Made by a program: the position numbers and the translations under genes. The notes under the pieces were generated by a model that searched no databases, had not been told where the DNA came from, and saw only the letters and a list, made by a program, of their open reading frames with translations. DNA of 64,000 nt from Maritimibacter alkaliphilus (lineage in GTDB: Bacteria; Pseudomonadota; Alphaproteobacteria; Rhodobacterales; Rhodobacteraceae): assembly GCF_019801605.1 (NCBI RefSeq), contig NZ_JAHVIT010000004.1:124001-188000 (forward strand), given 5' to 3'. Numbering within the stretch: position 1 is the first letter of the stretch; every line of letters begins with the position of its first letter. This document shows positions 1-64,000 of this stretch, one piece after another.

Positions 1-1
1 G

Positions 2-412
2 ATCGGCCCCGCCCATGGCATCGGCCGCCCCCGCTGGGAGGCACTGGCCCGCCGGATCGAGGAAACCGGCGCCGACCGGGAGGAGCTGGCCCGTCTCGCC
101 GGCGAGGTCCACGACGCCGCCGAACTGGCGATGGTCAAGGGCGAAGACCTGCCCGAAGACGTCTCTATCGTGGCTTTCGAGACTGTAGCGAAGCGGCTCG
201 GCCAGGCGCCGAAGCCCGCCGCCGCGACATCACCCGCCCCCCGGCGTCAGACCCTCACCATCGCCGGCCAGAAGGCCGGATCGGTGAAGCGGACCGCCAA
301 GGGGCTTGCCCTCGACCTCGCCGATCCCGGCTTTGCCGATTGGATCGAACGCAAGGCGCAGGACGTCATTGAAGAGCTTCACGCCCGCTGGAAACGCGGC
401 GCGGAAGACTGA
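2..412 (+). CDS. repB: RepB plasmid partition protein (ParB family), C-terminal part
   Basis: Only the last 136 codons are present; the frame is open from base 2 and the start lies before the window. The first visible residues (IGPAHGIGRPRWEALA) match the conserved mid-region of RepB proteins of repABC replicons, and the remainder is the charged C-terminal part normally used for dimerisation. RepB is the ParB-type centromere-binding protein that works with RepA (ParA) to segregate the replicon. The gene order repB, small-RNA region, repC and the palindromes after repC support the assignment. The N-terminal DNA-binding part cannot be seen, so specificity for the palindromes is inferred from context. 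Confidence 0.88.
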   Translation: MGPAHGIGRPRWEALARRIEETGADREELARLAGEVHDAAELAMVKGEDLPEDVSIVAFETVAKRLGQAPKPAAATSPAPRRQTLTIAGQKAGSVKRTAKGLALDLADPGFADWIERKAQDVIEELHARWKRGAED

Positions 413-453
413 GCAGCAACCAGAACAGAGAAATCAGGAGGCACGAGCCGGAC

Positions 454-506
454 AAAAGAAAGGCCCCGCAAAGACGACGCTCCACGAGACCTAACTTGTT
501 TCTAGC
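454..506 (-). ncRNA. Counter-transcribed RNA (ctRNA/inc-alpha type) of the repABC replicon
   Basis: The repB-repC gap of repABC plasmids typically encodes a short antisense RNA that limits RepC synthesis. Here the minus strand has a sigma70-like promoter (positions 513-541) and, about 50 nt downstream, an 8-bp stem (461-468 with 485-492, including G-U pairs) followed by a U-rich tract (454-460). The resulting RNA of about 50 nt matches the usual ctRNA size. The exact 5' end near 506 is estimated from promoter spacing. Confidence 0.6.
461..492 (-). terminator. Intrinsic terminator of the ctRNA
   Basis: On the minus strand AGGTCTCG pairs with CGGGGCCT (8 pairs, two of them G-U) and is followed by TTCTTTT. 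This is the end of the predicted ctRNA and may also shape the repC leader in the sense transcript. Confidence 0.5.
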
Positions 507-512
507 ACCTTC

Positions 513-541
513 AAGATAGTGGTCGGAGCCGGCAACCGCAA
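513..541 (-). promoter_or_regulatory. Predicted ctRNA promoter
   Basis: Read on the minus strand there is TTGCGG (536-541), a 17-bp spacer and TATCTT (513-518). Both boxes resemble sigma70 -35 and -10 elements at the ideal spacing. The placement immediately upstream of a compact stem plus U-tract is what a ctRNA gene needs. Confidence 0.5.
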
Positions 542-590
542 GTCCATAGTGATTCGCGGAACGGGTATTTTTTGTCTTCGTGAATGAAAA

Positions 591-1886
591 ATGGGTTATC
601 ACCCCGTGACGCCTTTCGGGCGGCCGGTGGAGTCTGTCCGGGAGGTTCTTTCCGCCCGGCAGTCCGCCAACCGTTCCGGCTATCCGACGCCCACCGCGGC
701 CCCCTGCCCGCTCGACAAGTGGCAGATCCTGCGCGACCTCACCACCGCCCGCACGGCCTTCGGGCTCAGCGACCGCGACCTGACCGTGTTGCAGGCGCTG
801 ATCAGCTTCCACCCCGGTGCGCAGCTCGATCCCTCCGCGCCGCTGGTCGTCCATCCCTCCAACGCCTCGATCTGCGAACGGGCCCATGGCATGGCCGCCT
901 CGACCATGCGCCGCCATCTGGCGAAGCTGGTGGAAAGTGGCCTGCTCATCCGGCGCGACAGCCCGAACGGCAAACGCTATGCCCGCCGGATGGCCGGGCA
1001 GAAGGTGGCCTTCGGCTTCGACCTTCGCCCCCTGCTCCTGCGCGCCAGCGAGATCGCGGAGGCTGCGGAGACGACCCGCCGGGCCGAGGAAGAGCTCCGC
1101 GCCCTGCGCGACACCGTCAGCCTCCTGCGCCGTGACCTTGCCGGGCTCGCCGCCCTCGGGCGCAGCGAGCAGCCGCAGGTCGGCCAGTGGGATGCCCTCG
1201 ACGACCTCGCCCAGCTCTCCGCCCGGCACCTCCGCCGCAAGCTTGATCACGGCAGCCTGCGGGCGATGGAAGCGGATCTGCGCCGCGCCCTGGAGCAGGC
1301 GCTTGCCCTCCTGGAGCCGGAAACGGAAGAAGTGAGCACCAGCCCCGCTCAGAATGAGCAGCACCAACAGAGTTCACAAAAAGATCTTTCTGACTCTGAA
1401 CCGGACGCGGAAGTGAAACGCGACGAAAATGCCGAGAGGACTGCGACGACCACGGGGAACCCTGACGAAAGCGATTGTACGGATACCCACCCCCCCGTCG
1501 CCTCGCCTGAGACGTCCCGGAAAGCATCGGCAACACCGCAATCGCTGAGACCCGGGACGGTGGCCCCACCCCCGCCCCTTCGCCTTGTCCTCGACAGCTG
1601 TCCCGAGATTTCCGGGTTCAGCGCTGCACCGATTTCCGATTGGCCAACGCTGATCCGGTCCGCGGATCAGATCCGTCCGATGACCGGGATTTCGGAGACC
1701 GCCTGGGAAGACGCCAAGCGCATCATGGGCCCGGTGCAGGCCTCGGTGACCTTGGCGGCGATGCTCGAAAGGTTCGGCGAGATCCGCAATCCCGGTGGCT
1801 ATCTGAGGCATCTGACGTCGCAGGCCCGGGCTGGGGCCTTCTCGGCGACGCGGATGGTCATGGCCCTGTCCCGGAGGGCGGCGTGA
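591..1886 (+). CDS. repC: RepC replication initiator protein
   Basis: RepC is the initiator that binds and opens the origin of repABC replicons. The 431-residue product has the usual length. The N-terminal half (about residues 40-140) holds the winged-helix-like region with the 'TMRRHLAKLVESGLL' helix, followed by a helical segment (about 155-185), a polar low-complexity linker (about 245-330) and a conserved C-terminal block ('GYLRHLTSQARAGAFS'). The ATG at 591 is chosen because translation begins with MGYHPVTPFG, typical of the family; no strong Shine-Dalgarno is visible, consistent with ctRNA-controlled expression. The stop codon abuts the first parS-like palindrome. Confidence 0.93.
   Translation: MGYHPVTPFGRPVESVREVLSARQSANRSGYPTPTAAPCPLDKWQILRDLTTARTAFGLSDRDLTVLQALISFHPGAQLDPSAPLVVHPSNASICERAHGMAASTMRRHLAKLVESGLLIRRDSPNGKRYARRMAGQKVAFGFDLRPLLLRASEIAEAAETTRRAEEELRALRDTVSLLRRDLAGLAALGRSEQPQVGQWDALDDLAQLSARHLRRKLDHGSLRAMEADLRRALEQALALLEPETEEVSTSPAQNEQHQQSSQKDLSDSEPDAEVKRDENAERTATTTGNPDESDCTDTHPPVASPETSRKASATPQSLRPGTVAPPPPLRLVLDSCPEISGFSAAPISDWPTLIRSADQIRPMTGISETAWEDAKRIMGPVQASVTLAAMLERFGEIRNPGGYLRHLTSQARAGAFSATRMVMALSRRAA
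1361..1400. other. Candidate origin of replication inside repC
   Basis: About 60 percent A+T by count over these 40 bases, against roughly one third in the flanking sequence. It lies in the poorly conserved linker of repC. In characterised repABC replicons the origin lies within repC, usually in an AT-rich stretch. The placement is by analogy only. Confidence 0.35.
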
Positions 1887-1908
1887 CAGGTTCACAGCTG
1901 TGAACCTG
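1887..1908. other. parS-like centromere palindrome 1
   Basis: A perfect 22-bp palindrome centred on GTTCACAGCTGTGAAC begins at the base after the repC stop codon. The core fits the known repABC centromere pattern (GTT...AAC dyad around a CAGCTG-type centre). It is the first of three copies in about 120 bp, as expected for a RepB-binding cluster. Confidence 0.8.
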
Positions 1909-1944
1909 CCGTGGAGATCGGTGACCGACCGTCCCCTGCCCCGA

Positions 1945-1960
1945 GTTCACAGTTGTGAAA
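1945..1960. other. parS-like palindrome 2 (imperfect)
   Basis: GTTCACAGTTGTGAAA differs from the perfect copies at two positions but keeps both half-sites recognisable. It lies midway between the two perfect copies, about 55 bp and 46 bp away. It is probably a weaker RepB site. Confidence 0.6.
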
Positions 1961-1988
1961 TTTCCGCCTTAAGGCCCTGCCTCACGCT

Positions 1989-2008
1989 AGGTTCACAGCT
2001 GTGAACCT
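1989..2008. other. parS-like centromere palindrome 3
   Basis: A perfect 20-bp palindrome with the same GTTCACAGCTGTGAAC core as copy 1. It ends four bases before the 3' end of the convergent tcuB gene, so the centromere is squeezed between replication and catabolic genes. Confidence 0.8.
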
Positions 2009-2011
2009 CTC

Positions 2012-3082
2012 TCACGCGGACCTCTGGGCATCCCGGACGAGCGCCGCCAAACGATAGAAGCCGTGCGCCATCTTCGAGTAGGGCGTCAGCAGGAAGAAGC
2101 TGAGAACAGCCCCGAGATGGAGCGCCAATAGCCCCTCCAACGCGGCGGTACCCCCGAAGGCATAGAGCGCGAGACCGGACGCGCTGACCGTGAAGAGCAG
2201 CGCGATGAAGCCGAATTCACCACCCCGCACCGCCCTCGCCTGAAGTTCCGCCCGGCCGGCCAGCTTCGCCCGCAGCATTCCGAGGCAGCCGAGGCAGAGC
2301 AGGATCCCCCCGGTCACCCCGAAGAGCTTCGGCAGGGAAAAGACCGGGTACGGTGCGGGGATGGCGAAGATGTAATGCAGGATCGTCCCTGTCACCGTCG
2401 CGGCGAAACAGAGCAGGAAACCGATGAGCACCAGCTGGTGCATGTAGCGACGATGGTGGGTAAAGCCCGCGCCGGTTTCGAAGGTACAGCCCTCGCCATG
2501 ACCCCCGGCGAGGTTCCGCATCCGGGCGGCGGAGCCGAAGGCCGCGCGGAGATGGGCCAGCCGGATCGGGCCTCCCTCCACCCGCCGCCAGTAGCGCCGC
2601 AAGCCGAGGGCGATCGCCAGACAGGGCAATAGGGTCGCCGGCAAGAAGATCGCCAGCATCGCCCCGTGACCGAGGATGGCGTAGAAGCCTGTGCCCTCGC
2701 CGGGCAGATGCCGGGCCAGCCAGAAGAGCAGTGCCATGATCAGTACGGTGGCCCCGGCGATCAGCGTCCCGCTCCGGTGGAAGGCCTGTCCGAGGGCGCG
2801 TGGCACGGCTGTTTCCTCCCAGCTGTCCTGACGCACCTCGGCGAGGACCGCGGGCAGGTTCAGGGCGAATTCGTGGGGCGCGGTGTACTGGCAGGCGTCG
2901 TGGCAGTTCTGGCAGTTGTGGCAGAGGTTCGCGAGTTGGGTGATGTCGCCGTCGCTGAACGCCCGCTGCATGTGCATGGCAGGGAAGACCGCGCAGTACC
3001 CTTCGCAGTAGCGGCAGGCGTTGCAGATCTGGGCCTGACGGCGGGCTTCCTCGATCGGGGACGGGTACAGGTTATCGGGCAT
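2012..3082 (-). CDS. tcuB: TcuB-like iron-sulfur/membrane electron-transfer protein
   Basis: TcuB reoxidises the flavoprotein TcuA during tricarballylate oxidation and passes electrons to the membrane chain. The 356-residue product has two N-terminal cysteine clusters typical of 4Fe-4S binding (C20, C23, C26, C30 and C54, C57, C60, C64). A membrane part with about six hydrophobic segments follows from about residue 105, and its histidines could ligate haem. The start overlaps the end of tcuA by 11 bases, indicating translational coupling. The dedicated transporter tcuC is not adjacent. Citrate-utilisation CitB-type proteins are close relatives, so the exact substrate is inferred from the tcuA pairing. 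Confidence 0.85.
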   Translation of the reverse strand: MPDNLYPSPIEEARRQAQICNACRYCEGYCAVFPAMHMQRAFSDGDITQLANLCHNCQNCHDACQYTAPHEFALNLPAVLAEVRQDSWEETAVPRALGQAFHRSGTLIAGATVLIMALLFWLARHLPGEGTGFYAILGHGAMLAIFLPATLLPCLAIALGLRRYWRRVEGGPIRLAHLRAAFGSAARMRNLAGGHGEGCTFETGAGFTHHRRYMHQLVLIGFLLCFAATVTGTILHYIFAIPAPYPVFSLPKLFGVTGGILLCLGCLGMLRAKLAGRAELQARAVRGGEFGFIALLFTVSASGLALYAFGGTAALEGLLALHLGAVLSFFLLTPYSKMAHGFYRLAALVRDAQRSA

Positions 3083-4478
3083 GGCGCGCGGCCTCCTCTC
3101 CGGCGATGCGTCCGAAGACGGTGCCGATGGTCATGCCGTATCCGGCAAGATAGCCTTGCCCGAGGATCGAGCCGGCCATGGTTTCCCCGGCGGCCCAGAG
3201 GTTCTCGACCGGGCCGCTGGCGGTGCTGCACCGGGCGGTCTCGTCCACGTGGAGCCCGAGGTAGGTGAAGGTTACGCCGGTGCGCAGGGAATAGGCGTAG
3301 AAGGGCGGCTCGCAGATCGGGCGGGCCCAGTTGGTCTTGGGCGGTGTCAGCCCTTCTGTCCGGACACCATCGAGCTCCGTGGGATGGAAGGCGGAGGTGT
3401 CGCCGCAGGCCGCGTTGAAGGCGGTGACCGTCTCGACCAGCTGGGCGGCGGGCAGGTCCATCTTCCGGGCGAGCGCCTCCAGTGTATCGGCCTCGACCGG
3501 GGGGAAGACCGAGGGCATGAAAAGCTCGATCGCCTTGCTGTCGATGATCACGTATCCGACCTGATCGGGCTGCGCCGCGATGAGCCGGCCCCAGATCGCG
3601 TAGCGCTTGGGCCAGACGTCCTCGCCCTCGTCATGGAACCGCTGGCCATCCTTGTTGACGACGATGGAGAAGGGCACGCAGTCGAGCCGCGTGACAATGC
3701 CTCCGTCGTACTTGGGCGCGCGGCCGTCGATGGCGACGGCGTGACACTGGGTCGGGTCGCCGATCTGCGAGAGGCCCTGATCTAGGAGATCGCGCAGGAC
3801 GGTCCCACGGTTGTAGGGGGTGCCCCGGATCAGGAAGTTGCGGGCGGGCGGCCCCCAGGCCTCGGCCAGCCAGTCGAGATCGGCCTGGAACCCGCCGGAG
3901 GCCACGACGACCGCCCGGGGCCGGAGACTGTGGGCGCGGCCGTCATGGGTGTAATCGACCCGCGTGATCCGCTGGCCGTCGAGGGCGAGATGGGTGACGG
4001 GCGCCTCGTAGAGCACGTCCACCCCGAGCGCCTCGGCGGTGCGGTAGTAGGCATTCACGAGCGCCTTGCCGCCGCCCATGAAGAAGGCGTTGGTGCGGGC
4101 CAGGGAGAGGGTGCCGGAAAGCGAGGGCTGGAACCGGACGCCGTGGGCCTCCATCCAGGGCAGGCACGCCTGCGAGCGGCGGATGACCATGCGGGCGAGG
4201 GCCTCGTCGGTCTTGCCGCCAGTGACGCGCATCAGGTCGTCGAAATATTCTGCCTCGTCGTAGCGGTCCACCAGCACCGAGAGCGGGCCGTCATGCATGC
4301 AGCGGAAGTTGCGGGTGTGGCGCGAATTGCCGCCGCGATAGGCCTTGGGCGCGGCTTCGAGGATCAGCACGCGGGCGCCGGCTTCGGCGGCGGTCATCGC
4401 GGCGCAGAGGGCGGCATTGCCGCCGCCCACGACGACGATGTCGTATCGGGTCTCGGGATCTGTGTCTGGCTCTGTCAT
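3072..4478 (-). CDS. tcuA: FAD-dependent tricarballylate dehydrogenase TcuA-like
   Basis: TcuA oxidises tricarballylate to cis-aconitate. The 468-residue protein has an N-terminal FAD-binding Rossmann motif (VVVGGGNAALCAA, about residues 15-27) and the succinate dehydrogenase/fumarate reductase flavoprotein fold, including a late 'FTYLGLHVD' segment and a C-terminal 'GQGYLAGYGMTIGTVFGRIA' block that closes the FAD site. Length and paired tcuB agree with the tcu system. It is divergent from a LysR gene, as in known tcuR-tcuAB loci. A related fumarate-reductase-type flavoprotein acting on another tricarboxylate cannot be excluded. Confidence 0.82.
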   Translation of the reverse strand: MTEPDTDPETRYDIVVVGGGNAALCAAMTAAEAGARVLILEAAPKAYRGGNSRHTRNFRCMHDGPLSVLVDRYDEAEYFDDLMRVTGGKTDEALARMVIRRSQACLPWMEAHGVRFQPSLSGTLSLARTNAFFMGGGKALVNAYYRTAEALGVDVLYEAPVTHLALDGQRITRVDYTHDGRAHSLRPRAVVVASGGFQADLDWLAEAWGPPARNFLIRGTPYNRGTVLRDLLDQGLSQIGDPTQCHAVAIDGRAPKYDGGIVTRLDCVPFSIVVNKDGQRFHDEGEDVWPKRYAIWGRLIAAQPDQVGYVIIDSKAIELFMPSVFPPVEADTLEALARKMDLPAAQLVETVTAFNAACGDTSAFHPTELDGVRTEGLTPPKTNWARPICEPPFYAYSLRTGVTFTYLGLHVDETARCSTASGPVENLWAAGETMAGSILGQGYLAGYGMTIGTVFGRIAGEEAARHAR

Positions 4479-4529
4479 GGCTCTCGGTCCTTGGGTGGCC
4501 GCAGCCTAGGTCCGGCGAATTGGTTTGAT

Positions 4530-4539
4530 AATTGCAATT
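4530..4539. promoter_or_regulatory. Possible LysR operator between tcuA and its regulator
   Basis: AATTGCAATT is a perfect 10-bp palindrome in an AT-rich patch of the 81-bp gap between the divergent genes. LysR proteins bind short dyads in such gaps. There is no wider symmetric arm, so the call is tentative. Confidence 0.35.
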
Positions 4540-4559
4540 GTTTCGCGGATTATGCCGAA

Positions 4560-5483
4560 ATGCGCATTGGTTTCGATTTCGGCGACCTGGAGGCCTTTCT
4601 CGTGCTCTACGAGACGGGGTCCTTCGTCGCGGCCGCGCGGCACCTTGGGCAGTCGCAATCGGCGCTGACGCGGCGGGTGCGCAAGCTGGAGGAGGAACTG
4701 GGCACGCGGCTCTTCGATCGGACCACGCGGTCCGTGCGGCCGACGCTGGCGGCAAAGCGGCTGCGGGGCCGGGCGCAGGCGATGATGGACGATGCCCGCG
4801 AGACCCTGCGCGAGTTGCAGGATGACACGGCGCGCTACGGCTTCCAGACACGGGCCATCGTCACGCTGGCCTCGGTCCCGAGCGCGATCCCCCGGCTGGT
4901 GATCCCCGCGCTTGGCCTCTACGGCGCGGGCAGTGGGGCGTCGCGGGTGCGCCTGCTGGACCTGCTGGCGAACGAGGTGGTCGAGGCAGTGCAGGGCGGT
5001 GAGGCGGATTTCGGCATCACCTCGCTGGCGACGGAAGAGCCGGGGCTGCGGTTCGAGACGCTTTACGACGACCGCATCGTGCTGGCGGTGCCGGCGGATC
5101 ACCCGATGGCCGGGGAGGGCCCCGTGAAATGGGCCGATCTGGAGGGACAGAGACTGATCCTGCCGGCGCAGGGCGGGGGCAACCGGGCGCTGATCGACCG
5201 GGCCCTTGCCGGGCGCGACCTGCGGCTGTTCTGGACCTACGAGGTGCCGCGCACCGCGACGGCGCTGGAGCTGGTCAGGGCGGAGCTGGGGGTGGCGGCG
5301 CTGCCGCTGGCGGCGGTGCCCCTGCGCGATGGCGAGGGGCTGATCCTGCGGCCGCTGGTGGAGCCTGTGGTGTCCCGGCGCTTTGGCCTCGTGACGCGGG
5401 CGGGAACGGCGCTGCCGGAGGGGGCAAAGGCGCTCTGTGACGTGATCCGGGCCGAGGCGGCGCGGCGCGGGCCGAGGGACTGA
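4560..5483 (+). CDS. LysR-family regulator (probable TcuR)
   Basis: The 307-residue product has a LysR winged helix-turn-helix at the N-terminus (about residues 5-65, 'GSFVAAARHLGQSQSALTRRVRKLEEELG') and a periplasmic-binding-protein-like effector domain after it. The ATG at 4560 gives a standard LysR N-terminus (MRIGFDFGDLEAFL); the frame is open further upstream but that part overlaps tcuA and looks like a shadow. Divergent placement with tcuAB suggests it activates them in response to a tricarboxylate. Confidence 0.88.
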   Translation: MRIGFDFGDLEAFLVLYETGSFVAAARHLGQSQSALTRRVRKLEEELGTRLFDRTTRSVRPTLAAKRLRGRAQAMMDDARETLRELQDDTARYGFQTRAIVTLASVPSAIPRLVIPALGLYGAGSGASRVRLLDLLANEVVEAVQGGEADFGITSLATEEPGLRFETLYDDRIVLAVPADHPMAGEGPVKWADLEGQRLILPAQGGGNRALIDRALAGRDLRLFWTYEVPRTATALELVRAELGVAALPLAAVPLRDGEGLILRPLVEPVVSRRFGLVTRAGTALPEGAKALCDVIRAEAARRGPRD

Positions 5484-5514
5484 AGAGGCCCTGTAAGGCT
5501 TATCAGAGACGAAA

Positions 5515-5538
5515 CTGCCCCGCGCGAGGGCGGGGCAG
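5515..5538. terminator. Bidirectional hairpin between convergent genes
   Basis: CTGCCCCGC (5515-5523) pairs perfectly with GCGGGGCAG (5530-5538) around a 6-nt loop. It sits between the converging ends of the LysR gene and the ABC permease. There is only a short T-tract, so termination strength is uncertain. Confidence 0.6.
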
Positions 5539-5563
5539 GGGGCTTTCGAGGCTGGTCTCTCTC

Positions 5564-6316
5564 TCAGCGCACGGCGGCGTAGTAGGCGACCTTGCGTTCG
5601 AGGTAGGCGAGAAACTCCGAGATGCTGAAGGCGAGCGCGAAGAGCACCAGCAGCACGGCCCAGAAATGCGCCATCATGAAGTTGGTCGAATAGAGCTCGA
5701 AGAGCGCGCCGAAACCGGCGATGGAGATCAGCAGCTGGCCGATGATCACGCCCTTCACCGCGCGGATGATGCCGATCCGGACGCCGCCGAGGATCTCGGG
5801 CAGGGCGGCCCAGAGATAGACCTTGAAGAAGGCCTCCACCGGCGAGGCGCCGAAGGAGCGGGCCATCTCCACCAGCGAGCGGTTGATCTGGCGGACCCCG
5901 GTGCGGGCGTTCAGGATGATGATCCAGATCGCGAAGAGCGCGGTGGTGATGATGATCGACTTCATCCCGAAGCCGAAGAGCACCATGAGCACCGGCACGA
6001 GGGCCGTCAGCGGCGCGCTGAGGAAGACGTTGACCCAGGGCAGCAGCAGTTCATCCAGCAGGCGCGAGCGGCCCATGAGGATGCCCGTGGGCACGCCGAT
6101 GAGGATGGAGAAGAAGACCCCCATCCCGAAGGCATAGGCCGTCTCTCCGAGGGCGGAGAGGAAGCTGGGCGTGCCGATGATCGTGATTAGGGTGCGGACG
6201 ACCTCGCTCAGCGGGGGCACGAAGAAGGTCAGCTCCGCCTGTCCCACGACCTCCCAGAGCAGGCCCCAGAGGATCAGCGAGGACATGGCGGGCAGGGTGA
6301 TGCCGAAGAGTTTCAT
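5564..6316 (-). CDS. ABC importer permease (SsuC/TauC-like), distal copy
   Basis: A 250-residue inner-membrane permease of the nitrate/sulfonate/taurine type with about six transmembrane segments and the cytoplasmic EAA loop ('EMARSFGASPVEAFFKVYLWAALPEILGGVRIGIIRA', about residues 146-183). It is the last gene of a minus-strand operon of binding protein, permease, ATPase, permease. It starts 3 bases after the ATPase stop. With the first permease it probably forms a heterodimeric channel. The substrate cannot be read from the permease. Confidence 0.87.
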   Translation of the reverse strand: MKLFGITLPAMSSLILWGLLWEVVGQAELTFFVPPLSEVVRTLITIIGTPSFLSALGETAYAFGMGVFFSILIGVPTGILMGRSRLLDELLLPWVNVFLSAPLTALVPVLMVLFGFGMKSIIITTALFAIWIIILNARTGVRQINRSLVEMARSFGASPVEAFFKVYLWAALPEILGGVRIGIIRAVKGVIIGQLLISIAGFGALFELYSTNFMMAHFWAVLLVLFALAFSISEFLAYLERKVAYYAAVR

Positions 6317-6319
6317 GGC

Positions 6320-7129
6320 TCACTCCACGTAGCTGCGCAGCGAGGCCCAGATGTCATCGACGATGTCGAGATACTCGGGATCGCGGCGGATGCTGTCGGC
6401 GGATTTCTGGCGGAATCCGGTGGGGCGGATGATCTCGGACACCCGCGAGGGGCGGGGCAGGAGGATCGCGATCTGGTCCGAGACATAGACCGCCTCCTCG
6501 ATCGAGTGGGTGACGAAGATGAAGGTCTTGTTCTCGTTCTGCACCAGCGCAAGGAGGTCCTCCTGGAACTTGCGGCGGGTCTGTTCGTCCACGGCCGAGA
6601 AGGGTTCGTCCATCAGCAGGACCTGCGCATCGACCGAGAGGGCGCGCGCAAGGCCGACCCGCTGGCGCATCCCGCCCGAGAGTTCGTGCGGATAGGCCTG
6701 TTCGAAGCCGGAGAGCCCGACTTCGCGGATGTAGCGCGCCGCGATGTCCTCGCGCTCGGACCGGGCGACGCCGCGCAGTTCCAGCCCGAAGGCCACGTTG
6801 CGCAGGACCGTGGCCCAGGGCAGCAGCGCGAAGTCCTGGAACACGAAGGCGCGGTCGGGGCCGGGCCCGGTAACGGGCTTGCCGTTCACCGTGACCTCGC
6901 CCGAGGTGGGCGGCAGCAGGCCCGCGATGATCTTGAGCAGGGTCGTCTTGCCACAGCCGGAGGGCCCGAGCAGCGAGGTCAGCTGCCCGCGCGGGAACTC
7001 CAGCGTCATGTCCTTCAGCGCCTCGACGGTGCCGTAGGTCTTGCAGATGTTGCGCGTGGAGACGGCGATGTCGTCCGGCACCGGTTGCGCATGCTTGAAG
7101 GCTTCAATCTGAGACATAGCCACGGTCAT
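6320..7129 (-). CDS. ABC importer ATPase (SsuB/TauB-like)
   Basis: A 269-residue ATPase with intact Walker A (GPSGCGKTT, about residues 55-63), Q-loop, signature LSGGMRQR and Walker B (VLLMDEP) with the catalytic glutamate, so it should hydrolyse ATP. It belongs to the nitrate/sulfonate/taurine class. The first ATG overlaps the upstream permease by 26 bases; MSQIEAF four codons later is an equally good start. It energises the two-permease importer encoded on both sides. Confidence 0.9.
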   Translation of the reverse strand: MTVAMSQIEAFKHAQPVPDDIAVSTRNICKTYGTVEALKDMTLEFPRGQLTSLLGPSGCGKTTLLKIIAGLLPPTSGEVTVNGKPVTGPGPDRAFVFQDFALLPWATVLRNVAFGLELRGVARSEREDIAARYIREVGLSGFEQAYPHELSGGMRQRVGLARALSVDAQVLLMDEPFSAVDEQTRRKFQEDLLALVQNENKTFIFVTHSIEEAVYVSDQIAILLPRPSRVSEIIRPTGFRQKSADSIRRDPEYLDIVDDIWASLRSYVE

Positions 7130-7865
7130 TCCCCTTGAAGAGATGTTTTTCGGTGCGCTCCAGCAGGTTCAGGAAGAGAACCGCCAGAACGATGATCGAG
7201 AAGATCGCCGCATACATGCTGGGGTAGTCGGCGATCGACCGGCTGAAGGTGATGATGTCGCCCACGCCGGTGGGGGTGATCTTGAGCTCGGACAGGATCG
7301 CCCCGATGAAGCCCGCCGAGATCCCCAGCCGCAGGCCGGAGAAGATCAGCGGCGAGGCGGCCGGGATGATGATCTTGAAGAGCATGTCGATGCGCGTGCC
7401 CATGAAGGAGCTGCACATGGCCTTGATGTTCTCGGGCGTGTGGCGCACGGCGCCGGCGGTGTTCAGCACGATGACCGGCATCGCCATGATGCAGACCACG
7501 AAGACCTTGGAGGTCAGCCCGATGCCGTAGGCCATGACGAGCAGCGGGATCAGGGCCGCAAGCGGGGCCGATTGCATGACCACGAAGATCGGCGAGAAGA
7601 GCCAGTCGAAGACCCGGCTGAGGCCGATCCAGATGCCGAGCCCGATGCCGAGCACGGTGGAGATGGCGACGCCGGTGACCAGCGGTTTCAGGGTCTCGGC
7701 GTAGGCCACGAAGAGTGAGCCGTCGATGGTCATGCGCCAGAGCGCCGCCGCCGAGTCGAGAAAGGTGGGAAAGGCATAGCTGACAGGAATCCTGCCGGCG
7801 ATTTCCCAGGCCCCGAAGAGGATCAGGGCGGAAAGCAGTTTGAGAAACAGCGGACGATAGACCAT
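7104..7865 (-). CDS. ABC importer permease (SsuC/TauC-like), proximal copy
   Basis: A 253-residue membrane protein with about six hydrophobic segments and an EAA loop ('MCSSFMGTRIDMLFKIIIPAASPLIFSGLRLGISAGFIGAILSE'). It is only distantly similar to the distal permease, as expected for a heterodimeric pair. It follows the binding-protein gene in the operon after a 138-bp gap that contains a hairpin. Confidence 0.87.
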   Translation of the reverse strand: MVYRPLFLKLLSALILFGAWEIAGRIPVSYAFPTFLDSAAALWRMTIDGSLFVAYAETLKPLVTGVAISTVLGIGLGIWIGLSRVFDWLFSPIFVVMQSAPLAALIPLLVMAYGIGLTSKVFVVCIMAMPVIVLNTAGAVRHTPENIKAMCSSFMGTRIDMLFKIIIPAASPLIFSGLRLGISAGFIGAILSELKITPTGVGDIITFSRSIADYPSMYAAIFSIIVLAVLFLNLLERTEKHLFKGNDRGYVSD

Positions 7866-7901
7866 CGCGCCCTCCCTTCATCTGTCCAGTGATGGGGTGG
7901 G

Positions 7902-7922
7902 GGCCGGAGGTGGTATCCGGCC
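7902..7922. other. Intercistronic hairpin between binding protein and permease
   Basis: GGCCGGA (7902-7908) and TCCGGCC (7916-7922) form a 7-bp stem with a 7-nt loop. Hairpins placed after a binding-protein gene often stabilise the upstream message or reduce read-through, giving more binding protein than permease. Confidence 0.4.
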
Positions 7923-7986
7923 TCCAGGGGTAACGGGCGGGGGGCTGCCCCGCGGCAGGGGAGGGGGCCGGTGTGCGGCCCCCGAC

Positions 7987-8014
7987 CTGTCATTCGGCCG
8001 CTGTCATTCGGCCG
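7987..8014. repeat. 14-bp tandem duplication at the end of the binding-protein gene
   Basis: CTGTCATTCGGCCG occurs twice in direct tandem (7987-8000 and 8001-8014). The gene's stop codon lies in the second unit (8004-8006), so the other copy of the stop region is downstream of it. It looks like a recent slippage duplication without effect on the protein. Confidence 0.8.
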
Positions 8015-8984
8015 CCGCGTCGAGCGGGGCGAAGTACCAGAAGTCGTCGATGTTCAGGCTGGCCGGATCGCCGTCGAGCTGACCCGCGGCGCTGTACCAT
8101 TCGAGGTCGGCCTTGGCCGCGCGGCGCCCGCCGCCGTCCATGCTGTAGAGCCCGCCCTTCACCGCGTCGGCATAGTAGCCGTCGAGGTTGCCGATCAGTT
8201 CCGGCGGCAGCCGCCCGATGGGCCCGTCGGGATCGGTCTCGCGCCGGATCACGGTGGGGTCCTCGGCCATGTCGCGGTAGACGCTGACGAGGGCATCGAC
8301 GAAGGTCTGCACGTCCTCGGCGTTGTTCTGGATCCAGTCGAGGTTGGCGAAGAGCGCCTCGTCGCTGGCGTCCACGTCGAAGAGGTCGAGGACGTTGAAC
8401 CGGTCGGCCGCCGGGCCGCGCATCAGCTTGTTGGTGTTCGACAGGTCGATGATCGTGGCATCGGCCTGACCGCCCAGCAGGGCCGCCACCCGGTTCGAGG
8501 AGCCGGGCACGTAGGATCGCTTGCCGAACTTGATGCCGAGGCGCTCCTCGATCACGTTGGCGATGGCATCGGTGCCGCCGCCGCGCGAATGCAGCAGGAT
8601 CGGTTCCCCGTCGAGGTCCTCGAGCTTGTCATAGGTCTTGGTGGTGACCGGGAAGAACTTCAGCTTGGACAGCTGGAAGATGATCCGGATCGGCGCCCGC
8701 GAGCGCTGCATGGCCGAGTAGGGGGTGCCGAAGCCGATGTCCATCTGGCCGCTGAGCACCGCCTGGATGGCCAGCTCCTCGTCCGAGAAGGCCGTCCACT
8801 CGTAGTCGAGCCCGTTGGCCTTGGCCCGGTCGAGTGCCACGAAGAAGGCGGCCATCTCGTCCGAGGGGGTTTCGGCGAGGGCGATCTTGATCGTCTCCGC
8901 CTGCGCCGTGGCAGGCGCAAGCCCCGCCCCGGCGATGAAGCTGGCAGCCGCGAGGGCCGCCACCGATTTCAGTAACGTTTTCAT
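8004..8984 (-). CDS. ABC importer substrate-binding protein (SsuA/NMT1-like)
   Basis: A 326-residue secreted protein with a clear Sec signal peptide (about residues 1-28, ending 'ATAQA') followed by the two-lobed NMT1/SsuA-type fold ('IKIALAETPSDEMAAFFVALDRAKANGL'). The ATG at 8984 is used because it begins the signal peptide and is preceded by an AGGAG motif; the longer upstream frame overlaps the regulator gene. It captures the substrate for the downstream permeases and ATPase. Proteins of this fold bind sulfonates, pyrimidines or aromatic acids; the ligand here is unknown. Confidence 0.9.
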   Translation of the reverse strand: MKTLLKSVAALAAASFIAGAGLAPATAQAETIKIALAETPSDEMAAFFVALDRAKANGLDYEWTAFSDEELAIQAVLSGQMDIGFGTPYSAMQRSRAPIRIIFQLSKLKFFPVTTKTYDKLEDLDGEPILLHSRGGGTDAIANVIEERLGIKFGKRSYVPGSSNRVAALLGGQADATIIDLSNTNKLMRGPAADRFNVLDLFDVDASDEALFANLDWIQNNAEDVQTFVDALVSVYRDMAEDPTVIRRETDPDGPIGRLPPELIGNLDGYYADAVKGGLYSMDGGGRRAAKADLEWYSAAGQLDGDPASLNIDDFWYFAPLDAAAE

Positions 8985-9099
8985 GTTTTCTCCTCCCATT
9001 GTCACGGCGTCCCTCTCCTCCCAAAGCGGAGCGCCGATCTGTTGCGGCGGGGTCTCCCGTCCCCTTGGCCGCGTCATCCCGTTTCTGTCAGAGCCTCTG

Positions 9100-9771
9100 T
9101 CAGATCTCCCCGAATAGGCGCCCCGAGACCGAGCCGATATGCCGCCGCATGGCGTCATGGGCCCCGTTCGGGTCGCGGTTGCGGATCGCGTCGGCGATCG
9201 CGCGGTGTTCTGCGAAACTGGTGTGGCTGCGCGGCGGCCTCTCGGTGGTGCGAACCACCGAGTTCCACGCCACGGCGCGCTGCACCCCGTTGAGCTGCCG
9301 GAAGAGCGCGACCAGCAGCGGGTTGTCCGTCGCCTCGGCGATGGCATGGTGCAGCAGGTCGTCGAATTCCTCGTAGGTCTCCCAGTCCGGGGCCTCCTCG
9401 GCGCCGAGGATGGCCGCGTCGATCCGGGCGAGCGCCTCCTTGGAGGCATTCACCGCCGCCTCGCGGGCGATGGCGGGTTCGATGCTCATCCGGGCGCGCA
9501 TCATCTTGACCGGGGTCAGCTGGCGGCTGACCTCGTCGAACCAGGGCATCGGCGCATCGGCGGGCCTCTCCTCGGCGAGGAAGGTGCCCTTGCCGACGTG
9601 GCGCCAGATCACGCCCTCCTGCTCCAGCGTGTCGAGCGCCCGGCGCAGCGTCGCCCGCTTGATCCCGAGCGCCTCGGTCAGGACCCGTTCGGGCGGCAGC
9701 CGGTCGCCGGGGGCGAAGTTTCCGTCCGCGATATAGGCCTTGAGGCTGGAAAGGGGCGTGGTCTGGTTCAT
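9100..9771 (-). CDS. GntR-family (FadR/FCD-type) transcriptional regulator
   Basis: A 223-residue regulator with an N-terminal winged helix (about residues 5-70, 'GDRLPPERVLTEALGIKRATLRRALDTLEQEGVIWRHVGKGTF') and a helical FCD effector domain with spaced histidines ('FDDLLHHAIAEATDNPLLVAL', 'HRAIADAIRNRD'), which usually bind a metal and a carboxylate. It sits upstream of the ABC importer on the same strand and divergent from the FAH-family gene, so it probably controls both. A palindrome at 9801-9818 is a candidate operator. Confidence 0.9.
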   Translation of the reverse strand: MNQTTPLSSLKAYIADGNFAPGDRLPPERVLTEALGIKRATLRRALDTLEQEGVIWRHVGKGTFLAEERPADAPMPWFDEVSRQLTPVKMMRARMSIEPAIAREAAVNASKEALARIDAAILGAEEAPDWETYEEFDDLLHHAIAEATDNPLLVALFRQLNGVQRAVAWNSVVRTTERPPRSHTSFAEHRAIADAIRNRDPNGAHDAMRRHIGSVSGRLFGEI

Positions 9772-9800
9772 GGTCCGTCGCTGCTTGCGTCAAAGGGCGC

Positions 9801-9818
9801 GAATTGGTCGATCAATTC
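9801..9818. promoter_or_regulatory. Candidate GntR operator
   Basis: GAATTGGTCGATCAATTC is an 18-bp near-perfect dyad, broken at one symmetric pair, located 30 bases upstream of the GntR start and 138 bases upstream of the FAH gene. The position suits an autoregulated divergent promoter region. Confidence 0.5.
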
Positions 9819-9955
9819 TTGCGATATGCCCCGAGTATTGCCCGGATTCGCCAAATAGCAACCAATAAAATCGCTTTGGTTGTGATTGATTGCAATTGAT
9901 CGTGGATTGGTCGCGATCTATGAATGGTACAACGAATCGCAGACAGGAGAGCGGC

Positions 9956-10642
9956 ATGACTGACTATGTTATTGATAAGGTAGAAGTTCCGACGATCCCC
10001 GTGGCGGGAAGCGACGCGGTCTTCCCGGTGCGCCGGGTCTATTGCATTGGTCGGAATTATGCCGCCCATGCCATCGAGATGGGCCACGATCCCGACCGCG
10101 AACCGCCGTTCTTCTTTCAGAAGAACCCCGACAACCTCGATGCCTCGGGTGACTTCCCCTACCCGGTGAAGAGCGAGGACGTGCACCACGAGGCCGAGAT
10201 GGTCGTGGCGCTGAAATCGGGTGGCAAGGACATCCCCGTCGAGAGCGCGCTGGACCACGTCTATGGCTATGGCCTGTCGCTGGACATGACGCGCCGCGAC
10301 CTGCAGGGCGTGGCCAAGAAGATGGGCCGGCCGTGGGAAATCGGCAAGGCCTTCGAGCGCTCCGCCCCCGTGGGTCCGCTGCACCCGGTGAGCGCGGTGG
10401 GTCACCCCACCGAGGGCCGCGTCGCGCTGGAGGTGAACGGCGAGCTGAAGCAGGAAGGCGACCTGAACCAGATGATCTGGAAGGTGCCGGAAATGATCTC
10501 CTACCTGTCGGAGTACTTCGAGCTGGCGCCGGGCGACGTGATCATGTCGGGCACGCCCTCGGGCGTGGGGCCGGTGGCCAAGGGCGACGTGATGAAGCTC
10601 TCCATCGAGGGCCTGGGCGAGATGACGGTGACCGTGGTCTGA
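9956..10642 (+). CDS. FAH-family hydrolase, fumarylpyruvate-hydrolase-like
   Basis: The 228-residue protein belongs to the fumarylacetoacetate hydrolase family. 'RRVYCIGRNYAAHAIEMG' near residue 26 and 'PPFFFQKNPDNL' are typical of fumarylpyruvate hydrolases (NagK-like) of the gentisate pathway, which cleave fumarylpyruvate to fumarate and pyruvate. Metal-binding acidic residues are visible in 'VHHEAEMVV'. The ATG at 9956 is chosen because AGGAG lies just upstream; the frame extends further but that region is an AT-rich promoter. No other gentisate-pathway gene is nearby, so the physiological substrate may differ. Confidence 0.85.
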   Translation: MTDYVIDKVEVPTIPVAGSDAVFPVRRVYCIGRNYAAHAIEMGHDPDREPPFFFQKNPDNLDASGDFPYPVKSEDVHHEAEMVVALKSGGKDIPVESALDHVYGYGLSLDMTRRDLQGVAKKMGRPWEIGKAFERSAPVGPLHPVSAVGHPTEGRVALEVNGELKQEGDLNQMIWKVPEMISYLSEYFELAPGDVIMSGTPSGVGPVAKGDVMKLSIEGLGEMTVTVV

Positions 10643-10665
10643 GATCACGGTCCATGTTGGGCAGG

Positions 10666-10700
10666 ACGGTCCGGAGGTCTCCTCCGGGCCGTTTCTGTTT
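10666..10700 (+). terminator. Rho-independent terminator after the FAH gene
   Basis: ACGGTCCGGAGG (10666-10677) pairs with CCTCCGGGCCGT (10681-10692) with one G-T wobble and a 3-nt loop, followed by TTCTGTTT. It separates the FAH gene from the convergent LysR gene. Confidence 0.75.
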
Positions 10701-10731
10701 GCGGGCTGACGTGACGGACGGGGCAGGGGCC

Positions 10732-11616
10732 TCAGTCGCGGTCGTCGCGGGGGCGGCCGGCCTCGCGCACTGCTTCGGAGAGGCGGACCAGCACCTCGCC
10801 CCGGGTGGAATGGGGGCTCTGCACGATCCCGAGCCGGCGGTGGATCGGCGGATGGCCGAAGGGGAACCACCCCAGCGAGGCGGTGATCGCGTCCTGGAGC
10901 ACCGCGTAGGGCACCACGGCAAAGCCGAGCCCCGCCTGCACGCAGCCGATCACCGAGGTCATCGTGTTGACCGAAACGACCTGTTCCGGCGCGGCCCCAA
11001 GCCGGGCGATCTCGGTGTCGATCTGGCGCGCCAGCGGCACCTGCGTGCGGTAGCGGATGTAGGGGATGGTGCGGACCACCTCGGCCAGCGAGCGGCTGCG
11101 GGTGCCCGGCGGCGTGATCACCACCAGCATCTCCTTCACCACTTCGGTCCAGTAGAGGCTGGGCGGCACCGCCACGTGATCGGCCACGAGGGCTGCGTCG
11201 AGCTGCCCGGTGGCGACCTCGTTCATCAGCTCCTCGGACATGCCGATGCGCATGCGGAAGGTCAGGTCAGGGTAGAGCGGGCGCAGCATGGCGAGGGCCC
11301 GGGGCAGGATCGACTGCGCCCCGGTCCGCAGCGAGCCGATCGCCAGCGTGCCGCGCACCGCACCCCCGCCGGGGGCGGCCTTGGCCTCGTTCACCAGTTG
11401 CAGGATCGTCCGGGCGGAGCGCACCATCTCGGCCCCCTTGGCGGTCAGCGCCGGGGGCCGGCGGGACCGGTCGAAGAGCGGCGCGCCGATCTCCTCCTCC
11501 AGCGCACCGATCTGCTGGCTGACGGCGGAAGCGGTGAGATGCACCGCGCGCGCGGCGGCGGCGAAACCGCCATGCTGGACGATGGCGAGGAGGGTCTGAA
11601 GCTGGCGGGTGTCCAT
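10732..11616 (-). CDS. LysR-family regulator of the tct-ggt operon
   Basis: A 294-residue LysR protein with an N-terminal helix-turn-helix ('GGFAAAARAVHLTASAVSQQIGALEEEIG') and an effector-binding domain. The start at 11616 (MDTRQLQTLLAIVQHGG) is preferred over an upstream in-frame start because it gives the standard LysR N-terminus. It is divergent from tctCBA-ggt with 141 bp between them, so it is the likely regulator of that operon. Confidence 0.88.
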   Translation of the reverse strand: MDTRQLQTLLAIVQHGGFAAAARAVHLTASAVSQQIGALEEEIGAPLFDRSRRPPALTAKGAEMVRSARTILQLVNEAKAAPGGGAVRGTLAIGSLRTGAQSILPRALAMLRPLYPDLTFRMRIGMSEELMNEVATGQLDAALVADHVAVPPSLYWTEVVKEMLVVITPPGTRSRSLAEVVRTIPYIRYRTQVPLARQIDTEIARLGAAPEQVVSVNTMTSVIGCVQAGLGFAVVPYAVLQDAITASLGWFPFGHPPIHRRLGIVQSPHSTRGEVLVRLSEAVREAGRPRDDRD

Positions 11617-11757
11617 GAAACTCAAGTTAAGCAAGACTGGAATTGATAGCAAATAATACGCGCTTTGCGTGGGTCTGTCTTGTGTTAGCCTTTGGGCTCA
11701 ACCAAAACGTCCGGCGGTCCACCTCTGGTCACGCCGGGACATAAAGGGAGACCTCCA

Positions 11758-12705
11758 ATGACCATCCGTGCGGGCCTTGCCGCTCTCTTCACCGCTGCCA
11801 CCCTGGTCGCGGCTCCTGCCTCGGGGCAGGACTATCCTGATCACCCCGTTGAATTCATCGTGCCCTGGTCGCCGGGCGGTGGGTCGGACACGCTGATGCG
11901 CCTGATCGCGGGCAACATCGCGCCCTACCTCGGCGTCGAGATGCCGATCATCAACATGCCCGGCGTCGGCGGCACCGTCGGCCTGCGCGAAGCCTCGCGC
12001 CGCGATGCGGACGGCTACACCATCAGCCAGGTCCACGAAGGCCTGCTGGTCGCCCACGAGACCGACATCACCGACCAGAACTGGGACACCTTCGATCCGA
12101 TCGCGCTGATGACCGCCTCGCCGCAGTACCTCGTCGTGCACCCGACCGAGGATTACACCGACTTCGACGAGTTCGTGGAATTCGCCAAGGCCCACCCCGG
12201 CGAGATCACCATGGGCGTGACCCTGGGCGGCGTGCCGCACCTGCACGCGGCGATGATCGAACAGGCCTATGGCCTGCAGTTCCAGTACGTCGGCTATGAA
12301 GGCACCGGCGAGCGCGTGCGCGCCCTCGTGGGCGGCAACCTCGACGCCGCCATCGGCGACATCTCCTCCTCGCTGCAGTTCGTCGAGAACGGCGACCTCC
12401 AGTTCCTCGCCGTCGGCTCGCCCGAGCGCATGGCCGCCACGCCCGACGTGCCGACCTTCATGGAACTCGGCTCCGACCTCGAGCTGAACGTGACCCGCGG
12501 CATCGTGATGCCCAAGGGCGCGCCGCAGGAAGCCAAGGACAAGCTGGAGGCCGCGCTGGAGGCACTCTCCAAGGATGCGACCTACATCGAGCAGACCAAC
12601 AATGCCGGCGCGGAAGTGATGTTCCGCGGCCAGGAGGCCTATGCCACCTACCTCGGCAAGCTGGATGACACCGTGAAATCGCTGTCGGAGGTTCTGGCAC
12701 CGTGA
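11758..12705 (+). CDS. tctC: TctC-like periplasmic binding protein of a tripartite tricarboxylate transporter
   Basis: A 315-residue protein with a Sec signal peptide (about residues 1-23, ending 'PASGQ') and the TctC/Bug fold signatures 'DHPVEFIVPWSPGGGSDTLMRLIA' and 'MPGVGGTVGLREASRRDADGYT'. Bug proteins bind carboxylates through two conserved loops. GGGAG upstream of the ATG at 11758 supports this start. The stop overlaps the GTG start of tctB. Confidence 0.92.
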   Translation: MTIRAGLAALFTAATLVAAPASGQDYPDHPVEFIVPWSPGGGSDTLMRLIAGNIAPYLGVEMPIINMPGVGGTVGLREASRRDADGYTISQVHEGLLVAHETDITDQNWDTFDPIALMTASPQYLVVHPTEDYTDFDEFVEFAKAHPGEITMGVTLGGVPHLHAAMIEQAYGLQFQYVGYEGTGERVRALVGGNLDAAIGDISSSLQFVENGDLQFLAVGSPERMAATPDVPTFMELGSDLELNVTRGIVMPKGAPQEAKDKLEAALEALSKDATYIEQTNNAGAEVMFRGQEAYATYLGKLDDTVKSLSEVLAP

Positions 12706-13217
12706 GCGAAAACGGCTTCAACAAGGAGCAGGCGCGGGAGGCGGGCGAGATCGCCCGCCTCCTCAGCTACGTCCTGATCCTGATCGCTTCCGTGGCCCTC
12801 TTCCTCTCGGCCGCCGCCATTCCGACCTCACGGTTCGAGCGGCTGGGGGCAGGGGCCTTTCCCAAGATCGTCTTTGCCGGTCTCGCGCTGATGGCCGTGG
12901 TCGCCATCGTGGACGCGCTGCGCAAGATCCCCGCCGGTGCCTATGGCCGGTTCGCCGTCCAGACGGTGGCCTGGGCCAAGCGCCGCTCGCTGGTCTTCAT
13001 CTGCCTCGCAGCGCTTGCGCTCTACATCATGGCGATCCCCGTCCTCGGGTTCTCGATCGCCAGCTTCGTCTTCATTCTTGCGGTGGAACTCGTGCTGATG
13101 CCCCGCAGCCCCAAGACGCTGATCATCGCCGTCATCGCGGCCGCGGTCTTCTCCTTCGGGCTGAACTGGCTCTTCGCTGAGGTCTTCACCGTCTTCCTGC
13201 CGCGCGGGGTGCTGTGA
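12702..13217 (+). CDS. tctB: TctB-like small membrane subunit
   Basis: A 171-residue protein with four hydrophobic segments, the expected topology of the small TctB subunit. Sequence conservation in this family is low, and the call rests on topology and on its place between tctC and tctA. The start is a GTG overlapping the tctC stop by 4 bases, which indicates coupling. Confidence 0.88.
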   Translation: MSENGFNKEQAREAGEIARLLSYVLILIASVALFLSAAAIPTSRFERLGAGAFPKIVFAGLALMAVVAIVDALRKIPAGAYGRFAVQTVAWAKRRSLVFICLAALALYIMAIPVLGFSIASFVFILAVELVLMPRSPKTLIIAVIAAAVFSFGLNWLFAEVFTVFLPRGVL

Positions 13218-13218
13218 C

Positions 13219-14736
13219 ATGGAAGATTTCCTCTCCGGTCTGACACAGATCTTCACGCTCGCCACGCTGGTCTACATGCTGGCGGGCTCGATCGCGGGCA
13301 TCATCGCCGCGGCGATCCCGGGTTTCACGGTCACCATGGCGATCGTGCTGACCCTGCCGCTGACCTTCACGATGGAGCCGCTGCAAGGCATTGCCGTGAT
13401 GCTCTCGGTCTACGTGGGCGGCTATACCGGCGGCCTGATCTCGGCCGCGCTGCTGGGGATCCCCGGCACGCCCTCCTCGGTCGCCACCACCTTCGACGCC
13501 TTCCCGATGGCGCGGAAGGGCGAACCGGGCCGCGCCCTCTCCCTCGGGGTCTGGGCCTCCTTCTTCGGCACCGTCATCTCGACCGTGGTGCTGATCGTCG
13601 CGGCGCCGCCGCTGGCGCTCTTTGCGGTCAAGCTGGGGCCGTGGGAATACTTCTCGCTCATCGTCTTTGCGCTGACCATCGTGGCCAGTCTCGTGGGCGA
13701 CAGCGTGATCCGCGGGATGCTGGCCGGGCTCATCGGCCTTGCGATCTCGACCGTGGGCCCCGACCCGATGATGGGGCGTCCGCGCTTCGACTTCGGGATC
13801 GAGATGCTGCAGGCGGGCCTGCCCTTCCTCGTGGTGCTGATCGGCATCTTCGCGATCTCGCAACTGGCCTCCGAGGTGGAAAACAAGAGCGAGGTCCGCT
13901 CGGGCAATGCGCTTGTCACCGGCGCCATCGACTTCCAGACCTGGAAGGTGATGAAAGAGGTGCTGATGCGGCCGGTGAACCTGATCCGCTCCTCCATCGT
14001 GGGGGTGCTGATCGGGGCGCTGCCGGGGGCCGGGGGGTCGATCGCGAACCTCGTGGCCTATGACCAGGCGAAACGCGCCAGCAAGGACCCCGACAGCTTC
14101 GGCAAGGGCAACCCCGATGGTGTCGTGGCCTCGGAGGCGGGCAACTCCGCCACCGCGGGCGGTGGTCTGATCCCGCTGATCGGCCTCGGCATCCCGGGCT
14201 CGGCGGTGGATGCGATCCTGATGGCCTCGCTCATGGTGCACGGCATCTCGGTCGGGCCGCGGCTGATCATGGATCACGGCGATCTGGTCTATGGCATGTT
14301 CATCGCCATGGCGGTGGCCTCGCTGCTGATGCTGATCGTGTCCGTGCTTTCGATGCGGCTGTTCCTGCGGGTTGCGACCGTGCCCAAGTGGCTGATCGTC
14401 CCCGTCGTGATGGTGTGCTGCGTTGTTGGCTCTTTCGCCCTGAATAACCGGGTTACAGATCTGTATTTGCTGGGCTTTATCGGTGTGGCGGGATACGTTC
14501 TGCGGGCGCTCGGCTACTCGCTTGCCCCGCTGGTGCTGGGCGTGATCCTCGGACCCATTGCCGAGACCAACCTGCGCCGCGCCCTGATGACGGACGGTGA
14601 TCCGACGCTCTTTGTCACGCGCCCGATCAGCCTGCTGTTCCTCGTCGCCGCGGTCCTGTCGATCGCATGGGCCATCCGTGGCCACCTGAAGCAACGCAAC
14701 AAAGCCAAGAGGTCCTCCGATGCAGCTGCGTCATGA
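13219..14736 (+). CDS. tctA: TctA-like large membrane subunit
   Basis: A 505-residue polytopic membrane protein (about 11-12 segments) with conserved TctA blocks: 'GSIAGIIAAAIPGFTVTMAIVLTLPLTF' near the N-terminus, 'VYVGGYTGGLISAALLGIPGTPSS', and 'GALPGAGGSIANLVAYDQAKRASK' in the middle. These contain the proline- and glycine-rich elements of the transport core. It is the secondary-active transporter part of the system. The end overlaps the start of the downstream gamma-glutamyltransferase gene by 17 bases. Confidence 0.93.
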   Translation: MEDFLSGLTQIFTLATLVYMLAGSIAGIIAAAIPGFTVTMAIVLTLPLTFTMEPLQGIAVMLSVYVGGYTGGLISAALLGIPGTPSSVATTFDAFPMARKGEPGRALSLGVWASFFGTVISTVVLIVAAPPLALFAVKLGPWEYFSLIVFALTIVASLVGDSVIRGMLAGLIGLAISTVGPDPMMGRPRFDFGIEMLQAGLPFLVVLIGIFAISQLASEVENKSEVRSGNALVTGAIDFQTWKVMKEVLMRPVNLIRSSIVGVLIGALPGAGGSIANLVAYDQAKRASKDPDSFGKGNPDGVVASEAGNSATAGGGLIPLIGLGIPGSAVDAILMASLMVHGISVGPRLIMDHGDLVYGMFIAMAVASLLMLIVSVLSMRLFLRVATVPKWLIVPVVMVCCVVGSFALNNRVTDLYLLGFIGVAGYVLRALGYSLAPLVLGVILGPIAETNLRRALMTDGDPTLFVTRPISLLFLVAAVLSIAWAIRGHLKQRNKAKRSSDAAAS

Positions 14737-16309
14737 TCCCGTCTACCCCTCCCGCCGCTCCCCCGTGCTGGCGGAAAACATGGTTGCCACCTCGCAGCCG
14801 CTGGCGACGCAGGCCGGCCTGACCATCCTGCAGCAGGGCGGCAACGCCGTGGACGCCGCCATTGCCACCGCCGCGGCGCTGACGATCGTCGAGCCCACCG
14901 GCAACGGCCTCGGCTCCGACGCCTTCTGCATCCTCTGGGACGGCAAGCAACTGCACGGCCTGAACGCCTCGGGCCGCGCGCCCGCCGCATGGTCGCCCGA
15001 GCGGTTCCCGAACGGGATGGTGCAGCATGGCTGGGATTCGGTCACCGTGCCCGGCGCCGTCAGCGCCTGGGTCGCGCTCTCCGAACGCTTCGGCAAGCTG
15101 GGCCTCGCCACGGTGCTTGCGCCTGCGATCCGCTACGCGGAAGAGGGCTTCCTCGTCTCGCCCGTGATCGCCGCGCTCTGGGAGAAGGGCGCCAAGACGC
15201 TCGGCCACCAGCCCGGCTTCGCCGAGACCTTCATGCCCGGCGGCCGTGCCCCCAAGGCCGGTGAGCGGTTCCGCAACCCCGGCGCCGCGCGCACCCTGCG
15301 CCTGATCGCCGAGACCAAGGGCCGCGCCTTCTACGAGGGCGAGATCGCGGAAGAGATCGCCGCCTTCGCCAAGGCACATGGCGGCGCCATGACGGTCGAG
15401 GACCTGGCGGCCCACGAGGCCGACTGGTGCGGGACCATCTCGCAGAGCTTCGACGACGTGGAACTGCACGAGATCCCGCCGAACGGGCAGGGGATCGCCG
15501 CGCTGATGGCGCTCGGGATGCTGCAGCACACCGCGATCCGCGACCACGGGCCGGATGACCTGACGGCGGTGCACCTGCAACTGGAAGCCATCAAGCTGGC
15601 CTACAGCGACATGCACGCCTATGTCGCCGACCGCCGCTTCATGACCGAGGTGGACGAGACCGCGCTGCTGGATGCCGACTACCTCAAGTCCCGCGCCGCG
15701 CTGATCGACCCGACCAAGGCACAGGACTTCGGCCCCGGCGCGCCCAAGCAGGGTGGCACCGTCCTGATGAGCACCGCCGATGCATCGGGCATGATGGTGA
15801 GCTTCATCCAGTCGAACTACGCCGGTTTCGGCTCGGGCGTCGTGGTGCCGGGCACGGGCGTGTCGCTGCAGAACCGCGGCTTCGGCTTCACCACCAAGGA
15901 AGGTCACCAGAACCAGGTGGCGGGCGGCAAGCGTCCGTTCCACACGATCATCCCGGGCTTTGCCATGAAGAACGGCGCGCCGCTGATGGCCTACGGCATG
16001 ATGGGCGGCCCGATCCAGGCACAGGGGCATCTGCAACTGCTGCTGCGCACCCAGCTCTGGGGGCAGGACGTGCAGGTCGCCGCGGATGCGCCGCGCTGGC
16101 GGATGATCTCGGGCCTCGACGTGGCCTGCGAGCCGACGATGGATGCCGATCTGCTGGCGGGTCTCGAAGGGCTGGGTCACAAGATCACGGTCGAGACGCC
16201 GGACAATGCCTTCGGCTTCGGCGGGGCGCAGCTGATCCATCGGCTGGAAGACGGCGGCTACGTCGCCGGCTCCGATCCGCGTAAGGATGGTCAGGCCGCC
16301 GGGTTCTGA
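14720..16309 (+). CDS. Gamma-glutamyltransferase-family protein (cytosolic)
   Basis: The 529-residue protein matches the gamma-glutamyltranspeptidase (Ntn-hydrolase) family over its length: 'GLTILQQGGNAVDAAIATAAALTIVEPTGNGLGSDAF' in the large-subunit part, and 'GGTVLMSTADASGMMVSFIQ' where family members cleave themselves before a threonine that becomes the nucleophile. 'SLQNRG' and 'GGPIQAQGHLQ' are conserved small-subunit motifs. No signal peptide is visible, unlike classical periplasmic GGT, so it should act on imported material. Overlap with tctA suggests it processes the substrate of that transporter. Acylase-type relatives exist, so a gamma-glutamyl substrate is not certain. Confidence 0.85.
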   Translation: MQLRHDPVYPSRRSPVLAENMVATSQPLATQAGLTILQQGGNAVDAAIATAAALTIVEPTGNGLGSDAFCILWDGKQLHGLNASGRAPAAWSPERFPNGMVQHGWDSVTVPGAVSAWVALSERFGKLGLATVLAPAIRYAEEGFLVSPVIAALWEKGAKTLGHQPGFAETFMPGGRAPKAGERFRNPGAARTLRLIAETKGRAFYEGEIAEEIAAFAKAHGGAMTVEDLAAHEADWCGTISQSFDDVELHEIPPNGQGIAALMALGMLQHTAIRDHGPDDLTAVHLQLEAIKLAYSDMHAYVADRRFMTEVDETALLDADYLKSRAALIDPTKAQDFGPGAPKQGGTVLMSTADASGMMVSFIQSNYAGFGSGVVVPGTGVSLQNRGFGFTTKEGHQNQVAGGKRPFHTIIPGFAMKNGAPLMAYGMMGGPIQAQGHLQLLLRTQLWGQDVQVAADAPRWRMISGLDVACEPTMDADLLAGLEGLGHKITVETPDNAFGFGGAQLIHRLEDGGYVAGSDPRKDGQAAGF

Positions 16310-16333
16310 GCCTGTCGTTCGTGAGATGAGAAG

Positions 16334-16361
16334 AGCCTCCGCCGGGTGTGGGGGCTTTTTT
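16334..16361 (+). terminator. Rho-independent terminator of the tct-ggt operon
   Basis: AGCCTCCGC (16334-16342) pairs with GTGGGGGCT (16348-16356) using two G-T wobbles and a 5-nt loop, followed by a T-run. It lies 24 bases after the ggt stop. Confidence 0.8.
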
Positions 16362-16651
16362 CGTTTGGGGGAGATCAGTCTCTAAACTGCCGTGCAGGGT
16401 CTGATCTATCGGTGCACCAAGCGGGTGAACCGTTGCGGACACCAGGAAGCCGCGCAGTGCCGGCGCGCGCGGAGGCGATCCGAACCCTTCTGGCGAGCAG
16501 TTTATCTCAGCCAAGCATATCGTGTTCCGTCGAGGGACCGCCCAGCCTCACCAAATCGCCGCCGCGTGGGGGCGCGCCGGCGATGCGCGGCGGCCTTCGG
16601 CCTTATCCCGCGCCGGGGATGGTCGGTGATGGGGCTTGGGGGAATACTCGA
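16362..16651. other. Non-coding gap, nothing recognised
   Basis: About 290 bases between two terminators that face each other. Short open frames exist on the plus strand but none has a recognisable domain or convincing ribosome binding site, and they run into the GST gene in the wrong orientation. I see no transposon end or repeat. Confidence 0.6.
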
Positions 16652-16676
16652 AAAGGGCGGCGCGCGGCCGCCCTTT
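16652..16676 (-). terminator. Terminator of the GST gene
   Basis: A perfect 10-bp stem AAAGGGCGGC/GCCGCCCTTT with a 5-nt loop. Read on the minus strand it is followed by TTTTCG, 20 bases past the GST stop codon. Confidence 0.8.
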
Positions 16677-16695
16677 CACCTGAAACAGGGACGCG

Positions 16696-17310
16696 TCAGC
16701 GCTGCATCAGGTGCGCCACGGCCACATGCGAGGGCCGGGCGCGCATCCGTTCCAGATGCGCCGCGAGGTTCTCGGGCAGGGTCACGCCATCGCCGTCGGC
16801 CCAGCGGGAGGTGAAGTAGAGCGCGGTATCCGCGGCGGAGAAATCGCCCAGCAGGTACTCCTGATCGCCCAGCATATCGGAAATCAGCGCGGAGGTCTGT
16901 GCCACCTGCTCGTGCCCGTGGGCCGAGATCGCCTCATGCGCGGCCGGGTCCTCGACGAAGCGGGCGGGGCGCTTGATGAAGCTGTAGCCGCGCATGTGCT
17001 GCGAGGCGACGATGTAATCCATCGCCGCGCAGAGCTGCGCCCGCGCGACCGGATCGGCGGGGGCCAGACCGGCCTCGGGGTGGGTGTCGACGATATACTG
17101 CGCGATGGCCTGGAACTCGGTCAGGACGGTGCCGTCCTCCAGCCGCAGCGCGGGGATCTTGCCCTTGGGGTTCAGCGCCAGGTAGCTCTCGGTCCGGTGC
17201 GCGTTCTCGATGATCGGCAGGACCTCGACCTCGTAGTCGGCGCCGACCTCCTCCAGCAGCAGCAACAGGCCGTTCGAACAGCTTCCGGGCGAATGAAACA
17301 GGGTGATCAT
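16696..17310 (-). CDS. Glutathione S-transferase family protein
   Basis: A 204-residue protein with an N-terminal thioredoxin-fold domain (residues 1-80: 'LFHSPGSCSNGLLLLLEEVG', 'NPKGKIPALRLEDGTVLTEFQAIAQYIVD') and an all-helical C-terminal domain ('LLGDFSAADTALYFTSRW'). S8 and C10 are candidate residues for activating glutathione. It lies on the minus strand downstream of a LysR gene with an 87-bp gap. The role may be detoxification or a glutathione-dependent catabolic step; no substrate can be assigned. Confidence 0.88.
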   Translation of the reverse strand: MITLFHSPGSCSNGLLLLLEEVGADYEVEVLPIIENAHRTESYLALNPKGKIPALRLEDGTVLTEFQAIAQYIVDTHPEAGLAPADPVARAQLCAAMDYIVASQHMRGYSFIKRPARFVEDPAAHEAISAHGHEQVAQTSALISDMLGDQEYLLGDFSAADTALYFTSRWADGDGVTLPENLAAHLERMRARPSHVAVAHLMQR

Positions 17311-17397
17311 GGGGCTCTCCTCTGCGCGACATGCGCCCGACCGGCATACACCAGCCGGAGCCGCCTGTCCCCGCCTGACCTCGCGTGGTTGCGCGGA

Positions 17398-18279
17398 TCA
17401 GGCGATGGTCATCGCCCCGGCCTGCTGGAAGAAGGCCTCGACGATCTGGCCCGACGTTTCGGCCAGGCTGAACACTGTCTCGTGGATCGGCTGCCCCTGC
17501 ATCTCGGCGATCGGCAGGCGGGCCACGCCGTCGCTGCGGCTGGTGGAGCCCTGCCAGAGGAAGCCGATGCCAAGGCCGTTGGCCACCGCCTCGTAGAGCC
17601 CGTCGCGGGCGTCGAGGGTCAGGAAGGGCCGGGGCGAGAGGCCGGCGCGGGCGAACATCCGGTCCACGGCCCGCTGGGTCGAGGAGCCCGAGGCGCGAAA
17701 GATCAGCGGCTCGTCGCAGAGCATCTGGGCGGTCACTTCCTCCACCCGGGCGAGGCGATGCCCCAGCGGGGCAATGGCCACGACACGGGCGGCCGCGAGG
17801 TGGGTGCGGCGGAAGCGGGGATCGGCGGGCACATCCGGCAGCACGCCGATGTCGCATTCATGGGTCAGCACCGCGCGGGTGATCTTGGCATGGGAGCCGG
17901 TTTCGACCTTCAGGGTCACGCCCGGATAGGCGCGGTGGAAGGCCGCGACGAGCGCCATGCCCGGCATCGCGTTGCCGAGGCCCACGATGATCTGCCCCTC
18001 GCGCAGGGAGGAGCGGGAGAGCAGGAGGCGTTCGGCCTCGTCCCGGGCCTCGGCCATGCGTTCCGCCGAATCGCAGAGTTTCAGGCAGAGATCGGTCGGC
18101 ATCAGCCGCCCCGATTCGCGCCGGAACAGGCGGATACCGAATTCTTCTTCCAGACCGCGCACTTGGGCCGAAATGTTGGGTTGCGTGACCGCGAGCGCCC
18201 GGGCCGCGGCGGCATAGGAGCCACCCTCGGCCACCGCCCGCACGGCATCGAGTCTTTGGGGAGAGAGGGCCATTTGCAA
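17398..18279 (-). CDS. LysR-family regulator of the HAD-ABC-phosphoesterase operon
   Basis: A 293-residue LysR protein with an N-terminal helix-turn-helix ('GGSYAAAARALAVTQPNISAQVRGLEEEFGIRLF') and a two-lobed effector domain with 'GLYEAVANGLGIGFLW'. It is divergent from the 18404-25205 operon with 124 bp between them, and a CCAAGG-N5-CCTTGG dyad lies in that gap. It therefore probably senses the imported organophosphate or a product. LysR proteins are also found next to phosphonate-use genes, but no phosphonatase is present here. Confidence 0.88.
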   Translation of the reverse strand: MQMALSPQRLDAVRAVAEGGSYAAAARALAVTQPNISAQVRGLEEEFGIRLFRRESGRLMPTDLCLKLCDSAERMAEARDEAERLLLSRSSLREGQIIVGLGNAMPGMALVAAFHRAYPGVTLKVETGSHAKITRAVLTHECDIGVLPDVPADPRFRRTHLAAARVVAIAPLGHRLARVEEVTAQMLCDEPLIFRASGSSTQRAVDRMFARAGLSPRPFLTLDARDGLYEAVANGLGIGFLWQGSTSRSDGVARLPIAEMQGQPIHETVFSLAETSGQIVEAFFQQAGAMTIA

Positions 18280-18297
18280 ACTCCGGCTTTGGTTTCC

Positions 18298-18314
18298 CCA
18301 AGGTCTAGCCTTGG
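18298..18314. promoter_or_regulatory. Candidate LysR operator
   Basis: CCAAGG-TCTAG-CCTTGG is a perfect 6+6 dyad with a 5-bp centre, 18 bases upstream of the LysR start and 90 bases upstream of the HAD start. It includes a TTG that opens the HAD frame further upstream, which argues that the true HAD start is later. Confidence 0.5.
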
Positions 18315-18403
18315 TTCGTGTCAGCCCTGTTACAAAGCCCCGTCATTGGTCTCTCCAGCAGCGGGCGCAAGACGGCCCCTGCACAGACGCAGGAGAGACA
18401 GAC

Positions 18404-19159
18404 TTGGCCGCCGTGACGACATCGACGATTCCGACCACCCGACGCCTTGCAAAGCTTGACCCCCGAGCGGTGCAGGAGGCGCGGATCGTGCTCTGCGATC
18501 TGGACGGGTGCCTGATGTCCGAGGGGCGGCTCTTCGAGGAGACGGCGGAGTTCGTCGAAGGATGCGGCGACCGGCTCCGCGTCGTCTCGAACCGGTCCGA
18601 CAGCACCGCCGCGGCCCTGTCCCGGCAGCTGTCGGACCTCGGCCTCTGCGTCCCGCCCGCGCATATCCTGATGGCGGGGGAATTCACGTTGCAGCATTTC
18701 GCACGGCAGGGGCTGCGTCACCTTGCGCTCTGCGCCGCGCCGGTGCTGGTGGAGCGCGCCCGGGCGATGGGGCTGGTGCCCGACGCGCGGGAGCCGGAGG
18801 CGGTGCTGCTGTGCCGCGATCCCGGCCAGAACCTCGACACGCTGGGCCCGCTGCTGGCGCAGCTGGCGCGCGGCGTGCCGCTCTGGGTCGCGAACGAGGA
18901 TGTCTCGCATCCCGATCACGCGGGCCAGCCGGTGGCCGAGACCGGCGCGCTGCTGGCCGCGCTGCGGGCCATCCGCCCCGGGCTGGCGTGGCGCAGCCTT
19001 GGCAAGCCCTATGCGCCGATGCTGACCCATGCCCTTTCCGAGGCCGGGCTGCGGGCCGAGGACGCGGTCTTTGTCGGGGACAACGTGCAGACCGACGGCC
19101 GGGCCGCCTCGGCGGCGGGCATGTCCTTCATCCATATCCACCGGAGGGCGGCGCAATGA
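18404..19159 (+). CDS. HAD-superfamily (subclass IIA, NagD-like) phosphatase
   Basis: The 251-residue protein has HAD motif I 'DLDGCL' with the nucleophile and acid/base aspartates, a motif II serine in 'VVSNRS', and motif III/IV elements 'LGKPYAPM' and 'FVGDNVQTDGRAA'. The NagD-like cap between motifs II and III suggests a small phosphate ester such as a sugar phosphate or glycerol phosphate as substrate. The TTG at 18404 is chosen because AGGAGA lies six bases upstream; GTG at 18413 is an alternative. Its last bases overlap the permease start (ATGA), so it belongs to the same operon as the importer and phosphoesterase. Confidence 0.82.
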   Translation: MAAVTTSTIPTTRRLAKLDPRAVQEARIVLCDLDGCLMSEGRLFEETAEFVEGCGDRLRVVSNRSDSTAAALSRQLSDLGLCVPPAHILMAGEFTLQHFARQGLRHLALCAAPVLVERARAMGLVPDAREPEAVLLCRDPGQNLDTLGPLLAQLARGVPLWVANEDVSHPDHAGQPVAETGALLAALRAIRPGLAWRSLGKPYAPMLTHALSEAGLRAEDAVFVGDNVQTDGRAASAAGMSFIHIHRRAAQ

Positions 19160-20082
19160 TCCCCTACCTTCTCCGCCTCGTCGTGAAGGCGGCGGTGACA
19201 CTCTTTGCCATCGTCACGGTGACCTTCGTGGCGACCCGGCTGTCGGGCAACCCGATCGACACCTTCCTGGGCGAGGGGCTGACGGAGGAGGGACGGCAGG
19301 CGCTGATTTCCTACTTCGAGCTCGACCGCTCGCTCTGGCATCAATACCTCGCCTACCTGCGCGGCGTGCTGTCGGGGGAATTCGGCCTCAGCTTCGTGGA
19401 CCGGCGCCCGGTGACCACGGTGGTGGCGGAACGGCTCTGGCCCTCGGGGCAGCTGCTGCTGGCCTCGGTCGCGCTGACCGTCGCGGTCTCGCTGCCGCTC
19501 GGCGTGCTGGCGGCGGTCTACCGGCGCAGCTGGATCGGATCGGCGGTCATGGTGGTGGCCTTCACCGGCTACGCGGTGCCCTCCTTCGTGCTGGCCATCG
19601 TCATGGTGCTGACCTTCTCCTACTGGCTGAACTGGCTGCCGGTCGTGGGCAACGGGACATGGGCGCATTTCATCATGCCGACCATCGCCATGTCCGGCGT
19701 CCTTGTCGCCGCGCTGACCCGCTTCACCCGCAATGCCATGCTGGACGTGCTGGGGCAGGACTTCATCCGCACCGCCCGGGCCAAGGGCCTGCGCGAGACG
19801 CGCGTGGTGCTGAAACACGGGCTGGGGAATGCCTCGATCACCGTGATCTCGGTCATCGGGTTGCAGATCGCCGGTCTGGCCGCCGCCGGCTCGGTGGTGG
19901 TGGAGAGCATCTTCTCCTGGCCGGGCGTCGGCCAGATGCTCGTGAACGCCGCGATCCTGCGCGACTACCCGGTGCTGCAGTTCGGCGTGATCGCCGTCGC
20001 CGTGGCCGTCGTCGCCATCAACATGCTCACAGACATCGCCTATGCGCTCGCCGATCCCCGGATCCGGCTGGCCCGGGCCTGA
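19156..20082 (+). CDS. Peptide/nickel-type ABC permease (DppB-like)
   Basis: A 308-residue permease with six expected transmembrane segments, the DppB N-terminal motif ('LLRLVVKAAVTLFAIVTVTFVATRLSGNPID') and the cytoplasmic loop 'RTARAKGLRETRVVLKHGLGNAS'. The ATG at 19156 overlaps the HAD stop by 4 bases; the open frame upstream is a shadow of the HAD gene. It is the first of two permeases in a DppABCDF-type importer. Confidence 0.92.
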   Translation: MIPYLLRLVVKAAVTLFAIVTVTFVATRLSGNPIDTFLGEGLTEEGRQALISYFELDRSLWHQYLAYLRGVLSGEFGLSFVDRRPVTTVVAERLWPSGQLLLASVALTVAVSLPLGVLAAVYRRSWIGSAVMVVAFTGYAVPSFVLAIVMVLTFSYWLNWLPVVGNGTWAHFIMPTIAMSGVLVAALTRFTRNAMLDVLGQDFIRTARAKGLRETRVVLKHGLGNASITVISVIGLQIAGLAAAGSVVVESIFSWPGVGQMLVNAAILRDYPVLQFGVIAVAVAVVAINMLTDIAYALADPRIRLARA

Positions 20083-20092
20083 GGAGAGAGAC

Positions 20093-20980
20093 ATGGCAAG
20101 CCTCGCCGATCCCATCCTGCGCCTGCGCCGCCGCACGTCCCACAAGGGGCAGGGTGCCGACATCATCCAGAAGATCGCCATGGTGCTGGCGGTGCTGCTG
20201 GTGGGCGCTGCGCTCTTCGCGCCCCTGCTGACCCCCTTCGACCCGTTGCAGCAGAGCCTGCTGTCGCGGCTACGCCCGCCGATGGGGTTCGACCGCTATG
20301 CGCCGGGCCATTTCGCGGGCACCGACGAATTGGGCCGCGACGTGCTGGCGCGTTCCCTCCACGGGCTGCGGCTGACGCTGGCGCTCGCCTTTGCCGGGGC
20401 GGTGATCGGGCTGGTGATCGGGGGCCTTCTGGGGCTGATCGCGGGCCTGCGCCGGGGCTGGGCCGAGGACGTGATCATGGCGCTGGTGGACATGCAGATC
20501 GCCATTCCCTTCACGCTGGTGGCGCTTCTGGTGCTGGCGCTGATGGGCTCCAGCCTGACGGTGCTGATCTTCGTCCTCGGCATTGCCGGGTGGGAGCAAT
20601 ATGCCCGCATCGTGCGCGGCGAGGTGCGCCGGATCGCGGCACAGCCCTACCTCGAGGCCGCAAAGACCGCCGGGGCCGGGCCCGTCTACACCGCATGGCG
20701 CCACGTTCTGCCCAACCTCGTCTCGCCGCTGGTGGTGCAGTTCACGCTGGCGCTGTCGAATATCGTCATCCTCGAAAGCACGCTCTCCTTCCTCGGCCTT
20801 GGCGTGCAGCCGCCGCAGCCCTCGCTGGGCTCCATGGTGGGGCTGGGGCGCGACTACATGCCGACCGCGCCGTGGATCGTGCTGACCCCCGCCGCGCTGA
20901 TCGTCCTGCTGACCTTCACCGTGCAAATCCTGGGCGACTGGCTGCGAGACCGCGCCGATGTCCGGCTGCGCGAACGCTGA
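20093..20980 (+). CDS. Peptide/nickel-type ABC permease (DppC-like)
   Basis: A 295-residue permease with an N-terminal cytoplasmic extension, about six transmembrane segments, the DppC-specific 'HFAGTDELGRDVLARSLHGLRLTL' and the EAA-type loop 'QPYLEAAKTAGAGPVYTAWRHVLPN'. 'SFLGLGVQPPQPSLGSMVG' is also typical. The ATG at 20093 follows GAGGAGAG, ten bases after the previous stop. It forms the heterodimeric channel with the preceding permease. Confidence 0.92.
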   Translation: MASLADPILRLRRRTSHKGQGADIIQKIAMVLAVLLVGAALFAPLLTPFDPLQQSLLSRLRPPMGFDRYAPGHFAGTDELGRDVLARSLHGLRLTLALAFAGAVIGLVIGGLLGLIAGLRRGWAEDVIMALVDMQIAIPFTLVALLVLALMGSSLTVLIFVLGIAGWEQYARIVRGEVRRIAAQPYLEAAKTAGAGPVYTAWRHVLPNLVSPLVVQFTLALSNIVILESTLSFLGLGVQPPQPSLGSMVGLGRDYMPTAPWIVLTPAALIVLLTFTVQILGDWLRDRADVRLRER

Positions 20981-21049
20981 TCCCCACACCAAGAGCCGGT
21001 CAACCGGCCCTCATCCAACACTCAACCTACCTTCAAACGGAGACATCCC

Positions 21050-22600
21050 ATGTTCCGCCTGATGCTGACCACCGCCCTTGCTGCGCTGCCGCTGGCCGCC
21101 GCCGCACAGGAGATCACCGTTGGCGCCGCCAACGTGACCCCCTACGTCGATCCCGGCCGCGACCACTCCAACGTCGGTTCGCAGTTCTACTACAACACCT
21201 TCGACACGCTGATCGACCGGGACCACACCAAGCTGGAGCCCGAGTGGACCCCCGGCCTCGCCACCTCCTGGGAGCTGATCGACCCGACCACCATGGAGCT
21301 GAAGCTGCGCGAAGGCGTGAAGTTCCACAATGGCGACGAGATGACCGCCGATGACGTGGTCTTCTCGCTCAACCGGATGTTCCAGGCGACCTTCCCGCCC
21401 TACGTGGTGCGCGCCAAGGACCGGTTCGGCAACTTCACCGGCGCCGAGAAGGTGGACGACTACACCATCCGCATCCACGCCGCCCGCGAAGAGCCTCTGT
21501 GGGAAACCCTCGTCTCGATGCAGCAGGCGATGATCATCCCCGAAGCCTACACAAAGGCGCTGACCGGCGACCCGGACGTGGCCGAGGACAGCGACTTCGA
21601 GGCCTTCTCGCTCGCGCCCGTGGGCACCGGCCCCTACAAGATCGCCTCCTTCCAGCCCGGCGAGAAACTGGTCTGGGAACGGTTCGATGACTTCTGGGGC
21701 GAGGCCGCCCCGCTGGAGCGCGCGACCGTCGTCCAGATCGCCGAGACCGCCAGCCGCGTGACCGCGCTGAAGACCGGCGAGGCCGACATCATCACCAACG
21801 TGGCCCCCGACCAGCTCTCGCTGATCGACAATGATCCGAACATGAAGACCGAAGGCTCTGCCACCGCGCTCTTCCATGTCATGATCATGAACCAGAACCA
21901 CCCCAAGCTGCAGGACCCGCGCATCCGTCAGGCGATGTCGCTGGCCATCGACCGCGACGCCCTGAACGAGGCGCTTTGGCTGGGCAAGGCGGTTGTCCCC
22001 TCGACCCACACGATGGCCGAGATGGGCGCACTGCATCAGCCCGACCTCGTGACCTTCGAATACGATCCCGAGCGCGCCAAGGCGCTGCTGGAGGAAGCCG
22101 GCTACGACGGGTTCGAGATCACCTATGACACCGCCGCGACCTACTACACCAACGGCCTGCTGGCCGCGCAGGCGATCATGGAGATGTGGGCCGCCGTCGG
22201 CATCAACGGTCGGGTGAACGTGCAGGACCAGTGGTCCGGCAAGGACCCCGAGATGATGACGCGCAACTGGTCGAACCCGATGTACTTCGCCGACCCGTTC
22301 GGCTCCTTCGGCGTGATGTGGGCGCCCGGTGGCCCCTCGGAAAGCGAAGGCCGGTTCAACACCGACGCCGAATATGCCGAGAAATGGGAGCGCTTCCGCT
22401 TCTCCACCGACGTCGAGGCCCGCAAGGCCGCCTACGTCGAGGTGATGGAAGAGATCAAGCAGGACCCGCCGGTTCTGCCGCTGTACCGCCCGTTCGAAAG
22501 CTGGGGCATGCAGAACGCCGTGACCTGGGCGCCGATGCCCGGCCACATCCCTTACGTTCTCGACTTCCGCGCCGGCAACATCTCCCTCGCCGGGAGCTGA
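21050..22600 (+). CDS. Peptide-type ABC substrate-binding protein (DppA/OppA class)
   Basis: A 516-residue SBP_bac_5 family protein with a Sec signal peptide (about residues 1-19, ending 'AAAAQ') and family motifs 'MELKLREGVKFHNGDEMTADDVVFSLNRM' and 'PVGTGPYKIASFQPGEKLVW'. Such proteins bind peptides, nickel, glutathione or sugar and glycerol phosphodiesters. The operon with a HAD phosphatase and a metallophosphoesterase favours a phosphate-bearing ligand. A strong hairpin follows the stop codon. Confidence 0.9.
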   Translation: MFRLMLTTALAALPLAAAAQEITVGAANVTPYVDPGRDHSNVGSQFYYNTFDTLIDRDHTKLEPEWTPGLATSWELIDPTTMELKLREGVKFHNGDEMTADDVVFSLNRMFQATFPPYVVRAKDRFGNFTGAEKVDDYTIRIHAAREEPLWETLVSMQQAMIIPEAYTKALTGDPDVAEDSDFEAFSLAPVGTGPYKIASFQPGEKLVWERFDDFWGEAAPLERATVVQIAETASRVTALKTGEADIITNVAPDQLSLIDNDPNMKTEGSATALFHVMIMNQNHPKLQDPRIRQAMSLAIDRDALNEALWLGKAVVPSTHTMAEMGALHQPDLVTFEYDPERAKALLEEAGYDGFEITYDTAATYYTNGLLAAQAIMEMWAAVGINGRVNVQDQWSGKDPEMMTRNWSNPMYFADPFGSFGVMWAPGGPSESEGRFNTDAEYAEKWERFRFSTDVEARKAAYVEVMEEIKQDPPVLPLYRPFESWGMQNAVTWAPMPGHIPYVLDFRAGNISLAGS

Positions 22601-22607
22601 TCCAGCG

Positions 22608-22633
22608 GGGACCGGGCCCTGTGGCCCGGTCCC
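22608..22633 (+). other. Strong intercistronic hairpin after the binding-protein gene
   Basis: GGGACCGGGCC (22608-22618) pairs perfectly with GGCCCGGTCCC (22623-22633) around a CTGT loop, with no T-run. The 11-bp G+C stem is likely to protect the 3' end of the binding-protein message or partly reduce read-through to the phosphoesterase and ATPase genes. Confidence 0.65.
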
Positions 22634-22698
22634 ACCCCATTCGTTTGTCCCATTTTCCAGACACCACACCTCACGGCACACCCTCCACGGAGACCGAC

Positions 22699-23544
22699 AT
22701 GACCCGGATCGCCATCGTCACCGACATCCACCACGGCACCCCCTCGCACACCAAGCGCGGCGATACGGCGCTGGAGCTGCTCTCTGCCTTCGCGGACTGG
22801 GCCAACGACCAGAAGCCGGACCTCGTGCTCGACCTCGGCGACCGGATCTCGGACGTGGACAGCCAGACCGACGCCCGGCTGGAGCGCGAAGTGGCGGAGG
22901 TTTTCGCCCGCATCGACGCCCCCGTGCACCATGTCTGCGGCAACCATGACCGCGACCACCTGAGCGTGGCGGAGAACGAGGCGATCCTCGACGCACCTCT
23001 GGCCTCGGAGGTGATCGATCTCGGCGCGTGGCAACTGGCGCTGTGGCGGGCGGATGCGCGCATTCACCGCAACGTGCCGCGCCCCGGTTTCGACCTGCCG
23101 GAGACCGATCTGCTGTGGCTGTCGCGCATGGCGCAGCAGGCCGAGAAGCCGACGCTGCTGGCCTCCCATGTGCCGATCTCGGGTCACGCGCAGGTCGGCA
23201 ACTACTACTTCCAGCGCACGCCGGGCCTCTCGACCTATCCGCAGGCCGACCGCGCCCGCGCGGCGCTTGCACAGGCCCGCGTGCCCATGGCGGCGATCGC
23301 GGGGCACGTGCACTGGAACACGGTGACCACCGTGGACGGCATCCCGCACATGACCCAGCAGAGCCTGACCGAGAGCTTCACCACTGCCGGCGCACCGGCC
23401 CGCGCTTGGGGCATGCTGGAGCTGGGCGAGACGGTGCATTGGCAGGTCTTCGGCGACGATCCCTTCGAGGCGCGTCTCTCGCCCATGCGGCACCGCTGGA
23501 CCCCGCCGCTGGCCCCGCTCTTTGCCGAGCTTGCGGCGGAGTGA
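22699..23544 (+). CDS. Metallophosphoesterase (calcineurin-like, class III phosphodiesterase type)
   Basis: The 281-residue protein shows all the metallophosphoesterase metal motifs in order: D-x-H in 'VTDIHHG' (residues 8-14), GD in 'LDLGDRISD', GNHD in 'VCGNHDRDH', an H in 'LASHVPISGH', and GHVH in 'IAGHVHWN'. It should hydrolyse a phosphodiester or phosphomonoester with two metal ions. There is no signal peptide, so it acts in the cytosol after import. It lies between the binding-protein and ATPase genes of the ABC importer. The pairing with a HAD phosphatase suggests stepwise cleavage of a diester and then a monoester; this is inference. Confidence 0.88.
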   Translation: MTRIAIVTDIHHGTPSHTKRGDTALELLSAFADWANDQKPDLVLDLGDRISDVDSQTDARLEREVAEVFARIDAPVHHVCGNHDRDHLSVAENEAILDAPLASEVIDLGAWQLALWRADARIHRNVPRPGFDLPETDLLWLSRMAQQAEKPTLLASHVPISGHAQVGNYYFQRTPGLSTYPQADRARAALAQARVPMAAIAGHVHWNTVTTVDGIPHMTQQSLTESFTTAGAPARAWGMLELGETVHWQVFGDDPFEARLSPMRHRWTPPLAPLFAELAAE

Positions 23545-23549
23545 GCCCG

Positions 23550-25205
23550 ATGCTGCCCAATCCTCCCGTCCTCTCCGTCAAGGACCTGCGCGTCGCCTTC
23601 GGCTCGGTCGAGGCGGTGCACGGGCTGAGTTTCGACATCCACCGCGGCGAGACGCTGGCCCTCGTGGGCGAGAGCGGCTCGGGCAAGAGCGCCACGGCGC
23701 TGTCGATCCTGCGGCTGATCGAGCGCGAGGGCGGACGGATCACCGGGGGCAGCATCCGGCTGGGCGGTGACCGCCCGGCCGAGATCACCGCGCTGCCGCC
23801 CGCCGCGCTGCGCGCAATCCGGGGCGACCGGATCGCGATGGTGTTCCAAGAGCCGATGACCTCGCTCAACCCGGTGATGACCATCGGGGCGCAGATCGGC
23901 GAGACGCTGGCGCTGCACCGGGGCCTGCGCGGCCGGGCCGCACGCGCCGCCGCCCGCGCCGCGCTGGAGCGGGTGAAGATCCCCGAGCCGGAGCAGCGGC
24001 TGGATCAATACCCCCACGAACTCTCCGGCGGTCTGCGGCAGCGGGTGATGATCGCCATGGCGCTGATCTGCGAGCCCGACGTGCTGATCGCGGATGAACC
24101 CACCACCGCGCTCGACGTCACCACGCAGGCCGAGATCCTTGCCCTGATCGCGGGGCTGCAACGGGACCTCGGGATGGCGGTGCTTTTCATCACCCATGAC
24201 CTCGGCGTGGTGTCCGAGATCGCGGACCGGGTGGTGGTGCTGAAGGACGGCAACCTGGTGGAGGAGGGCCGCAAGGCCGATCTCTTCGCCGCGCCGAAAT
24301 CGGACTATGCGCGCGAGCTGCTGGCCGCCACGCCGCGCCTCGGCGACGGGTCGCCCGCGCCGCTGGTCGGGGCCGCGCCGGTGCTGGAGGTGCGCGACGT
24401 TGTCACCACCTATGGCGGCGGCGGGCTCTTCTCCCGCAAGGCGCCGGTGGCGGCGGTGCGCGGTGTCTCCCTCACGCTGGGGCGGGGCGAGACGCTGGGG
24501 CTTGTGGGCGAGAGCGGCTGCGGCAAGTCCTCGCTCGCCCGCACGGTGATGCGGCTGGTGGACCCGGCCTCGGGGCAGATCGACCTGCTGGGCACGCGGA
24601 TCGAGACCTTGGGGCCCGAGGCGCTGAAGCCGCACCGGGCGCAGATCCAGATGGTGTTCCAGGACCCCTATGCCGCGCTCAACCCCCGCATGGCGATCCG
24701 CGATCTGGTGACCGAACCGGCCTACCTGCACGGCATGGTCGCCCCCGCCGGGCGCGACGCACTGGCGCGCGAGCTGCTGGAGCGTGTCGGCCTGCCGGCG
24801 GATGCGGCGGAGCGGTTCCCGCATCAGTTCTCGGGCGGGCAGCGGCAGCGGATCTGCATCGCGCGGGCGCTCTCGGTGAAGCCGCAGATCATCGTCGCGG
24901 ACGAGGCGGTCTCGGCGCTCGATGTCTCCAACGCGCGGCGGGTCACGGACCTGATGGCGCGCATCCAGCGCGAGGAGGGGGTCTCCTTCCTCTTCATCAG
25001 CCATGACATCGCCGTGGTGGAGCGGGTCAGCCACCGCATCGCGGTGATGTACAAGGGCGAGATCGTGGAACAGGGCGAGACGGCGCAGGTGCTCCATGCG
25101 CCGCGCCATGCCTATACCCGCCGCCTGCTGGCCGCCGTACCGCGTGCAGAGGGGCTGGCCCTGCCCGAGGCGGCAGCGACGGAGGCGGCCACGATCCCCG
25201 CCTGA
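23550..25205 (+). CDS. Fused two-domain peptide-type ABC ATPase (DppD-DppF)
   Basis: A 551-residue protein with two complete ATPase domains. The first has Walker A GESGSGKS, signature LSGGLRQR and Walker B 'VLIADEPT'. The second has Walker A GESGCGKS, signature FSGGQRQR and '[12 protein letters not shown]', where the usual DEPT is DEAV but the catalytic glutamate is kept. Most Dpp systems use two separate proteins. The ATG at 23550 lies six bases after the phosphoesterase stop; the open frame upstream is a shadow. It powers the permease pair at 19156-20980. Confidence 0.92.
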
Positions 25206-25271
25206 GGCGGGGATTTCGACCCTGTTCCGGCGCTTCGGGCCTGTGCCCCGGATGCGCCAGCCGACAGCCAT

Positions 25272-25296
25272 CGCCCGCGCAAGGCTTGCGCGGGCG
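25272..25296. terminator. G+C hairpin after the ABC operon
   Basis: CGCCCGCGCA pairs perfectly with TGCGCGGGCG around a 5-nt loop, 67 bases after the ATPase stop. No T-run follows, so termination is plausible but unproven. Confidence 0.45.
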
Positions 25297-25324
25297 GTCC
25301 TGCGCGACTACCCAGATCTCAGGC

Positions 25325-25344
25325 CCTGCGCCTTTCGGCGCAGG
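25325..25344. other. Hairpin in the leader of the first IclR gene
   Basis: CCTGCGCC and GGCGCAGG form a perfect 8-bp stem around TTTC, ending 24 bases before the TTG start and just upstream of the ribosome binding site. It could affect translation of the regulator. Confidence 0.35.
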
Positions 25345-25368
25345 CGACGAGAGAGGGAGGCGGCGGCC

Positions 25369-26154
25369 TTGGCATCCTACAATCCGGTGGCGGCGGTCCT
25401 GCGCGGGCTTGACGTGTTGCAGGCGGTGAACGCCCATGACCCGGCGGATCTCAAGACGATCCACGCGGCGACGGGCCACGACAAGGCGACGATCATCCGC
25501 ATGCTGGAGACGCTGATCCACGCCGGATACGTGGTGCAGGACCCCGAGAGCGGCACCTACCTCGTCACCGGGCGGACCCTGCAGCTGAGCGCCGGCTACG
25601 ACCGGTCGCGGCAGTTCGAGCTGTTGCTGGCCCCGGCGCTGAAGGCCTTCCGGACCGAGGTCGGCTGGCCGTCGGATTTCGCCACGCTGGACGGGACCGA
25701 GATGATCGTGGTCGAAACCTCGCGCGATACCGGGCCGATGTCCTTCAACCGGCGCCGTGGGTTCCGGGCGCCGGTGCTGCGCACCTCCATCGGGCGCGCC
25801 TACCTCGCCTTCTGCCCCGAGGCGGAGCGCGAGGAGCTGATCGAGGCCCTGCGCCAGCGGGCCGAGGCGGGCGGTCCCGCCGTGCCGACGGATGCCGAGA
25901 TCGGGGCGCTGCTGGAGCAGGTCCGGGCCGCGGGTTATGCGACGATGGACGAGGGCTACAGCAGCGACGAATACAACGGCTCCTTCTGGGCCGTCGCCGT
26001 GCCGGTCATGGCCGGGGACCGGATCTGGGGCGCGTTGAACCTGATGATGCTGAAACAGGCCACGACGCCGGAGCGGGTCCGCGAGGAGCTGCTGCCGAAA
26101 CTGAAAGCCGCCGCCGATGGTCTGGCGGCGGCCTTTGCGGAGGCCGGGGTCTGA
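25369..26154 (+). CDS. IclR-family transcriptional regulator 1
   Basis: A 261-residue IclR protein with an N-terminal winged helix (about residues 1-65, 'DLKTIHAATGHDKATIIRMLETLIHAGYV') and a C-terminal ligand-binding domain. The TTG at 25369 is chosen because GAGGGAGG lies eight bases upstream and the N-terminus MASYNPVAAVLRGLDVL then lines up with MASYKPVNAALRVLDVL of the second IclR protein at 40202. It stands at the edge of the acyl-CoA catabolic island, convergent with the hydratase operon, and is a candidate ligand of the TGAAA-type sites near 32.7 and 33.5 kb. Confidence 0.87.
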   Translation: MASYNPVAAVLRGLDVLQAVNAHDPADLKTIHAATGHDKATIIRMLETLIHAGYVVQDPESGTYLVTGRTLQLSAGYDRSRQFELLLAPALKAFRTEVGWPSDFATLDGTEMIVVETSRDTGPMSFNRRRGFRAPVLRTSIGRAYLAFCPEAEREELIEALRQRAEAGGPAVPTDAEIGALLEQVRAAGYATMDEGYSSDEYNGSFWAVAVPVMAGDRIWGALNLMMLKQATTPERVREELLPKLKAAADGLAAAFAEAGV

Positions 26155-26267
26155 GAGCGGCGCCGCCCATGGTCTTTCCCCATGGGGCGTGCCGGGTGCC
26201 TTGACCGTGGCCCCGAGGGGCCGGGCTGCGCCGGACGGGTGCCGGGCAGCGGGGCCTCCGCGGTCGC

Positions 26268-27068
26268 TCAGACGCCGGTGAAGGCGGGGGAGCGACGGGA
26301 GATGAAGGCCTGCACCGCCTCTTCGTGATCGGCGGTGGCATGGGCGAGGGCCTGGAAGGCGGCGGAAAGCTCCAGCACCGAGGCGAGCGACTGGTTGCAG
26401 CTTTCGCGCAGCAGGCGCCGTGTCATCCGCACCGCGTGGGTGGGATGGGCGGCGATCTTGCGGGCCACGGTGCGGGCGGTCTCCATCAGGTCGGCATCCG
26501 GGACGACCTGCGACACGAGACCGATCTTCAGGGCCTCCTGTGCGTCGACCATGTCGCCGGTCAGGGCCATCTCGCTGGCCTTGGAGAAGCCGACGATGCG
26601 CGGCAGCAGCCATGCGCCGCCGTCGCCCGGCACGATGCCGAGCCGCACGAAGCTTTCGGCAAAGAGCGCCGCCTCGCCCGCCACGCGGATGTCGCACATG
26701 CAGGTCAGGTCGCAGCCCGCGCCGATGGCGGGGCCGTTCACGGCGGCGATCACGGGGATCTCCATCGCTTCCATGGCCATCGGCAGGCGCTGGATGCCAT
26801 GGCGATAGCCCAGACGGGTCCGCGCCGGCAGCGGATCGGAGAGCCCGCCAGCCGCCCCCATCTTCTTGATGTTCCCGCCGGAGGAGAAGGCCTTGCCCAT
26901 GCCGGTGAGGATGATCACCCGGCTGGCCGGATCGGTATTGGCCCGGTCGAGCGCGTCGAGCAGGGCCTCGATCATCGGCAGGTCGGAGATCGCGTTGCGC
27001 GTGTCCGGGTCGTTCAGGGTGAGGGTCACGATGCCCTCGGCGTCGATCTCGTGGGTGACGAGCGTCAT
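26268..27068 (-). CDS. Enoyl-CoA hydratase/isomerase family protein 1
   Basis: A 266-residue crotonase-fold protein. The oxyanion-hole segments 'KAFSSGGNIKKM' (about residues 60-71) and 'AVNGPAIGAGCDL' (about 110-122) are present. After the second, 'VRLGIVPGDGGAWLLPRIVG' carries D where hydratases often have the second glutamate, so isomerase or hydrolase activity is also possible. It is the last gene of the minus-strand operon led by the TAXI-TRAP transporter and starts 11 bases after the dehydrogenase stop. Confidence 0.88.
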   Translation of the reverse strand: MTLVTHEIDAEGIVTLTLNDPDTRNAISDLPMIEALLDALDRANTDPASRVIILTGMGKAFSSGGNIKKMGAAGGLSDPLPARTRLGYRHGIQRLPMAMEAMEIPVIAAVNGPAIGAGCDLTCMCDIRVAGEAALFAESFVRLGIVPGDGGAWLLPRIVGFSKASEMALTGDMVDAQEALKIGLVSQVVPDADLMETARTVARKIAAHPTHAVRMTRRLLRESCNQSLASVLELSAAFQALAHATADHEEAVQAFISRRSPAFTGV

Positions 27069-27079
27069 GTCGGTCTCCT

Positions 27080-28234
27080 TCAGCGCAGGCCGAGCCCGCG
27101 GGCGATGATGCCGCGCAGGATCTGCCGGGTGCCGCCGCGCAGCGAGAAGCTGGGCGCGGCGAGGATGGTCTGGGCCAGTACGGCGGCGAAGGTGTCGCGT
27201 TCGCCGGGGCGGGGGGCGGTGTCGGTCAGGGCGCGGGCGATTTCGGGGATCTCCTGCTCCAGCAGCGCGCCGAGGTCCTTGACGATGGTCGCCTGCTGGG
27301 CCGGGTTCTCGCCCCGCGCCAGCATCCCGGCGACCGAGATCGACATCTGCCGCAGCACCATCAGATGGGCCGCGATCCGGCCGATGACCTGCGCCTCCAG
27401 CCGGTCGGGCTGCGTGCCGATCTGCGCGATCAAGGCGTTGATCAGCGCGAAGGAGGACAGGAAGCGATCCGGCCCGCTGCGCTCGAAGGCCAGCTCGCCC
27501 ATGACCTGTTTCCAGCCCTCGCCTTCCTGCCCCAGCAGGGCATCGGCGGGCACCTCCACGTCGCGGAAGGAGACCTCGTTCATGTGATGCTCGCCCGCGA
27601 TGTCGAGAATCGGGCTGATCGTGATGCCGGGGGTCGAGAGGTCGATCAGGAACTGGCTGAGGCCGCCGTGACGGTCCTCGGCCGGGCCGGTGCGGGCCAG
27701 CAGGATCATGTAATGCGCCTCATGGGCATAGGTGGTCCAGAGCTTGGTGCCGTTGATGCGGAAGCCGCTCTCGGTCCGCTCGGCCCTTGTGCGGGCGGCG
27801 GCGAGGTCGGAGCCGCTGTCGGGCTCGCTCATGCCGATGCAGAAGTAGCATTCGCCTGCGGCGATCTTCGGCAGGATCAGCTGGCGCTGTGCCTCGGTGC
27901 CGTTGTGCAGGATCAGCGGCGCGCTCTGGCGGTCGGCGATCCAGTGGGCAGCGACGGGGGCACCGGCGGCCAGCAGTTCCTCGACCACGACATAGCGGTC
28001 GAGCGCGCTGCGCTCGTGGCCGCCATAGGCGCGCGGCAGGGTCATGCCGAGCCAGCCCTGCTGGCCCAGCCTGCGGGAAAACGCCGGGTCATGGCCGCTC
28101 CACGAGCGGGCGCGGAGCGTGGGACCGTAGTCGGGGCCCAGTTCGGCGGCAAGGAAGGCGCGGACCTCGGCGCGCAGGGCGGCAGGGTCGGTCACGGCCT
28201 CGGCGGCGACGGGGGGGAAGGCGATCATGTTCAT
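27080..28234 (-). CDS. Acyl-CoA dehydrogenase, FAD-motif-bearing subunit
   Basis: A 384-residue acyl-CoA dehydrogenase with the conserved 'CIGMSEPDSGSDLA' FAD/substrate motif, 'INGTKLWTTYAHEAHYM' and a C-terminal 'GGTRQILRGIIARGLGL'. A glutamate in 'LAFERSGPDR' is a candidate catalytic base. The ATG at 28234 overlaps the stop of the preceding dehydrogenase gene (TGATG). Directly adjacent, co-translated pairs like this often form alpha2beta2 heterotetramers, as in steroid side-chain degradation. The substrate is unknown. Confidence 0.88.
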   Translation of the reverse strand: MNMIAFPPVAAEAVTDPAALRAEVRAFLAAELGPDYGPTLRARSWSGHDPAFSRRLGQQGWLGMTLPRAYGGHERSALDRYVVVEELLAAGAPVAAHWIADRQSAPLILHNGTEAQRQLILPKIAAGECYFCIGMSEPDSGSDLAAARTRAERTESGFRINGTKLWTTYAHEAHYMILLARTGPAEDRHGGLSQFLIDLSTPGITISPILDIAGEHHMNEVSFRDVEVPADALLGQEGEGWKQVMGELAFERSGPDRFLSSFALINALIAQIGTQPDRLEAQVIGRIAAHLMVLRQMSISVAGMLARGENPAQQATIVKDLGALLEQEIPEIARALTDTAPRPGERDTFAAVLAQTILAAPSFSLRGGTRQILRGIIARGLGLR

Positions 28235-29319
28235 CAGGCGGCTCCGCGGATCTCGGGCTGGGTCAGCAGCGGCCAGAAGCCCTCGGCGCCGCGGGCACAG
28301 GAGGTCTCCCCGATCCAGCGCGCCCAGTGGGCCTCGCTGCCGCATTCATCGCGCCAGGCCCAGAGGCGGCGGGTGAGGGCGTGGAGCGGGTATTCATGGC
28401 TGAAGCCGATGGCGGCGATCACCTGGTGGGCGATGGCGGCGGATTTGCCCGCGGCCTCGCCCGCGCGCAGCTTGGCGGCGGCGACGGCAAGGCGCCAGTC
28501 GGCCTCGGTATCGCCGGCAAGGGCATCGGCGAAGGCACGGGCGGCCATCTCGGCGGCGGCCCCGGCGGCGGCGGTTTCACCGGCGAGCACGGCCAGCTCC
28601 TGCTGGATCGCCTGGAACTTGCCGATCGGACGGCCGAACTGCTTGCGCTCGTTGGCGTAGTCCACCGTCAGGCCGAGCAGGGCAGAGAGCGCGCCGGCCA
28701 TCCCCTGCGCCCGCAGCAGGGCCCCGAGGAGCAGCATCTCCTCGCAGAGGGCGGGGGCGTCGGTGACGGCGTCGGCGGGCAGGGTCAGGTCGTAGACGAG
28801 GGTATCCTGCGGTTCGGCCACGAGGTTGTGGGCGGGCAGGGCGGTGCCTGAGGGGAGTGCCGCCATCTTGACGCCCTCGGCGGTTTCGACCCGCACGACG
28901 ATGGTCTGCGCCATGCGGCCATAGGGCACCGCGTGCAGGCGTCCGGTGGCCTGCCAGCCGGAGGCTGCGGGCGTCAGGGTCAGCGCGTGGTCGGCGGTGA
29001 AGCTGGCGATGCCCTCCACCGGGTCCAGACCGGCGCGGGCCAGCAGGAGGTTGGCGATCATCGTCTCGCCCAGGGGGGCGGCGACGGCATGTTCGGCGGC
29101 CATGCGGACGAGGGCGAGCGCGCTTTCGACGGGCAGGCCGAAGCCGCCTTCGTCCTCCGAGAGCAGCGCCAGCGGGAAGCCGGCCTCCTCGATCTCGGCC
29201 CAGAGGCCTGAGGGGAGGGGGGCCGCATCGGCCCCGGCGTGGGCGGGCAGCGCCGCGAAGCTCTGCTCCCGGTAGGCCGAGAAGAGCCGCTCGGCACTGT
29301 CGGCGATCATCCTGTCCAT
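28234..29319 (-). CDS. Acyl-CoA dehydrogenase, partner subunit
   Basis: A 361-residue acyl-CoA dehydrogenase-family protein. The C-terminal half is normal ('RKQFGRPIGKFQAIQQELA', 'AAIGFSHEYPLHALTRRLW'), but the middle domain lacks the usual SEP-x-GSD motif seen in its neighbour. This asymmetry is typical of the second subunit in heteromeric dehydrogenases. The ATG at 29319 is preceded by AGGAG. It overlaps the next gene by one base, so the two subunits should be made in equal amounts. Confidence 0.85.
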   Translation of the reverse strand: MDRMIADSAERLFSAYREQSFAALPAHAGADAAPLPSGLWAEIEEAGFPLALLSEDEGGFGLPVESALALVRMAAEHAVAAPLGETMIANLLLARAGLDPVEGIASFTADHALTLTPAASGWQATGRLHAVPYGRMAQTIVVRVETAEGVKMAALPSGTALPAHNLVAEPQDTLVYDLTLPADAVTDAPALCEEMLLLGALLRAQGMAGALSALLGLTVDYANERKQFGRPIGKFQAIQQELAVLAGETAAAGAAAEMAARAFADALAGDTEADWRLAVAAAKLRAGEAAGKSAAIAHQVIAAIGFSHEYPLHALTRRLWAWRDECGSEAHWARWIGETSCARGAEGFWPLLTQPEIRGAA

Positions 29320-29371
29320 GATGTCTCCTGGAAAGTCGGGCGCCGCCACCCCGCGGGGCGGCGGCGCGGTG

Positions 29372-31345
29372 TCACTCTGCGGCGACCAGCGGGCGGCGGC
29401 TGCGCGCCAGCAGGATCGGCAGCGCCACGAGCGCCGCGCCGATGAGAGCGGTTTCAGTATGGTTCAGGCCGAGGGAGCCCATGCCGGGGATCGCCACCAT
29501 GAAGCCGCCCAGCAGGAGCAGCCCCCGGCCGAAGATCGCCGCAGGGCCATCCCCCAGCGGGCCGAAGCCCACCACGTAGCCCCGGAAGCCCGAGGCCATG
29601 AGCCAGATCCCCGCCATCGCCGCGGCAAGTGCCAGCAGCACCTCCGTCGCCGTGCCCTGGCCGACGAGGGCCGGGTCGAGGACGAAGAAGAAGGGGATGA
29701 TGTAGATCACGGCCCCGAGGCGCATGGATTCCACGCCCACGGCAAAGGGTTTCGCCTTGGCCAGCGTCGCCGCCGAGAAGGCGCCGAGCGCCACGGGCGG
29801 GGTGATGAAGCTGACCATGCCCCAGTAGAGGATGAAGAGGTGGATCGCCATCCGGTCGATGCCGGTCTGTTCCAGCGCCGGGGCCAGCACCACGGCGAGG
29901 AACACGTAACAGGCGGTCACGGTCATCCCCATGCCGAAGACGAAGGCGGTGACGGCCCCCATGATCAGCAGTGCCACGGCGCTGTCGCCCGCGAGGAAGA
30001 CGAGGTCGTTGACCAGCGTGCCCGCAAGGCCGGTGGCCGAGAAGGCGCCGACGATCAGGCCCACGCCCATCAGCACGGCGGTCAGCTCGGCCAGAGAGGC
30101 GCCGACGCTCCACATCAGGTCGCGCAGGCCCGAGAGGCTGAGCCGGCTGCTCGGGAAGAGCTGGTTCAGCGCGACCATCAGCGCGGTGGCGAAATAGGGC
30201 GCCCGGGTCTCGGCGCGCAGGCCGATCATCATCCAGATCAGCAGCGCGAAGACGAGGATGTAGATCCAGCCCTTGCGCAGCGTCTCGCCCAGCTTGGGCA
30301 GTTCGTTGCGCGGGATGCCCTTCAGGCCCTTGCCGGCGGCATAGGCGTCGATCTGCATGAAGAGACCGAAGTAGAAGAGCAGCGAGGGGATCGCGGCGGC
30401 AAGCGCCACCTCGGCATAGGGCACACCGAGGAAGGAGGCCATGATGAAGGCCGTGGCGCCCATGATCGGCGGCATCAGCACGCCCCCGGTGGAGGCGCAG
30501 GCCTCAGTCGCGGCGGCGGTCTTGGCCGAGAAGCCCGAGCGTTTCATCGCGGGGATCGAGACCGAGCCGGTGGAGAGCACGTTCGAGATCACCGAGCCCG
30601 AGAGCGAGCCCATGAAGCCCGAGGCGAAGATCGCCACCTTGGCCGCCCCGCCGCGGAAGTGGCCGACGAGGGCGAAGGCGAGGTCATTGAAGAACTGCCC
30701 GCCGCCGGTCTTGGCCAGCACCGCGCCGAAGAGCACGAAGCCCACGACCAGCTGGCCGAAGCTCTTCATCGGGATGCCGAAGGCGCTTTCCGAGGAAATG
30801 ACGTGATAGGCGACCGTGTCGAGGAAGGGTTGCTGGAAGCCGTTGAGCGGCCCGGGGAAGTGGCTCGCCACCGTGGGGTAGAGCGAGACCAGGAACACGA
30901 TGATCGCCAGCGGCAGGCCGCCCGCGCGGCGCGTTGCCTCGACGATCAGGGCCCAGAAGAGGATCGAGATCACCCGCACATGCATCGGGGCCGCGTATTC
31001 CCAGCCCTCGTTCAGGGATCTCTCCGACGTGGCGATGAAGTAGGCGCAGACGGCCAGCGACAGGACCAGCAGCACCCAGTCCGTGGCCTTGCCCGCAGCG
31101 CCCCGGATCCCGCCATCGAAGACGAGGAAGGCGAGCGAGAAGAAGGCCGCGGCCAGAAGGTAGAGATATTGGCCTTCCAGCAGGGTGATCCCCCCGATGC
31201 GCAGCTGGAAGATCTGGTTGACCGACAGCGCGATGCCGAAGGCGGTGCCAGCAACGACGGTGTAGAGACGGAGAGAGGGCTTGCGCCCCCTCTCGAAGAT
31301 CTCCTGCGCCTGCTGGAACTCCTGCTCGTCCTGAAGCGTGGCCAT
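29372..31345 (-). CDS. TRAP transporter, fused small and large membrane subunits (TAXI type)
   Basis: A 657-residue membrane protein combining the 4-helix DctQ-like and 12-helix DctM-like parts, as is usual for TAXI-TRAP systems. The large-subunit motifs 'GFMGSLSGSVISNVLSTGSVSIPAMKRSGF' and 'CASTGGVLMPPIMGATAFIMA' are clear. It imports a carboxylate using an ion gradient, together with the TAXI binding protein encoded nine bases upstream. It heads the minus-strand catabolic operon and probably supplies its substrate. Confidence 0.93.
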   Translation of the reverse strand: MATLQDEQEFQQAQEIFERGRKPSLRLYTVVAGTAFGIALSVNQIFQLRIGGITLLEGQYLYLLAAAFFSLAFLVFDGGIRGAAGKATDWVLLVLSLAVCAYFIATSERSLNEGWEYAAPMHVRVISILFWALIVEATRRAGGLPLAIIVFLVSLYPTVASHFPGPLNGFQQPFLDTVAYHVISSESAFGIPMKSFGQLVVGFVLFGAVLAKTGGGQFFNDLAFALVGHFRGGAAKVAIFASGFMGSLSGSVISNVLSTGSVSIPAMKRSGFSAKTAAATEACASTGGVLMPPIMGATAFIMASFLGVPYAEVALAAAIPSLLFYFGLFMQIDAYAAGKGLKGIPRNELPKLGETLRKGWIYILVFALLIWMMIGLRAETRAPYFATALMVALNQLFPSSRLSLSGLRDLMWSVGASLAELTAVLMGVGLIVGAFSATGLAGTLVNDLVFLAGDSAVALLIMGAVTAFVFGMGMTVTACYVFLAVVLAPALEQTGIDRMAIHLFILYWGMVSFITPPVALGAFSAATLAKAKPFAVGVESMRLGAVIYIIPFFFVLDPALVGQGTATEVLLALAAAMAGIWLMASGFRGYVVGFGPLGDGPAAIFGRGLLLLGGFMVAIPGMGSLGLNHTETALIGAALVALPILLARSRRPLVAAE

Positions 31346-31354
31346 GTCGGCGCC

Positions 31355-32518
31355 TCAGAAGACGGGCTTGAAGCCGCCCGCGGCAAGCGCGGCGTGGCGT
31401 TTCTCGGCCCATGCGGCCTCCCAGTCGGCGGGCTTCTCGGCCTTCAGCTCTTCCCACGCGGCGGCGAGGGCGTCCTGACGGGCGATCATCCGGTCGTTGT
31501 GGGCCTGTGCCGCGTCGGTCCAGATGCCGGCTTCCTTGAAGTAGCGGATCGCGCCTTCGTGGAACGGCACCAGCCATTCGAGGTTCTGGGCCTCGATGTT
31601 CCAGCCGTCGGCGGCGGGGGCTGCGTCCTTGTAGGCGTCGAAGGTTTCGACCATGGCGCGGGTCTGCTTGTAGACGAGGTCCGCGTCCTGCTCTTCCATC
31701 GCGATCAGCACCGGGTAGGGGTAGCTGGCGGCACCCACGCCATTGTCGGCGGAGAGCCCGGCCCCGTCGGTTGCCGTCATCGGCGCGAAGTAGGGGGCGA
31801 CGTCCTGCATCCGCTGCACGCCTTCGGCATCGGAGGCGTCGATCGGCGGCCAGTAGAGACCGCGCGGGCCGGCCTCGACCTCGTAGGCGGTGCCGGCGGT
31901 GGTGCTGGAATAGGTCGCGTCGATGTTGCCGTCGGCAAGGCCGCGCCAGCTGTCGCCGTAGCCGCCGAAGTCGACCGCCTCGACGTCATCCCAGGTCAGC
32001 CCGCCGTAGGCCAGCAGGGCCTGGATGGCGACGTTGATCGCGGGCGAGCCCTTGATGTGGCCGACCTTGAGACCGCGCAGGTCGGAGTAGGTGAAACCTT
32101 CGCAGCCGGGCTTGCCGGCCTTCTCGCAGGTCTCCTTGGTGACGGCGAGGGCGAAGCCGAACTTGGCGCCCGCGTTCTGCAGCAGCACGCGCACCTTCTG
32201 CGGGCCCCAGCGTTCGGCGCCGAATTCGAAGACGCCTTCCTGCGCCATGTAGACGCCACCGATGCCGGCCGCGGTGAAGTCCACCTTGCCCTGGCGCAGC
32301 GGCTCGGAACGGGCGATGTCGTTCTTGCCCGGCAGCAGCCGCAGGTTGGTGCCATAGGCCGACTTCATCGCCGAGCCGATGGCCACGGCCTGGTTGTAGC
32401 CGGTCGAGCCCATGTCATAGGCCGACCAGGACAGCTGGCCCGGCATCTCCATGTCCGCGGCCTGCGCGGTGGTCGCCGTAAGGGCCAGCGTCGCTGCCAG
32501 AATCACTCGTTTCGTCAT
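31355..32518 (-). CDS. TAXI-family TRAP substrate-binding protein
   Basis: A 387-residue periplasmic protein with a Sec signal peptide (residues 1-20, ending 'TTAQA') and TAXI features: 'GSTGYNQAVAIGSAMKSAYGTNLRLLPGKND' and 'FAAGIGGVYMAQ'-like positions. The ATG at 32518 is chosen because it begins the signal peptide and follows a GGGAGGA motif. The gene is first in the operon with the fused permease, the two dehydrogenases and a hydratase. The operator-like element at 32685-32715 lies about 170 bases upstream. Confidence 0.9.
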   Translation of the reverse strand: MTKRVILAATLALTATTAQAADMEMPGQLSWSAYDMGSTGYNQAVAIGSAMKSAYGTNLRLLPGKNDIARSEPLRQGKVDFTAAGIGGVYMAQEGVFEFGAERWGPQKVRVLLQNAGAKFGFALAVTKETCEKAGKPGCEGFTYSDLRGLKVGHIKGSPAINVAIQALLAYGGLTWDDVEAVDFGGYGDSWRGLADGNIDATYSSTTAGTAYEVEAGPRGLYWPPIDASDAEGVQRMQDVAPYFAPMTATDGAGLSADNGVGAASYPYPVLIAMEEQDADLVYKQTRAMVETFDAYKDAAPAADGWNIEAQNLEWLVPFHEGAIRYFKEAGIWTDAAQAHNDRMIARQDALAAAWEELKAEKPADWEAAWAEKRHAALAAGGFKPVF

Positions 32519-32684
32519 GTCTTCCTCCCAGTTTCGGGTCTGTTGCGGACCCGCTTCGCGCCAGTTTCGCGATAAAAACCCTAAGGTTGGACGCCCCTTC
32601 CTCCTCGGGACGTCCGGGTGCATCTCCGGTGGGCCTCTGCGGCCCGGACCGGTGCAGTTGAAGGCTAGGAACCGCCCGCCATGT

Positions 32685-32715
32685 TGTAAATGAAAAAGTA
32701 TTTCACCTGCTGAAA
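32685..32715. promoter_or_regulatory. Three-half-site operator upstream of the TRAP operon
   Basis: After TGTAAA the sequence reads TGAAA-AAGTA-TTTCA-CCTGC-TGAAA. The three half-sites start at 32691, 32701 and 32711, exactly ten bases apart. A near-identical element is found at 33516-33546. The 15-bp TGAAA-N5-TTTCA core resembles operators of the IclR/KdgR group, and two IclR genes flank this island. Confidence 0.6.
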
Positions 32716-32716
32716 T

Positions 32717-33496
32717 TCAGCTGCCCTCGAAGACCGGGGTCTGTTTCGCGAAGAAGGCATCGCGGGCGCGGACGTGGTCTCCGGAGAGCATCAGGCCGGG
32801 CTGATGGTTGGCCTCGAAGGCCAGAACCTCGTCGAGCGAGGCCATGTGGCGACAGAAGGCGGTCTTGGTCGCGCCGATCGCCAGGGTCGCGGCCTCGGCA
32901 TAGAGCTTCGCCTGGTCGAGGGCCACCTCCAAAGCGGTGCCGGGCGCCGCGTCAAGGTCGGCCAGCCCGATGCGCACGGCCTCTTCACCGGTGACGACTT
33001 CCGCGAGCATCGCCATGCGGCGCGCCCGGCCCATGCCCACGCGCATCGGCACCGACCAGAGCCAGCCCCAGTCCGGGGCGAGGCCGACCTTGCCGAAGAC
33101 CGCGCCGAACTTCGCCTCGCGGCTGGCGACACAGAGGTCAGACATGGCCGCGATCGACATGCCCGCGCCGAAGGCCGGGCCCTCGACTGCGGTCAGCACC
33201 GGCTTGGGCCCCTCGGCGATCAGCCGCACCAGGCGGTGGCCGCGCATCATCCGGTGGCGCGCGCCCTGCAGGGTGGCGCCGACCATGGATTTCAGATCCC
33301 CGCCCGCGCAGAAGACGCCCTCCGCCCCGGTCAGGACGATGGCGCGGCAGCTGGTGTCGTTCATCAACTCATCCAGCGCCTCGGTCAGCGCGTCGCGCAT
33401 CGGCGCGGCCAGGGCGTTGCGGGTTTTCGGGGAGGTCATCGTGACGATGGCGATGCTGTCCTGCCGCTCGACACGGACCAGGGAAGTCTCTGACAT
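32717..33496 (-). CDS. Enoyl-CoA hydratase/isomerase family protein 2
   Basis: A 259-residue crotonase-fold protein with both oxyanion-hole segments ('EGVFCAGGDLKSM', about residues 59-71, and 'AVEGPAFGAGMSIAAM', about 104-119). After the second, 'GKVGLAPDWGWLWSVP' has aspartate where classic hydratases have glutamate, so the exact reaction is open. It lies alone on the minus strand between two operator elements, divergent from the dehydrogenase-ligase operon. Confidence 0.88.
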   Translation of the reverse strand: MSETSLVRVERQDSIAIVTMTSPKTRNALAAPMRDALTEALDELMNDTSCRAIVLTGAEGVFCAGGDLKSMVGATLQGARHRMMRGHRLVRLIAEGPKPVLTAVEGPAFGAGMSIAAMSDLCVASREAKFGAVFGKVGLAPDWGWLWSVPMRVGMGRARRMAMLAEVVTGEEAVRIGLADLDAAPGTALEVALDQAKLYAEAATLAIGATKTAFCRHMASLDEVLAFEANHQPGLMLSGDHVRARDAFFAKQTPVFEGS

Positions 33497-33515
33497 GGGC
33501 TCTCCTCCAAGCGCA

Positions 33516-33546
33516 TTTCATTGATTGAAATTCTTTTTCATTTACA
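33516..33546. promoter_or_regulatory. Three-half-site operator in the divergent promoter region
   Basis: On the plus strand TTTCA-TTGAT-TGAAA-TTCTT-TTTCA is followed by TTTACA. Read on the minus strand it matches the 32685-32715 element in 20 of 21 bases over its first 21 bases and has the same third half-site. It lies between the hydratase start (33496) and the hydroxyacyl-CoA dehydrogenase start (33639), so one protein could control both directions. Confidence 0.62.
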
Positions 33547-33638
33547 TTCTATCTGGAGGTGGCGAGTCTGCAAGCGCTTTCGGGAGGGCGGTCTGCAGGT
33601 CCGCAACGCACAGAGATCGCACAGAGGAGGAGATGTGT

Positions 33639-35165
33639 ATGAACAGTCCTGAGATTGGGTCTGACAAAGGGAATTCCGTGTCTGCGGTCACCGTGCTGGG
33701 GGTCGTGGGCGCCGGTGCCATGGGGCAGGGAATCGCGCAGGTGGCGATGGCGGGCGGCATTCGCACACTGCTCTACGATGTCTCCTCCGAGGCCGCCGAG
33801 ACGGCCGCCGCCAGCATCGCGGGCCGCCTGCGCCGCCTTGTCGAGAAGAACAAGATGGAGAGCGCCGAGGCCGAGGCCGCCATCGCGCGCCTGACCGTCG
33901 CCACCACGCTCGAGGACCTTGCCCCCTGCGAGGCGGTGGTCGAAGCCATCGTCGAGAACATCGACGTCAAGCGCCGGGTGTTCCGCGATCTGGAGGCCGT
34001 CGTCTCGCCTGACTGCCTGCTGGCCTCCAACACCTCCTCGATCCCGATCGCCTCGATCGCCTCGGCCTGCGAACACCGGGGCCGGATCGCGGGGCTGCAC
34101 TTCTTCAACCCCGTGCCGCTGATGCGCCTTGTCGAGGTGATCCGCCCGGTGGAGGCGACCGATGCCACCATCGTCACGCTGATCGACCTCGGCCGCCAGA
34201 TGGGCCGCACCCCGGTCGAGGTGAAGGACAGCCCCGGCTTCCTCGTGAACATGGGTGGCCGCGCGATGACCACCGAGGGCATCCGCATCCTGCATGAAAG
34301 CGTCGCCACGCCCGAGCAGGTCGATGCGGTGATGCGCGACTGCTACGGCTTCCGCATGGGGCCGTTCGAGCTGATGGACCTGACGGGGATCGACGTGAAC
34401 TACCCGGTCAGCGTCTTCGTCTGGGAAGGCTACGGCAACGATCCCCGGATCACGACCTACCCGGAACACCGCGCGCTGCTGGATGCGGGCCTCTATGGCC
34501 GCAAGAGCGGGCGCGGCTGGTTCGACTATGCCGAGGGGGCGCAGAAGCCCTCGCCCGATTTCACGACCGATGCGGCCCCTGCGAAAACCGTGGCCCTCGC
34601 CGAGCCCAACCCGGTGCTGGAAAGCTTCGTCGCCGCGGCGGGTCTGACCGTGGTACCCGATGACGGCACCGTCGCGCTGCTGGCTGCACCCGTCGGGCTG
34701 GATGCCACCTCGACCGCGCTGCGCACCGGGGCCGACAGCCGCCGCCTCGTCTGCCTCGACCTGATCGGGCGCACCGACCGCCGCGTCGTGATGATGACCG
34801 CGCCGGGCGCGGACCACGCCTTGCGCGATGCGGTGGCTGCCGCGCTCACCAGCGAGACCCGCGCGGTCACCGTCATCAAGGACAGCCCCGGCTTCATCGG
34901 CCAGCGGGTCACCGCCGCGATCTGCAACCTCGGTTGCTCCATCGCCGAAACCGGCCTTGCCGCGCCCGAGGACATCGACATGGCGCTGGAACTGGGCCTG
35001 AACTACCCGGCCGGGCCGATGCGCCTTGGCGAACAGGTGGGGGCCGGCACGATGCTGACGATCCTGACCGCCCTGCAATCCCTGACCGGCGAAGACCGCT
35101 ACCGCCCGACCATGTGGCTCAGCCGCCGGGCGCGTCTCGGCCTGCCGCTGAAGACCGCGGCGTGA
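33639..35165 (+). CDS. 3-hydroxyacyl-CoA dehydrogenase (PaaH-type, duplicated C-terminal domain)
   Basis: A 508-residue NAD-dependent dehydrogenase. The Rossmann motif GAGAMG is at residues 24-29, followed by 'SNTSSIPIASIA' and the catalytic histidine in 'GLHFFNPVPLM'. Two C-terminal 3HCDH domains are present ('DSPGFLVNMGGRAMTTEGIRIL' and 'DSPGFIGQRVTAAICNLGCSIAE'), which explains the length of about 500 residues, as in PaaH-like enzymes. The ATG at 33639 is preferred over one six bases earlier because its spacing to AGGAGG is better. First gene of the plus-strand arm. Confidence 0.9.
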   Translation: MNSPEIGSDKGNSVSAVTVLGVVGAGAMGQGIAQVAMAGGIRTLLYDVSSEAAETAAASIAGRLRRLVEKNKMESAEAEAAIARLTVATTLEDLAPCEAVVEAIVENIDVKRRVFRDLEAVVSPDCLLASNTSSIPIASIASACEHRGRIAGLHFFNPVPLMRLVEVIRPVEATDATIVTLIDLGRQMGRTPVEVKDSPGFLVNMGGRAMTTEGIRILHESVATPEQVDAVMRDCYGFRMGPFELMDLTGIDVNYPVSVFVWEGYGNDPRITTYPEHRALLDAGLYGRKSGRGWFDYAEGAQKPSPDFTTDAAPAKTVALAEPNPVLESFVAAAGLTVVPDDGTVALLAAPVGLDATSTALRTGADSRRLVCLDLIGRTDRRVVMMTAPGADHALRDAVAAALTSETRAVTVIKDSPGFIGQRVTAAICNLGCSIAETGLAAPEDIDMALELGLNYPAGPMRLGEQVGAGTMLTILTALQSLTGEDRYRPTMWLSRRARLGLPLKTAA

Positions 35166-35193
35166 GGAGGCCGAGATGAGAGGAGACCCCGTG

Positions 35194-37290
35194 ATGAGCA
35201 GCCTCGACCAGCTGACCAACCCCGCGTCCATCGCCATCGTCGGCGCGTCGGACAACCCGACGCGGATCGGCGGGCGGCCGCTGCACTACATGCTGACCAA
35301 GGGCTACAAGGGCGACATCTACGCCGTGAACCCCAAGAGCGAGACGGTGCAGGGCCTGAAGGCCTACAAGACGATCTCGGATATCCCGGGCCAGCTGGAC
35401 TTCGTGCTGATCGCCATTCCCGCCCCCGCCGTGGTCGGCGCGGTCCGCGAGGCGATTGCCAAGGGCGCGCGCACGATCCTGATCTTCTCCTCCGGCTTTG
35501 CCGAGGCGGATGCCGCGGGCATCGCGGCGCAGCAGGAGATCCTGACCATGGCGCGGGCCGCGGGCGTGCGCATCCTCGGGCCGAACTGCCTGGGCGCGAT
35601 CAGCCCGCGCAGCCATTTCTACCCCACCTTCACCTCGACCATCGAGAAGGGCGAGCCGCTGGCGGGCCACCTGGGCATCGCCAGCCAGTCGGGGGCCTAT
35701 GGCAGCCACATCTTCCTGATCTGCCAGCAGCGCGGCCTCGGCATCTCGAACTTCATCACCACGGGGAACGAGAGCGACCTGCACGTGGGTGAGCTGATCG
35801 GCATGCTGGCCGAGGATGACAACACCCACGCCATCGCGGCCTATGTCGAAAGCATCAAGGACGGCCCGGCCTTCATCGAGAGCCTCGAAATGGCCCGTGC
35901 TGCGCGCAAGCCGGTCTTCGTCATGAAGGTGGGCCGCTCCTCTGCCGGGGCGGCGGCGGCTTCGTCCCACACCGCCTCGCTGGCGGGCGAGGACGTGGTC
36001 TATGACGCGGTGCTGCGCCAGCATGGTGCGATCCGGGTGAACTCGACCGAGGAGATGATCGACCTCGCCTATGCCGCGCGGCCCCGGATCTACCCGGCGG
36101 GCAAGCGGGTCGGGCTGGTCACCGTGTCGGGCGGGGCGGGGATCCTGATGGCCGATGCGGCCTCCGACTGCGGGCTCGACGTGGCCGAGATGCCGGAGGA
36201 GGCGCAGGCCGAGCTGAAGGCGGTCCTGCCCTTCGCCTCGCCGCGCAACCCGGTGGACGTGACCGCGCAGCTCTTCAACAACCTCTCGCTGGTGCCGCAG
36301 TTCACCACCGCCATGCTCGACCGCGGCAACTACGACGGGATGATCGGCTTCTGGACCTCGGTCGGCGGGGCACCGACGCTGGCCAAGCCGCTGATGGACG
36401 GGCTGAAACAGTCGATGGAGGGGCGCAAGGACACGCTCTTCATCCAGTCGGTCGTGGCTCCGCCCGAGATCATCGCGCAATACGAGGCCGAGGGCTTCCC
36501 CTGCTTCGAGGACCCCACCCGCGCGGTCGAGGCGCTTGCCGGGCTGATGCAGGCGGGCGCGGGTTTTGCCGCCGGTCGCCCGGCCACGCCCGCGCCGCTG
36601 GACCTGCCCGCGCTGCCCGATCACGACCTGAGCGAACTGGAGGCGAAGGAGCTGATGGCCGCAGCCGGGCTGGCGGTGGACGTGGATCGCCTCGTCACCA
36701 CGCCCGGGGACGCGGCCGAGGCGGTCGCGGCACTGGGGCGCAAGGCGGTGCTCAAGATCGTCTCGCCCGATATCGCGCACAAGACGGAAGCCGGTGGCGT
36801 GAAGCTGAACGTCTCCGCCGAAGACGCGCCTGCCGCCTTCACCGCGATCATGGAGAGCGCGAAAGCCTACGACCCCAAGGCCAGGCTGGACGGCGTGCTG
36901 ATCGCGCCCATGGCGGGCGAGGGGGTGGATTGCATCCTCGGCGCGCGGATCGACCCGGTCTTTGGCCCGGTGGTCCTCTTCGGGCTCGGGGGCATCTTCA
37001 CCGAGGTGCTGAAGGACGTGGCCTTCCGCGCCGCGCCCTTCGACGAGGCCACCGCACGCGAGATGATCGACGAGCTGAAGGGCCGCGACCTGCTCTTCGG
37101 CGCGCGCGGACAGGCGCCCTGCGACATTGACGCGCTTGCGACACAGATCAGCCTCTTCAGCCGCGCGGCGGCAGGCTGGGCCGACCAGATCGACAGCATG
37201 GAAATCAACCCGATCCGCGCCCTGCCCGAAGGGTGTCAGGCGCTGGACGCGCTGATCCTGCGCAAGACCAAGGAGGAGAGCCATGACTGA
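35194..37290 (+). CDS. Acyl-CoA synthetase (ADP-forming), fused alpha-beta
   Basis: A 698-residue ADP-forming acyl-CoA ligase. The N-terminal CoA-binding part has 'IVGASDNPTRIGGRPL'. The middle contains 'SSHTASLAGEDVVYDAVLRQ', carrying the phosphorylated-histidine motif. The C-terminal ATP-grasp part has 'VLKIVSPDIAHKTEAGGVKLNV'. It would activate the imported carboxylate to its CoA thioester at the cost of one ATP. ATG 35194 is used, with GAGGAG upstream; ATG 35176 is a possible longer start. The end overlaps the DUF35 gene by 8 bases. Confidence 0.9.
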   Translation: MSSLDQLTNPASIAIVGASDNPTRIGGRPLHYMLTKGYKGDIYAVNPKSETVQGLKAYKTISDIPGQLDFVLIAIPAPAVVGAVREAIAKGARTILIFSSGFAEADAAGIAAQQEILTMARAAGVRILGPNCLGAISPRSHFYPTFTSTIEKGEPLAGHLGIASQSGAYGSHIFLICQQRGLGISNFITTGNESDLHVGELIGMLAEDDNTHAIAAYVESIKDGPAFIESLEMARAARKPVFVMKVGRSSAGAAAASSHTASLAGEDVVYDAVLRQHGAIRVNSTEEMIDLAYAARPRIYPAGKRVGLVTVSGGAGILMADAASDCGLDVAEMPEEAQAELKAVLPFASPRNPVDVTAQLFNNLSLVPQFTTAMLDRGNYDGMIGFWTSVGGAPTLAKPLMDGLKQSMEGRKDTLFIQSVVAPPEIIAQYEAEGFPCFEDPTRAVEALAGLMQAGAGFAAGRPATPAPLDLPALPDHDLSELEAKELMAAAGLAVDVDRLVTTPGDAAEAVAALGRKAVLKIVSPDIAHKTEAGGVKLNVSAEDAPAAFTAIMESAKAYDPKARLDGVLIAPMAGEGVDCILGARIDPVFGPVVLFGLGGIFTEVLKDVAFRAAPFDEATAREMIDELKGRDLLFGARGQAPCDIDALATQISLFSRAAAGWADQIDSMEINPIRALPEGCQALDALILRKTKEESHD

Positions 37291-37675
37291 CGTGGCAGAG
37301 GCAACCGGACCGGAGGCGCAATACCGCGCCTACCTCGCCGAGGGGCGGTTCATGATCCAGAAATCGCGGAGCAGCGGGCAATATGTCTTCTATCCCCGCG
37401 TGGCAGAGCCGGGCACCGGCGCGCGCGATCTGGAGTGGGTGGCCCCCAGCGGGCTGGGGCGCGTCTGCGCCACCACCGTCACGCGGCAGCGCCCCGAGAA
37501 GGGCGGCGATTACAACATCGCCATGGTCGACCTCGACGAGGGGCCGCGCGTCCTGTCGCGGGTGACCGGCATGGCCCCGGACGAGGTAACCATCGGCCTG
37601 CGGGTCGAGGCCTATGTGGACGAACTGGATGGCGCCCCCGCGGTGCTCTTCCGCAAGGTGGAGGGCGCGCAATGA
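37283..37675 (+). CDS. DUF35 OB-fold protein without zinc-ribbon cysteines
   Basis: A 130-residue protein of the DUF35 family, small partners of thiolases, aldolases and hydratases. The fold signature 'DLEWVAPSGLGRVCATTVTRQ' is clear. In typical members an N-terminal zinc ribbon has C-x2-C and C-x2-C pairs; here these read 'KSRSSGQYVFYP' and 'AEPGTGARD', so all four cysteines are absent. The gene overlaps both neighbours, and its stop overlaps the thiolase-like start (ATGA), so the two proteins are almost certainly a complex. Confidence 0.85.
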   Translation: MTDVAEATGPEAQYRAYLAEGRFMIQKSRSSGQYVFYPRVAEPGTGARDLEWVAPSGLGRVCATTVTRQRPEKGGDYNIAMVDLDEGPRVLSRVTGMAPDEVTIGLRVEAYVDELDGAPAVLFRKVEGAQ

Positions 37676-38850
37676 GCCACCAGTTGAGAGGCAAGGCCGC
37701 CTGCGTGGGCATGGCCACCACCGGCATGGGCGAGGCCCCGGGCCGCAGCGCGATGGACCTGATGGCGGGCGCGGTTCTGGACGCGCTGGAGGATGCGGGC
37801 ATCCCGCTGGCGGAGGTCGACGGCGTCTTTGCCGCCAATGCCGTGCATTCCATGGCCAGCATGTCGCTGAGCGAACACCTCGGCATCGTGCCGGTGATCT
37901 CGGACAATTCCAACGTCGGCGGGTCGTCCTTCATGCAGCATGCGCTGCTGGCGGCCACGGCGCTGGAGGCGGGTCTGATCAACGTCGCGGTGATTGCCTA
38001 TGGCTCCAACCAGCGCTCTGCCGGCGGGTTCCAGGGCGTGTCCGAGCCGCTGCCCTACGAGGCGCAGTTCAAGCCGCGCAACCCGATCACCAGCTACGCG
38101 CTCGTCACCTCGCATTACCTCGACCGCTTCGGCGTCACGCGCGAGCAGCTGGCCGAAGTGCCCGTGGCGGCCCGGGCCTGGGCGAACCTGAACCCCGAGG
38201 CCTTCATGTACGACAAGGGCCCGCTGACGGTGGAGGAGGTGCTGGCGGCACGGATGATCTCCGACCCGCTCGGCAAGCTCGACTGCTGCCTTGTCACTGA
38301 CGGCGGCGCGGCCATCGTCATGACCCGTGCGGACCGGGCCAAGGACACGCGGCACACGCCGGTGCACCTGCTGGGCGCGGGCGTGGCGCATTACCACCGC
38401 ATGATCTCCACCATGCCGGACCTCGCGGTGACGGCGGCGACGACCTCCGGCGAACGGGCCTATGCGATGGCGGGGCTGAGGGCGGCCGACATGGACAGCG
38501 TGCAGCTCTACGACGCCTTCTCGATCAACACGCTGCTCTTCCTCGAAGACCTCGGCTTCTGCGCCAAGGGCGAGGCGGCGGACTTCATCAAGGGTGGCCA
38601 TATCGCGCCCGGGGGCGGGCTGCCGGTGAACACCAACGGCGGCGGGCTCTCCTGTGTCCATCCGGGGATGTACGGGCTCTTCGTCATGATCGAGGCGATC
38701 TCGCAGATCCGCGCGACGCTGGACGGGGCGCCTGCGCCCCGCGACGCGGGCGGCTGGGTGCCGGAGACGAAGCTGGCACTGGCCCATGGCAACGGCGGCG
38801 TCCTGTCGGCGCAGGCGACGACCATCTGGGGCGCGCCGGACACGGTCTGA
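37672..38850 (+). CDS. Thiolase-like protein (SCP-x/lipid-transfer type), possible aldolase
   Basis: A 392-residue thiolase-fold protein of the lipid-transfer-protein group. Where thiolases have the nucleophilic cysteine, it reads 'SNVGGSSFMQHALLAATALEAG', with no cysteine. The C-terminal part has 'NTNGGGLSCVHPGMYG' with the conserved histidine, and 'LAHGNGGVLS' replaces the usual CxG cysteine. Without the nucleophile a Claisen thiolysis is unlikely. Related Ltp2-type proteins act as retro-aldolases together with a DUF35 partner, as encoded just upstream. The ATG at 37672 overlaps the DUF35 stop. Confidence 0.86.
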   Translation: MSHQLRGKAACVGMATTGMGEAPGRSAMDLMAGAVLDALEDAGIPLAEVDGVFAANAVHSMASMSLSEHLGIVPVISDNSNVGGSSFMQHALLAATALEAGLINVAVIAYGSNQRSAGGFQGVSEPLPYEAQFKPRNPITSYALVTSHYLDRFGVTREQLAEVPVAARAWANLNPEAFMYDKGPLTVEEVLAARMISDPLGKLDCCLVTDGGAAIVMTRADRAKDTRHTPVHLLGAGVAHYHRMISTMPDLAVTAATTSGERAYAMAGLRAADMDSVQLYDAFSINTLLFLEDLGFCAKGEAADFIKGGHIAPGGGLPVNTNGGGLSCVHPGMYGLFVMIEAISQIRATLDGAPAPRDAGGWVPETKLALAHGNGGVLSAQATTIWGAPDTV

Positions 38851-38859
38851 GGACAACAT

Positions 38860-38891
38860 CCCGGCCCGGGCGCGCAGGCGTCCGGGCCGGG
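38860..38891. other. Intercistronic hairpin inside the catabolic operon
   Basis: CCCGGCCCGG (38860-38869) and CCGGGCCGGG (38882-38891) form a perfect 10-bp stem with a 12-nt loop and no T-run, in the 66-bp gap before the CoA transferase. It may stabilise the upstream message or partly attenuate. Confidence 0.45.
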
Positions 38892-38916
38892 GACTGGGTA
38901 ACGAGGGGAGAGGACC

Positions 38917-40200
38917 ATGCCAGATACGATGCCAACTGCCGATGCCGCAGCGGATGCCGCACCGAACACCGCACTGCCGGGGCCCGGCGCGCTTGACGGG
39001 TTGCGGGTGCTGGACCTGTCGCGGGTGCTGGCGGGGCCATGGTGTGCCCAGAACCTTGCCGATCTCGGCGCGGACGTGGTGAAGGTCGAAAGCCCCGACG
39101 GCGGCGACGACACCCGCAAGTGGGGCCCGCCCTTCGTGACCGAGCCCGAGACCGGGCGCCGCGACGCGGCCTATTACTTCGCCACCAACCGCAACAAGCG
39201 CTCCATCGCCGTGGACTTCCGCCAGCCCGAGGGGCTGGACCTGGTCCGCGATCTCGCGCGGCAGGCGGACGTGGTGATCGAGAATTTCAAGCTGGGCGGC
39301 CTGCGGAAATACGGGCTCGACGTGGAAAGCATCCGCGAAATCAACCCGAACGTCATCTACTGCTCGATCACCGGTTTCGGGCAGACCGGGCCCTATGCGG
39401 CGCGGCCGGGCTATGACTTCCTGTTGCAGGGCATGGGTGGGCTGATGAGCTTTACCGGCCTGCCCGATGGCGTGCCCGGTGCGGGGCCGATGAAGGTGGG
39501 CGTTGCGGTCTGCGATCTCTTCACCGCGATGTATGCCACCACTGCGATCCTTGCCGCCGTGGTCCACCGCGAGAAGACCGGCGAGGGGCAGCATATCGAC
39601 TGCGCGCTCTTCGACACGCAGATCGCGGTGCTGGCGAACCAGGCGTCGAACTGGCTCAACGGCGGGACCGTGCCGCAGCGCATGGGAAACAACCACCCCA
39701 ACGTGGTGCCCTACCGGGTCTACCCGGTGGCCGACGGGCATATCATCATCGCCTGCGGCAACGACCGGCAGTTCCGCGCCCTGATGGGGGCGCTCGGCGC
39801 GCCCGAACTGGCAGAGGACGCGCGCTTCGACAGCAACGAGGCCCGGGTGACCAACCGCGACGCCATTGATGCCATCATCGAACATCTGCTGAAGGACACC
39901 CCGCGCGACGCGGCGCTGCAGCGGATCGAGGCGGCGGGCGTGCCCTGCGGTCCGATCAACGACGTGGCCGATGTCTTTGCCGATCCCCATGTGCAGGCCC
40001 GCGGCGCCATGGTGGAACAGACCGACGACACCGGGCTGACGACGCGCTCCGTCGCCTTCCCGGCGCGGCTGGAGCGCACGCCCGCCAGCTATCGCCGCGC
40101 ACCGCCCCGGCTGGGGCAGAACGGCGCGGAGGTCCTGTCGGACTGGGCCGGCTACGATGCCGAGCGGGTCGCGGCACTGCGCCGGGACGGGGTGATCTGA
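38917..40200 (+). CDS. Class III CoA transferase (CaiB/BaiF family)
   Basis: A 427-residue family III CoA transferase. Conserved features are 'LRVLDLSRVLAGPWCAQNLADLGADVVKVE' at the N-terminus, 'NKRSIAVDFRQPEG', 'ITGFGQTGPYAARPGYDFLLQGMGG' and 'IDCALFDTQIAVLANQ', whose aspartate is the likely covalent residue. It moves CoA between an acyl-CoA and a free acid, providing a second route for activating the substrate. A GGGGAGAGG motif precedes the ATG. It ends two bases before the IclR gene. Confidence 0.9.
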   Translation: MPDTMPTADAAADAAPNTALPGPGALDGLRVLDLSRVLAGPWCAQNLADLGADVVKVESPDGGDDTRKWGPPFVTEPETGRRDAAYYFATNRNKRSIAVDFRQPEGLDLVRDLARQADVVIENFKLGGLRKYGLDVESIREINPNVIYCSITGFGQTGPYAARPGYDFLLQGMGGLMSFTGLPDGVPGAGPMKVGVAVCDLFTAMYATTAILAAVVHREKTGEGQHIDCALFDTQIAVLANQASNWLNGGTVPQRMGNNHPNVVPYRVYPVADGHIIIACGNDRQFRALMGALGAPELAEDARFDSNEARVTNRDAIDAIIEHLLKDTPRDAALQRIEAAGVPCGPINDVADVFADPHVQARGAMVEQTDDTGLTTRSVAFPARLERTPASYRRAPPRLGQNGAEVLSDWAGYDAERVAALRRDGVI

Positions 40201-40201
40201 C

Positions 40202-40999
40202 GTGGCCTCCTACAAGCCGGTGAACGCCGCGCTGCGGGTGCTGGACGTTCTGGTGGCGGTGAACCAGCAGAGCGGCCGGGCCAGCGTGGGCGGCATCCAC
40301 CACCAGACCGGCATCGACAAGGCGACCATCGTGCGGATGCTGGAGACGCTGATCAGCGCGGGCTTCGTGGTGCGCGATGCGGAGGCGCCGCTCTACGAGG
40401 TGACGAGCAAGACGCTGATGCTGTCGAATTCCTACCAGAAGCACCGCGAACTCGGCCGTCTGCTGACCGCACCGCTGGAGGCCTTCCGCAAGCGGATCAA
40501 CTGGCCCTCGGACGTGGCCTTCTACGAGGACGGGGTGATGCTGGTGGTCAGCAGTACCCGGCAGAGCGGGGCGCTCTCCTTCAACCGCGCGGCGGGCTTC
40601 CGCTCGCCGGTTTTCGCCAGCAGCCTCGGGCTGGCCTACATGGCCCATGCGCCGGCCGAGGAGGTCGAGGAGGCCGCCCGGCTGGCCGCGATGCAGGCCG
40701 CGCCGTGGAACGGGCTTGCCACCGATCCCGTGGCCCGCGCCGAGACGCTGGCCGGGATCCGCGCCCGGGGCTACGCCGAGATGGACTCGACCTATTCGCA
40801 GCTCGAATACCAGCGGCAGGTGACCAGCATCGGCGTGCCGGTGCTGGCGGGCGGCCGCTCCATCGCCTCGGTCAACGTGATCTACCTGCGCCGGGCGATG
40901 ACACCGGAACGGGCCGTGGCAGAGGTGCTGCCGGGCCTGCAGGCGGCGGCAGGCGAGATGGCGGAGGTGCTGCAGTCCGAACTTGTCGGGGTGAGCTGA
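40202..40999 (+). CDS. IclR-family transcriptional regulator 2
   Basis: A 265-residue IclR protein with a winged helix ('SVGGIHHQTGIDKATIVRMLETLISAGFV', about residues 26-54) and a ligand-binding C-terminal domain. The GTG at 40202 lies one base after the CoA transferase stop, so it is the last gene of the operon and probably controls it. It resembles the first IclR protein through much of its length, including the N-terminus, the 'DKATI(I/V)RMLETLI' helix and 'GFR(A/S)PV(L/F)', so the two are paralogues. Confidence 0.9.
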   Translation: MASYKPVNAALRVLDVLVAVNQQSGRASVGGIHHQTGIDKATIVRMLETLISAGFVVRDAEAPLYEVTSKTLMLSNSYQKHRELGRLLTAPLEAFRKRINWPSDVAFYEDGVMLVVSSTRQSGALSFNRAAGFRSPVFASSLGLAYMAHAPAEEVEEAARLAAMQAAPWNGLATDPVARAETLAGIRARGYAEMDSTYSQLEYQRQVTSIGVPVLAGGRSIASVNVIYLRRAMTPERAVAEVLPGLQAAAGEMAEVLQSELVGVS

Positions 41000-41185
41000 C
41001 GGTCTGCAACAGCTCCGCGCTGTGTATTTCCTGATCGGTGGGGCTGGCGCAGGCGCGCTCTCACGGGAATGTGTCGCCCCGCGATGATCGGGGCCGGTGT
41101 CGTCTTTGGACGTCGGGCGCTTTGCCGCTAGGGTTCTGGTCAGGACTTCGAGACCAGCGACCCCGACGATGCGGAGGCAGACCCG

Positions 41186-41677
41186 ATGACCCGATCCCAT
41201 GAAACCCGCAGGACCTTTCTTGCTGCCGGCGGCGCGTTGCTGCTCGCCGGGACTGGCGGCGTGTGGAGCGTGCCGGCCCGTGCGGCGGGGCTTGCCCCCA
41301 CGCCCTCGATGCGGGGCGGTTCGAACAATTACCGGCCGAACGCGCCCATCGTGGAGCGGATCGGAAATGGCGGTTTCTGGATGAGCGGTACGGTGAGGCG
41401 CGCGGGGGACGGGGCGCCGCTCGCCGGTCAGCGCATCCAGATCTGGGCGCATACCACCGAGGGCCACGAGCGTGAGCAGCGCAGCCATGGCGCGACGCTG
41501 ACCGATGCCGAGGGCCGTTTCCGGCTGGAAATGCCGCAGATCATCCCGGCCTTCGGACAGCCACACGGCCACCTCGCCTATGACAGCGGTGAATTCGAGA
41601 CGGTGTTCCTGCGCCCGGTGATGCGCAACCCCGGCGATCGCGCGCTGGAAGCGCATTTCGTGCTTCAGCCGGTCTGA
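41186..41677 (+). CDS. Tat-exported intradiol-dioxygenase-fold protein, incomplete iron site
   Basis: A 163-residue protein with a twin-arginine signal ('HETRRTFLAAGGALLLAG') and a beta-sandwich region like intradiol ring-cleavage dioxygenases ('MSGTVRRAGDGAPLAGQRIQIWAHTTEG', 'RSHGATLTDAEGRFRLEMP'). The H-x-H pair of the iron site is kept (H127 and H129 in 'PHGHLAY'), but the preceding tyrosine ligand position reads 'IIPAFG', with phenylalanine. It may therefore bind a metal without being a catechol dioxygenase. It is followed after three bases by a membrane cytochrome-like gene, suggesting a two-component exported unit. Confidence 0.75.
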   Translation: MTRSHETRRTFLAAGGALLLAGTGGVWSVPARAAGLAPTPSMRGGSNNYRPNAPIVERIGNGGFWMSGTVRRAGDGAPLAGQRIQIWAHTTEGHEREQRSHGATLTDAEGRFRLEMPQIIPAFGQPHGHLAYDSGEFETVFLRPVMRNPGDRALEAHFVLQPV

Positions 41678-41680
41678 CCC

Positions 41681-42292
41681 TTGGCGTCATCACGGACGGA
41701 CAGACGCCGCATCGGGCTGATCTGGGGGGCCGCCGGCCTGATCGCGCTTGTCCCGGTCCTTGCCGCGATGGGGAGCCCGCTGCTGGCATGGCGTCAGCCG
41801 GTCTATATCGCGGCAGGATTTGCGGGCATCCTTGCCCTCGCGCTGCTGCTCTTCCAGCCCCTGTTGGCGCGGGGGGGCCTGCCGGGGACCGAGGGGCGCC
41901 GCGGGCGCCGCTTGCATGCCGCGCTCGGCCTCCTGCTGGTCGGGGCGATCGTCGTGCATGTGGCGGGGCTCTGGATCACCAGCCCCCCGGACGTGATCGA
42001 CGCGCTTCTTCTGGCCTCGCCCACTCCGTTCTCGCTCTGGGGTGTGCTGGCGATGTGGGGGCTCTTCGCGTTGGCCGCGTCGACCCTGATCCGGCGACGC
42101 GGACGGATCTGGCGGCGGCTGCATCGTGGGCTTGCGCTCTGCGTCGTGGCCGGCAGCGTGGTGCACGCTCTGCTGATACAGGGAACGATGGAGCCGGTGA
42201 CGAAGCTGCTGCTCTGCGCCTGTGTCGGTGTCGCCGCCTGCGCTGCGGTGTTCCGGGCCCGGGGCAGCGGGGGCCTGCTACGCAAGCGGTGA
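41681..42292 (+). CDS. Ferric-reductase-like membrane cytochrome b protein
   Basis: A 203-residue protein with about six transmembrane segments. Histidines in 'RRLHAALGLLL', 'AIVVHVAGLW', 'RRLHRGLALCV' and 'SVVHALLIQ' are spaced in two pairs of helices, as expected for two b-type haems in ferric-reductase-like or MsrQ-like domains. The start is a TTG three bases after the upstream stop, so the two genes are coupled. It could pass electrons to the exported partner. No flavin domain is fused. Confidence 0.75.
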   Translation: MASSRTDRRRIGLIWGAAGLIALVPVLAAMGSPLLAWRQPVYIAAGFAGILALALLLFQPLLARGGLPGTEGRRGRRLHAALGLLLVGAIVVHVAGLWITSPPDVIDALLLASPTPFSLWGVLAMWGLFALAASTLIRRRGRIWRRLHRGLALCVVAGSVVHALLIQGTMEPVTKLLLCACVGVAACAAVFRARGSGGLLRKR

Positions 42293-42503
42293 CCTGCCGC
42301 AGTCTGTGCGCCTGCGGAGTTCGGGGGGCGCCATCCGCCCTTGCCCCCTCGCACTGCGCCTCTGTGCACACGGGGCCCTGAGCCGCACAGGCTCTCTGCA
42401 CACATGAACGTGGGACGGCGACTTTCTGCTGCCACAGGCCTCGGAATCCGTCTAACTACGCGTACTCCCCATTGCCCAGAAGAAGCCCGTTTCACGCCAA
42501 GCC

Positions 42504-45500
42504 ATGGAAAAGTCCCTCTTTCGTTACATCTGGACCTATTCGAAGGTCGACCAGATCAAGCTGCTGATCGTGACCCTTGTCGCCTTCCCGGTGATGTATG
42601 TCTCGCTCGAGCTGCCCAAGCGGATCATCAACGATGCCATCGGCGGCACCGGTGAGGATGTCTTCGTGCTGGGGATCCGCCTGACGCAGGTGGAATTCCT
42701 GATGCTGCTCTGTTTCGGCTTCCTGCTGGCGGTGACGACCAGCGGGCTGATCAAGATGGCCCTGAACACCATGCGCGGCATCGTGGCGGAACGGCTGCTG
42801 CGGCGGGTGCGGTTCCAGATGCTGACGCGGCTGCTGCGCTTCCCGCAGCCCTACTTCCGGCGCACGAGCCAGGGCGAACTGGTGTCGATGATCACCTCCG
42901 AGGTGGAACCCATGAGCGGGCTGATGGGGGATTTCCTGTCGCAGCCGGTGTTCCAGGCCGGGCAGATGCTGACCATCCTCGCCTTCCTCTTCGCGCAGAG
43001 CTTCTGGTTCGGGCTGGCCTCAATCGCGCTGATCCCGGTGCAGGCGCTGGTGATCCCGATGCTGCAACGGCGGATCAACCTGCTGAACAAGGCCCGGATC
43101 CAGGAGATCCGGCACTTTGCCACCGACATCGGGGAATCCGTCAACGGGGTGAGCGACCTGCGGATCAACGGCGGCACGCGCTACAACCTCGCGCAGTATT
43201 CGCGTCGCCTCGGGGTGCTCTTCACGATCCGGCTGGAGATCTTCAAGAAGAAGTACTTCATGAAGTTCCTCAACAACCTGCTGAACCAGCTGACGCCGTT
43301 CTTCTTCTACTCGGTCGGCGGCCTGCTGGCGATCAAGGGAGAGATCACGGTGGGCGCGCTCGTCGCGGCGCTCGCGGCCTACAAGGACATCGCCTCGCCC
43401 TGGAAGGAACTGCTGACCTACTACAACCAGACGCAGGACATGGCCGTCCGCTGGGAGGTGCTGGTCGACAAGTTCAAGTCGAGCCCGCTGGTGGATGACG
43501 CGCTCTTCGAAGGGCGCGCGCGCCAGATCCCGCGCCTGAACGGCGATATCGAACTGCGCAACGTGACCGTGATCGACGAGGATGGCCGCCCCGTGCTGGA
43601 GGACATCAGCTGTGTCATCCCGGGCGGGTCGCGCGTGGCAATCCGGGCCGATTCCGACAATGCCGCCATCGCCTTCGCTGAACTTCTGGCGCGCGAGGTG
43701 ATCCCCTACAGCGGCCGCATCCTGATCGACGGGATGGACCTGAACGCCCTGCACCAGGACGTGATCTCGACCCGGATCGGCTATGCCAACTCCAGCCCGC
43801 ATTTCTTCCACGGGACGCTGCGGGAAAACATGATGATGCCGTTCCGCAGCGGCATGCCCGGCCACGAGGAACTGCCCCAGGACGTCCGCAAGTGGCAACA
43901 GGAGGCCCGGCGCAGCGGCAACAGTCCCGAGTCGCCCGACATCGACTGGGTCAATCCCGGTGTCGCCGGGTTCAGCACCATCGACGAGGTCCACGACTGG
44001 TGGTTCCAGCTGGTGCAGGCGATGGACATGGACGAGGCCCTTGTCCGGCGCGCGCTGAGCCGGCGCATCGACCCGGCGCATATGCCCGAACTGGCGGAGG
44101 CGCTGGTGCGCCTGCGGCCCGAGATCGCGCATCGCCTGCGGGTGGCGGGGCTCGACGACGTGGTGCACCGGTTTGACCCCGAGAGCTTCAACCCGGTCTC
44201 GCCGCTGGCCACGAACCTGCTCTATGCCCTGCCGCGCAAGATGCTGTCGCAGGTTTCGCTGTCGCGCAGCGTGAACTTCCTGCGCGTGCTGCGGGATCAG
44301 GGCCTGACCGGGGAACTGGCGCCCATGTCGGCCAGCGTGCTGCTGGAGATGCGGGCCACCTTTGGCGTGGATGCGACGGAGCACCCGCTGTTCCGGCGCC
44401 TGAACCTCGACCGGGACCTCTACGTGAGGCTGACGGATATCGCGGCCCGCTGGCGCGACGAGGGCGATCACGGCCTGAGCTCCGAGGAATTCGCGCTGAT
44501 GCTGACGGTGCCCTTCGCCTTCTCCGCCGAGGAGATGGGGCCCAGCTTCGACGAGACCTTCCGGCAGCGCATCCTCGACATCCGCAAGCAGAACGCCGCG
44601 CATATGCTGGAGCAGCTCGACGGGCTCTTCGAGCCGATCGAGCCGGACCGCTACTTCCCGGTGATGAGCCTGCTGGGCAACGCGATCTTCGGGCGCATCT
44701 CGCGCACGGCGGGCGCCCGCGAGGAGGAGATCATCGACCTCGTTGCGCAGGTGCTGAACGAACACGGGCTGCGGCGCAGCGTTGCGCAGGCGATCCTCGA
44801 CGTGGAAGTCAGCGCCGGTGGCGAGAGCCTGAAGGTGGTCAACCGCGAGCGGGTGGCCTTCACCCGCGCGGGCATCAAGAAGCCCGACATCCTGATCCTG
44901 CGCAACATCCTCGCCAGCCACTCCCGTGACGACCGCGAGGCGAGCCGCAACCGGGTCAGCCACCTGCTGCCGACCTCGACCAAGATTTTCATCGAGCGCA
45001 AGTTCTACCGGCCGGAGCAATATGATCTCTACCTCGAGATCACCGACGGGCGCATCGATGGCGCCATGTCGGAGCAGGACGAGCCGATCGACGCCCGTGC
45101 CCGCGAGAGCCTCGAACGCAAGCTGCGGGTGCTGTCGCGGACGGCGCTTTTCGGCGGGCTGGACCTGAAACAGCGCAAGCTGCTGGCCTTCAGCTCGGTC
45201 TGGTTCCGGGTCAAGGCGGGGCAGCGGATCTTCCATGCCGGGCAGGTGGCGGACGCGGCCTACCTCTGTCTGGCCGGGCGGGCTGCCGTCCACTGGCCGG
45301 GGGAGGCCGGGGGCAAGGCCCCGCCGATCACCGAGGTGGAGCCCGGCCGCCTGATCGGGGATCTGAACATCATCCTCGGCATGGCGCGGACAATGGACTT
45401 CTACGCGGTGGAGGACTGCATCTTCCTACGGATCGGGGCGGAGGAACTGCTCTCGGTCATCGAGAACGACGCGGGCGTGGCGACGGACATGCTGCGCAAG

Positions 45501-45602
45501 GTCTCGCGCAATCTGGTGACCGCCTCGGCCCACGGGCGGGCGGTGCATGAATATGCCGTTGCCCACGGGGTCGACTACGCCGAGTTCGATCCGGACCTGT
45601 GA
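42504..45602 (+). CDS. ABC-exporter-like protein with degenerate ATPase domain, long insertion and cyclic-nucleotide-binding domain
   Basis: The 1032-residue protein begins with an ABC-exporter membrane domain (about residues 1-325, six helices, 'RLLRFPQPYFRRTSQGELVSMITSEVEPMSGL'). An ATPase-like domain follows, but Walker A reads 'RADSDNAAI' (381-389) with no GKS/T, the signature reads 'VSAGGESLK' (769-777), Walker B 'PDILILRNI' (794-802) has R-N in place of D-E, and the switch histidine is missing ('KIFIERKF'). About 320 extra residues are inserted between the Q-loop position and the signature. Residues about 880-1005 form a Crp-like cyclic-nucleotide-binding domain. ATP hydrolysis is unlikely. 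Function is unknown; a sensor or a partner subunit is possible. Confidence 0.85.
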   Translation: MEKSLFRYIWTYSKVDQIKLLIVTLVAFPVMYVSLELPKRIINDAIGGTGEDVFVLGIRLTQVEFLMLLCFGFLLAVTTSGLIKMALNTMRGIVAERLLRRVRFQMLTRLLRFPQPYFRRTSQGELVSMITSEVEPMSGLMGDFLSQPVFQAGQMLTILAFLFAQSFWFGLASIALIPVQALVIPMLQRRINLLNKARIQEIRHFATDIGESVNGVSDLRINGGTRYNLAQYSRRLGVLFTIRLEIFKKKYFMKFLNNLLNQLTPFFFYSVGGLLAIKGEITVGALVAALAAYKDIASPWKELLTYYNQTQDMAVRWEVLVDKFKSSPLVDDALFEGRARQIPRLNGDIELRNVTVIDEDGRPVLEDISCVIPGGSRVAIRADSDNAAIAFAELLAREVIPYSGRILIDGMDLNALHQDVISTRIGYANSSPHFFHGTLRENMMMPFRSGMPGHEELPQDVRKWQQEARRSGNSPESPDIDWVNPGVAGFSTIDEVHDWWFQLVQAMDMDEALVRRALSRRIDPAHMPELAEALVRLRPEIAHRLRVAGLDDVVHRFDPESFNPVSPLATNLLYALPRKMLSQVSLSRSVNFLRVLRDQGLTGELAPMSASVLLEMRATFGVDATEHPLFRRLNLDRDLYVRLTDIAARWRDEGDHGLSSEEFALMLTVPFAFSAEEMGPSFDETFRQRILDIRKQNAAHMLEQLDGLFEPIEPDRYFPVMSLLGNAIFGRISRTAGAREEEIIDLVAQVLNEHGLRRSVAQAILDVEVSAGGESLKVVNRERVAFTRAGIKKPDILILRNILASHSRDDREASRNRVSHLLPTSTKIFIERKFYRPEQYDLYLEITDGRIDGAMSEQDEPIDARARESLERKLRVLSRTALFGGLDLKQRKLLAFSSVWFRVKAGQRIFHAGQVADAAYLCLAGRAAVHWPGEAGGKAPPITEVEPGRLIGDLNIILGMARTMDFYAVEDCIFLRIGAEELLSVIENDAGVATDMLRKVSRNLVTASAHGRAVHEYAVAHGVDYAEFDPDL

Positions 45603-45641
45603 CCGCTGCCTCCGGCGGGCCCGACCGCCGGGATTGCCGCC

Positions 45642-46715
45642 CTAGTTGCCGCTGCGGGACGAGACCGGGGCCGCCGGGCCAATCTCGAATGTGGCCAGTT
45701 CGATGTCCCAGGCATAGCGCAGCTGGTAGCGGACGGTGATGCTGAAGTCCGGTCCGAGGACCTCCTTGGCGACGGAGCGGAACTCGGTCTTCTTCAGCTG
45801 CTCCGGCAGGAGGTCGGCTGCCGCGCCGACCTGGTACTGCGCCTCGGAGCTGAGATCGACGATCGCCCAGACCTCGGCGTGTTTCTCCGCCGCCCTGACG
45901 TCGACGCGGATCACCTCCACCGGGACGCCTTCGGCCCATCTCAGGATGCCGTCCGCAAGGGCGGATTCCGCCCGCGTCTCGGCATAGCGCCAGTAGGTGG
46001 TGGTGAAGAGATGCGCCATGATCCCCACGAGGAACAGCAGCGCCATGGAAAGCCCCATGGAGAACCGCAGCCGCCGCTTGCTGGAGGTCAGCAGCAGACG
46101 CCCCGCCCCGGTGGCGAGGTAGACGCCGCAGGCCGAGAGGATGATCGCACCGAAGTTGGTGGCAAAGAGCAGCACCGCCTCCAGCGCCTGCGTGGGTTCC
46201 TTGAAGTAGAGCAGGATGCCCGCCGTGGCGAGCGGCGGCACGAGGGACACGCCGATGGCCGCGCCCGGAAGCAGGCTGAGCTCGGACTTCTGGATCTGCA
46301 CGTAGGCCCCGGCCAGCCCGGCGGCGAGGGCGATCACGAGGTCCTCGGCCCCCGGGTCGGTCCGGCTCAGCACTTCGCCGGGCAGCAGTACGCCGCGGGG
46401 GAAATCCGACAGCCAGACGATGAGCCACGCGATGAAGACGCTGGCGAAGGCTGCCAGCCAGACGATCGCGATCAGCCGTATGGCGCGGCCGATCCAGCCC
46501 GTGGTGATGGCCGCCGCGATGCCGAGGATCGGCGTCATGAGCGGCGCGACCAGCATCGCCGCGATGATCACCGCGCCGGAATCCCGTACCAGCCCCATGG
46601 TGGCGATGACCACCGCCAGCCCGAGGAGCATGGAGAACCGGCGCCAGTAGCCCAGCCGGTCGGTGCCTTCGAAGCGGATGATTTCCTTGACGGTTCCGAA
46701 ACTGCGTACGGTCAT
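45642..46715 (-). CDS. DUF389 family membrane protein
   Basis: A 357-residue membrane protein of the DUF389 family, with about seven hydrophobic segments and the family motif 'DSGAVIIAAMLVAPLMTPILGIAAAI' near residue 45, then 'GAAIGVSLVPPLATAGILLY'. The C-terminal 110 residues are soluble. The family has no established biochemical role. The ATG at 46715 is used; a GTG three codons upstream is an alternative. It is convergent with the ABC-exporter-like gene 39 bases away. Confidence 0.85.
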   Translation of the reverse strand: MTVRSFGTVKEIIRFEGTDRLGYWRRFSMLLGLAVVIATMGLVRDSGAVIIAAMLVAPLMTPILGIAAAITTGWIGRAIRLIAIVWLAAFASVFIAWLIVWLSDFPRGVLLPGEVLSRTDPGAEDLVIALAAGLAGAYVQIQKSELSLLPGAAIGVSLVPPLATAGILLYFKEPTQALEAVLLFATNFGAIILSACGVYLATGAGRLLLTSSKRRLRFSMGLSMALLFLVGIMAHLFTTTYWRYAETRAESALADGILRWAEGVPVEVIRVDVRAAEKHAEVWAIVDLSSEAQYQVGAAADLLPEQLKKTEFRSVAKEVLGPDFSITVRYQLRYAWDIELATFEIGPAAPVSSRSGN

Positions 46716-46931
46716 GTGCAACACTCAGGAATGGCCGTGCGGGGGCACGGCGAGACAGGTAACCGGATGCCTCGTGTCTGCGGGACACAGGTGCACGTCT
46801 CTATCTTGAGGCTGCTTCGGGTGGAAAATCTACTGAATATTCGCAGGCGTCTGCAGGTTTTTCTGCACGCGGCCCGAAGGGCTTGGCGGCGGCATCGCGC
46901 GGGGCCTTGCGGGACCGTATGGCCGGGATAC

Positions 46932-46959
46932 GAAAACGGCCGCTCCCGGGGGCGGCCGT
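46932..46959 (-). terminator. Terminator of the carboxyspermidine dehydrogenase gene
   Basis: On the minus strand ACGGCCGC pairs perfectly with GCGGCCGT and is followed by TTTTCG, about 35 bases past the stop codon. The rest of the 276-bp gap up to the DUF389 gene shows nothing else. Confidence 0.8.
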
Positions 46960-46991
46960 CTGTGGTGATCTGCGGGAGGACCCTCGCGGGT

Positions 46992-48245
46992 TCAACCCTT
47001 GTAATCGGTCCAGGCCATGTCCTCGCCCTTCAGGCCGCCCTTGATGACGCGGGTCGGCAGGCCGATCCGGTCGAGCAGGGTGAAGAAGGGTTTCGGGTCC
47101 AGTTCCTCGACGTTCTTCATGGTCTTGGCATCCCATTCGCCGGTGGCGACCAGCATCGCCGCGGCGACCGGCGGCACGCCCGCAGTGTAGGAAATGCCCT
47201 GGCTGCCCACTTCCTCGTAGGCGTCCTTGTGATCGGCCACGTTGTAGACGAAGAGCTCGATCTCCTGGCCGTCCTTGGTGCCCTTCACCAGATCGCCGAT
47301 GCAGGTCTTGCCGGTGTAGTCGGGCGCCAGCGAGGCGGGATCGGGCAGGCAGGCCTTGACCACCTTCAGCGGCACCACCTCGCCGCCGTCGGCCAGTGTC
47401 ACCGGCTGCTCGGACAGCAGGCCGATGTTCTTCAGCACGGTGAAGACGTTGATGTAGTGATCGCCGAAGCCCATCCAGAAGCGCACATCCGCCTGCGGAT
47501 AGTTGGTGGCCAGCGAATGCACCTCGTCATGGCCCGACTGGTAGGCCTTGGACGGGCCAACCACCGGCAGGTCCCATTCGTGGCCGGAGGCGAACATGGT
47601 CGTCTCCTTCCACTGCTGGTCTTCCCAGTAGTAGACCACGCCGGTGAACTCGCGGAAGTTGATCTCCGGGTCGAAGTTCGTGGCGAAATACTTGCCGTGC
47701 GAGCCGGCGTTGATGTCCACGATGTCGATCGACTTCACCTCGTCCATCTGGTCGATGGCGAACCGGGCATAGGCGTTCACCACGCCCGGGTCGAAGCCCG
47801 CGCCGAGGATCGCGGTCACGCCCTTCTCGGTGCAGGTCTCGCGGCGCTTCCACTCGTAGTTGGCATACCACGGCGGGGTCTCGCAGATCTTGTCGGGCTC
47901 TTCGTGGATCGCCGTGTCGATGTAGGCGGCGCCGGTCTCGATGCAGGCGTCGAGCACGTGCATGTTGACGAAGGCGGTGCCCACGTTGATCACGATCTCG
48001 GACCCGGTCTCGCGGATCAGGGCGGCCACCTCGGCCAGCTTGGTCGCGTCGACGGCATGGGCGGTGAACGTGCCCTCCACCTTCATCGCGCCCTTGGCAT
48101 GAACGCTCTCGATGATCGCGTCGCACTTGGCCTTTGTGCGGCTGGCGATATGGAGATCTCCCAGCACGTCGTTGTTCTGGGCGCATTTGTGCGCCACCAC
48201 CTGGGCGACGCCACCGGCGCCGATGATGAGAACGTTCTTCTTCAA
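46992..48245 (-). CDS. Carboxy(nor)spermidine dehydrogenase (saccharopine dehydrogenase family)
   Basis: A 417-residue NAD(P)-dependent enzyme of the saccharopine dehydrogenase family. The Rossmann motif 'VLIIGAGGVAQVVAHKCA' is at residues 5-22. 'DTAIHEEPDKICETPPWYANYEW', 'GFDPGVVNAYARFAID' and 'GSHGKYFATNFDPEINFREF' are typical of carboxynorspermidine/carboxyspermidine dehydrogenases. It condenses a diamine with aspartate semialdehyde. The decarboxylase of the same route is encoded 160 bases upstream on the same strand, which supports polyamine synthesis over lysine metabolism. Confidence 0.9.
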   Translation of the reverse strand: MKKNVLIIGAGGVAQVVAHKCAQNNDVLGDLHIASRTKAKCDAIIESVHAKGAMKVEGTFTAHAVDATKLAEVAALIRETGSEIVINVGTAFVNMHVLDACIETGAAYIDTAIHEEPDKICETPPWYANYEWKRRETCTEKGVTAILGAGFDPGVVNAYARFAIDQMDEVKSIDIVDINAGSHGKYFATNFDPEINFREFTGVVYYWEDQQWKETTMFASGHEWDLPVVGPSKAYQSGHDEVHSLATNYPQADVRFWMGFGDHYINVFTVLKNIGLLSEQPVTLADGGEVVPLKVVKACLPDPASLAPDYTGKTCIGDLVKGTKDGQEIELFVYNVADHKDAYEEVGSQGISYTAGVPPVAAAMLVATGEWDAKTMKNVEELDPKPFFTLLDRIGLPTRVIKGGLKGEDMAWTDYKG

Positions 48246-48405
48246 GACAGAACTCCCTTTATGATGAGGCGTCGGAGGGACGCTCGGTCAGCATGACACC
48301 CGGTGAAGGGTGCGGGGGCAGCCTGCGCCGGGTGGCGCAGGGTCTGGCCGCGCGGAATGCGCGGAGTCTGGATGCGCCCGCAGGGGGCGCGCACCCGCGA
48401 CACCC

Positions 48406-49497
48406 TCAGGAGAGGGCAGCCGCGAAATCCTCGTAGGTGAACCCGCGCACCAGCCGTTCGGTGCCGTCCAGTTCACGAATGGCAATGGCGGGCATCTGCA
48501 CGCCGTTGAACCAGTTCTTCTTCACCATGGTATAGCCCGCCGCGTCCTGGATCGACAGGCGGTCGCCCGGTTGAAGGGCCTTCGGGAAGCGATACTCGCC
48601 AAAGATGTCACCTGCGAGACAGGATTTGCCGCAGATCATCCACTCCTGATCGCCGCTTTCCTGCATCTTGGCGCTTTCGCGGTAGATCAGCAGGTCGAGC
48701 ATATGCGCCTCGATGGAGCTGTCGACGATGGCGAGGTTCTTGCCGTTGTAGAGCGTGTCCAGCACGGAGACCTCCAGCGTGGTCGACTTGGTGATCGCCG
48801 CCTCGCCGGGTTCGAGGTAGACCTGCACCTCGTTCTCGCCGGCAAAGCGTTTCAGCCGCTCGGCCAGTTTCTCCAGCGGGTAGCCCTCGCCGGTGAAGTG
48901 GATGCCGCCGCCAAGGCTGATCCATTTCATCCGCTTGATGAGCGGGCCGAAACGGTCCTCGATCTGGCCCAGCATCTCGTCGAAGCGCTCGAAGCTCGCG
49001 TTCTCGCAGTTGTTGTGGAACATGAAGCCGCTGATCAGGTCCGCCACCGGCTCGATCACCTCGGGGCTGTGTTCGCCAAGGCGCGAGAAGGGGCGGGCGG
49101 GATCGGCAAGGTCGAAGCCCGAGGTCGAGACGCCGGGGTTCACCCGTAGCCCGCGGGTATGATCGCGGCTGACCTCTTCGAAGCGCGCCAGCTGCTGTGC
49201 GGTGTTGAAGATCACCTTGTCGGAGGAGGCGAGCACCTCGTCGATCTCCTCCGGGGCCCATGCCACGGAATAGGCGTGGGTTTCGCCGGGGAATTTCTCG
49301 CGGCCCAGCTTCACCTCGAAGAGCGAGGAGGAGGTGGTGCCGTCCATGTATTCGGACATCATGTCGAAGACCGACCACGTGGCAAAGCACTTCAGCGCCA
49401 GCAGGGCTTTGGCGCCGGAAAGCTCCCGCAGGCGGGCGATCTTTTCCATGTTCGGAAGCAGGCGGGACTTGTCGATAAGATAGTAGGGCGTCTGCAT
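48406..49497 (-). CDS. nspC: Carboxy(nor)spermidine decarboxylase
   Basis: A 363-residue PLP enzyme with the alanine-racemase fold (fold type III). The PLP lysine lies in 'LLALKCFATWSV' (about residue 35), 'ISLGGGIHFTGEGYP' and 'YLEPGEAAI' line the cofactor site, and 'CGKSCLAGDIF' carries the C-terminal active-site cysteine. It decarboxylates carboxyspermidine or carboxynorspermidine to the polyamine. The ATG at 49497 (MQTPYYLIDKSRLL) is the family start; the open frame further upstream is spurious. The next gene on this strand is the matching dehydrogenase. Confidence 0.92.
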   Translation of the reverse strand: MQTPYYLIDKSRLLPNMEKIARLRELSGAKALLALKCFATWSVFDMMSEYMDGTTSSSLFEVKLGREKFPGETHAYSVAWAPEEIDEVLASSDKVIFNTAQQLARFEEVSRDHTRGLRVNPGVSTSGFDLADPARPFSRLGEHSPEVIEPVADLISGFMFHNNCENASFERFDEMLGQIEDRFGPLIKRMKWISLGGGIHFTGEGYPLEKLAERLKRFAGENEVQVYLEPGEAAITKSTTLEVSVLDTLYNGKNLAIVDSSIEAHMLDLLIYRESAKMQESGDQEWMICGKSCLAGDIFGEYRFPKALQPGDRLSIQDAAGYTMVKKNWFNGVQMPAIAIRELDGTERLVRGFTYEDFAAALS

Positions 49498-49733
49498 GCG
49501 CGTCGGAACCTTGGTTGGAGGACAGGAGAAGCGAGGCTGCGTCAGGCAGGGGTTCAGGGGGGCAGATAGCCTGCCTTGCCCCCTCTCGCAATGGTGGCAG
49601 GGCGCTCTTTCCACAGAAAAACGGGAATCCCGCGGCCCGTCGCGGCCCGAAAGCAGGGCAGTGCGGCTGACGTAAGGGGGGATTCGTGCTATGTCCCTGT
49701 CATCCCTCCTGTCCCGCATCCCCGGAGGCGCCC

Positions 49734-49961
49734 ATGGCCCGCTCCAGACGCAAGACGCCGATCCCCGGACTGTGCCTCGCTGCCAGTGACCGGCGCGACA
49801 GGGATGCCGATCCCCGCCGCGAGCGGCGCCGGATGCGCCAGCTCGACCTGACCGAGGCCGAGGTGCCGCCCGCGCATCATTTCGGCGATCCCGCGTGCGG
49901 GGACGCGGAGGGCAAGGTCTGGTTCGATCCCCATGGCGAGGCCCCGCGGCTGCGAAAGTGA
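49734..49961 (+). CDS. Small conserved hypothetical protein
   Basis: A 75-residue, strongly charged protein starting MARSRRKTPIPG. The arginine-rich middle ('RRERRRMRQLDL') and C-terminal 'GKVWFDPHGEAPRLRK' recall small uncharacterised proteins common in Rhodobacteraceae. Codon use fits a real gene. No function can be given. It is divergent from nspC, and about 155 bases separate it from the next membrane protein gene. Confidence 0.55.
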   Translation: MARSRRKTPIPGLCLAASDRRDRDADPRRERRRMRQLDLTEAEVPPAHHFGDPACGDAEGKVWFDPHGEAPRLRK

Positions 49962-50116
49962 GCACAGGTCGGGCGGCGGTTCAAACGGCATCGCTGAGGG
50001 GGCTATTGCCCCGTACGAATTGCCTGCAAGGGCGCTTTCGCCATTTGATCGCCCGGGCAGACGGGCTAGGTTGGCGGCGCGGGGGGAGACGCGCCGATGG
50101 AAACCGCCAGGACACG

Positions 50117-51565
50117 ATGACCGAGACCCCCGCCCCGCAGACCACCCCGCAGCCAGCCCCTTCCGTCTTGCCGCCTCCCACGGGCATGACACTTCTCATC
50201 GGGGCCCTGCTGGTCGCGAATATCGCGGTCAACCTGCTGCACGGGATCGGGATCGAGGCCGGCACACCCTACATGGCCGATGTGCTCTTCGTCGTGGTGC
50301 TGGTGCTGCTGGCGCCCCGGGTCCGTGGCTCGCGGCACGTCTTCCTGACCGTCTCGACGCTGCTGGCCGCCTATTGCCTGATCATGCTGGAGCACCCCTT
50401 CGCGGTGCTGCAACCGGCGCTCGCGCAGGGCAGCTTCATCATGGCCTTCTTCTGCGCCCTTGCCAGCCTCGAACATGTCGCGGCCCGGTCGCCGGCGATC
50501 AACCGCGCCGCGGCCTTCATCGCGAATCAGCCGCCGGGGCGGCGTTACCTCGCGCTCGGCTTCGGGACGCAGGTTTTCGCGCTGATGCTGAGCTACGGGG
50601 CGCTGTCGCTGCTCGGGACCATGGCGCGCCGCTCAGCCGAGCGGGAGCCGGTGCCCGCTGTCCGCGCGCTGCGCATCCGGCGGATGCTGCAGGGCGCGCA
50701 ATGCGGCTTCAGCGCCTCGCTGTGCTGGTCGCCGCTGGCCTTTGCCACGGTCATCACCTCGGCCCTCGTGCCGGGGGTGCAGATCAATTCCGTCGTGGCG
50801 CACGGGCTCGGTTCGGCACTGATCATCGTGCTCGTGGGCTGGCTGGTGGACCGGAGGCTCAAGGGCAGCCTGCCGCAGGGCACCGTCGTCGCGCCTCCGG
50901 ACCAGACGGCGGCGCGGGACACCCGCGCGCTCTGGCCGCTGGCCGCGCTGCTGACGGCGGTGGCGGTGCCGGCCGTCGTGCTGGACGTCTTCGCGGGGAT
51001 ACCGCCATCGCGGACGGTGCTGGGGCTGGTGCCGCTGATCGCCGCCTGCTGGGTTCTGGTGGAACGCGGCACCGGCGAGAGGCTGCGGGAACTGGGGCGG
51101 CGCGCCCGGCACTACGCCTTTGGTGACCTGCCCGGCTACAAGGCCGAGATTGTGCTGCTGAGCACCGCGGGTTTCATCGGCAGCGCGGCGGGGGCGCTGC
51201 TGGCGCAGGCCATTGCCGCGGCGGGGGTCGACCTTGGCATGGTGCCTGCACGTCTGCTGCTGGTACTGCCGCTGATCCTGATCCCGCTGGCGGGACAGGC
51301 CGGGCTGAACCCGATCCTCTTCGTCTCGCTCTTCGCGCAGCTGCTGCCAAGCCCGACCGAGATGGGCGTGGCCCCGATTGCCGTGGTCCTCGCGCTGACC
51401 TCCGGCTGGGCGCTGACCGCGCCGACCTCGCCCTTCACCGCCTCGGTGATGATCATCTCGCGGCTCGGTGGGGTCACCCCGCGCGAGGTGGCGCTGAAAT
51501 GGAACGGCACCTTCGTGGTGATGACGGCGCTGGCGCTCGGGCTCTGGGTCCAGCTGATGGCCTGA
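50117..51565 (+). CDS. Uncharacterised polytopic membrane protein
   Basis: A 482-residue protein with about 11-12 hydrophobic segments. The late motif 'LLPSPTEMGVAPIAVVLALTSGWALTAPTSPFTASVMII', near a re-entrant-looking region rich in proline and small residues, recalls ion-transporter superfamily carriers, but I do not recognise a specific family. The ATG at 50117 is chosen because the frame before it overlaps the small upstream gene and lacks hydrophobic character. It ends convergent with the M24 gene. Confidence 0.8.
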   Translation: MTETPAPQTTPQPAPSVLPPPTGMTLLIGALLVANIAVNLLHGIGIEAGTPYMADVLFVVVLVLLAPRVRGSRHVFLTVSTLLAAYCLIMLEHPFAVLQPALAQGSFIMAFFCALASLEHVAARSPAINRAAAFIANQPPGRRYLALGFGTQVFALMLSYGALSLLGTMARRSAEREPVPAVRALRIRRMLQGAQCGFSASLCWSPLAFATVITSALVPGVQINSVVAHGLGSALIIVLVGWLVDRRLKGSLPQGTVVAPPDQTAARDTRALWPLAALLTAVAVPAVVLDVFAGIPPSRTVLGLVPLIAACWVLVERGTGERLRELGRRARHYAFGDLPGYKAEIVLLSTAGFIGSAAGALLAQAIAAAGVDLGMVPARLLLVLPLILIPLAGQAGLNPILFVSLFAQLLPSPTEMGVAPIAVVLALTSGWALTAPTSPFTASVMIISRLGGVTPREVALKWNGTFVVMTALALGLWVQLMA

Positions 51566-51569
51566 GCGT

Positions 51570-51589
51570 CCGGCCCCCGCGGGGGCCGG
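51570..51589. terminator. Perfect palindrome between convergent genes
   Basis: A 20-bp perfect palindrome (CCGGCCCCCG and its complement) between the ends of two converging genes. No T-run follows on either strand, so it may work as a weak bidirectional terminator or message stabiliser. Confidence 0.45.
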
Positions 51590-51634
51590 GCCGATGGCAG
51601 GAGGGCTCAGAAGCCCCGGCTCGGGCGGTCTGCC

Positions 51635-52846
51635 TCAGACGGTCCAGAGTTGGAGCGGCAGCGCGCTGAAGGTCTCGACCCCGCGGCCCTCCTCGCCGAT
51701 GGCGAAGGTCTGGCCCACCCCTGCCACGAGGCCGGTTTCGGTGTCGGGGATCATGATGTGCACGAAGAAGACCATGCCGGGGGTCAGCACCAGCGGGTTG
51801 CCGGTGTAGATCATCGGCGGCACGTCCATCCAGGTCGGCTTGAAGGTACAGCCGAGCGCATAGCCGCAGGCGGCATAGCGCGCCTTGGCAAAGCCCGCGC
51901 CGTCCAGCACGCTGCGGTGGATGTCGTCCAGCGTGCCCAGCCGTTCGCCGGGCACCGCGGCCTCCTTGATCCGTTCCAGCGCCTCGATGGCGACACCCAT
52001 CTGGCTGACCTGCCGCGGGTCGGTCCTGCCGACCGAGACGGTGTGTTCGATCACCACGTGGTAGCGGCAGGCAGAGCCCGCCAGTTCGATCAGGACCTGA
52101 TCGTCCGCCTCGATGCGCCGCGGTCCGCCAATGCCGCGCCCGAAGAGCGCGCGGGGTCCCACGTTCACCAGCGGCCCGCCAGAGGGCATGTCCGCCCCCG
52201 CACCCAGCATCGCCGTGACCGCAGCGCCTGAGAGCGCGGAGTCGAAGGCGCCCGGCCGGGCGGCCTCGATCGCGGCCATGGTGGCGGTATCGGCGAGGCG
52301 CCCGGCGGCGCGGGTGTAGTCGAGCTCCATCGGCGATTTCACGAGGCGCTGCCCGCGCACGATGTCGGAGGCATCCTCCAGCGTGCAGAAGCCCGCCATC
52401 GCCGCCTCGACCGAGCGGCCATTGGCGGCTGTCAGACCATAGGTGGCGAATTCCACGCCCACCTTGGCGCCACGCAGCCCCATCTCGTCCAGCAGGTTGC
52501 GCAGGTCGATGGCGGGGTTGGCGTCCTCGGCGTTCAGCCAGATGCGCACGTCGTCATAGAGCGAATTGACCTCGGCCTGCCGCTTGTCCGGCGTGCGGGT
52601 CAGCAGGGTGAGGGGCCCGTCGGCCGCGGTCAGGATGCCGACCTGAAAGAAGACATACCCCGCCGTATCGAACCCGGTGAGGTAGAAGTGGCTCTCCTGC
52701 GCGAAGACCAGCAGCGCGTCGATGCCGCGCGCGGCCATCTGGGCCCGGGTGCGGGCGATGCGGGCGCGATACTCGGCTTCCGGGAACCGCAGGGAGACGG
52801 CGCCATTGGCGCTCTGGCCGGTGTATTCGAGGGCGAGGTCGGTCAT
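51635..52846 (-). CDS. M24 (creatinase/prolidase-fold) protein 1, metal ligands altered
   Basis: A 403-residue protein with the creatinase-type N-terminal domain ('GIDALLVFAQESHFYLTGFDTAGYVFFQ') and the pita-bread C-terminal domain. M24 metallopeptidases use two Asp, one His and two Glu; here the corresponding segments read 'LIELAGSACRYHVVIEHTVSVG', 'GYALGCTFKPTWMDVP' and 'GVGQTFAIG', so most ligands are replaced. This resembles metal-independent creatinase-type members. A histidine in 'CRYHVV' is a candidate for catalysis. It overlaps the M20 gene by 4 bases and is the last gene of the operon led by the dipeptide-type transporter. Confidence 0.85.
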   Translation of the reverse strand: MTDLALEYTGQSANGAVSLRFPEAEYRARIARTRAQMAARGIDALLVFAQESHFYLTGFDTAGYVFFQVGILTAADGPLTLLTRTPDKRQAEVNSLYDDVRIWLNAEDANPAIDLRNLLDEMGLRGAKVGVEFATYGLTAANGRSVEAAMAGFCTLEDASDIVRGQRLVKSPMELDYTRAAGRLADTATMAAIEAARPGAFDSALSGAAVTAMLGAGADMPSGGPLVNVGPRALFGRGIGGPRRIEADDQVLIELAGSACRYHVVIEHTVSVGRTDPRQVSQMGVAIEALERIKEAAVPGERLGTLDDIHRSVLDGAGFAKARYAACGYALGCTFKPTWMDVPPMIYTGNPLVLTPGMVFFVHIMIPDTETGLVAGVGQTFAIGEEGRGVETFSALPLQLWTV

Positions 52847-54078
52847 GCCAGTTCACAGATATCGCAGAGGGTCATCAGGTAGATGCGGATGCAGTCGAGG
52901 TAATCGGTGATCTCGACCCGCTCGTCGGGCATGGTGTTGAACTTGCCGCCCGGGCCGCAGACGATCCCCTCCATGCCGCCATGTTCATAGAGATGCCCCG
53001 CGTCGGTGCCGAAGTAGCCCGGGGGCGTGATCGCCCCGGTGGGCTGGGGCACGCCGCGCACCGCCTCGTAGGCGGCGTTGATCGCGGTGACGATGTGGCT
53101 GTCGCGGGAGACCTCGAAGGCGGGCATGATCGGGCGGCCTTCCTTGGCCTCCGAGCGGACGGTGGCCTTGAGGCCCGGCATCCGCTCGGCCAGCCCGTCC
53201 AGCACGCGCTGGATGTCGGCGAGGGCATTCGCCTCCGTCTGGCCCGGCCCGTAGCGGCCCGAGCCCTTGAGCCGCACGAAATCGGCCACCTGCGGAGGGC
53301 GCCATTCATGCAGGTCGCGGCCGAGCGCCCCGTGCATCACGCCCACGTGGACGCGGTTGATCGAGCGGTGTTCCTCGCTCGGCGCGTCGGAGAAGGTCAT
53401 CTCCGTCAGCTCGGGGATCAGGGTGCAGGCCGCGAGGATGGCATCCACCGCCGCTTCGCGTTTCGACAGGTGGCGGGTGACGCCTTCCAGCTCGATCACG
53501 AAGGTGAAGGCGGCGGCATGCATCGTCACGGCCTGAAGGTCCGAGGGTTCGGAGTTGATGAAGTAATCCGCCCGCAGCCCCGCGTTCACCGCGGCCAGCG
53601 TGCCGACCCCGCCCTGAAGCTCGCCGATGACGAAGGTCAGGATCACGTCGCCCTTGAGGCGCACGCCGTTGCGGATCAGCGTTTCGACCGCCGAGAGATA
53701 GGCCGCGTCGCCCGCCTTCATGTTCGACACGCCGATGCCGTAGATGAATTCCTCGTCGATTTTCCCTTCCCAGGGATCGACCGTCCAGCCCTCGGTGGCG
53801 GGGTTGGTGTCGAGGTGGCCGTTGAACAGCAGGCTCTTGCCGCCGCCGGTGCCGCGCCAGATGCCGATGGCGTTCACGCGCTCGCCCTCGACCGGCATCA
53901 GGTAGGCCTCGTCGAGGCCGATTTCCTGCATCACCGCGACCATGCGTTCGGCCAGCACACGCTCGCCCGGGGTTTCCGAGTAGCTCTTGTGCTGGACCAT
54001 GTCCGCGAGGCGCGACAGGCAGGCGGGGGCGTCGATGCTGTCGGCAAGCGCCTTGGGGTCGAAGGTGGGCGAGGTCAT
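52843..54078 (-). CDS. M20-family (ArgE/DapE-fold) protein with altered metal site
   Basis: A 411-residue protein of the M20 fold. The first metal histidine and aspartate are kept in 'LFNGHLDTNP', and 'NSEPSDL' is normal. The bridging-Asp motif reads 'GVSNMKAG' (Asn instead of Asp), the Glu-Glu pair reads 'GELQGG' (Leu for the second Glu), and the last His motif reads 'NTMPDERV'. Thus three metal ligands are changed. It may bind one metal or act as a non-hydrolytic or altered-specificity enzyme. The start overlaps the ABC ATPase stop by 4 bases. Confidence 0.84.
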   Translation of the reverse strand: MTSPTFDPKALADSIDAPACLSRLADMVQHKSYSETPGERVLAERMVAVMQEIGLDEAYLMPVEGERVNAIGIWRGTGGGKSLLFNGHLDTNPATEGWTVDPWEGKIDEEFIYGIGVSNMKAGDAAYLSAVETLIRNGVRLKGDVILTFVIGELQGGVGTLAAVNAGLRADYFINSEPSDLQAVTMHAAAFTFVIELEGVTRHLSKREAAVDAILAACTLIPELTEMTFSDAPSEEHRSINRVHVGVMHGALGRDLHEWRPPQVADFVRLKGSGRYGPGQTEANALADIQRVLDGLAERMPGLKATVRSEAKEGRPIMPAFEVSRDSHIVTAINAAYEAVRGVPQPTGAITPPGYFGTDAGHLYEHGGMEGIVCGPGGKFNTMPDERVEITDYLDCIRIYLMTLCDICELA

Positions 54079-55763
54079 GCTTGGGGCTCCATCAGGTCCG
54101 GCTGGTCTTCGGGACGGTGCGGCACCGGCACCGCGTTCAGCAGCGCCTGCGTGTAGGGGTGCCGCTCGGGCGATCCGGCGTCCGCCACGTCGAAGGCATC
54201 GACCAGCGCGCCGCGCTGGAAGACGACGATCCGATGCGCCAGCTGGCGGATCAGGTTGAGGTCATGGGTGATGAAGATGCAGGCCGCGCCGGAACGCTTT
54301 TGCAGGTCCACCAGCAGCCGCGCGACAGCAGCCTGCACCGAAACGTCGAGCGCGGCGGTGATCTCGTCGCAGATCACCAGACGCGGTTCGGCGGCAAAGG
54401 CCCGGGCGATCGCCACGCGCTGCTTTTCCCCGCCCGACAGCTGGTGCGGATAGCGGCTGGCATACTCCGCCGGCAGCAACACCATCTCCAGCAGCTCGCG
54501 CACCCGTTGGCGCACCTCGCCCGCGGGGCAGAGCTTGTAGAGCTTCAGCGGGCGCGAGAGGATGCCCCCGATGGTTTCGCGCGGGTTCAGGCTCGAATCC
54601 GGGTGCTGGAAGATGATCTGCACATCGCGGCGATACTTGCGGTCGAAAGCCTCGCGCGAGGCGAAGCTGCGCCCGTCGAAACGGATCTCGCCCTCGAAAG
54701 GGTTCAGCCCGGTTGCCGCCTTGGCGATGGTGGACTTGCCCGATCCGCTTTCGCCCACGATGCCCAGCAACTCGCCCGGGCGGACGTCCAGCGTGATGTT
54801 GCGCGCGCCCCAGTGGGCGGCGGCACTCTTGTCCAGCATCCGGGTCAGCCAGCCGGGGGCATTGTACTGCACGCCCACGTCACGCGCCTCGAAAAGCGGC
54901 GTGTCCTCGGTGGGGGCGGGCAGGGCCAGCCGGTCCTCGGGCCGGGGCAGGGCGGCCAGCAGCTTGCGCGTGTAGGGGTGCTCCGGCGCGCCAAAGACGG
55001 TTTCCAGATCGCCCTGTTCGACGATCTTGCCCTTGTGGATGACCGACACCTTCGAGGCGATCCGCGCCACCAGCCCGAGGTCATGGGTGATGTAGAGCGC
55101 GGCCACCCCGGTCTCTTCCCGCAGGCGGATGAAGAGGTCGAGGATCTGGTTCGCCGTCAGGATGTCGAGCGCGGTGGTCGGCTCGTCGAAGATGATCAGC
55201 TCGGGATTGCAGGCGAAGGCGGTGGCGATCACGACGCGCTGCTTCTCGCCGCCCGAACATTCATGCGGGTAGCGCAGCATCATCTCGGCGGGCTTGGCGA
55301 TGCCGGTGCGGGCCAGGGCTGCCTCGCCCTCGGCCCAGGCCTCCTTCTGGGACATGCCGCGGTGCCGGATCAGCACCTCTGCCAGCTGTTCCCCCAGACG
55401 CATGGTCGGGTTCAGCGACGAGGAGGGGTCCTGGTAGACCATCGCGATGCGGCGGCCGCGCAGGGCCTCCAGCTCGGCCCGGCCCTTGCCGATCATGTCC
55501 TCGCCCGACAGCAGGATCGCGCCGCCGGTGTCGCGGGCGTTCTCGGCCATGTAGCGGGTGATGGCCCAGGCCAGCGTCGACTTGCCCGAGCCGCTTTCGC
55601 CGACAAGGGCGTGGGTCTCGCCGCGCCAGATCATCAGCGAGACGTCGTCGAGCGCGGTGGTGGTCCCGGACTCGGTGTCATAGGCCATCGAGTAGTGGCG
55701 CACGTCGAGGACGGGGGCCTCGGCCTGCGGTTTGCCCCGGTCGGTGCGGATACGGCTGCTCAT
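54075..55763 (-). CDS. Fused two-domain dipeptide-type ABC ATPase
   Basis: A 562-residue protein with two ATPase domains. Both have intact Walker A (GESGSGKST), signatures CSGGEKQR and LSGGEKQR, and Walker B with glutamate ('LIIFDEPT' and 'LVICDEIT'). It drives the permease pair encoded just upstream. Its start overlaps the DppC-like stop by one base and its end overlaps the M20 gene by four, so the whole operon is tightly coupled. It is a second, independent Dpp-type importer in this window, distinct in sequence from that at 23550-25205. Confidence 0.92.
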   Translation of the reverse strand: MSSRIRTDRGKPQAEAPVLDVRHYSMAYDTESGTTTALDDVSLMIWRGETHALVGESGSGKSTLAWAITRYMAENARDTGGAILLSGEDMIGKGRAELEALRGRRIAMVYQDPSSSLNPTMRLGEQLAEVLIRHRGMSQKEAWAEGEAALARTGIAKPAEMMLRYPHECSGGEKQRVVIATAFACNPELIIFDEPTTALDILTANQILDLFIRLREETGVAALYITHDLGLVARIASKVSVIHKGKIVEQGDLETVFGAPEHPYTRKLLAALPRPEDRLALPAPTEDTPLFEARDVGVQYNAPGWLTRMLDKSAAAHWGARNITLDVRPGELLGIVGESGSGKSTIAKAATGLNPFEGEIRFDGRSFASREAFDRKYRRDVQIIFQHPDSSLNPRETIGGILSRPLKLYKLCPAGEVRQRVRELLEMVLLPAEYASRYPHQLSGGEKQRVAIARAFAAEPRLVICDEITAALDVSVQAAVARLLVDLQKRSGAACIFITHDLNLIRQLAHRIVVFQRGALVDAFDVADAGSPERHPYTQALLNAVPVPHRPEDQPDLMEPQA

Positions 55764-56581
55764 CAGTGGCCCCTCTTCGGATCGAAGGCGTCACGCAGGG
55801 CGTCGCCGAACAGGTTGAAGCCCAAGGCGGTGATCGCGATGGCGAGGCCCGGCACGGCCACACACCACGGGTTGCGGAACATGAACTGCCGCGCCTCGGC
55901 GACCATCAGGCCCCATTCGGTCGAGGGCGGCTGCGCGCCGAGGCCGAGGAAGCCGAGGGTCGCACCGATCATGATGGCAAAGCTGACGCGGATCGTCGCC
56001 TCGACGATGATCGGGCCGAGGGCGTTGGGCAGCACCTCGCGGCCCACGATCCAGGCGCGGCTTTCGCCCCGGGCCTGGGCCGCCAGGACATATTCCCGGG
56101 TCCGGACGGAAAGCACCGCGCTGCGGGCAATCCGGGCCATGCCGGGGGTGAAGGTGACGGCCACGGCCAGCATCGCCTGCGTCGTGCCGCCGCCGAGGAA
56201 GGTGACGATCAGCAGGGTGAAGAGCAGCTCGGGCATGGCCAGCATGCCGTCGAGGATGCGCATGATGATGCTGTCGGTGCGCCCGCCCGCGACACCGGCG
56301 ATCACGCCGATGACAGAGCCGACGCCGACGCCAAGCACGGTGGCGCCAAGGCCGAAGGCCACGGTGGAGGGCGCGCCGCTGAGGATGCGCGAGAGCAGGT
56401 CGCGGCCATATTGGTCGGTGCCCAGCCAATGCGCCATGGAGGGGCCCTGAAGACGGGCGCGGGCATCAAAGGCCTGCGGGTCATAGGGCGCGATCCACGG
56501 GCCGAAGACGGTGGCGAAGAGGACGATGGTCAGCAGGATCACGCCAATGATCCCGGTGGGAGACTTGAAAATCTTACGCAT
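55763..56581 (-). CDS. Dipeptide-type ABC permease (DppC-like)
   Basis: A 272-residue permease with about six transmembrane segments, the DppC motif 'HWLGTDQYGRDLLSRILSGA' near residue 50 and the cytoplasmic loop 'REYVLAAQARGESRAWIVGREVLPN'. 'GFLGLGAQPPSTEWGLMVAEA' is also typical. It overlaps the DppB-like gene by 8 bases. Confidence 0.92.
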   Translation of the reverse strand: MRKIFKSPTGIIGVILLTIVLFATVFGPWIAPYDPQAFDARARLQGPSMAHWLGTDQYGRDLLSRILSGAPSTVAFGLGATVLGVGVGSVIGVIAGVAGGRTDSIIMRILDGMLAMPELLFTLLIVTFLGGGTTQAMLAVAVTFTPGMARIARSAVLSVRTREYVLAAQARGESRAWIVGREVLPNALGPIIVEATIRVSFAIMIGATLGFLGLGAQPPSTEWGLMVAEARQFMFRNPWCVAVPGLAIAITALGFNLFGDALRDAFDPKRGH

Positions 56582-57524
56582 AGCGCACCCGCGGATCGAG
56601 CTTGGCGATGATCAGGTCGGCAATCAGGTTGGAGATGGCATAGACCACCGCCAGCAGGAGTGTGACGGCCTGAATGACGGGCAGGTCGCGGTTTTGCAGC
56701 GCGTAGATCAGCAGCCGGCCGAGGCCGGGCCAGGCAAAGATCTCCTCCACCACGATGATGCCGCCCAGCAGGTAGCCGATGTCGAGCGAGATCACCGCGA
56801 CGGCCGGGGCCAGCGAGTTCGGCAGCGCGTGGCGCCGGATGACGCGGCCCTCGGGCACGCCCTTGAGGCGGGCCGCGCGGACGTAGTCGGAGGTCAGCAC
56901 CTCGGAGAGCTCAGAGCGGACCTGACGCGAGATATGGGCCATCAGGATCAGCCCCAGCGTGGCCGAGGGCAGGATGGCATGTTCGATGAAGCCGCCGAAA
57001 TCCTCCGCCGGCGAGACGAAGCCGCCCGCGGGCAGCAACTGGCGCACCGGATCGGCGAAGAAGACCAGCAGCAGCGTGGCGGTGACGAATTCAGGCAGCG
57101 CGGTGCCGACATAGGAAATGAGGCCGATGCCCAGATCCCAGCCGGTGCCCCGCTTCAGCGCCGCGAGCGTGCCGAGCGGGATCGCGATCACGGTGACCGC
57201 CACAAGGGCGATCGCCGCAAGGGCCATGGAGTTCCAGAAAGCCTCGCCCACGACCTCGGCGACCGGCAATTGCAGCCTCAGGGAGGTGCCGAAATCGCCG
57301 TGCAGGACGCCGCCGACCCAGTGCAGGTATTGCACGAGGACCGGCTGGTCGAGCCCGAGCTGGCGTTCCATCGCGGCGAGGTTCTCGGCAGAGGCGTTCT
57401 CTCCGAGGATCATCAGCGCGGCGTTGCCCGGCAGGATGGTGGTGATGGCGAAGACGGCAACGCTGACGATGCAAAGCACCGCCAGCACTGCGCCGAGTCG
57501 TCTTAGGAAGTAGGCGAGACTCAC
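56574..57524 (-). CDS. Dipeptide-type ABC permease (DppB-like)
   Basis: A 316-residue permease with an N-terminal 'YFLRRLGAVLAVLCIVSVAVFAI' helix and the cytoplasmic loop 'SDYVRAARLKGVPEGRVIRRHALPNSLAP'. About six transmembrane helices are visible. It starts ten bases after the binding-protein stop and forms a channel with the DppC-like protein. Confidence 0.92.
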   Translation of the reverse strand: MSLAYFLRRLGAVLAVLCIVSVAVFAITTILPGNAALMILGENASAENLAAMERQLGLDQPVLVQYLHWVGGVLHGDFGTSLRLQLPVAEVVGEAFWNSMALAAIALVAVTVIAIPLGTLAALKRGTGWDLGIGLISYVGTALPEFVTATLLLVFFADPVRQLLPAGGFVSPAEDFGGFIEHAILPSATLGLILMAHISRQVRSELSEVLTSDYVRAARLKGVPEGRVIRRHALPNSLAPAVAVISLDIGYLLGGIIVVEEIFAWPGLGRLLIYALQNRDLPVIQAVTLLLAVVYAISNLIADLIIAKLDPRVRYA

Positions 57525-57534
57525 TGGTGTTTCC

Positions 57535-59076
57535 TCAGGCCTTGTTCATCCAGACATCCTCGATGAAGAAGAACCGCGAGATCGGCGCGATGTGCCAATC
57601 GACAGTGGTCTCCCGCGAGGCGGTCAGGACGTCTTCGAAGAAGGGAACGATGTAGGGGCTCTGCTCCAGCTCCAGCGCCTGCGCCTTGGCATAGATCTCG
57701 GCCCGCTTCTCGGGATCGACGGTCGAACGGCCCTCGGCCACGAGCGCGTCGAACGCCTCGTTCTTCCACTCGGTGTCTTGGTAGGAGGCGTCCGAGGTCA
57801 GCAGCAGGTTGTAGGTCGCGTCGATGGTGGGCTGCATGCCCCAGTAGCCGATGTAGAAATCGCCCTTCATCCATTCCTCTGCGAGGTAGGTGTCGTGCGG
57901 CATCGTCTTGATCTCGACGTCGAAGCCCGCGGCGCCGGCGGTCTGCTGGATCGCGATCGCGGTCTGGGCCCGGATCGCCGGACGGTCGGAGGCGACGAGG
58001 GTCACCTTCAGGCCATCGGGATAGCCGGCTTCGGCCAGCAGGGCGCGGGCGGCCTCGGGATCGTAGGGGATCACGGGCTTGTCGGTCGCGTATTCGATCT
58101 CCGGCGCGACGATCGAGTCGTAGGCCGGGCGGCCGAGACCTTCGAGGATGACCTCGACCAGCAGTTCGCGGTCCACGGCCATGCCGAAGGCCTTGCGAAC
58201 GCGGACGTCGTTCCACGGTTCCTGGTCCTGACGCATGACGACGCAGACGTAGCGGCCCGAGCCGACCTGCTGTGCCTCGACGCCGGCGCTGTCCGAAATA
58301 CGCTGGAAGTCGGCCTGCTGGACGGTCAGCATGACGTCGGTCGCGCCGGACAGGAAGTTGGCGGTTTCGGCCGCGAGGTCGGGGAAGAGCATCATCTCCA
58401 CTGCGTCCAGGTAGGGCTGGCCGGGCTTGTAGTAGGTCTCGTTCTTCACGAGGCGGACCATGCGGGCGCTGTCATAGGTCTCCAGCTTGAACGGGCCGGT
58501 GCCGTTCGCCGTGGTGTCCAGCTTGCTCAGGTCGCCTTCGAGCGCCGCGCGCGACAGGATGCGTGCGTTGGCGTGGGCGGTGGAATAGGGCAGGTCCGCG
58601 AAGGGGGCGCTGAGGGTGAATTTCACCGTCAGGTCATCCAGGGCTTCGACCTTTTCGACCATCTTCAGCACCGAACGGGCGGCCGAGGGGATGTCGGGGT
58701 TCAGAATCGCCTCGTAGGTGGCGACCACGTCATCGGCGGTGAAAGGCGTGCCATCGTGGAAAGTGACACCTTCGCGCAGGATGAAGGTGAACTCGGTCGC
58801 GTCGTCGTTCGCGCTCCACTCGGTGGCGAGGTCCGGGTGCGGCTGGTTGTCCAGACCGGTGCGGGTCAGGCCGGAATAGAGCATGTCGATGCAGGGGTAT
58901 TCCGCCGGGCCCGACAGGCTGAGGACGTTCAGGGTGGCGATCCGGGTCGAGTGGCTGATCTTCAGCGTGCCGCCCGAGACGGGCGTGGCGCCCTGGGCAA
59001 AGCTCATGCCCGGCAGGGCGGTGCTGGCCGCAAGCCCCATCAGGACGTGACGGCGGGAGAGGGTGAAGTGGCTCAT
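57535..59076 (-). CDS. Dipeptide-type ABC substrate-binding protein, Tat-exported
   Basis: A 513-residue SBP_bac_5 protein. The signal region 'TLSRRHVLMGLAASTALPGMSFA' has a twin-arginine motif, so export probably uses the Tat route. Family motifs follow: 'FTFILREGVTFHDGTPFTADDVVATYEAI' and 'TANGTGPFKLETYDSARMVRLV'. It is the first gene after the second M24 gene in the minus-strand operon. The ligand is not readable; the linked amidohydrolases suggest an amide or peptide-like compound. Confidence 0.9.
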   Translation of the reverse strand: MSHFTLSRRHVLMGLAASTALPGMSFAQGATPVSGGTLKISHSTRIATLNVLSLSGPAEYPCIDMLYSGLTRTGLDNQPHPDLATEWSANDDATEFTFILREGVTFHDGTPFTADDVVATYEAILNPDIPSAARSVLKMVEKVEALDDLTVKFTLSAPFADLPYSTAHANARILSRAALEGDLSKLDTTANGTGPFKLETYDSARMVRLVKNETYYKPGQPYLDAVEMMLFPDLAAETANFLSGATDVMLTVQQADFQRISDSAGVEAQQVGSGRYVCVVMRQDQEPWNDVRVRKAFGMAVDRELLVEVILEGLGRPAYDSIVAPEIEYATDKPVIPYDPEAARALLAEAGYPDGLKVTLVASDRPAIRAQTAIAIQQTAGAAGFDVEIKTMPHDTYLAEEWMKGDFYIGYWGMQPTIDATYNLLLTSDASYQDTEWKNEAFDALVAEGRSTVDPEKRAEIYAKAQALELEQSPYIVPFFEDVLTASRETTVDWHIAPISRFFFIEDVWMNKA

Positions 59077-59137
59077 TGTGGTCTCCGTGCTGGTGTGCCC
59101 TCGCGGGCGCTTTTGTTGTTTGGGGGGGTCTTCGGGA

Positions 59138-60316
59138 TCACGTGATGACGGTCAGCTCGTCCGGCAGGTAGGTCAGTACCTCCGGCGCGCCTTCGGTGAC
59201 GAGCAGCGTATGCCCGACCCCCATGGCGAGGCCGGTGTCCCCGTCGCCGTTCATCACGTGGTAGAAGAGGGTCATGCCCGGCTCGCAGCGCATCTGGGCG
59301 CCGGGGTAGATCATCGGCGGCACGTCCATCGAGGTGGGCGCATAGGAAATGCCCACCGAATAGCCCGTGGCGCCATAACGCGCGCGGCCATAGCCGGCGG
59401 CGTCGAGGCCGTTGGCATAGGCATCGAAAATCTCGCCCAGCGTCGTGCCGGGGCGGGCGAGGTCGGTCATCTTGGTCAGGACCTCGCGGCCCACATCATA
59501 CATGTGGCGCTGCTTGTCGGGGACCTGGCCGAAGAGGACGGTCCACTCGGTCTTCACGTTGTAGTGGCGGTAGGCCACCGGGTACTCGACCAGGATCTGG
59601 TCCTGGGCCTCCAGCTTGCGTGGCTTGGTGACGCCCCGGCCAAAGACCGCGCGTTCGCCCGAGTTGAAGAGCGGCGCGTTCGGCGGCATGTCCGCCCCAT
59701 CGCCAAGGATCGAGGCGAGGTAGGCGGCCTTCAGGTCGCTGTCGAGCAGCCCGGGGCGCGCCGTTTCGATCACCGCGTCGAGCGCGCGGTCGCAGATCTT
59801 GCCTGCGGTGCGCATGATGTCGATTTCCGCGGGGCTTTTCACCAGCCGCAGGAAGCGCAGCATCTGCTCGTCATGTTCCAGCCGGCACCAGTCGCCGAAG
59901 GTCTGCTGGCAGCGCCAGAGGTTCCAGCCGGTCAGCCCGTGGGTGTTGAGCTCGATCAGCACGCGGCCGCCTTGCAGCCCCAGTTCGTCCAGGATGGCCT
60001 TCAGGTCTGCGGCGGGGTTCGCGTCGTCGGCGTCTTGCCAGATGCGGATGTCCTCGATGGTCGAGGTCATCTTGGCCTGCAGCAGGTCGGGCCGGCGGGT
60101 CAGCAGGGTGATCGGTCGGTCATCCGCCGTCACCACCGCGCATTGGAAGAAGACGAAGCCGCCCGAATCGTAGCCGGTGAGCCAGAACAGGCTCTCCTGG
60201 CTGAAGACGAGCATCGCATCGGCACCCGTTTCGCGCAGCTTGGCGCGCAGCCTGTCCTGACGGGCAAGCAGGTCTGTCTTGGGGAAGGGAAGCATGGATT
60301 GGGGTGTGACGGACAC
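59138..60316 (-). CDS. M24 (creatinase/prolidase-fold) protein 2, metal ligands altered
   Basis: A 392-residue paralogue of the M24 protein at 51635: 'ADAMLVFSQESLFWLTGYDSGGFVFFQ' and 'GADMPPNAPLFNSGERAVFGRG' have close counterparts there. The catalytic-domain segments 'LVEYPVAYRHYNVKTEWTVLFG' and 'GYSVGISYAPTSMDVPPMIYPG' again lack the M24 aspartate and histidine metal ligands. The GTG at 60316 is chosen because AAGGAG lies seven bases upstream; ATG 60295 is an alternative. It is divergent from the GntR gene and precedes the binding-protein gene. Confidence 0.85.
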   Translation of the reverse strand: MSVTPQSMLPFPKTDLLARQDRLRAKLRETGADAMLVFSQESLFWLTGYDSGGFVFFQCAVVTADDRPITLLTRRPDLLQAKMTSTIEDIRIWQDADDANPAADLKAILDELGLQGGRVLIELNTHGLTGWNLWRCQQTFGDWCRLEHDEQMLRFLRLVKSPAEIDIMRTAGKICDRALDAVIETARPGLLDSDLKAAYLASILGDGADMPPNAPLFNSGERAVFGRGVTKPRKLEAQDQILVEYPVAYRHYNVKTEWTVLFGQVPDKQRHMYDVGREVLTKMTDLARPGTTLGEIFDAYANGLDAAGYGRARYGATGYSVGISYAPTSMDVPPMIYPGAQMRCEPGMTLFYHVMNGDGDTGLAMGVGHTLLVTEGAPEVLTYLPDELTVIT

Positions 60317-60381
60317 GGGGCAGGCTCCTTCAGGCGCTTTGGCCTTCAAGTCGGAAAGTCTTTGCACTGACGTTATGCGCT

Positions 60382-60392
60382 CGGTATACCAG
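60382..60392. promoter_or_regulatory. Candidate FCD-GntR operator, copy 1
   Basis: The minus strand reads TGGTATACCGA around the perfect dyad GGTATACC (60383-60390). It lies 66 bases upstream of the M24 start and 107 bases upstream of the GntR start. The same 11 bases recur at 62566-62576. TTGGTATACCAA-like dyads are bound by many FCD-type GntR regulators. Confidence 0.55.
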
Positions 60393-60498
60393 TGGTCAAC
60401 CGACGGAATACATTTCGAACACCGAGATCGCGCAACTTGCCCGATATGGGGCATTTCGGGCAGAAGGCTGCAATGCGCGCACAATCGGAGACCGCCTG

Positions 60499-61149
60499 AT
60501 GCTGACCACGCCCGACAAACGACTCGCCCTGCAGGCCTATGACCGGCTGCTCGAGCTGATTCAGGGTGCCGAGCTGAAGCCCGGCGACGTGATCAACGAA
60601 CGTCGCATGGCCGAGCTGCTGGACATGTCGCGGACGCCGGTGCGTGATGCGCTCCTCATGCTCGAAGGTGAAGGGCTGCTGATCCGTTACGGCCGGGCGC
60701 TGCAGGTCAAGCAGATGCGGATCGAGGATTTCATGGACACTCTTCAGATCCGGATGCTGCTGGAACCCGCGACCGCGCGCATGGCGGCGGGTCACATGGC
60801 AGCGGAAGAGATCGCGGCGCTGCGGGCCGATCTGGAGCAGGTGCTGGCCTCCGAGGTGGATGGCCGCGCTGACCGCGCGCTCGTGCGGGACATCGACGAA
60901 CGGCTGCACGGCGGAATCGCGGATGCGGCGGGCAACCCCCAGCTGGGCCAGTTGATCCGCACCCTGCGGCGCCAGACCCAGATGTTCGACCTGCGCGCCG
61001 TGCCGGAGCGCCTCGCGGACACCTGCCGCGAACATAGCATCATCCTCGACGCCATAGCGGGCGGCGACGGCGAGGCCGCCGCGGCCGAGATGAGCGCCCA
61101 CCTTCAGGGCGTTCGGGACAGTATTATCAAGAGATTGAGCAGAGCATGA
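60499..61149 (+). CDS. GntR-family (FCD-type) regulator of the amidohydrolase island
   Basis: A 216-residue regulator with an N-terminal winged helix ('LKPGDVINERRMAELLDMSRTPVRDALLMLEGEGLLIRYG', about residues 26-65) and a helical FCD domain whose histidines ('DERLHGGIADAAGNPQL', 'CREHSIILDAI') usually bind a metal. It is divergent from the M24-ABC operon and co-transcribed with the hydrolase that follows (ATGA overlap). The GGTATACC sites on both sides suggest it controls both arms. Confidence 0.9.
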   Translation: MLTTPDKRLALQAYDRLLELIQGAELKPGDVINERRMAELLDMSRTPVRDALLMLEGEGLLIRYGRALQVKQMRIEDFMDTLQIRMLLEPATARMAAGHMAAEEIAALRADLEQVLASEVDGRADRALVRDIDERLHGGIADAAGNPQLGQLIRTLRRQTQMFDLRAVPERLADTCREHSIILDAIAGGDGEAAAAEMSAHLQGVRDSIIKRLSRA

Positions 61150-62465
61150 CTTCCACTGCCGCACCGGCGGAGCTTTCCGCCATGACGCCCCCGAAGGCCA
61201 CTGCAGCAGCCATCGTGCCGGACATCGCCCTTGCCGGGCGGCTGTTCGATGAGCTGCGCGCCCGCACCGGCGGGCCGAACGGCATCAACCGGGTGTCCTA
61301 CGGTCTGGGAGAGCAGATCGCCCATGACATGGTGCGGCGCGAGGCGCTGAAGCTGGGCATGCGGGCCGAGATGGACGCGGCGTGCAACCTCTACCTGACC
61401 ATGAAGGGGGAAGGCGACGGTCCCGCGATCATGATCGGGTCGCACCTCGACTCGGTGCCCTCGGGTGGCAACTTTGACGGAGCGGCAGGCGTTCTGGCCG
61501 GTCTCGCAGTGGCGGCGGGGTTCCATGCGGCAGGGCGGAAGCCCCCGGTGGACCTTGTCATCATGGCGGTGCGGGCCGAGGAAAGCACGTGGTTCGGCGC
61601 TTCCTACATCGGCAGCCGCGCGGCCTTCGGCAAGTTGACAGGCAAGGAGCTGGACGAGGTGCGCCGCGCCGGGGACGGCATCGCACTCGGCGTCGCGATC
61701 GACGCGGCGGGGGGCGACAGCCAGACCCTCAAGGCCGGCACGCCTCATTTGGACCCCAGACGTATCGGTCTCTTCCTTGAGCCGCATATCGAACAGGGGC
61801 CCGTGCTTGTGGCCGAAGACCTGCCCATCGGCATCGTGACCGGCATTCGCGGCAGCTTCCGCCATCGCCATGCCTCCTGCCGGGGGGAATATGCCCATTC
61901 CGGCGCCACACCGAAGCGCGTGCGGCAGGATGCGGTGCTGGCCACCAGCCAGCTGATCGTCGCCATGGACGAGGCCTGGCAGCGGCTGGAGGCCGAGGGC
62001 CGCGACCTGGCCGTCACCTTCGGGCAGAACGCCACCGTCGCGGGCGAGGCCGCCTTCTCCAAGGTCGCCGGACGCACCGATTTCGCCCTCGACACCCGCA
62101 GCGCCGAACCCGAGACGCTGGACCTCATGCGCGGTGAGTTGAAGCGCATCGTGCAGGGCATCGAACAGCGGCAGGGCGTGCGCTTCGACCTGGGGGCCGA
62201 AACCGGCAGCACGCCCGCCCGGATGGACGCGGAAGTCATCGCCCGGCTGGAGGCGAGCGCCGCGGCCAAGGGCATTCCCGCCCGGGTCATGGCCTGCGGC
62301 GCGGGTCACGACGCCGCGGTCTTTGCTGCGCAGGGGGTGCCGACGGCGATGGTCTTCATCCGCAACCGCAATGGCTCGCACAATCCGCACGAGGCGATGG
62401 AGATCTCCGACTTCGCCGCGGCGGTGCAGGTGATCGCCGGACTCTGCGAAAGCTGGGCGGCCTGA
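61146..62465 (+). CDS. M20-family amidase of the N-carbamoylase/allantoate amidohydrolase group
   Basis: A 439-residue enzyme with an apparently complete two-metal site: 'GSHLDSVPSGGNFDGAAGVLAGL' (His and bridging Asp), 'VRAEESTWFGASYIGSRA' (Glu pair), 'LEPHIEQGP' (His) and 'GSHNPHEAMEISDF' (last His). 'GAGHDAAVFA' is also typical. Such enzymes cleave N-carbamoyl amino acids, ureido acids or related amides. It overlaps the GntR stop by 4 bases. Its intact site contrasts with the altered M20 protein at 52843. Confidence 0.9.
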   Translation: MTSTAAPAELSAMTPPKATAAAIVPDIALAGRLFDELRARTGGPNGINRVSYGLGEQIAHDMVRREALKLGMRAEMDAACNLYLTMKGEGDGPAIMIGSHLDSVPSGGNFDGAAGVLAGLAVAAGFHAAGRKPPVDLVIMAVRAEESTWFGASYIGSRAAFGKLTGKELDEVRRAGDGIALGVAIDAAGGDSQTLKAGTPHLDPRRIGLFLEPHIEQGPVLVAEDLPIGIVTGIRGSFRHRHASCRGEYAHSGATPKRVRQDAVLATSQLIVAMDEAWQRLEAEGRDLAVTFGQNATVAGEAAFSKVAGRTDFALDTRSAEPETLDLMRGELKRIVQGIEQRQGVRFDLGAETGSTPARMDAEVIARLEASAAAKGIPARVMACGAGHDAAVFAAQGVPTAMVFIRNRNGSHNPHEAMEISDFAAAVQVIAGLCESWAA

Positions 62466-62565
62466 CGGCGCGCGCCCGTCCCTGATCGAAAATCAAGCAA
62501 CGCCGCCCTTGCCCCACCGGGGCAGGGGCCCCGCAACAGGTTTCGGTTGCCGGTCGGAATTCCCT

Positions 62566-62576
62566 TGGTATACCGA
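62566..62576. promoter_or_regulatory. Candidate FCD-GntR operator, copy 2
   Basis: TGGTATACCGA with the dyad GGTATACC (62567-62574), 30 bases upstream of the glutamine-amidotransferase start. It is identical to the 11-bp element at 60382-60392 read in the opposite direction, which links this promoter to the GntR gene. Confidence 0.55.
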
Positions 62577-62605
62577 ATTTGACTTCTGAACCGAGAGGAC
62601 CCGAC

Positions 62606-63310
62606 ATGGCCAAGAAACGCCTGCTTTACCTGGGCAATGGACGCTCGCTGCAATCCGTGGCGAAGCTCGACGACCGCTTCGAGAGCTGGGGCCTCGCCGT
62701 GGATCGCTACTGGGCCTACAACGGCGAGTTTCCCGCCTCGCTCGACGGCTACGACGGCATCTTCCTCTCCGGCAGCCCGCACGGCGCCTACGAGGAGATC
62801 GACTGGATCGACCGGGAACACGACCTGATCCGCGATGCCGCCGATAAGGACATCCCGCAGCTCGGCATCTGCTTCGGCAGCCAGATCCTCGCCTCCGCCC
62901 TCTGCGGCAAGGACCAGGTGTTCCGCCGCGACTTCTGCGAGGTCGGCTACAAGGACCTCGCCGTGCATCCGGCGGCCAAGGACGATCCGCTCGCCGCCGA
63001 CTGGCGCGAGACCGTGAACATGTTCGTCTGGCACAATGACGAGGTCCGGCACGGTCACGAGGACATGGTGATCCTCGCCAGTTCCGATCTCTGCCCGAAC
63101 CAGGTCTGGCGCCACCGCACCGCCTCCGCGTGGGGCATCCAGGGCCACCCCGAAGTCACCCAGGCGCAGGCGCCCGAGTGGTTCGAGGGCAACCGCGCCC
63201 GCATGGTGCAGGACGGCGGCGACGTCGACGATTTCATCGCCTCCGCCCATGACGCGGCCGAGGCCAAGACAATGATCACGCGGTTCGTCGAACTCGTGCA
63301 ACGGGGCTGA
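62606..63310 (+). CDS. Class I glutamine amidotransferase-like protein
   Basis: A 234-residue protein of the triad glutaminase fold. The nucleophile cysteine lies in 'LGICFGSQILA' and the His-Glu part of the triad in 'WGIQGHPEVTQ', so a hydrolytic triad is present. The oxyanion part is 'FLSGSPHGAYEE'. Members of this group often act as gamma-glutamyl hydrolases of small amines, such as PuuD-like enzymes, without a synthetase partner. The ATG at 62606 follows GAGAGGAC. It ends three bases before the third M24 gene, so the two are co-transcribed. Confidence 0.87.
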   Translation: MAKKRLLYLGNGRSLQSVAKLDDRFESWGLAVDRYWAYNGEFPASLDGYDGIFLSGSPHGAYEEIDWIDREHDLIRDAADKDIPQLGICFGSQILASALCGKDQVFRRDFCEVGYKDLAVHPAAKDDPLAADWRETVNMFVWHNDEVRHGHEDMVILASSDLCPNQVWRHRTASAWGIQGHPEVTQAQAPEWFEGNRARMVQDGGDVDDFIASAHDAAEAKTMITRFVELVQRG

Positions 63311-63313
63311 GAC

Positions 63314-64000
63314 ATGGTCGAGACGAATTACTGGTTCGAACCCGCTGAATACCACGCGCGCCTTGCCCGCGTGCAGGCCGCGCTGAAGGAGAAGGGGCAG
63401 GATGCGCTCCTCGCCTTCCTGCCCGAGACGGTGACATGGCTGACCGGCTATTTCACCCGCGCCTACGGCACCTTCCAGTTCGCCATCATCCCGGCCGAGG
63501 GGCAGCCCACGCTCTTTGCCCGCGATGTCGAGGAATACTACCTCGACAGCACCTGCGTCTTCCCCGACCGCGTGCTCTGGACCGACAGCGATGATCGCAC
63601 CGCCGTCGCGGTCGAGGCGATCCGCAGCCGGATCGGCGCCACCGCCCGGATCGGGGTCGAGATGGACGCCTGGGTGCTGAACGCCAGCCGCTGGGAGGCG
63701 ATCCGCGCGGCAATGCCCTCCGCCGAGTTCGTGAACGAATCCCCCCTCGTGCCGATGATGAAGCTGATCAAGTCCGAGGCCGAGATCGCCTATCAGCGCC
63801 GCGCCGCCCGCGCCGCGGAGGCCGGGATGCAGGCCGGTATCGACACCGCCGGCAGCGGTGTGACCGAACGCGAGATGGCCGCCGCGATCTGTGCCGCCAT
63901 GATCCGCGCGGGCTCCGACCTGCCCGGTCCGGGCGTGCTCTCCTCCGGCGAGCGCGCCTATCACCTGCATGGCGGCTATTCCGACCGGGTGATGGAGCGC
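63314..64000 (+). CDS. M24 (creatinase/prolidase-fold) protein 3, truncated by window end
   Basis: The first 229 codons are present and open to the end of the window. The N-terminal creatinase-type domain is clear ('QDALLAFLPETVTWLTGYFTRAYGTFQFAIIP'), followed by the start of the catalytic domain ('LIKSEAEIAYQRRAARAAEAGMQAGI', 'GVLSSGERAYHLHGGYSD'). The metal-ligand region lies beyond the window, so it cannot be judged whether this copy is metal-dependent. It is more distant from the other two M24 proteins than they are from each other, and recalls Xaa-Pro peptidase or ectoine-hydrolase-like members. Confidence 0.85.
   Translation, partial: MVETNYWFEPAEYHARLARVQAALKEKGQDALLAFLPETVTWLTGYFTRAYGTFQFAIIPAEGQPTLFARDVEEYYLDSTCVFPDRVLWTDSDDRTAVAVEAIRSRIGATARIGVEMDAWVLNASRWEAIRAAMPSAEFVNESPLVPMMKLIKSEAEIAYQRRAARAAEAGMQAGIDTAGSGVTEREMAAAICAAMIRAGSDLPGPGVLSSGERAYHLHGGYSDRVMER

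Follow-up and report, generated by a model that had tools for sequence, protein, structure and literature searches.

The gene at positions 42504–45602 of the window, a 64,000-nucleotide stretch of Maritimibacter alkaliphilus DNA, was found to encode, on the forward strand and from an ATG start, a 1032-residue ABC-exporter-like protein with a degenerate ATPase and a CNB domain at its C-terminus. The protein is a descendant of ABC exporters from which the ATP-hydrolysis residues have gone and in which the membrane part remains intact. As the engine residues were lost, the membrane part was kept and a ligand-binding domain was present at the end, the protein probably works without ATP hydrolysis. 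Its layout was not a one-off oddity, nor was it without parallel, since the family profile matched 131 of the 385 alphaproteobacterial genomes sampled.

Domain layout and loss of catalytic residues

The membrane domain (residues 1-325, 42504–43478) gave a Pfam ABC_membrane match (PF00664, residues 39-290) with an E-value of 5.2e-19 and 69.4 bits against a cut-off of 28. An alignment to TIGR02203 covered residues 6-444, comprising the membrane domain and the start of the ATPase domain (score 137.7, cut-off 602). The earlier description of a normal membrane domain was upheld. A Crp-like domain placed near residues 880-1005 was likewise recovered as a CNB fold (residues 872-1005, 45117–45518), with a cNMP_binding match (PF00027) at residues 902-989 (E 2.4e-11; 43.9 bits, cut-off 27.5). 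No peptidase domain was detected in the protein by Pfam, and its ABC_tran match was confined to residues 392-468 and remained below threshold (19.1 of 25 bits).

Within the N-terminal half of the ATPase core (residues 346-432, 43539–43799), Walker A was lost (43635–43676), with the Walker A columns (378-391) reading VAIRADSDNAAIAF and containing no G.{4}GK[ST], and the Q-loop (residues 425-432, 43776–43799) read IGYANSSP, in which the Gln is absent. In the C-terminal half (residues 771-868, 44814–45107) the signature was altered, the region 769-790 being VSAGGESLKVVNRERVAFTRAG and the LSGGQ columns reading LKVVN; Walker B read ILILRN, with R800-N801 occupying the place of Asp-Glu, and R832 was seen in the column of the absent switch His. 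Each of the motif losses listed by the first-pass annotation (no GKS/T in Walker A, R-N at Walker B, an altered signature and no switch His) was therefore confirmed in family-aligned columns. A displacement of these motifs, as opposed to their loss, was rejected, because the same columns hold recognizable motifs in other members of the family.

The family sample comprised 109 chosen profile-match loci (L073 and L082-L189) and 23 other loci, which yielded 133 family ORFs, 131 of them longer than 800 aa; one whose last 400 residues were identical to another was removed and near-identical strains were kept, leaving 130 aligned members. All five catalytic residues scored (Lys, Ser/Thr, Asp, Glu and His) were absent in 36/130, the window protein included. 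The Walker A pattern G.{4}GK[ST] was found in five members and the Walker A Lys in 64, whereas the Walker B Asp was present in 21, the catalytic Glu in 60 and the signature Gln in 99. Homologues in which both Walker motifs are intact, which had been raised as a possible counter-argument, were rare: a full Walker A together with the Walker B Asp/Glu was kept in 2/130, one of which has the switch His too, and neither lies within the clade of the window protein. Degeneracy across genomes was thus consistent and also graded, as these two intact sets and the many partial ones indicate; the loss of catalytic residues is family-wide and reaches its extreme, total loss, in the clade of the window protein. 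As the annotated records examined mostly say ABC transporter or ATP-binding protein, this loss is hidden behind such labels.

With about half of the family keeping the Walker A Lys and the catalytic Glu, nucleotide use is plausible in those members. It was also considered whether the window protein might still be an ATP-fuelled exporter with unorthodox residues, or might work by ATP binding alone, for which the Lys, Glu and signature Gln counts speak, as does L166, the sole member of the 130 with all five residues present. The absence of all five from the window protein and 35 others (near-identical strains counted) and the poor conservation of the ATPase-core columns make this explanation quite unlikely.

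Conservation and the split ATPase fold

Among the alignment columns of residues 1-868, 94 reached 90% identity or more across the family, and 67 of these fell in the membrane domain, where many of the conserved residues are charged and where R100, R101, K250 and N257 belong to the conserved set. In three draws of 30 family members, such columns made up 19-22% of the membrane domain and 4-10% of the ATPase core, as opposed to 4% and 38%, respectively, in 30 canonical exporters, which were the loci returned for one host exporter as query and are not proven orthologues. The mean identities of the compared sets were 41% and 43%. Conservation is therefore inverted relative to true exporters, being high in the membrane domain and low in the ATPase core. 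Of the 67 conserved membrane-domain columns, the window protein carries the family residue at 65; these residues were retained at 54 positions in a homologue on a Sulfitobacter plasmid and at 34 in a paralogue of the host, both of which consist of the membrane domain only, and at 15 in a canonical exporter.

Comparison with an 83% identical relative of the same layout (L028) gave a dN/dS of 0.216 overall and no more than 0.453 in any domain, with values of 0.13 for the membrane domain, 0.11 and 0.24 for the two ATPase-core halves and 0.13 for the CNB domain. A relative at 67% identity also shares the layout (dN/dS 0.353). All domains are accordingly under purifying selection. A decaying gene drifting to loss could account for the missing catalytic motifs and for the patchy presence of the family (39 of the 198 genomes sampled in the host's taxonomic family), yet the 1032-residue frame is intact, both relatives have the same layout and both dN/dS values are low, and gene decay was rejected as extremely improbable. 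The earlier proposal that the catalytic motifs were lost while the frame and membrane part were kept under selection agrees with the residue counts, the dN/dS values and the inverted conservation alike.

The long helical insertion previously described as splitting the ATPase domain was present; its sequence, however, did not prove foreign and is explained by a segment that follows the Q-loop in exporters and occurs here in three diverged copies. Segment S0 (residues 433-556, 43800–44171) contains the first copy (HGTLRENMMMPF, 43809–43844) together with helical filler, S1 (residues 557-712, 44172–44639) the second (FDPESFNPVSPLATNLLYALP), again with helical filler, and S2 (residues 713-770, 44640–44813) the third, which runs on into the signature region. 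In hhalign comparisons, for which E-values apply to single comparisons, S1 matched S2 (E 1e-11 over 53 columns), block 428-556 (E 5.8e-7 over 54 columns) and canonical exporters (E 4.4e-6 over 33 columns), and block 713-790 matched canonical exporters with an E-value of 3.5e-18 over 64 columns. Canonical exporters were also matched by block 428-556 (E 7e-9 over 17 columns), as expected from its ordinary place after the Q-loop. Column-shuffled controls reached a top probability of 2.3%. A foreign domain was considered as the source of the insertion and set aside, as PF25825 at residues 629-660 fell below its cut-off and an internal repeat was found instead. Scattered weak domain matches were also seen in the insertion, in single family members only.

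A full-length structure model was not usable (pLDDT 46.9). The model of residues 338-868 (pLDDT 62.9 overall) reached 87-92 at model residues 11-80 and 78-88 at 451-510, with low values across much of the insertion. Its Foldseek matches were ABC transporters. P-glycoprotein chains came first, at a low TM-score of 0.19 by query, and 4k8o, the ATPase domain of TAP1, came 33rd (TM-score 0.73 by target and 0.37 by query, rmsd 7.3). An ABC ATPase fold split by the insertion is thus given moderate support by the model.

CNB ligand, neighbourhood and proposed role

The phosphate-binding cassette of CNB domains carries a Glu and an Arg. In the cassette-like stretch of the window protein (GRLIGDLNIILGMARTMDF, 45345–45401) the Arg is retained and Asp stands in place of Glu. 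Across the family the CNB domain is fused in 28/130 members, which requires one change on the tree, and is encoded by an adjacent gene in 79/130. The Arg was invariant in fused (28/28) and separate (85/85) domains; the Glu was present in 83 of the 85 separate domains, and its position in the 28 fused domains was occupied by Asp (13), Glu (11), Ala (3) or Ser (1). The separate CNB protein gave a weak match to the NCBIfam model cyc_nuc_ocin. A search of the host for cyclases, which covered class III (PF00211) only, found none, and a class III cyclase lay near the family gene in 4 of the 107 loci (the 109 chosen loci minus L097, with no ORF over 800 aa, and L086, a duplicate). As no such cyclase was found in the host, cAMP or cGMP as the CNB ligand appears doubtful. 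The first-pass suggestion of a cyclic-nucleotide-responsive membrane regulator or scaffold is therefore retained in part: a regulator or scaffold is possible, with a gate or flippase independent of ATP suiting the data about equally, whereas the cassette Asp and the cyclase result weaken the case for cAMP or cGMP.

Near the family gene, the same 107 loci contained a GT-a type glycosyltransferase in 73 cases, a GT4 type in 71, a His phosphatase in 64 and a deacetylase in 53, these being raw counts without background control (BLAST hits with E no higher than 1e-15 that span half or more of the named protein). BLAST counts were used because shadow ORFs inflate ORF-cluster counts. Glycosyltransferases are a large class, which bears on such counts. 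The same neighbour genes were found on host contig C3 together with the membrane-domain-only paralogue; the window gene lies outside this glycan cluster, on another contig. No flanking genes were shared with the window locus in the loci of 11 relatives; two weak matches (36-37% identity) from these loci fell on genes of the window that lie tens of kilobases off.

The protein might instead be half of a heteromer, whose other subunit would be the membrane-domain-only paralogue, another member of the family or an ABC half that is still active. Degenerate sites are reported for heterodimeric exporters (PMC7756269), the host possesses such a paralogue, and at least two distinct profile matches were present in 26 of the 39 family-positive genomes of the host's taxonomic family, a count from which the split matches of G842 and the fragments of G924 were excluded. 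The host, however, has one full copy by profile, and no other match to the window protein was found on contig C4, in keeping with the earlier statement that no ATPase partner lies next to the gene. That statement was qualified by an importer-type double ABC ATPase about 8 kb away in the window (54075–55763). Among the annotated conserved neighbours of the family gene, the sole active ABC ATPase was likewise a double ATPase of importer type. The heteromeric arrangement was considered unlikely.

The reading we tentatively favor, at somewhat less than an even chance, is that the protein serves a surface-glycan pathway as a membrane component that needs no ATP hydrolysis and is switched by the CNB ligand. 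The residue counts, inverted conservation, dN/dS values, residues retained in the paralogue, neighbours and invariant CNB Arg were cited in its support. Counted against it were the position of the window gene outside the glycan cluster, the absence of shared flanks, the placing of membrane-domain-only loci in the glycan cluster in 2 of 8 seen (both of one genus), the Ruegeria family gene, which lies away from such cluster genes, the retention of Lys/Glu in about half of the family and the lack of a class III cyclase hit in the host. The protein would be a repurposed type IV (MsbA-like) exporter with its ATPase turned structural domain, presumably dimerizing as in the exporter. Its membrane domain would handle a glycan, a lipid-linked saccharide or a partner enzyme with no need to hydrolyse ATP. 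The additional coupling-like segments would stiffen the ATPase-like domains, which may signal to the membrane part what state the CNB domain is in.

A scaffold or sensor, which would transport nothing and would recruit or regulate glycosyltransferases or another envelope enzyme on binding the CNB ligand, was judged somewhat unlikely. Partner binding would accord with the many charged residues conserved in the membrane domain, the glycosyltransferase genes nearby fit as well, and FtsEX is described as a non-transporting ABC complex (PMC6705773); FtsEX nevertheless retains its ATPase, the partner is hypothetical, and the existence of membrane-domain-only forms suggests that the membrane part may act alone. 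A gate or flippase-like conduit that serves the glycan pathway independently of ATP was preferred over a pure scaffold by a small margin. A bolder and rather doubtful generalization is that the family are widespread exporter descendants with their engine swapped, in which ATP hydrolysis has gone, the membrane domain is the conserved working part, and a CNB ligand switch, acting via a braced pseudo-ATPase that contains the triplicated segment, gates this domain in a surface-glycan pathway; we know of no ABC exporter lineage that is a ligand-gated, ATP-independent membrane device. The family forms a natural series that begins with a nearly complete ATPase and passes through total loss to the membrane domain only, in which it can be asked what an exporter membrane domain can do once its engine is gone. 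It also offers a link from CNB ligand to surface glycan that can be tested, plant symbionts included.

Comparison with known systems

MsbA-type (type IV) exporters (TIGR02203, PF00664) align with the window protein over the membrane domain and the beginning of the ATPase, the solved relatives being TM_0288 (the best PDB match by sequence), MsbA and BmrA. The window protein differs from them in its lost catalytic residues, triplicated post-Q-loop segment, added CNB domain and inverted conservation. TM_0287/0288 and TAP are heterodimeric exporters with one degenerate site, and like the window protein they combine an exporter fold with degeneration of catalytic residues; their other site stays active, whereas the window protein has no known active partner chain.

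Sinorhizobium meliloti strain 1021 carries a family member on pSymB (841723–844996). This may be SMb20813, called the msbA homologue (PMC10945364), which in turn may be the gene named msbA1, a possible family member. An msbA1 insertion is reported to give 20-25% more nodules (PMC2701930), and msbA1 is listed among loci associated with shoot biomass (PMC9765617); msbA2 is a separate gene (PMC3687685, PMC12239276). In strain 3841, the cluster lies at pRL11 56207–69348, and pRL110056, an O-antigen enzyme said to matter for root colonisation (PMC11103875), may lie there.

MFS transporters fused to CNB domains are mentioned in PMC10710835, and FtsEX, thought to use ABC architecture for a non-transport role, mechanotransmission (PMC6705773), belongs to a different ABC class, in which the ATPase, FtsE, is active. 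HetC likewise combines exporter and CNB domain in one protein, and its CNB domain is reported to be required in vivo and to bind ppGpp in vitro (PMC10986499), which urges caution on the identity of the CNB ligand. Unlike the window protein, in which the CNB domain is C-terminal and no peptidase was found by Pfam, HetC has an N-terminal CNB domain, contains a C39 peptidase and depends on an ATPase residue.

Catalytic residues in the window protein and its family

The ORF at 42504-45602 encodes a protein of 1032 residues. Pfam searches placed an ABC_membrane domain at residues 39-290 and a cNMP_binding domain at 902-989, with a match to part of ABC_tran between them (392-468) that stayed below threshold. 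The motif losses reported in the first-pass annotation were confirmed by column inspection: the Walker A region (378-391) contains neither lysine nor Ser/Thr, the signature (769-790) is altered, the Walker B Asp-Glu pair is replaced by R800-N801, and the switch-His column holds Arg. The Q-loop Gln is also absent.

The protein is a member of a family and no oddity. A profile built on the ATPase domain and insertion of 22 relatives matched, at E-values up to 1e-30, 131 of 385 genomes sampled from the class and 39 of 198 sampled from the taxonomic family. Of 398 genomes sampled from the phylum, 31 were matched, and every one of these belongs to the window's class. Two or more distinct matches were observed in 26 of the 39 positive genomes of the taxonomic family, and one in the host. 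With tblastn against 72,556 plasmid records, 262 matched the window protein at E-values up to 1e-60, chiefly from Rhizobium (144) and Sinorhizobium (80), and in 169 of them a single place spanned at least 80% of the protein. Proteins 32-33% identical are encoded on four contigs titled Granulosicoccaceae or Chromatiales, which we take to be Gammaproteobacteria.

Across 130 aligned members, the Walker A Lys was present in 64 (Arg in 46), the Walker A Ser/Thr in 8 (Glu in 49, Asp in 40), the Walker B Asp in 21 (Asn in 59), the catalytic Glu in 60, the switch His in 34 and the Q-loop Gln in 24. Five of these residues, the Walker A Lys and Ser/Thr, the Walker B Asp, the catalytic Glu and the switch His, are missing together in 36 members, including the window protein. 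Relatives with intact Walker A and B motifs in the same columns, named beforehand as a finding that would refute the reading, do occur but are rare: the full G.{4}GK[ST] motif was seen in 5/130 members, and together with the Walker B Asp and Glu in two (loci L166 and L188). L166 (9077-11755, minus strand) is the sole member retaining all five residues and offers a natural control for ATPase assays. From these counts, the loss is graded. Total loss costs 14 changes on a FastTree tree and hence arose more than once or was reversed in part. Members of the window's clade very probably do not hydrolyse ATP.

Repeated segment and selection

In exporters, the Q-loop is followed by a motif of roughly gT.rENi.yG. 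This motif was located at three places of the window protein (HGTLRENMMMPF, NPVSPLATNLLYALP and FPVMSLLGNAIFGR), and the Asn of each copy (442, 571 and 726) is at least 90% conserved in the family. The corresponding segments are S0 (433-556), S1 (557-712) and S2 (713-770). Profile comparison gave E-values of 5.8e-7 for S0-S1 (54 columns), 1e-11 for S1-S2 (53 columns) and 3.2e-6 for S0-S2, the last over 26 columns of the helix that follows the motif. When 15 segments from canonical exporters were made into a profile, it matched S0 at 7e-9 (17 columns), as expected because this block contains the ordinary post-Q-loop place, S1 at 4.4e-6 (33 columns) and S2 at 3.5e-18 (64 columns). For the S0-S1 and S1-S2 pairs, 60 column shuffles apiece never gave a probability above 2.3%; against the first ATPase-core block it was no higher than 0.6%. 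What these profiles support is a core present three times, with helical filler between the copies.

The conservation pattern of the family is inverted relative to canonical exporters. Among 30 canonical exporters, whose mean identity is 43%, at least 90% identity was reached by 4% of membrane-domain columns and 38% of ATPase columns. In the family, with a mean identity of 41% in one further draw, the corresponding figures from three draws of 30 were 19-22% and 4-10%. Against the 83% identical relative, dN/dS was 0.13 in both the membrane domain and the cyclic-nucleotide-binding (CNB) domain, 0.11 and 0.24 in the ATPase-core halves and 0.30-0.45 in S0-S2; against a 67% relative, it was 0.23 in the membrane domain, 0.42 in the CNB domain, 0.24 and 0.52 in the core halves and 0.39-0.55 in S0-S2. 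The dead ATPase domain is retained as a fold.

CNB domain and gene neighbourhood

A CNB domain is fused in 28/130 members, and 79 have a separate CNB gene on the same strand at most 1500 bases downstream (median gap 27 bases); neither arrangement was found within that distance in 23. Fused members form one side of a single tree branch (1 change, local support 93), a result to be read with caution because the tree has some long branches elsewhere. The cassette Arg is invariant (85/85 separate and 28/28 fused domains), whereas the cassette Glu is present in 83/85 separate but 11/28 fused domains; Asp takes its position in 13 of the fused, the window protein included. No PF00211 cyclase was detected in the host by a search positive in 5/14 control genomes, nor did a rhizobial cyclase query match there, four other genomes matching at 3.9e-54 or better. 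Cyclase genes lay inside the 20-kb stretch at 4/107 loci, in addition to those in rhizobial clusters. For HetC, another exporter with a CNB domain, PMC10986499 describes binding of ppGpp by this domain. The case for control by a CNB ligand is evenly balanced.

The family gene is grouped with glycosyltransferases in R. johnstonii, S. meliloti, S. medicae, Mesorhizobium, Azospirillum sp. B510 and two Sulfitobacter. Further genes at these loci vary; they encode a double ABC ATPase, a family-5 binding protein and two permeases, as well as a nucleotide-sugar dehydrogenase, a polysaccharide deacetylase, a His phosphatase and methyltransferases. In the Ruegeria stretches examined, the gene was not with the glycosyltransferase set. 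BLAST of 107 loci against named cluster proteins gave raw counts, with no background control, of 73 for GT-a, 71 for GT4, 64 for His phosphatase, 53 each for deacetylase and methyltransferase, and 46 for the double ATPase. A part for the family in a glycan pathway is probable.

In the host, a glycan-type cluster (G000:C3:90038-109178; L197, L198) encodes glycosyltransferases, nucleotide-sugar dehydrogenase, deacetylase and His phosphatase, together with a binding protein, permeases, a double ABC ATPase and an MscS-type channel, and ends in a 319-residue membrane-domain-only paralogue (108219-109178). In a same-genus genome (G007), the stretch read likewise groups the paralogue with an MscS gene and ABC genes. 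Two of eight membrane-domain-only loci thus lie in a glycan cluster; five others had no cluster gene within ~10 kb either side, nor had the Sulfitobacter plasmid stretch. The host short protein retains 34/65 conserved family membrane-domain residues and the Sulfitobacter plasmid one 54/65, against 15/65 in a canonical exporter. Three such relatives (L229, L230 and L233) occur in genome G025, in which no full member was detected by the profile search.

Flanking the window gene itself are genes for a ferric-reductase-like protein, a DUF389 protein and a saccharopine-dehydrogenase-like protein, which the loci of 11 relatives do not share. At 41186-42292, a small dioxygenase-C-like protein (weak, sub-cut-off Pfam matches) is directly followed by a ferric-reductase-like membrane protein. 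The window also encodes a double ABC ATPase of the kind found in oligopeptide importers (54075-55763) and, at 57535-59076 and 21050-22600, two solute-binding proteins of family 5.

Proposed role and comparison with known ABC proteins

Alongside the catalytic loss, selection, repeats, CNB fusion and gene company established here, a model is proposed in which the protein would act as a dimer, operate without ATP hydrolysis and be switched by its CNB domain, with a glycan cargo or a partner. The combined statement, an ATP-hydrolysis-independent membrane component of a glycan pathway with a CNB-ligand switch, is put forward tentatively. Degenerate sites are already known from ABC proteins, and CNB domains from exporters. 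No description of such an exporter lineage was found in the open-licence literature, searched in part very narrowly; what is new is a lineage in which conservation is inverted, one segment is triplicated and the engine has been lost almost entirely.
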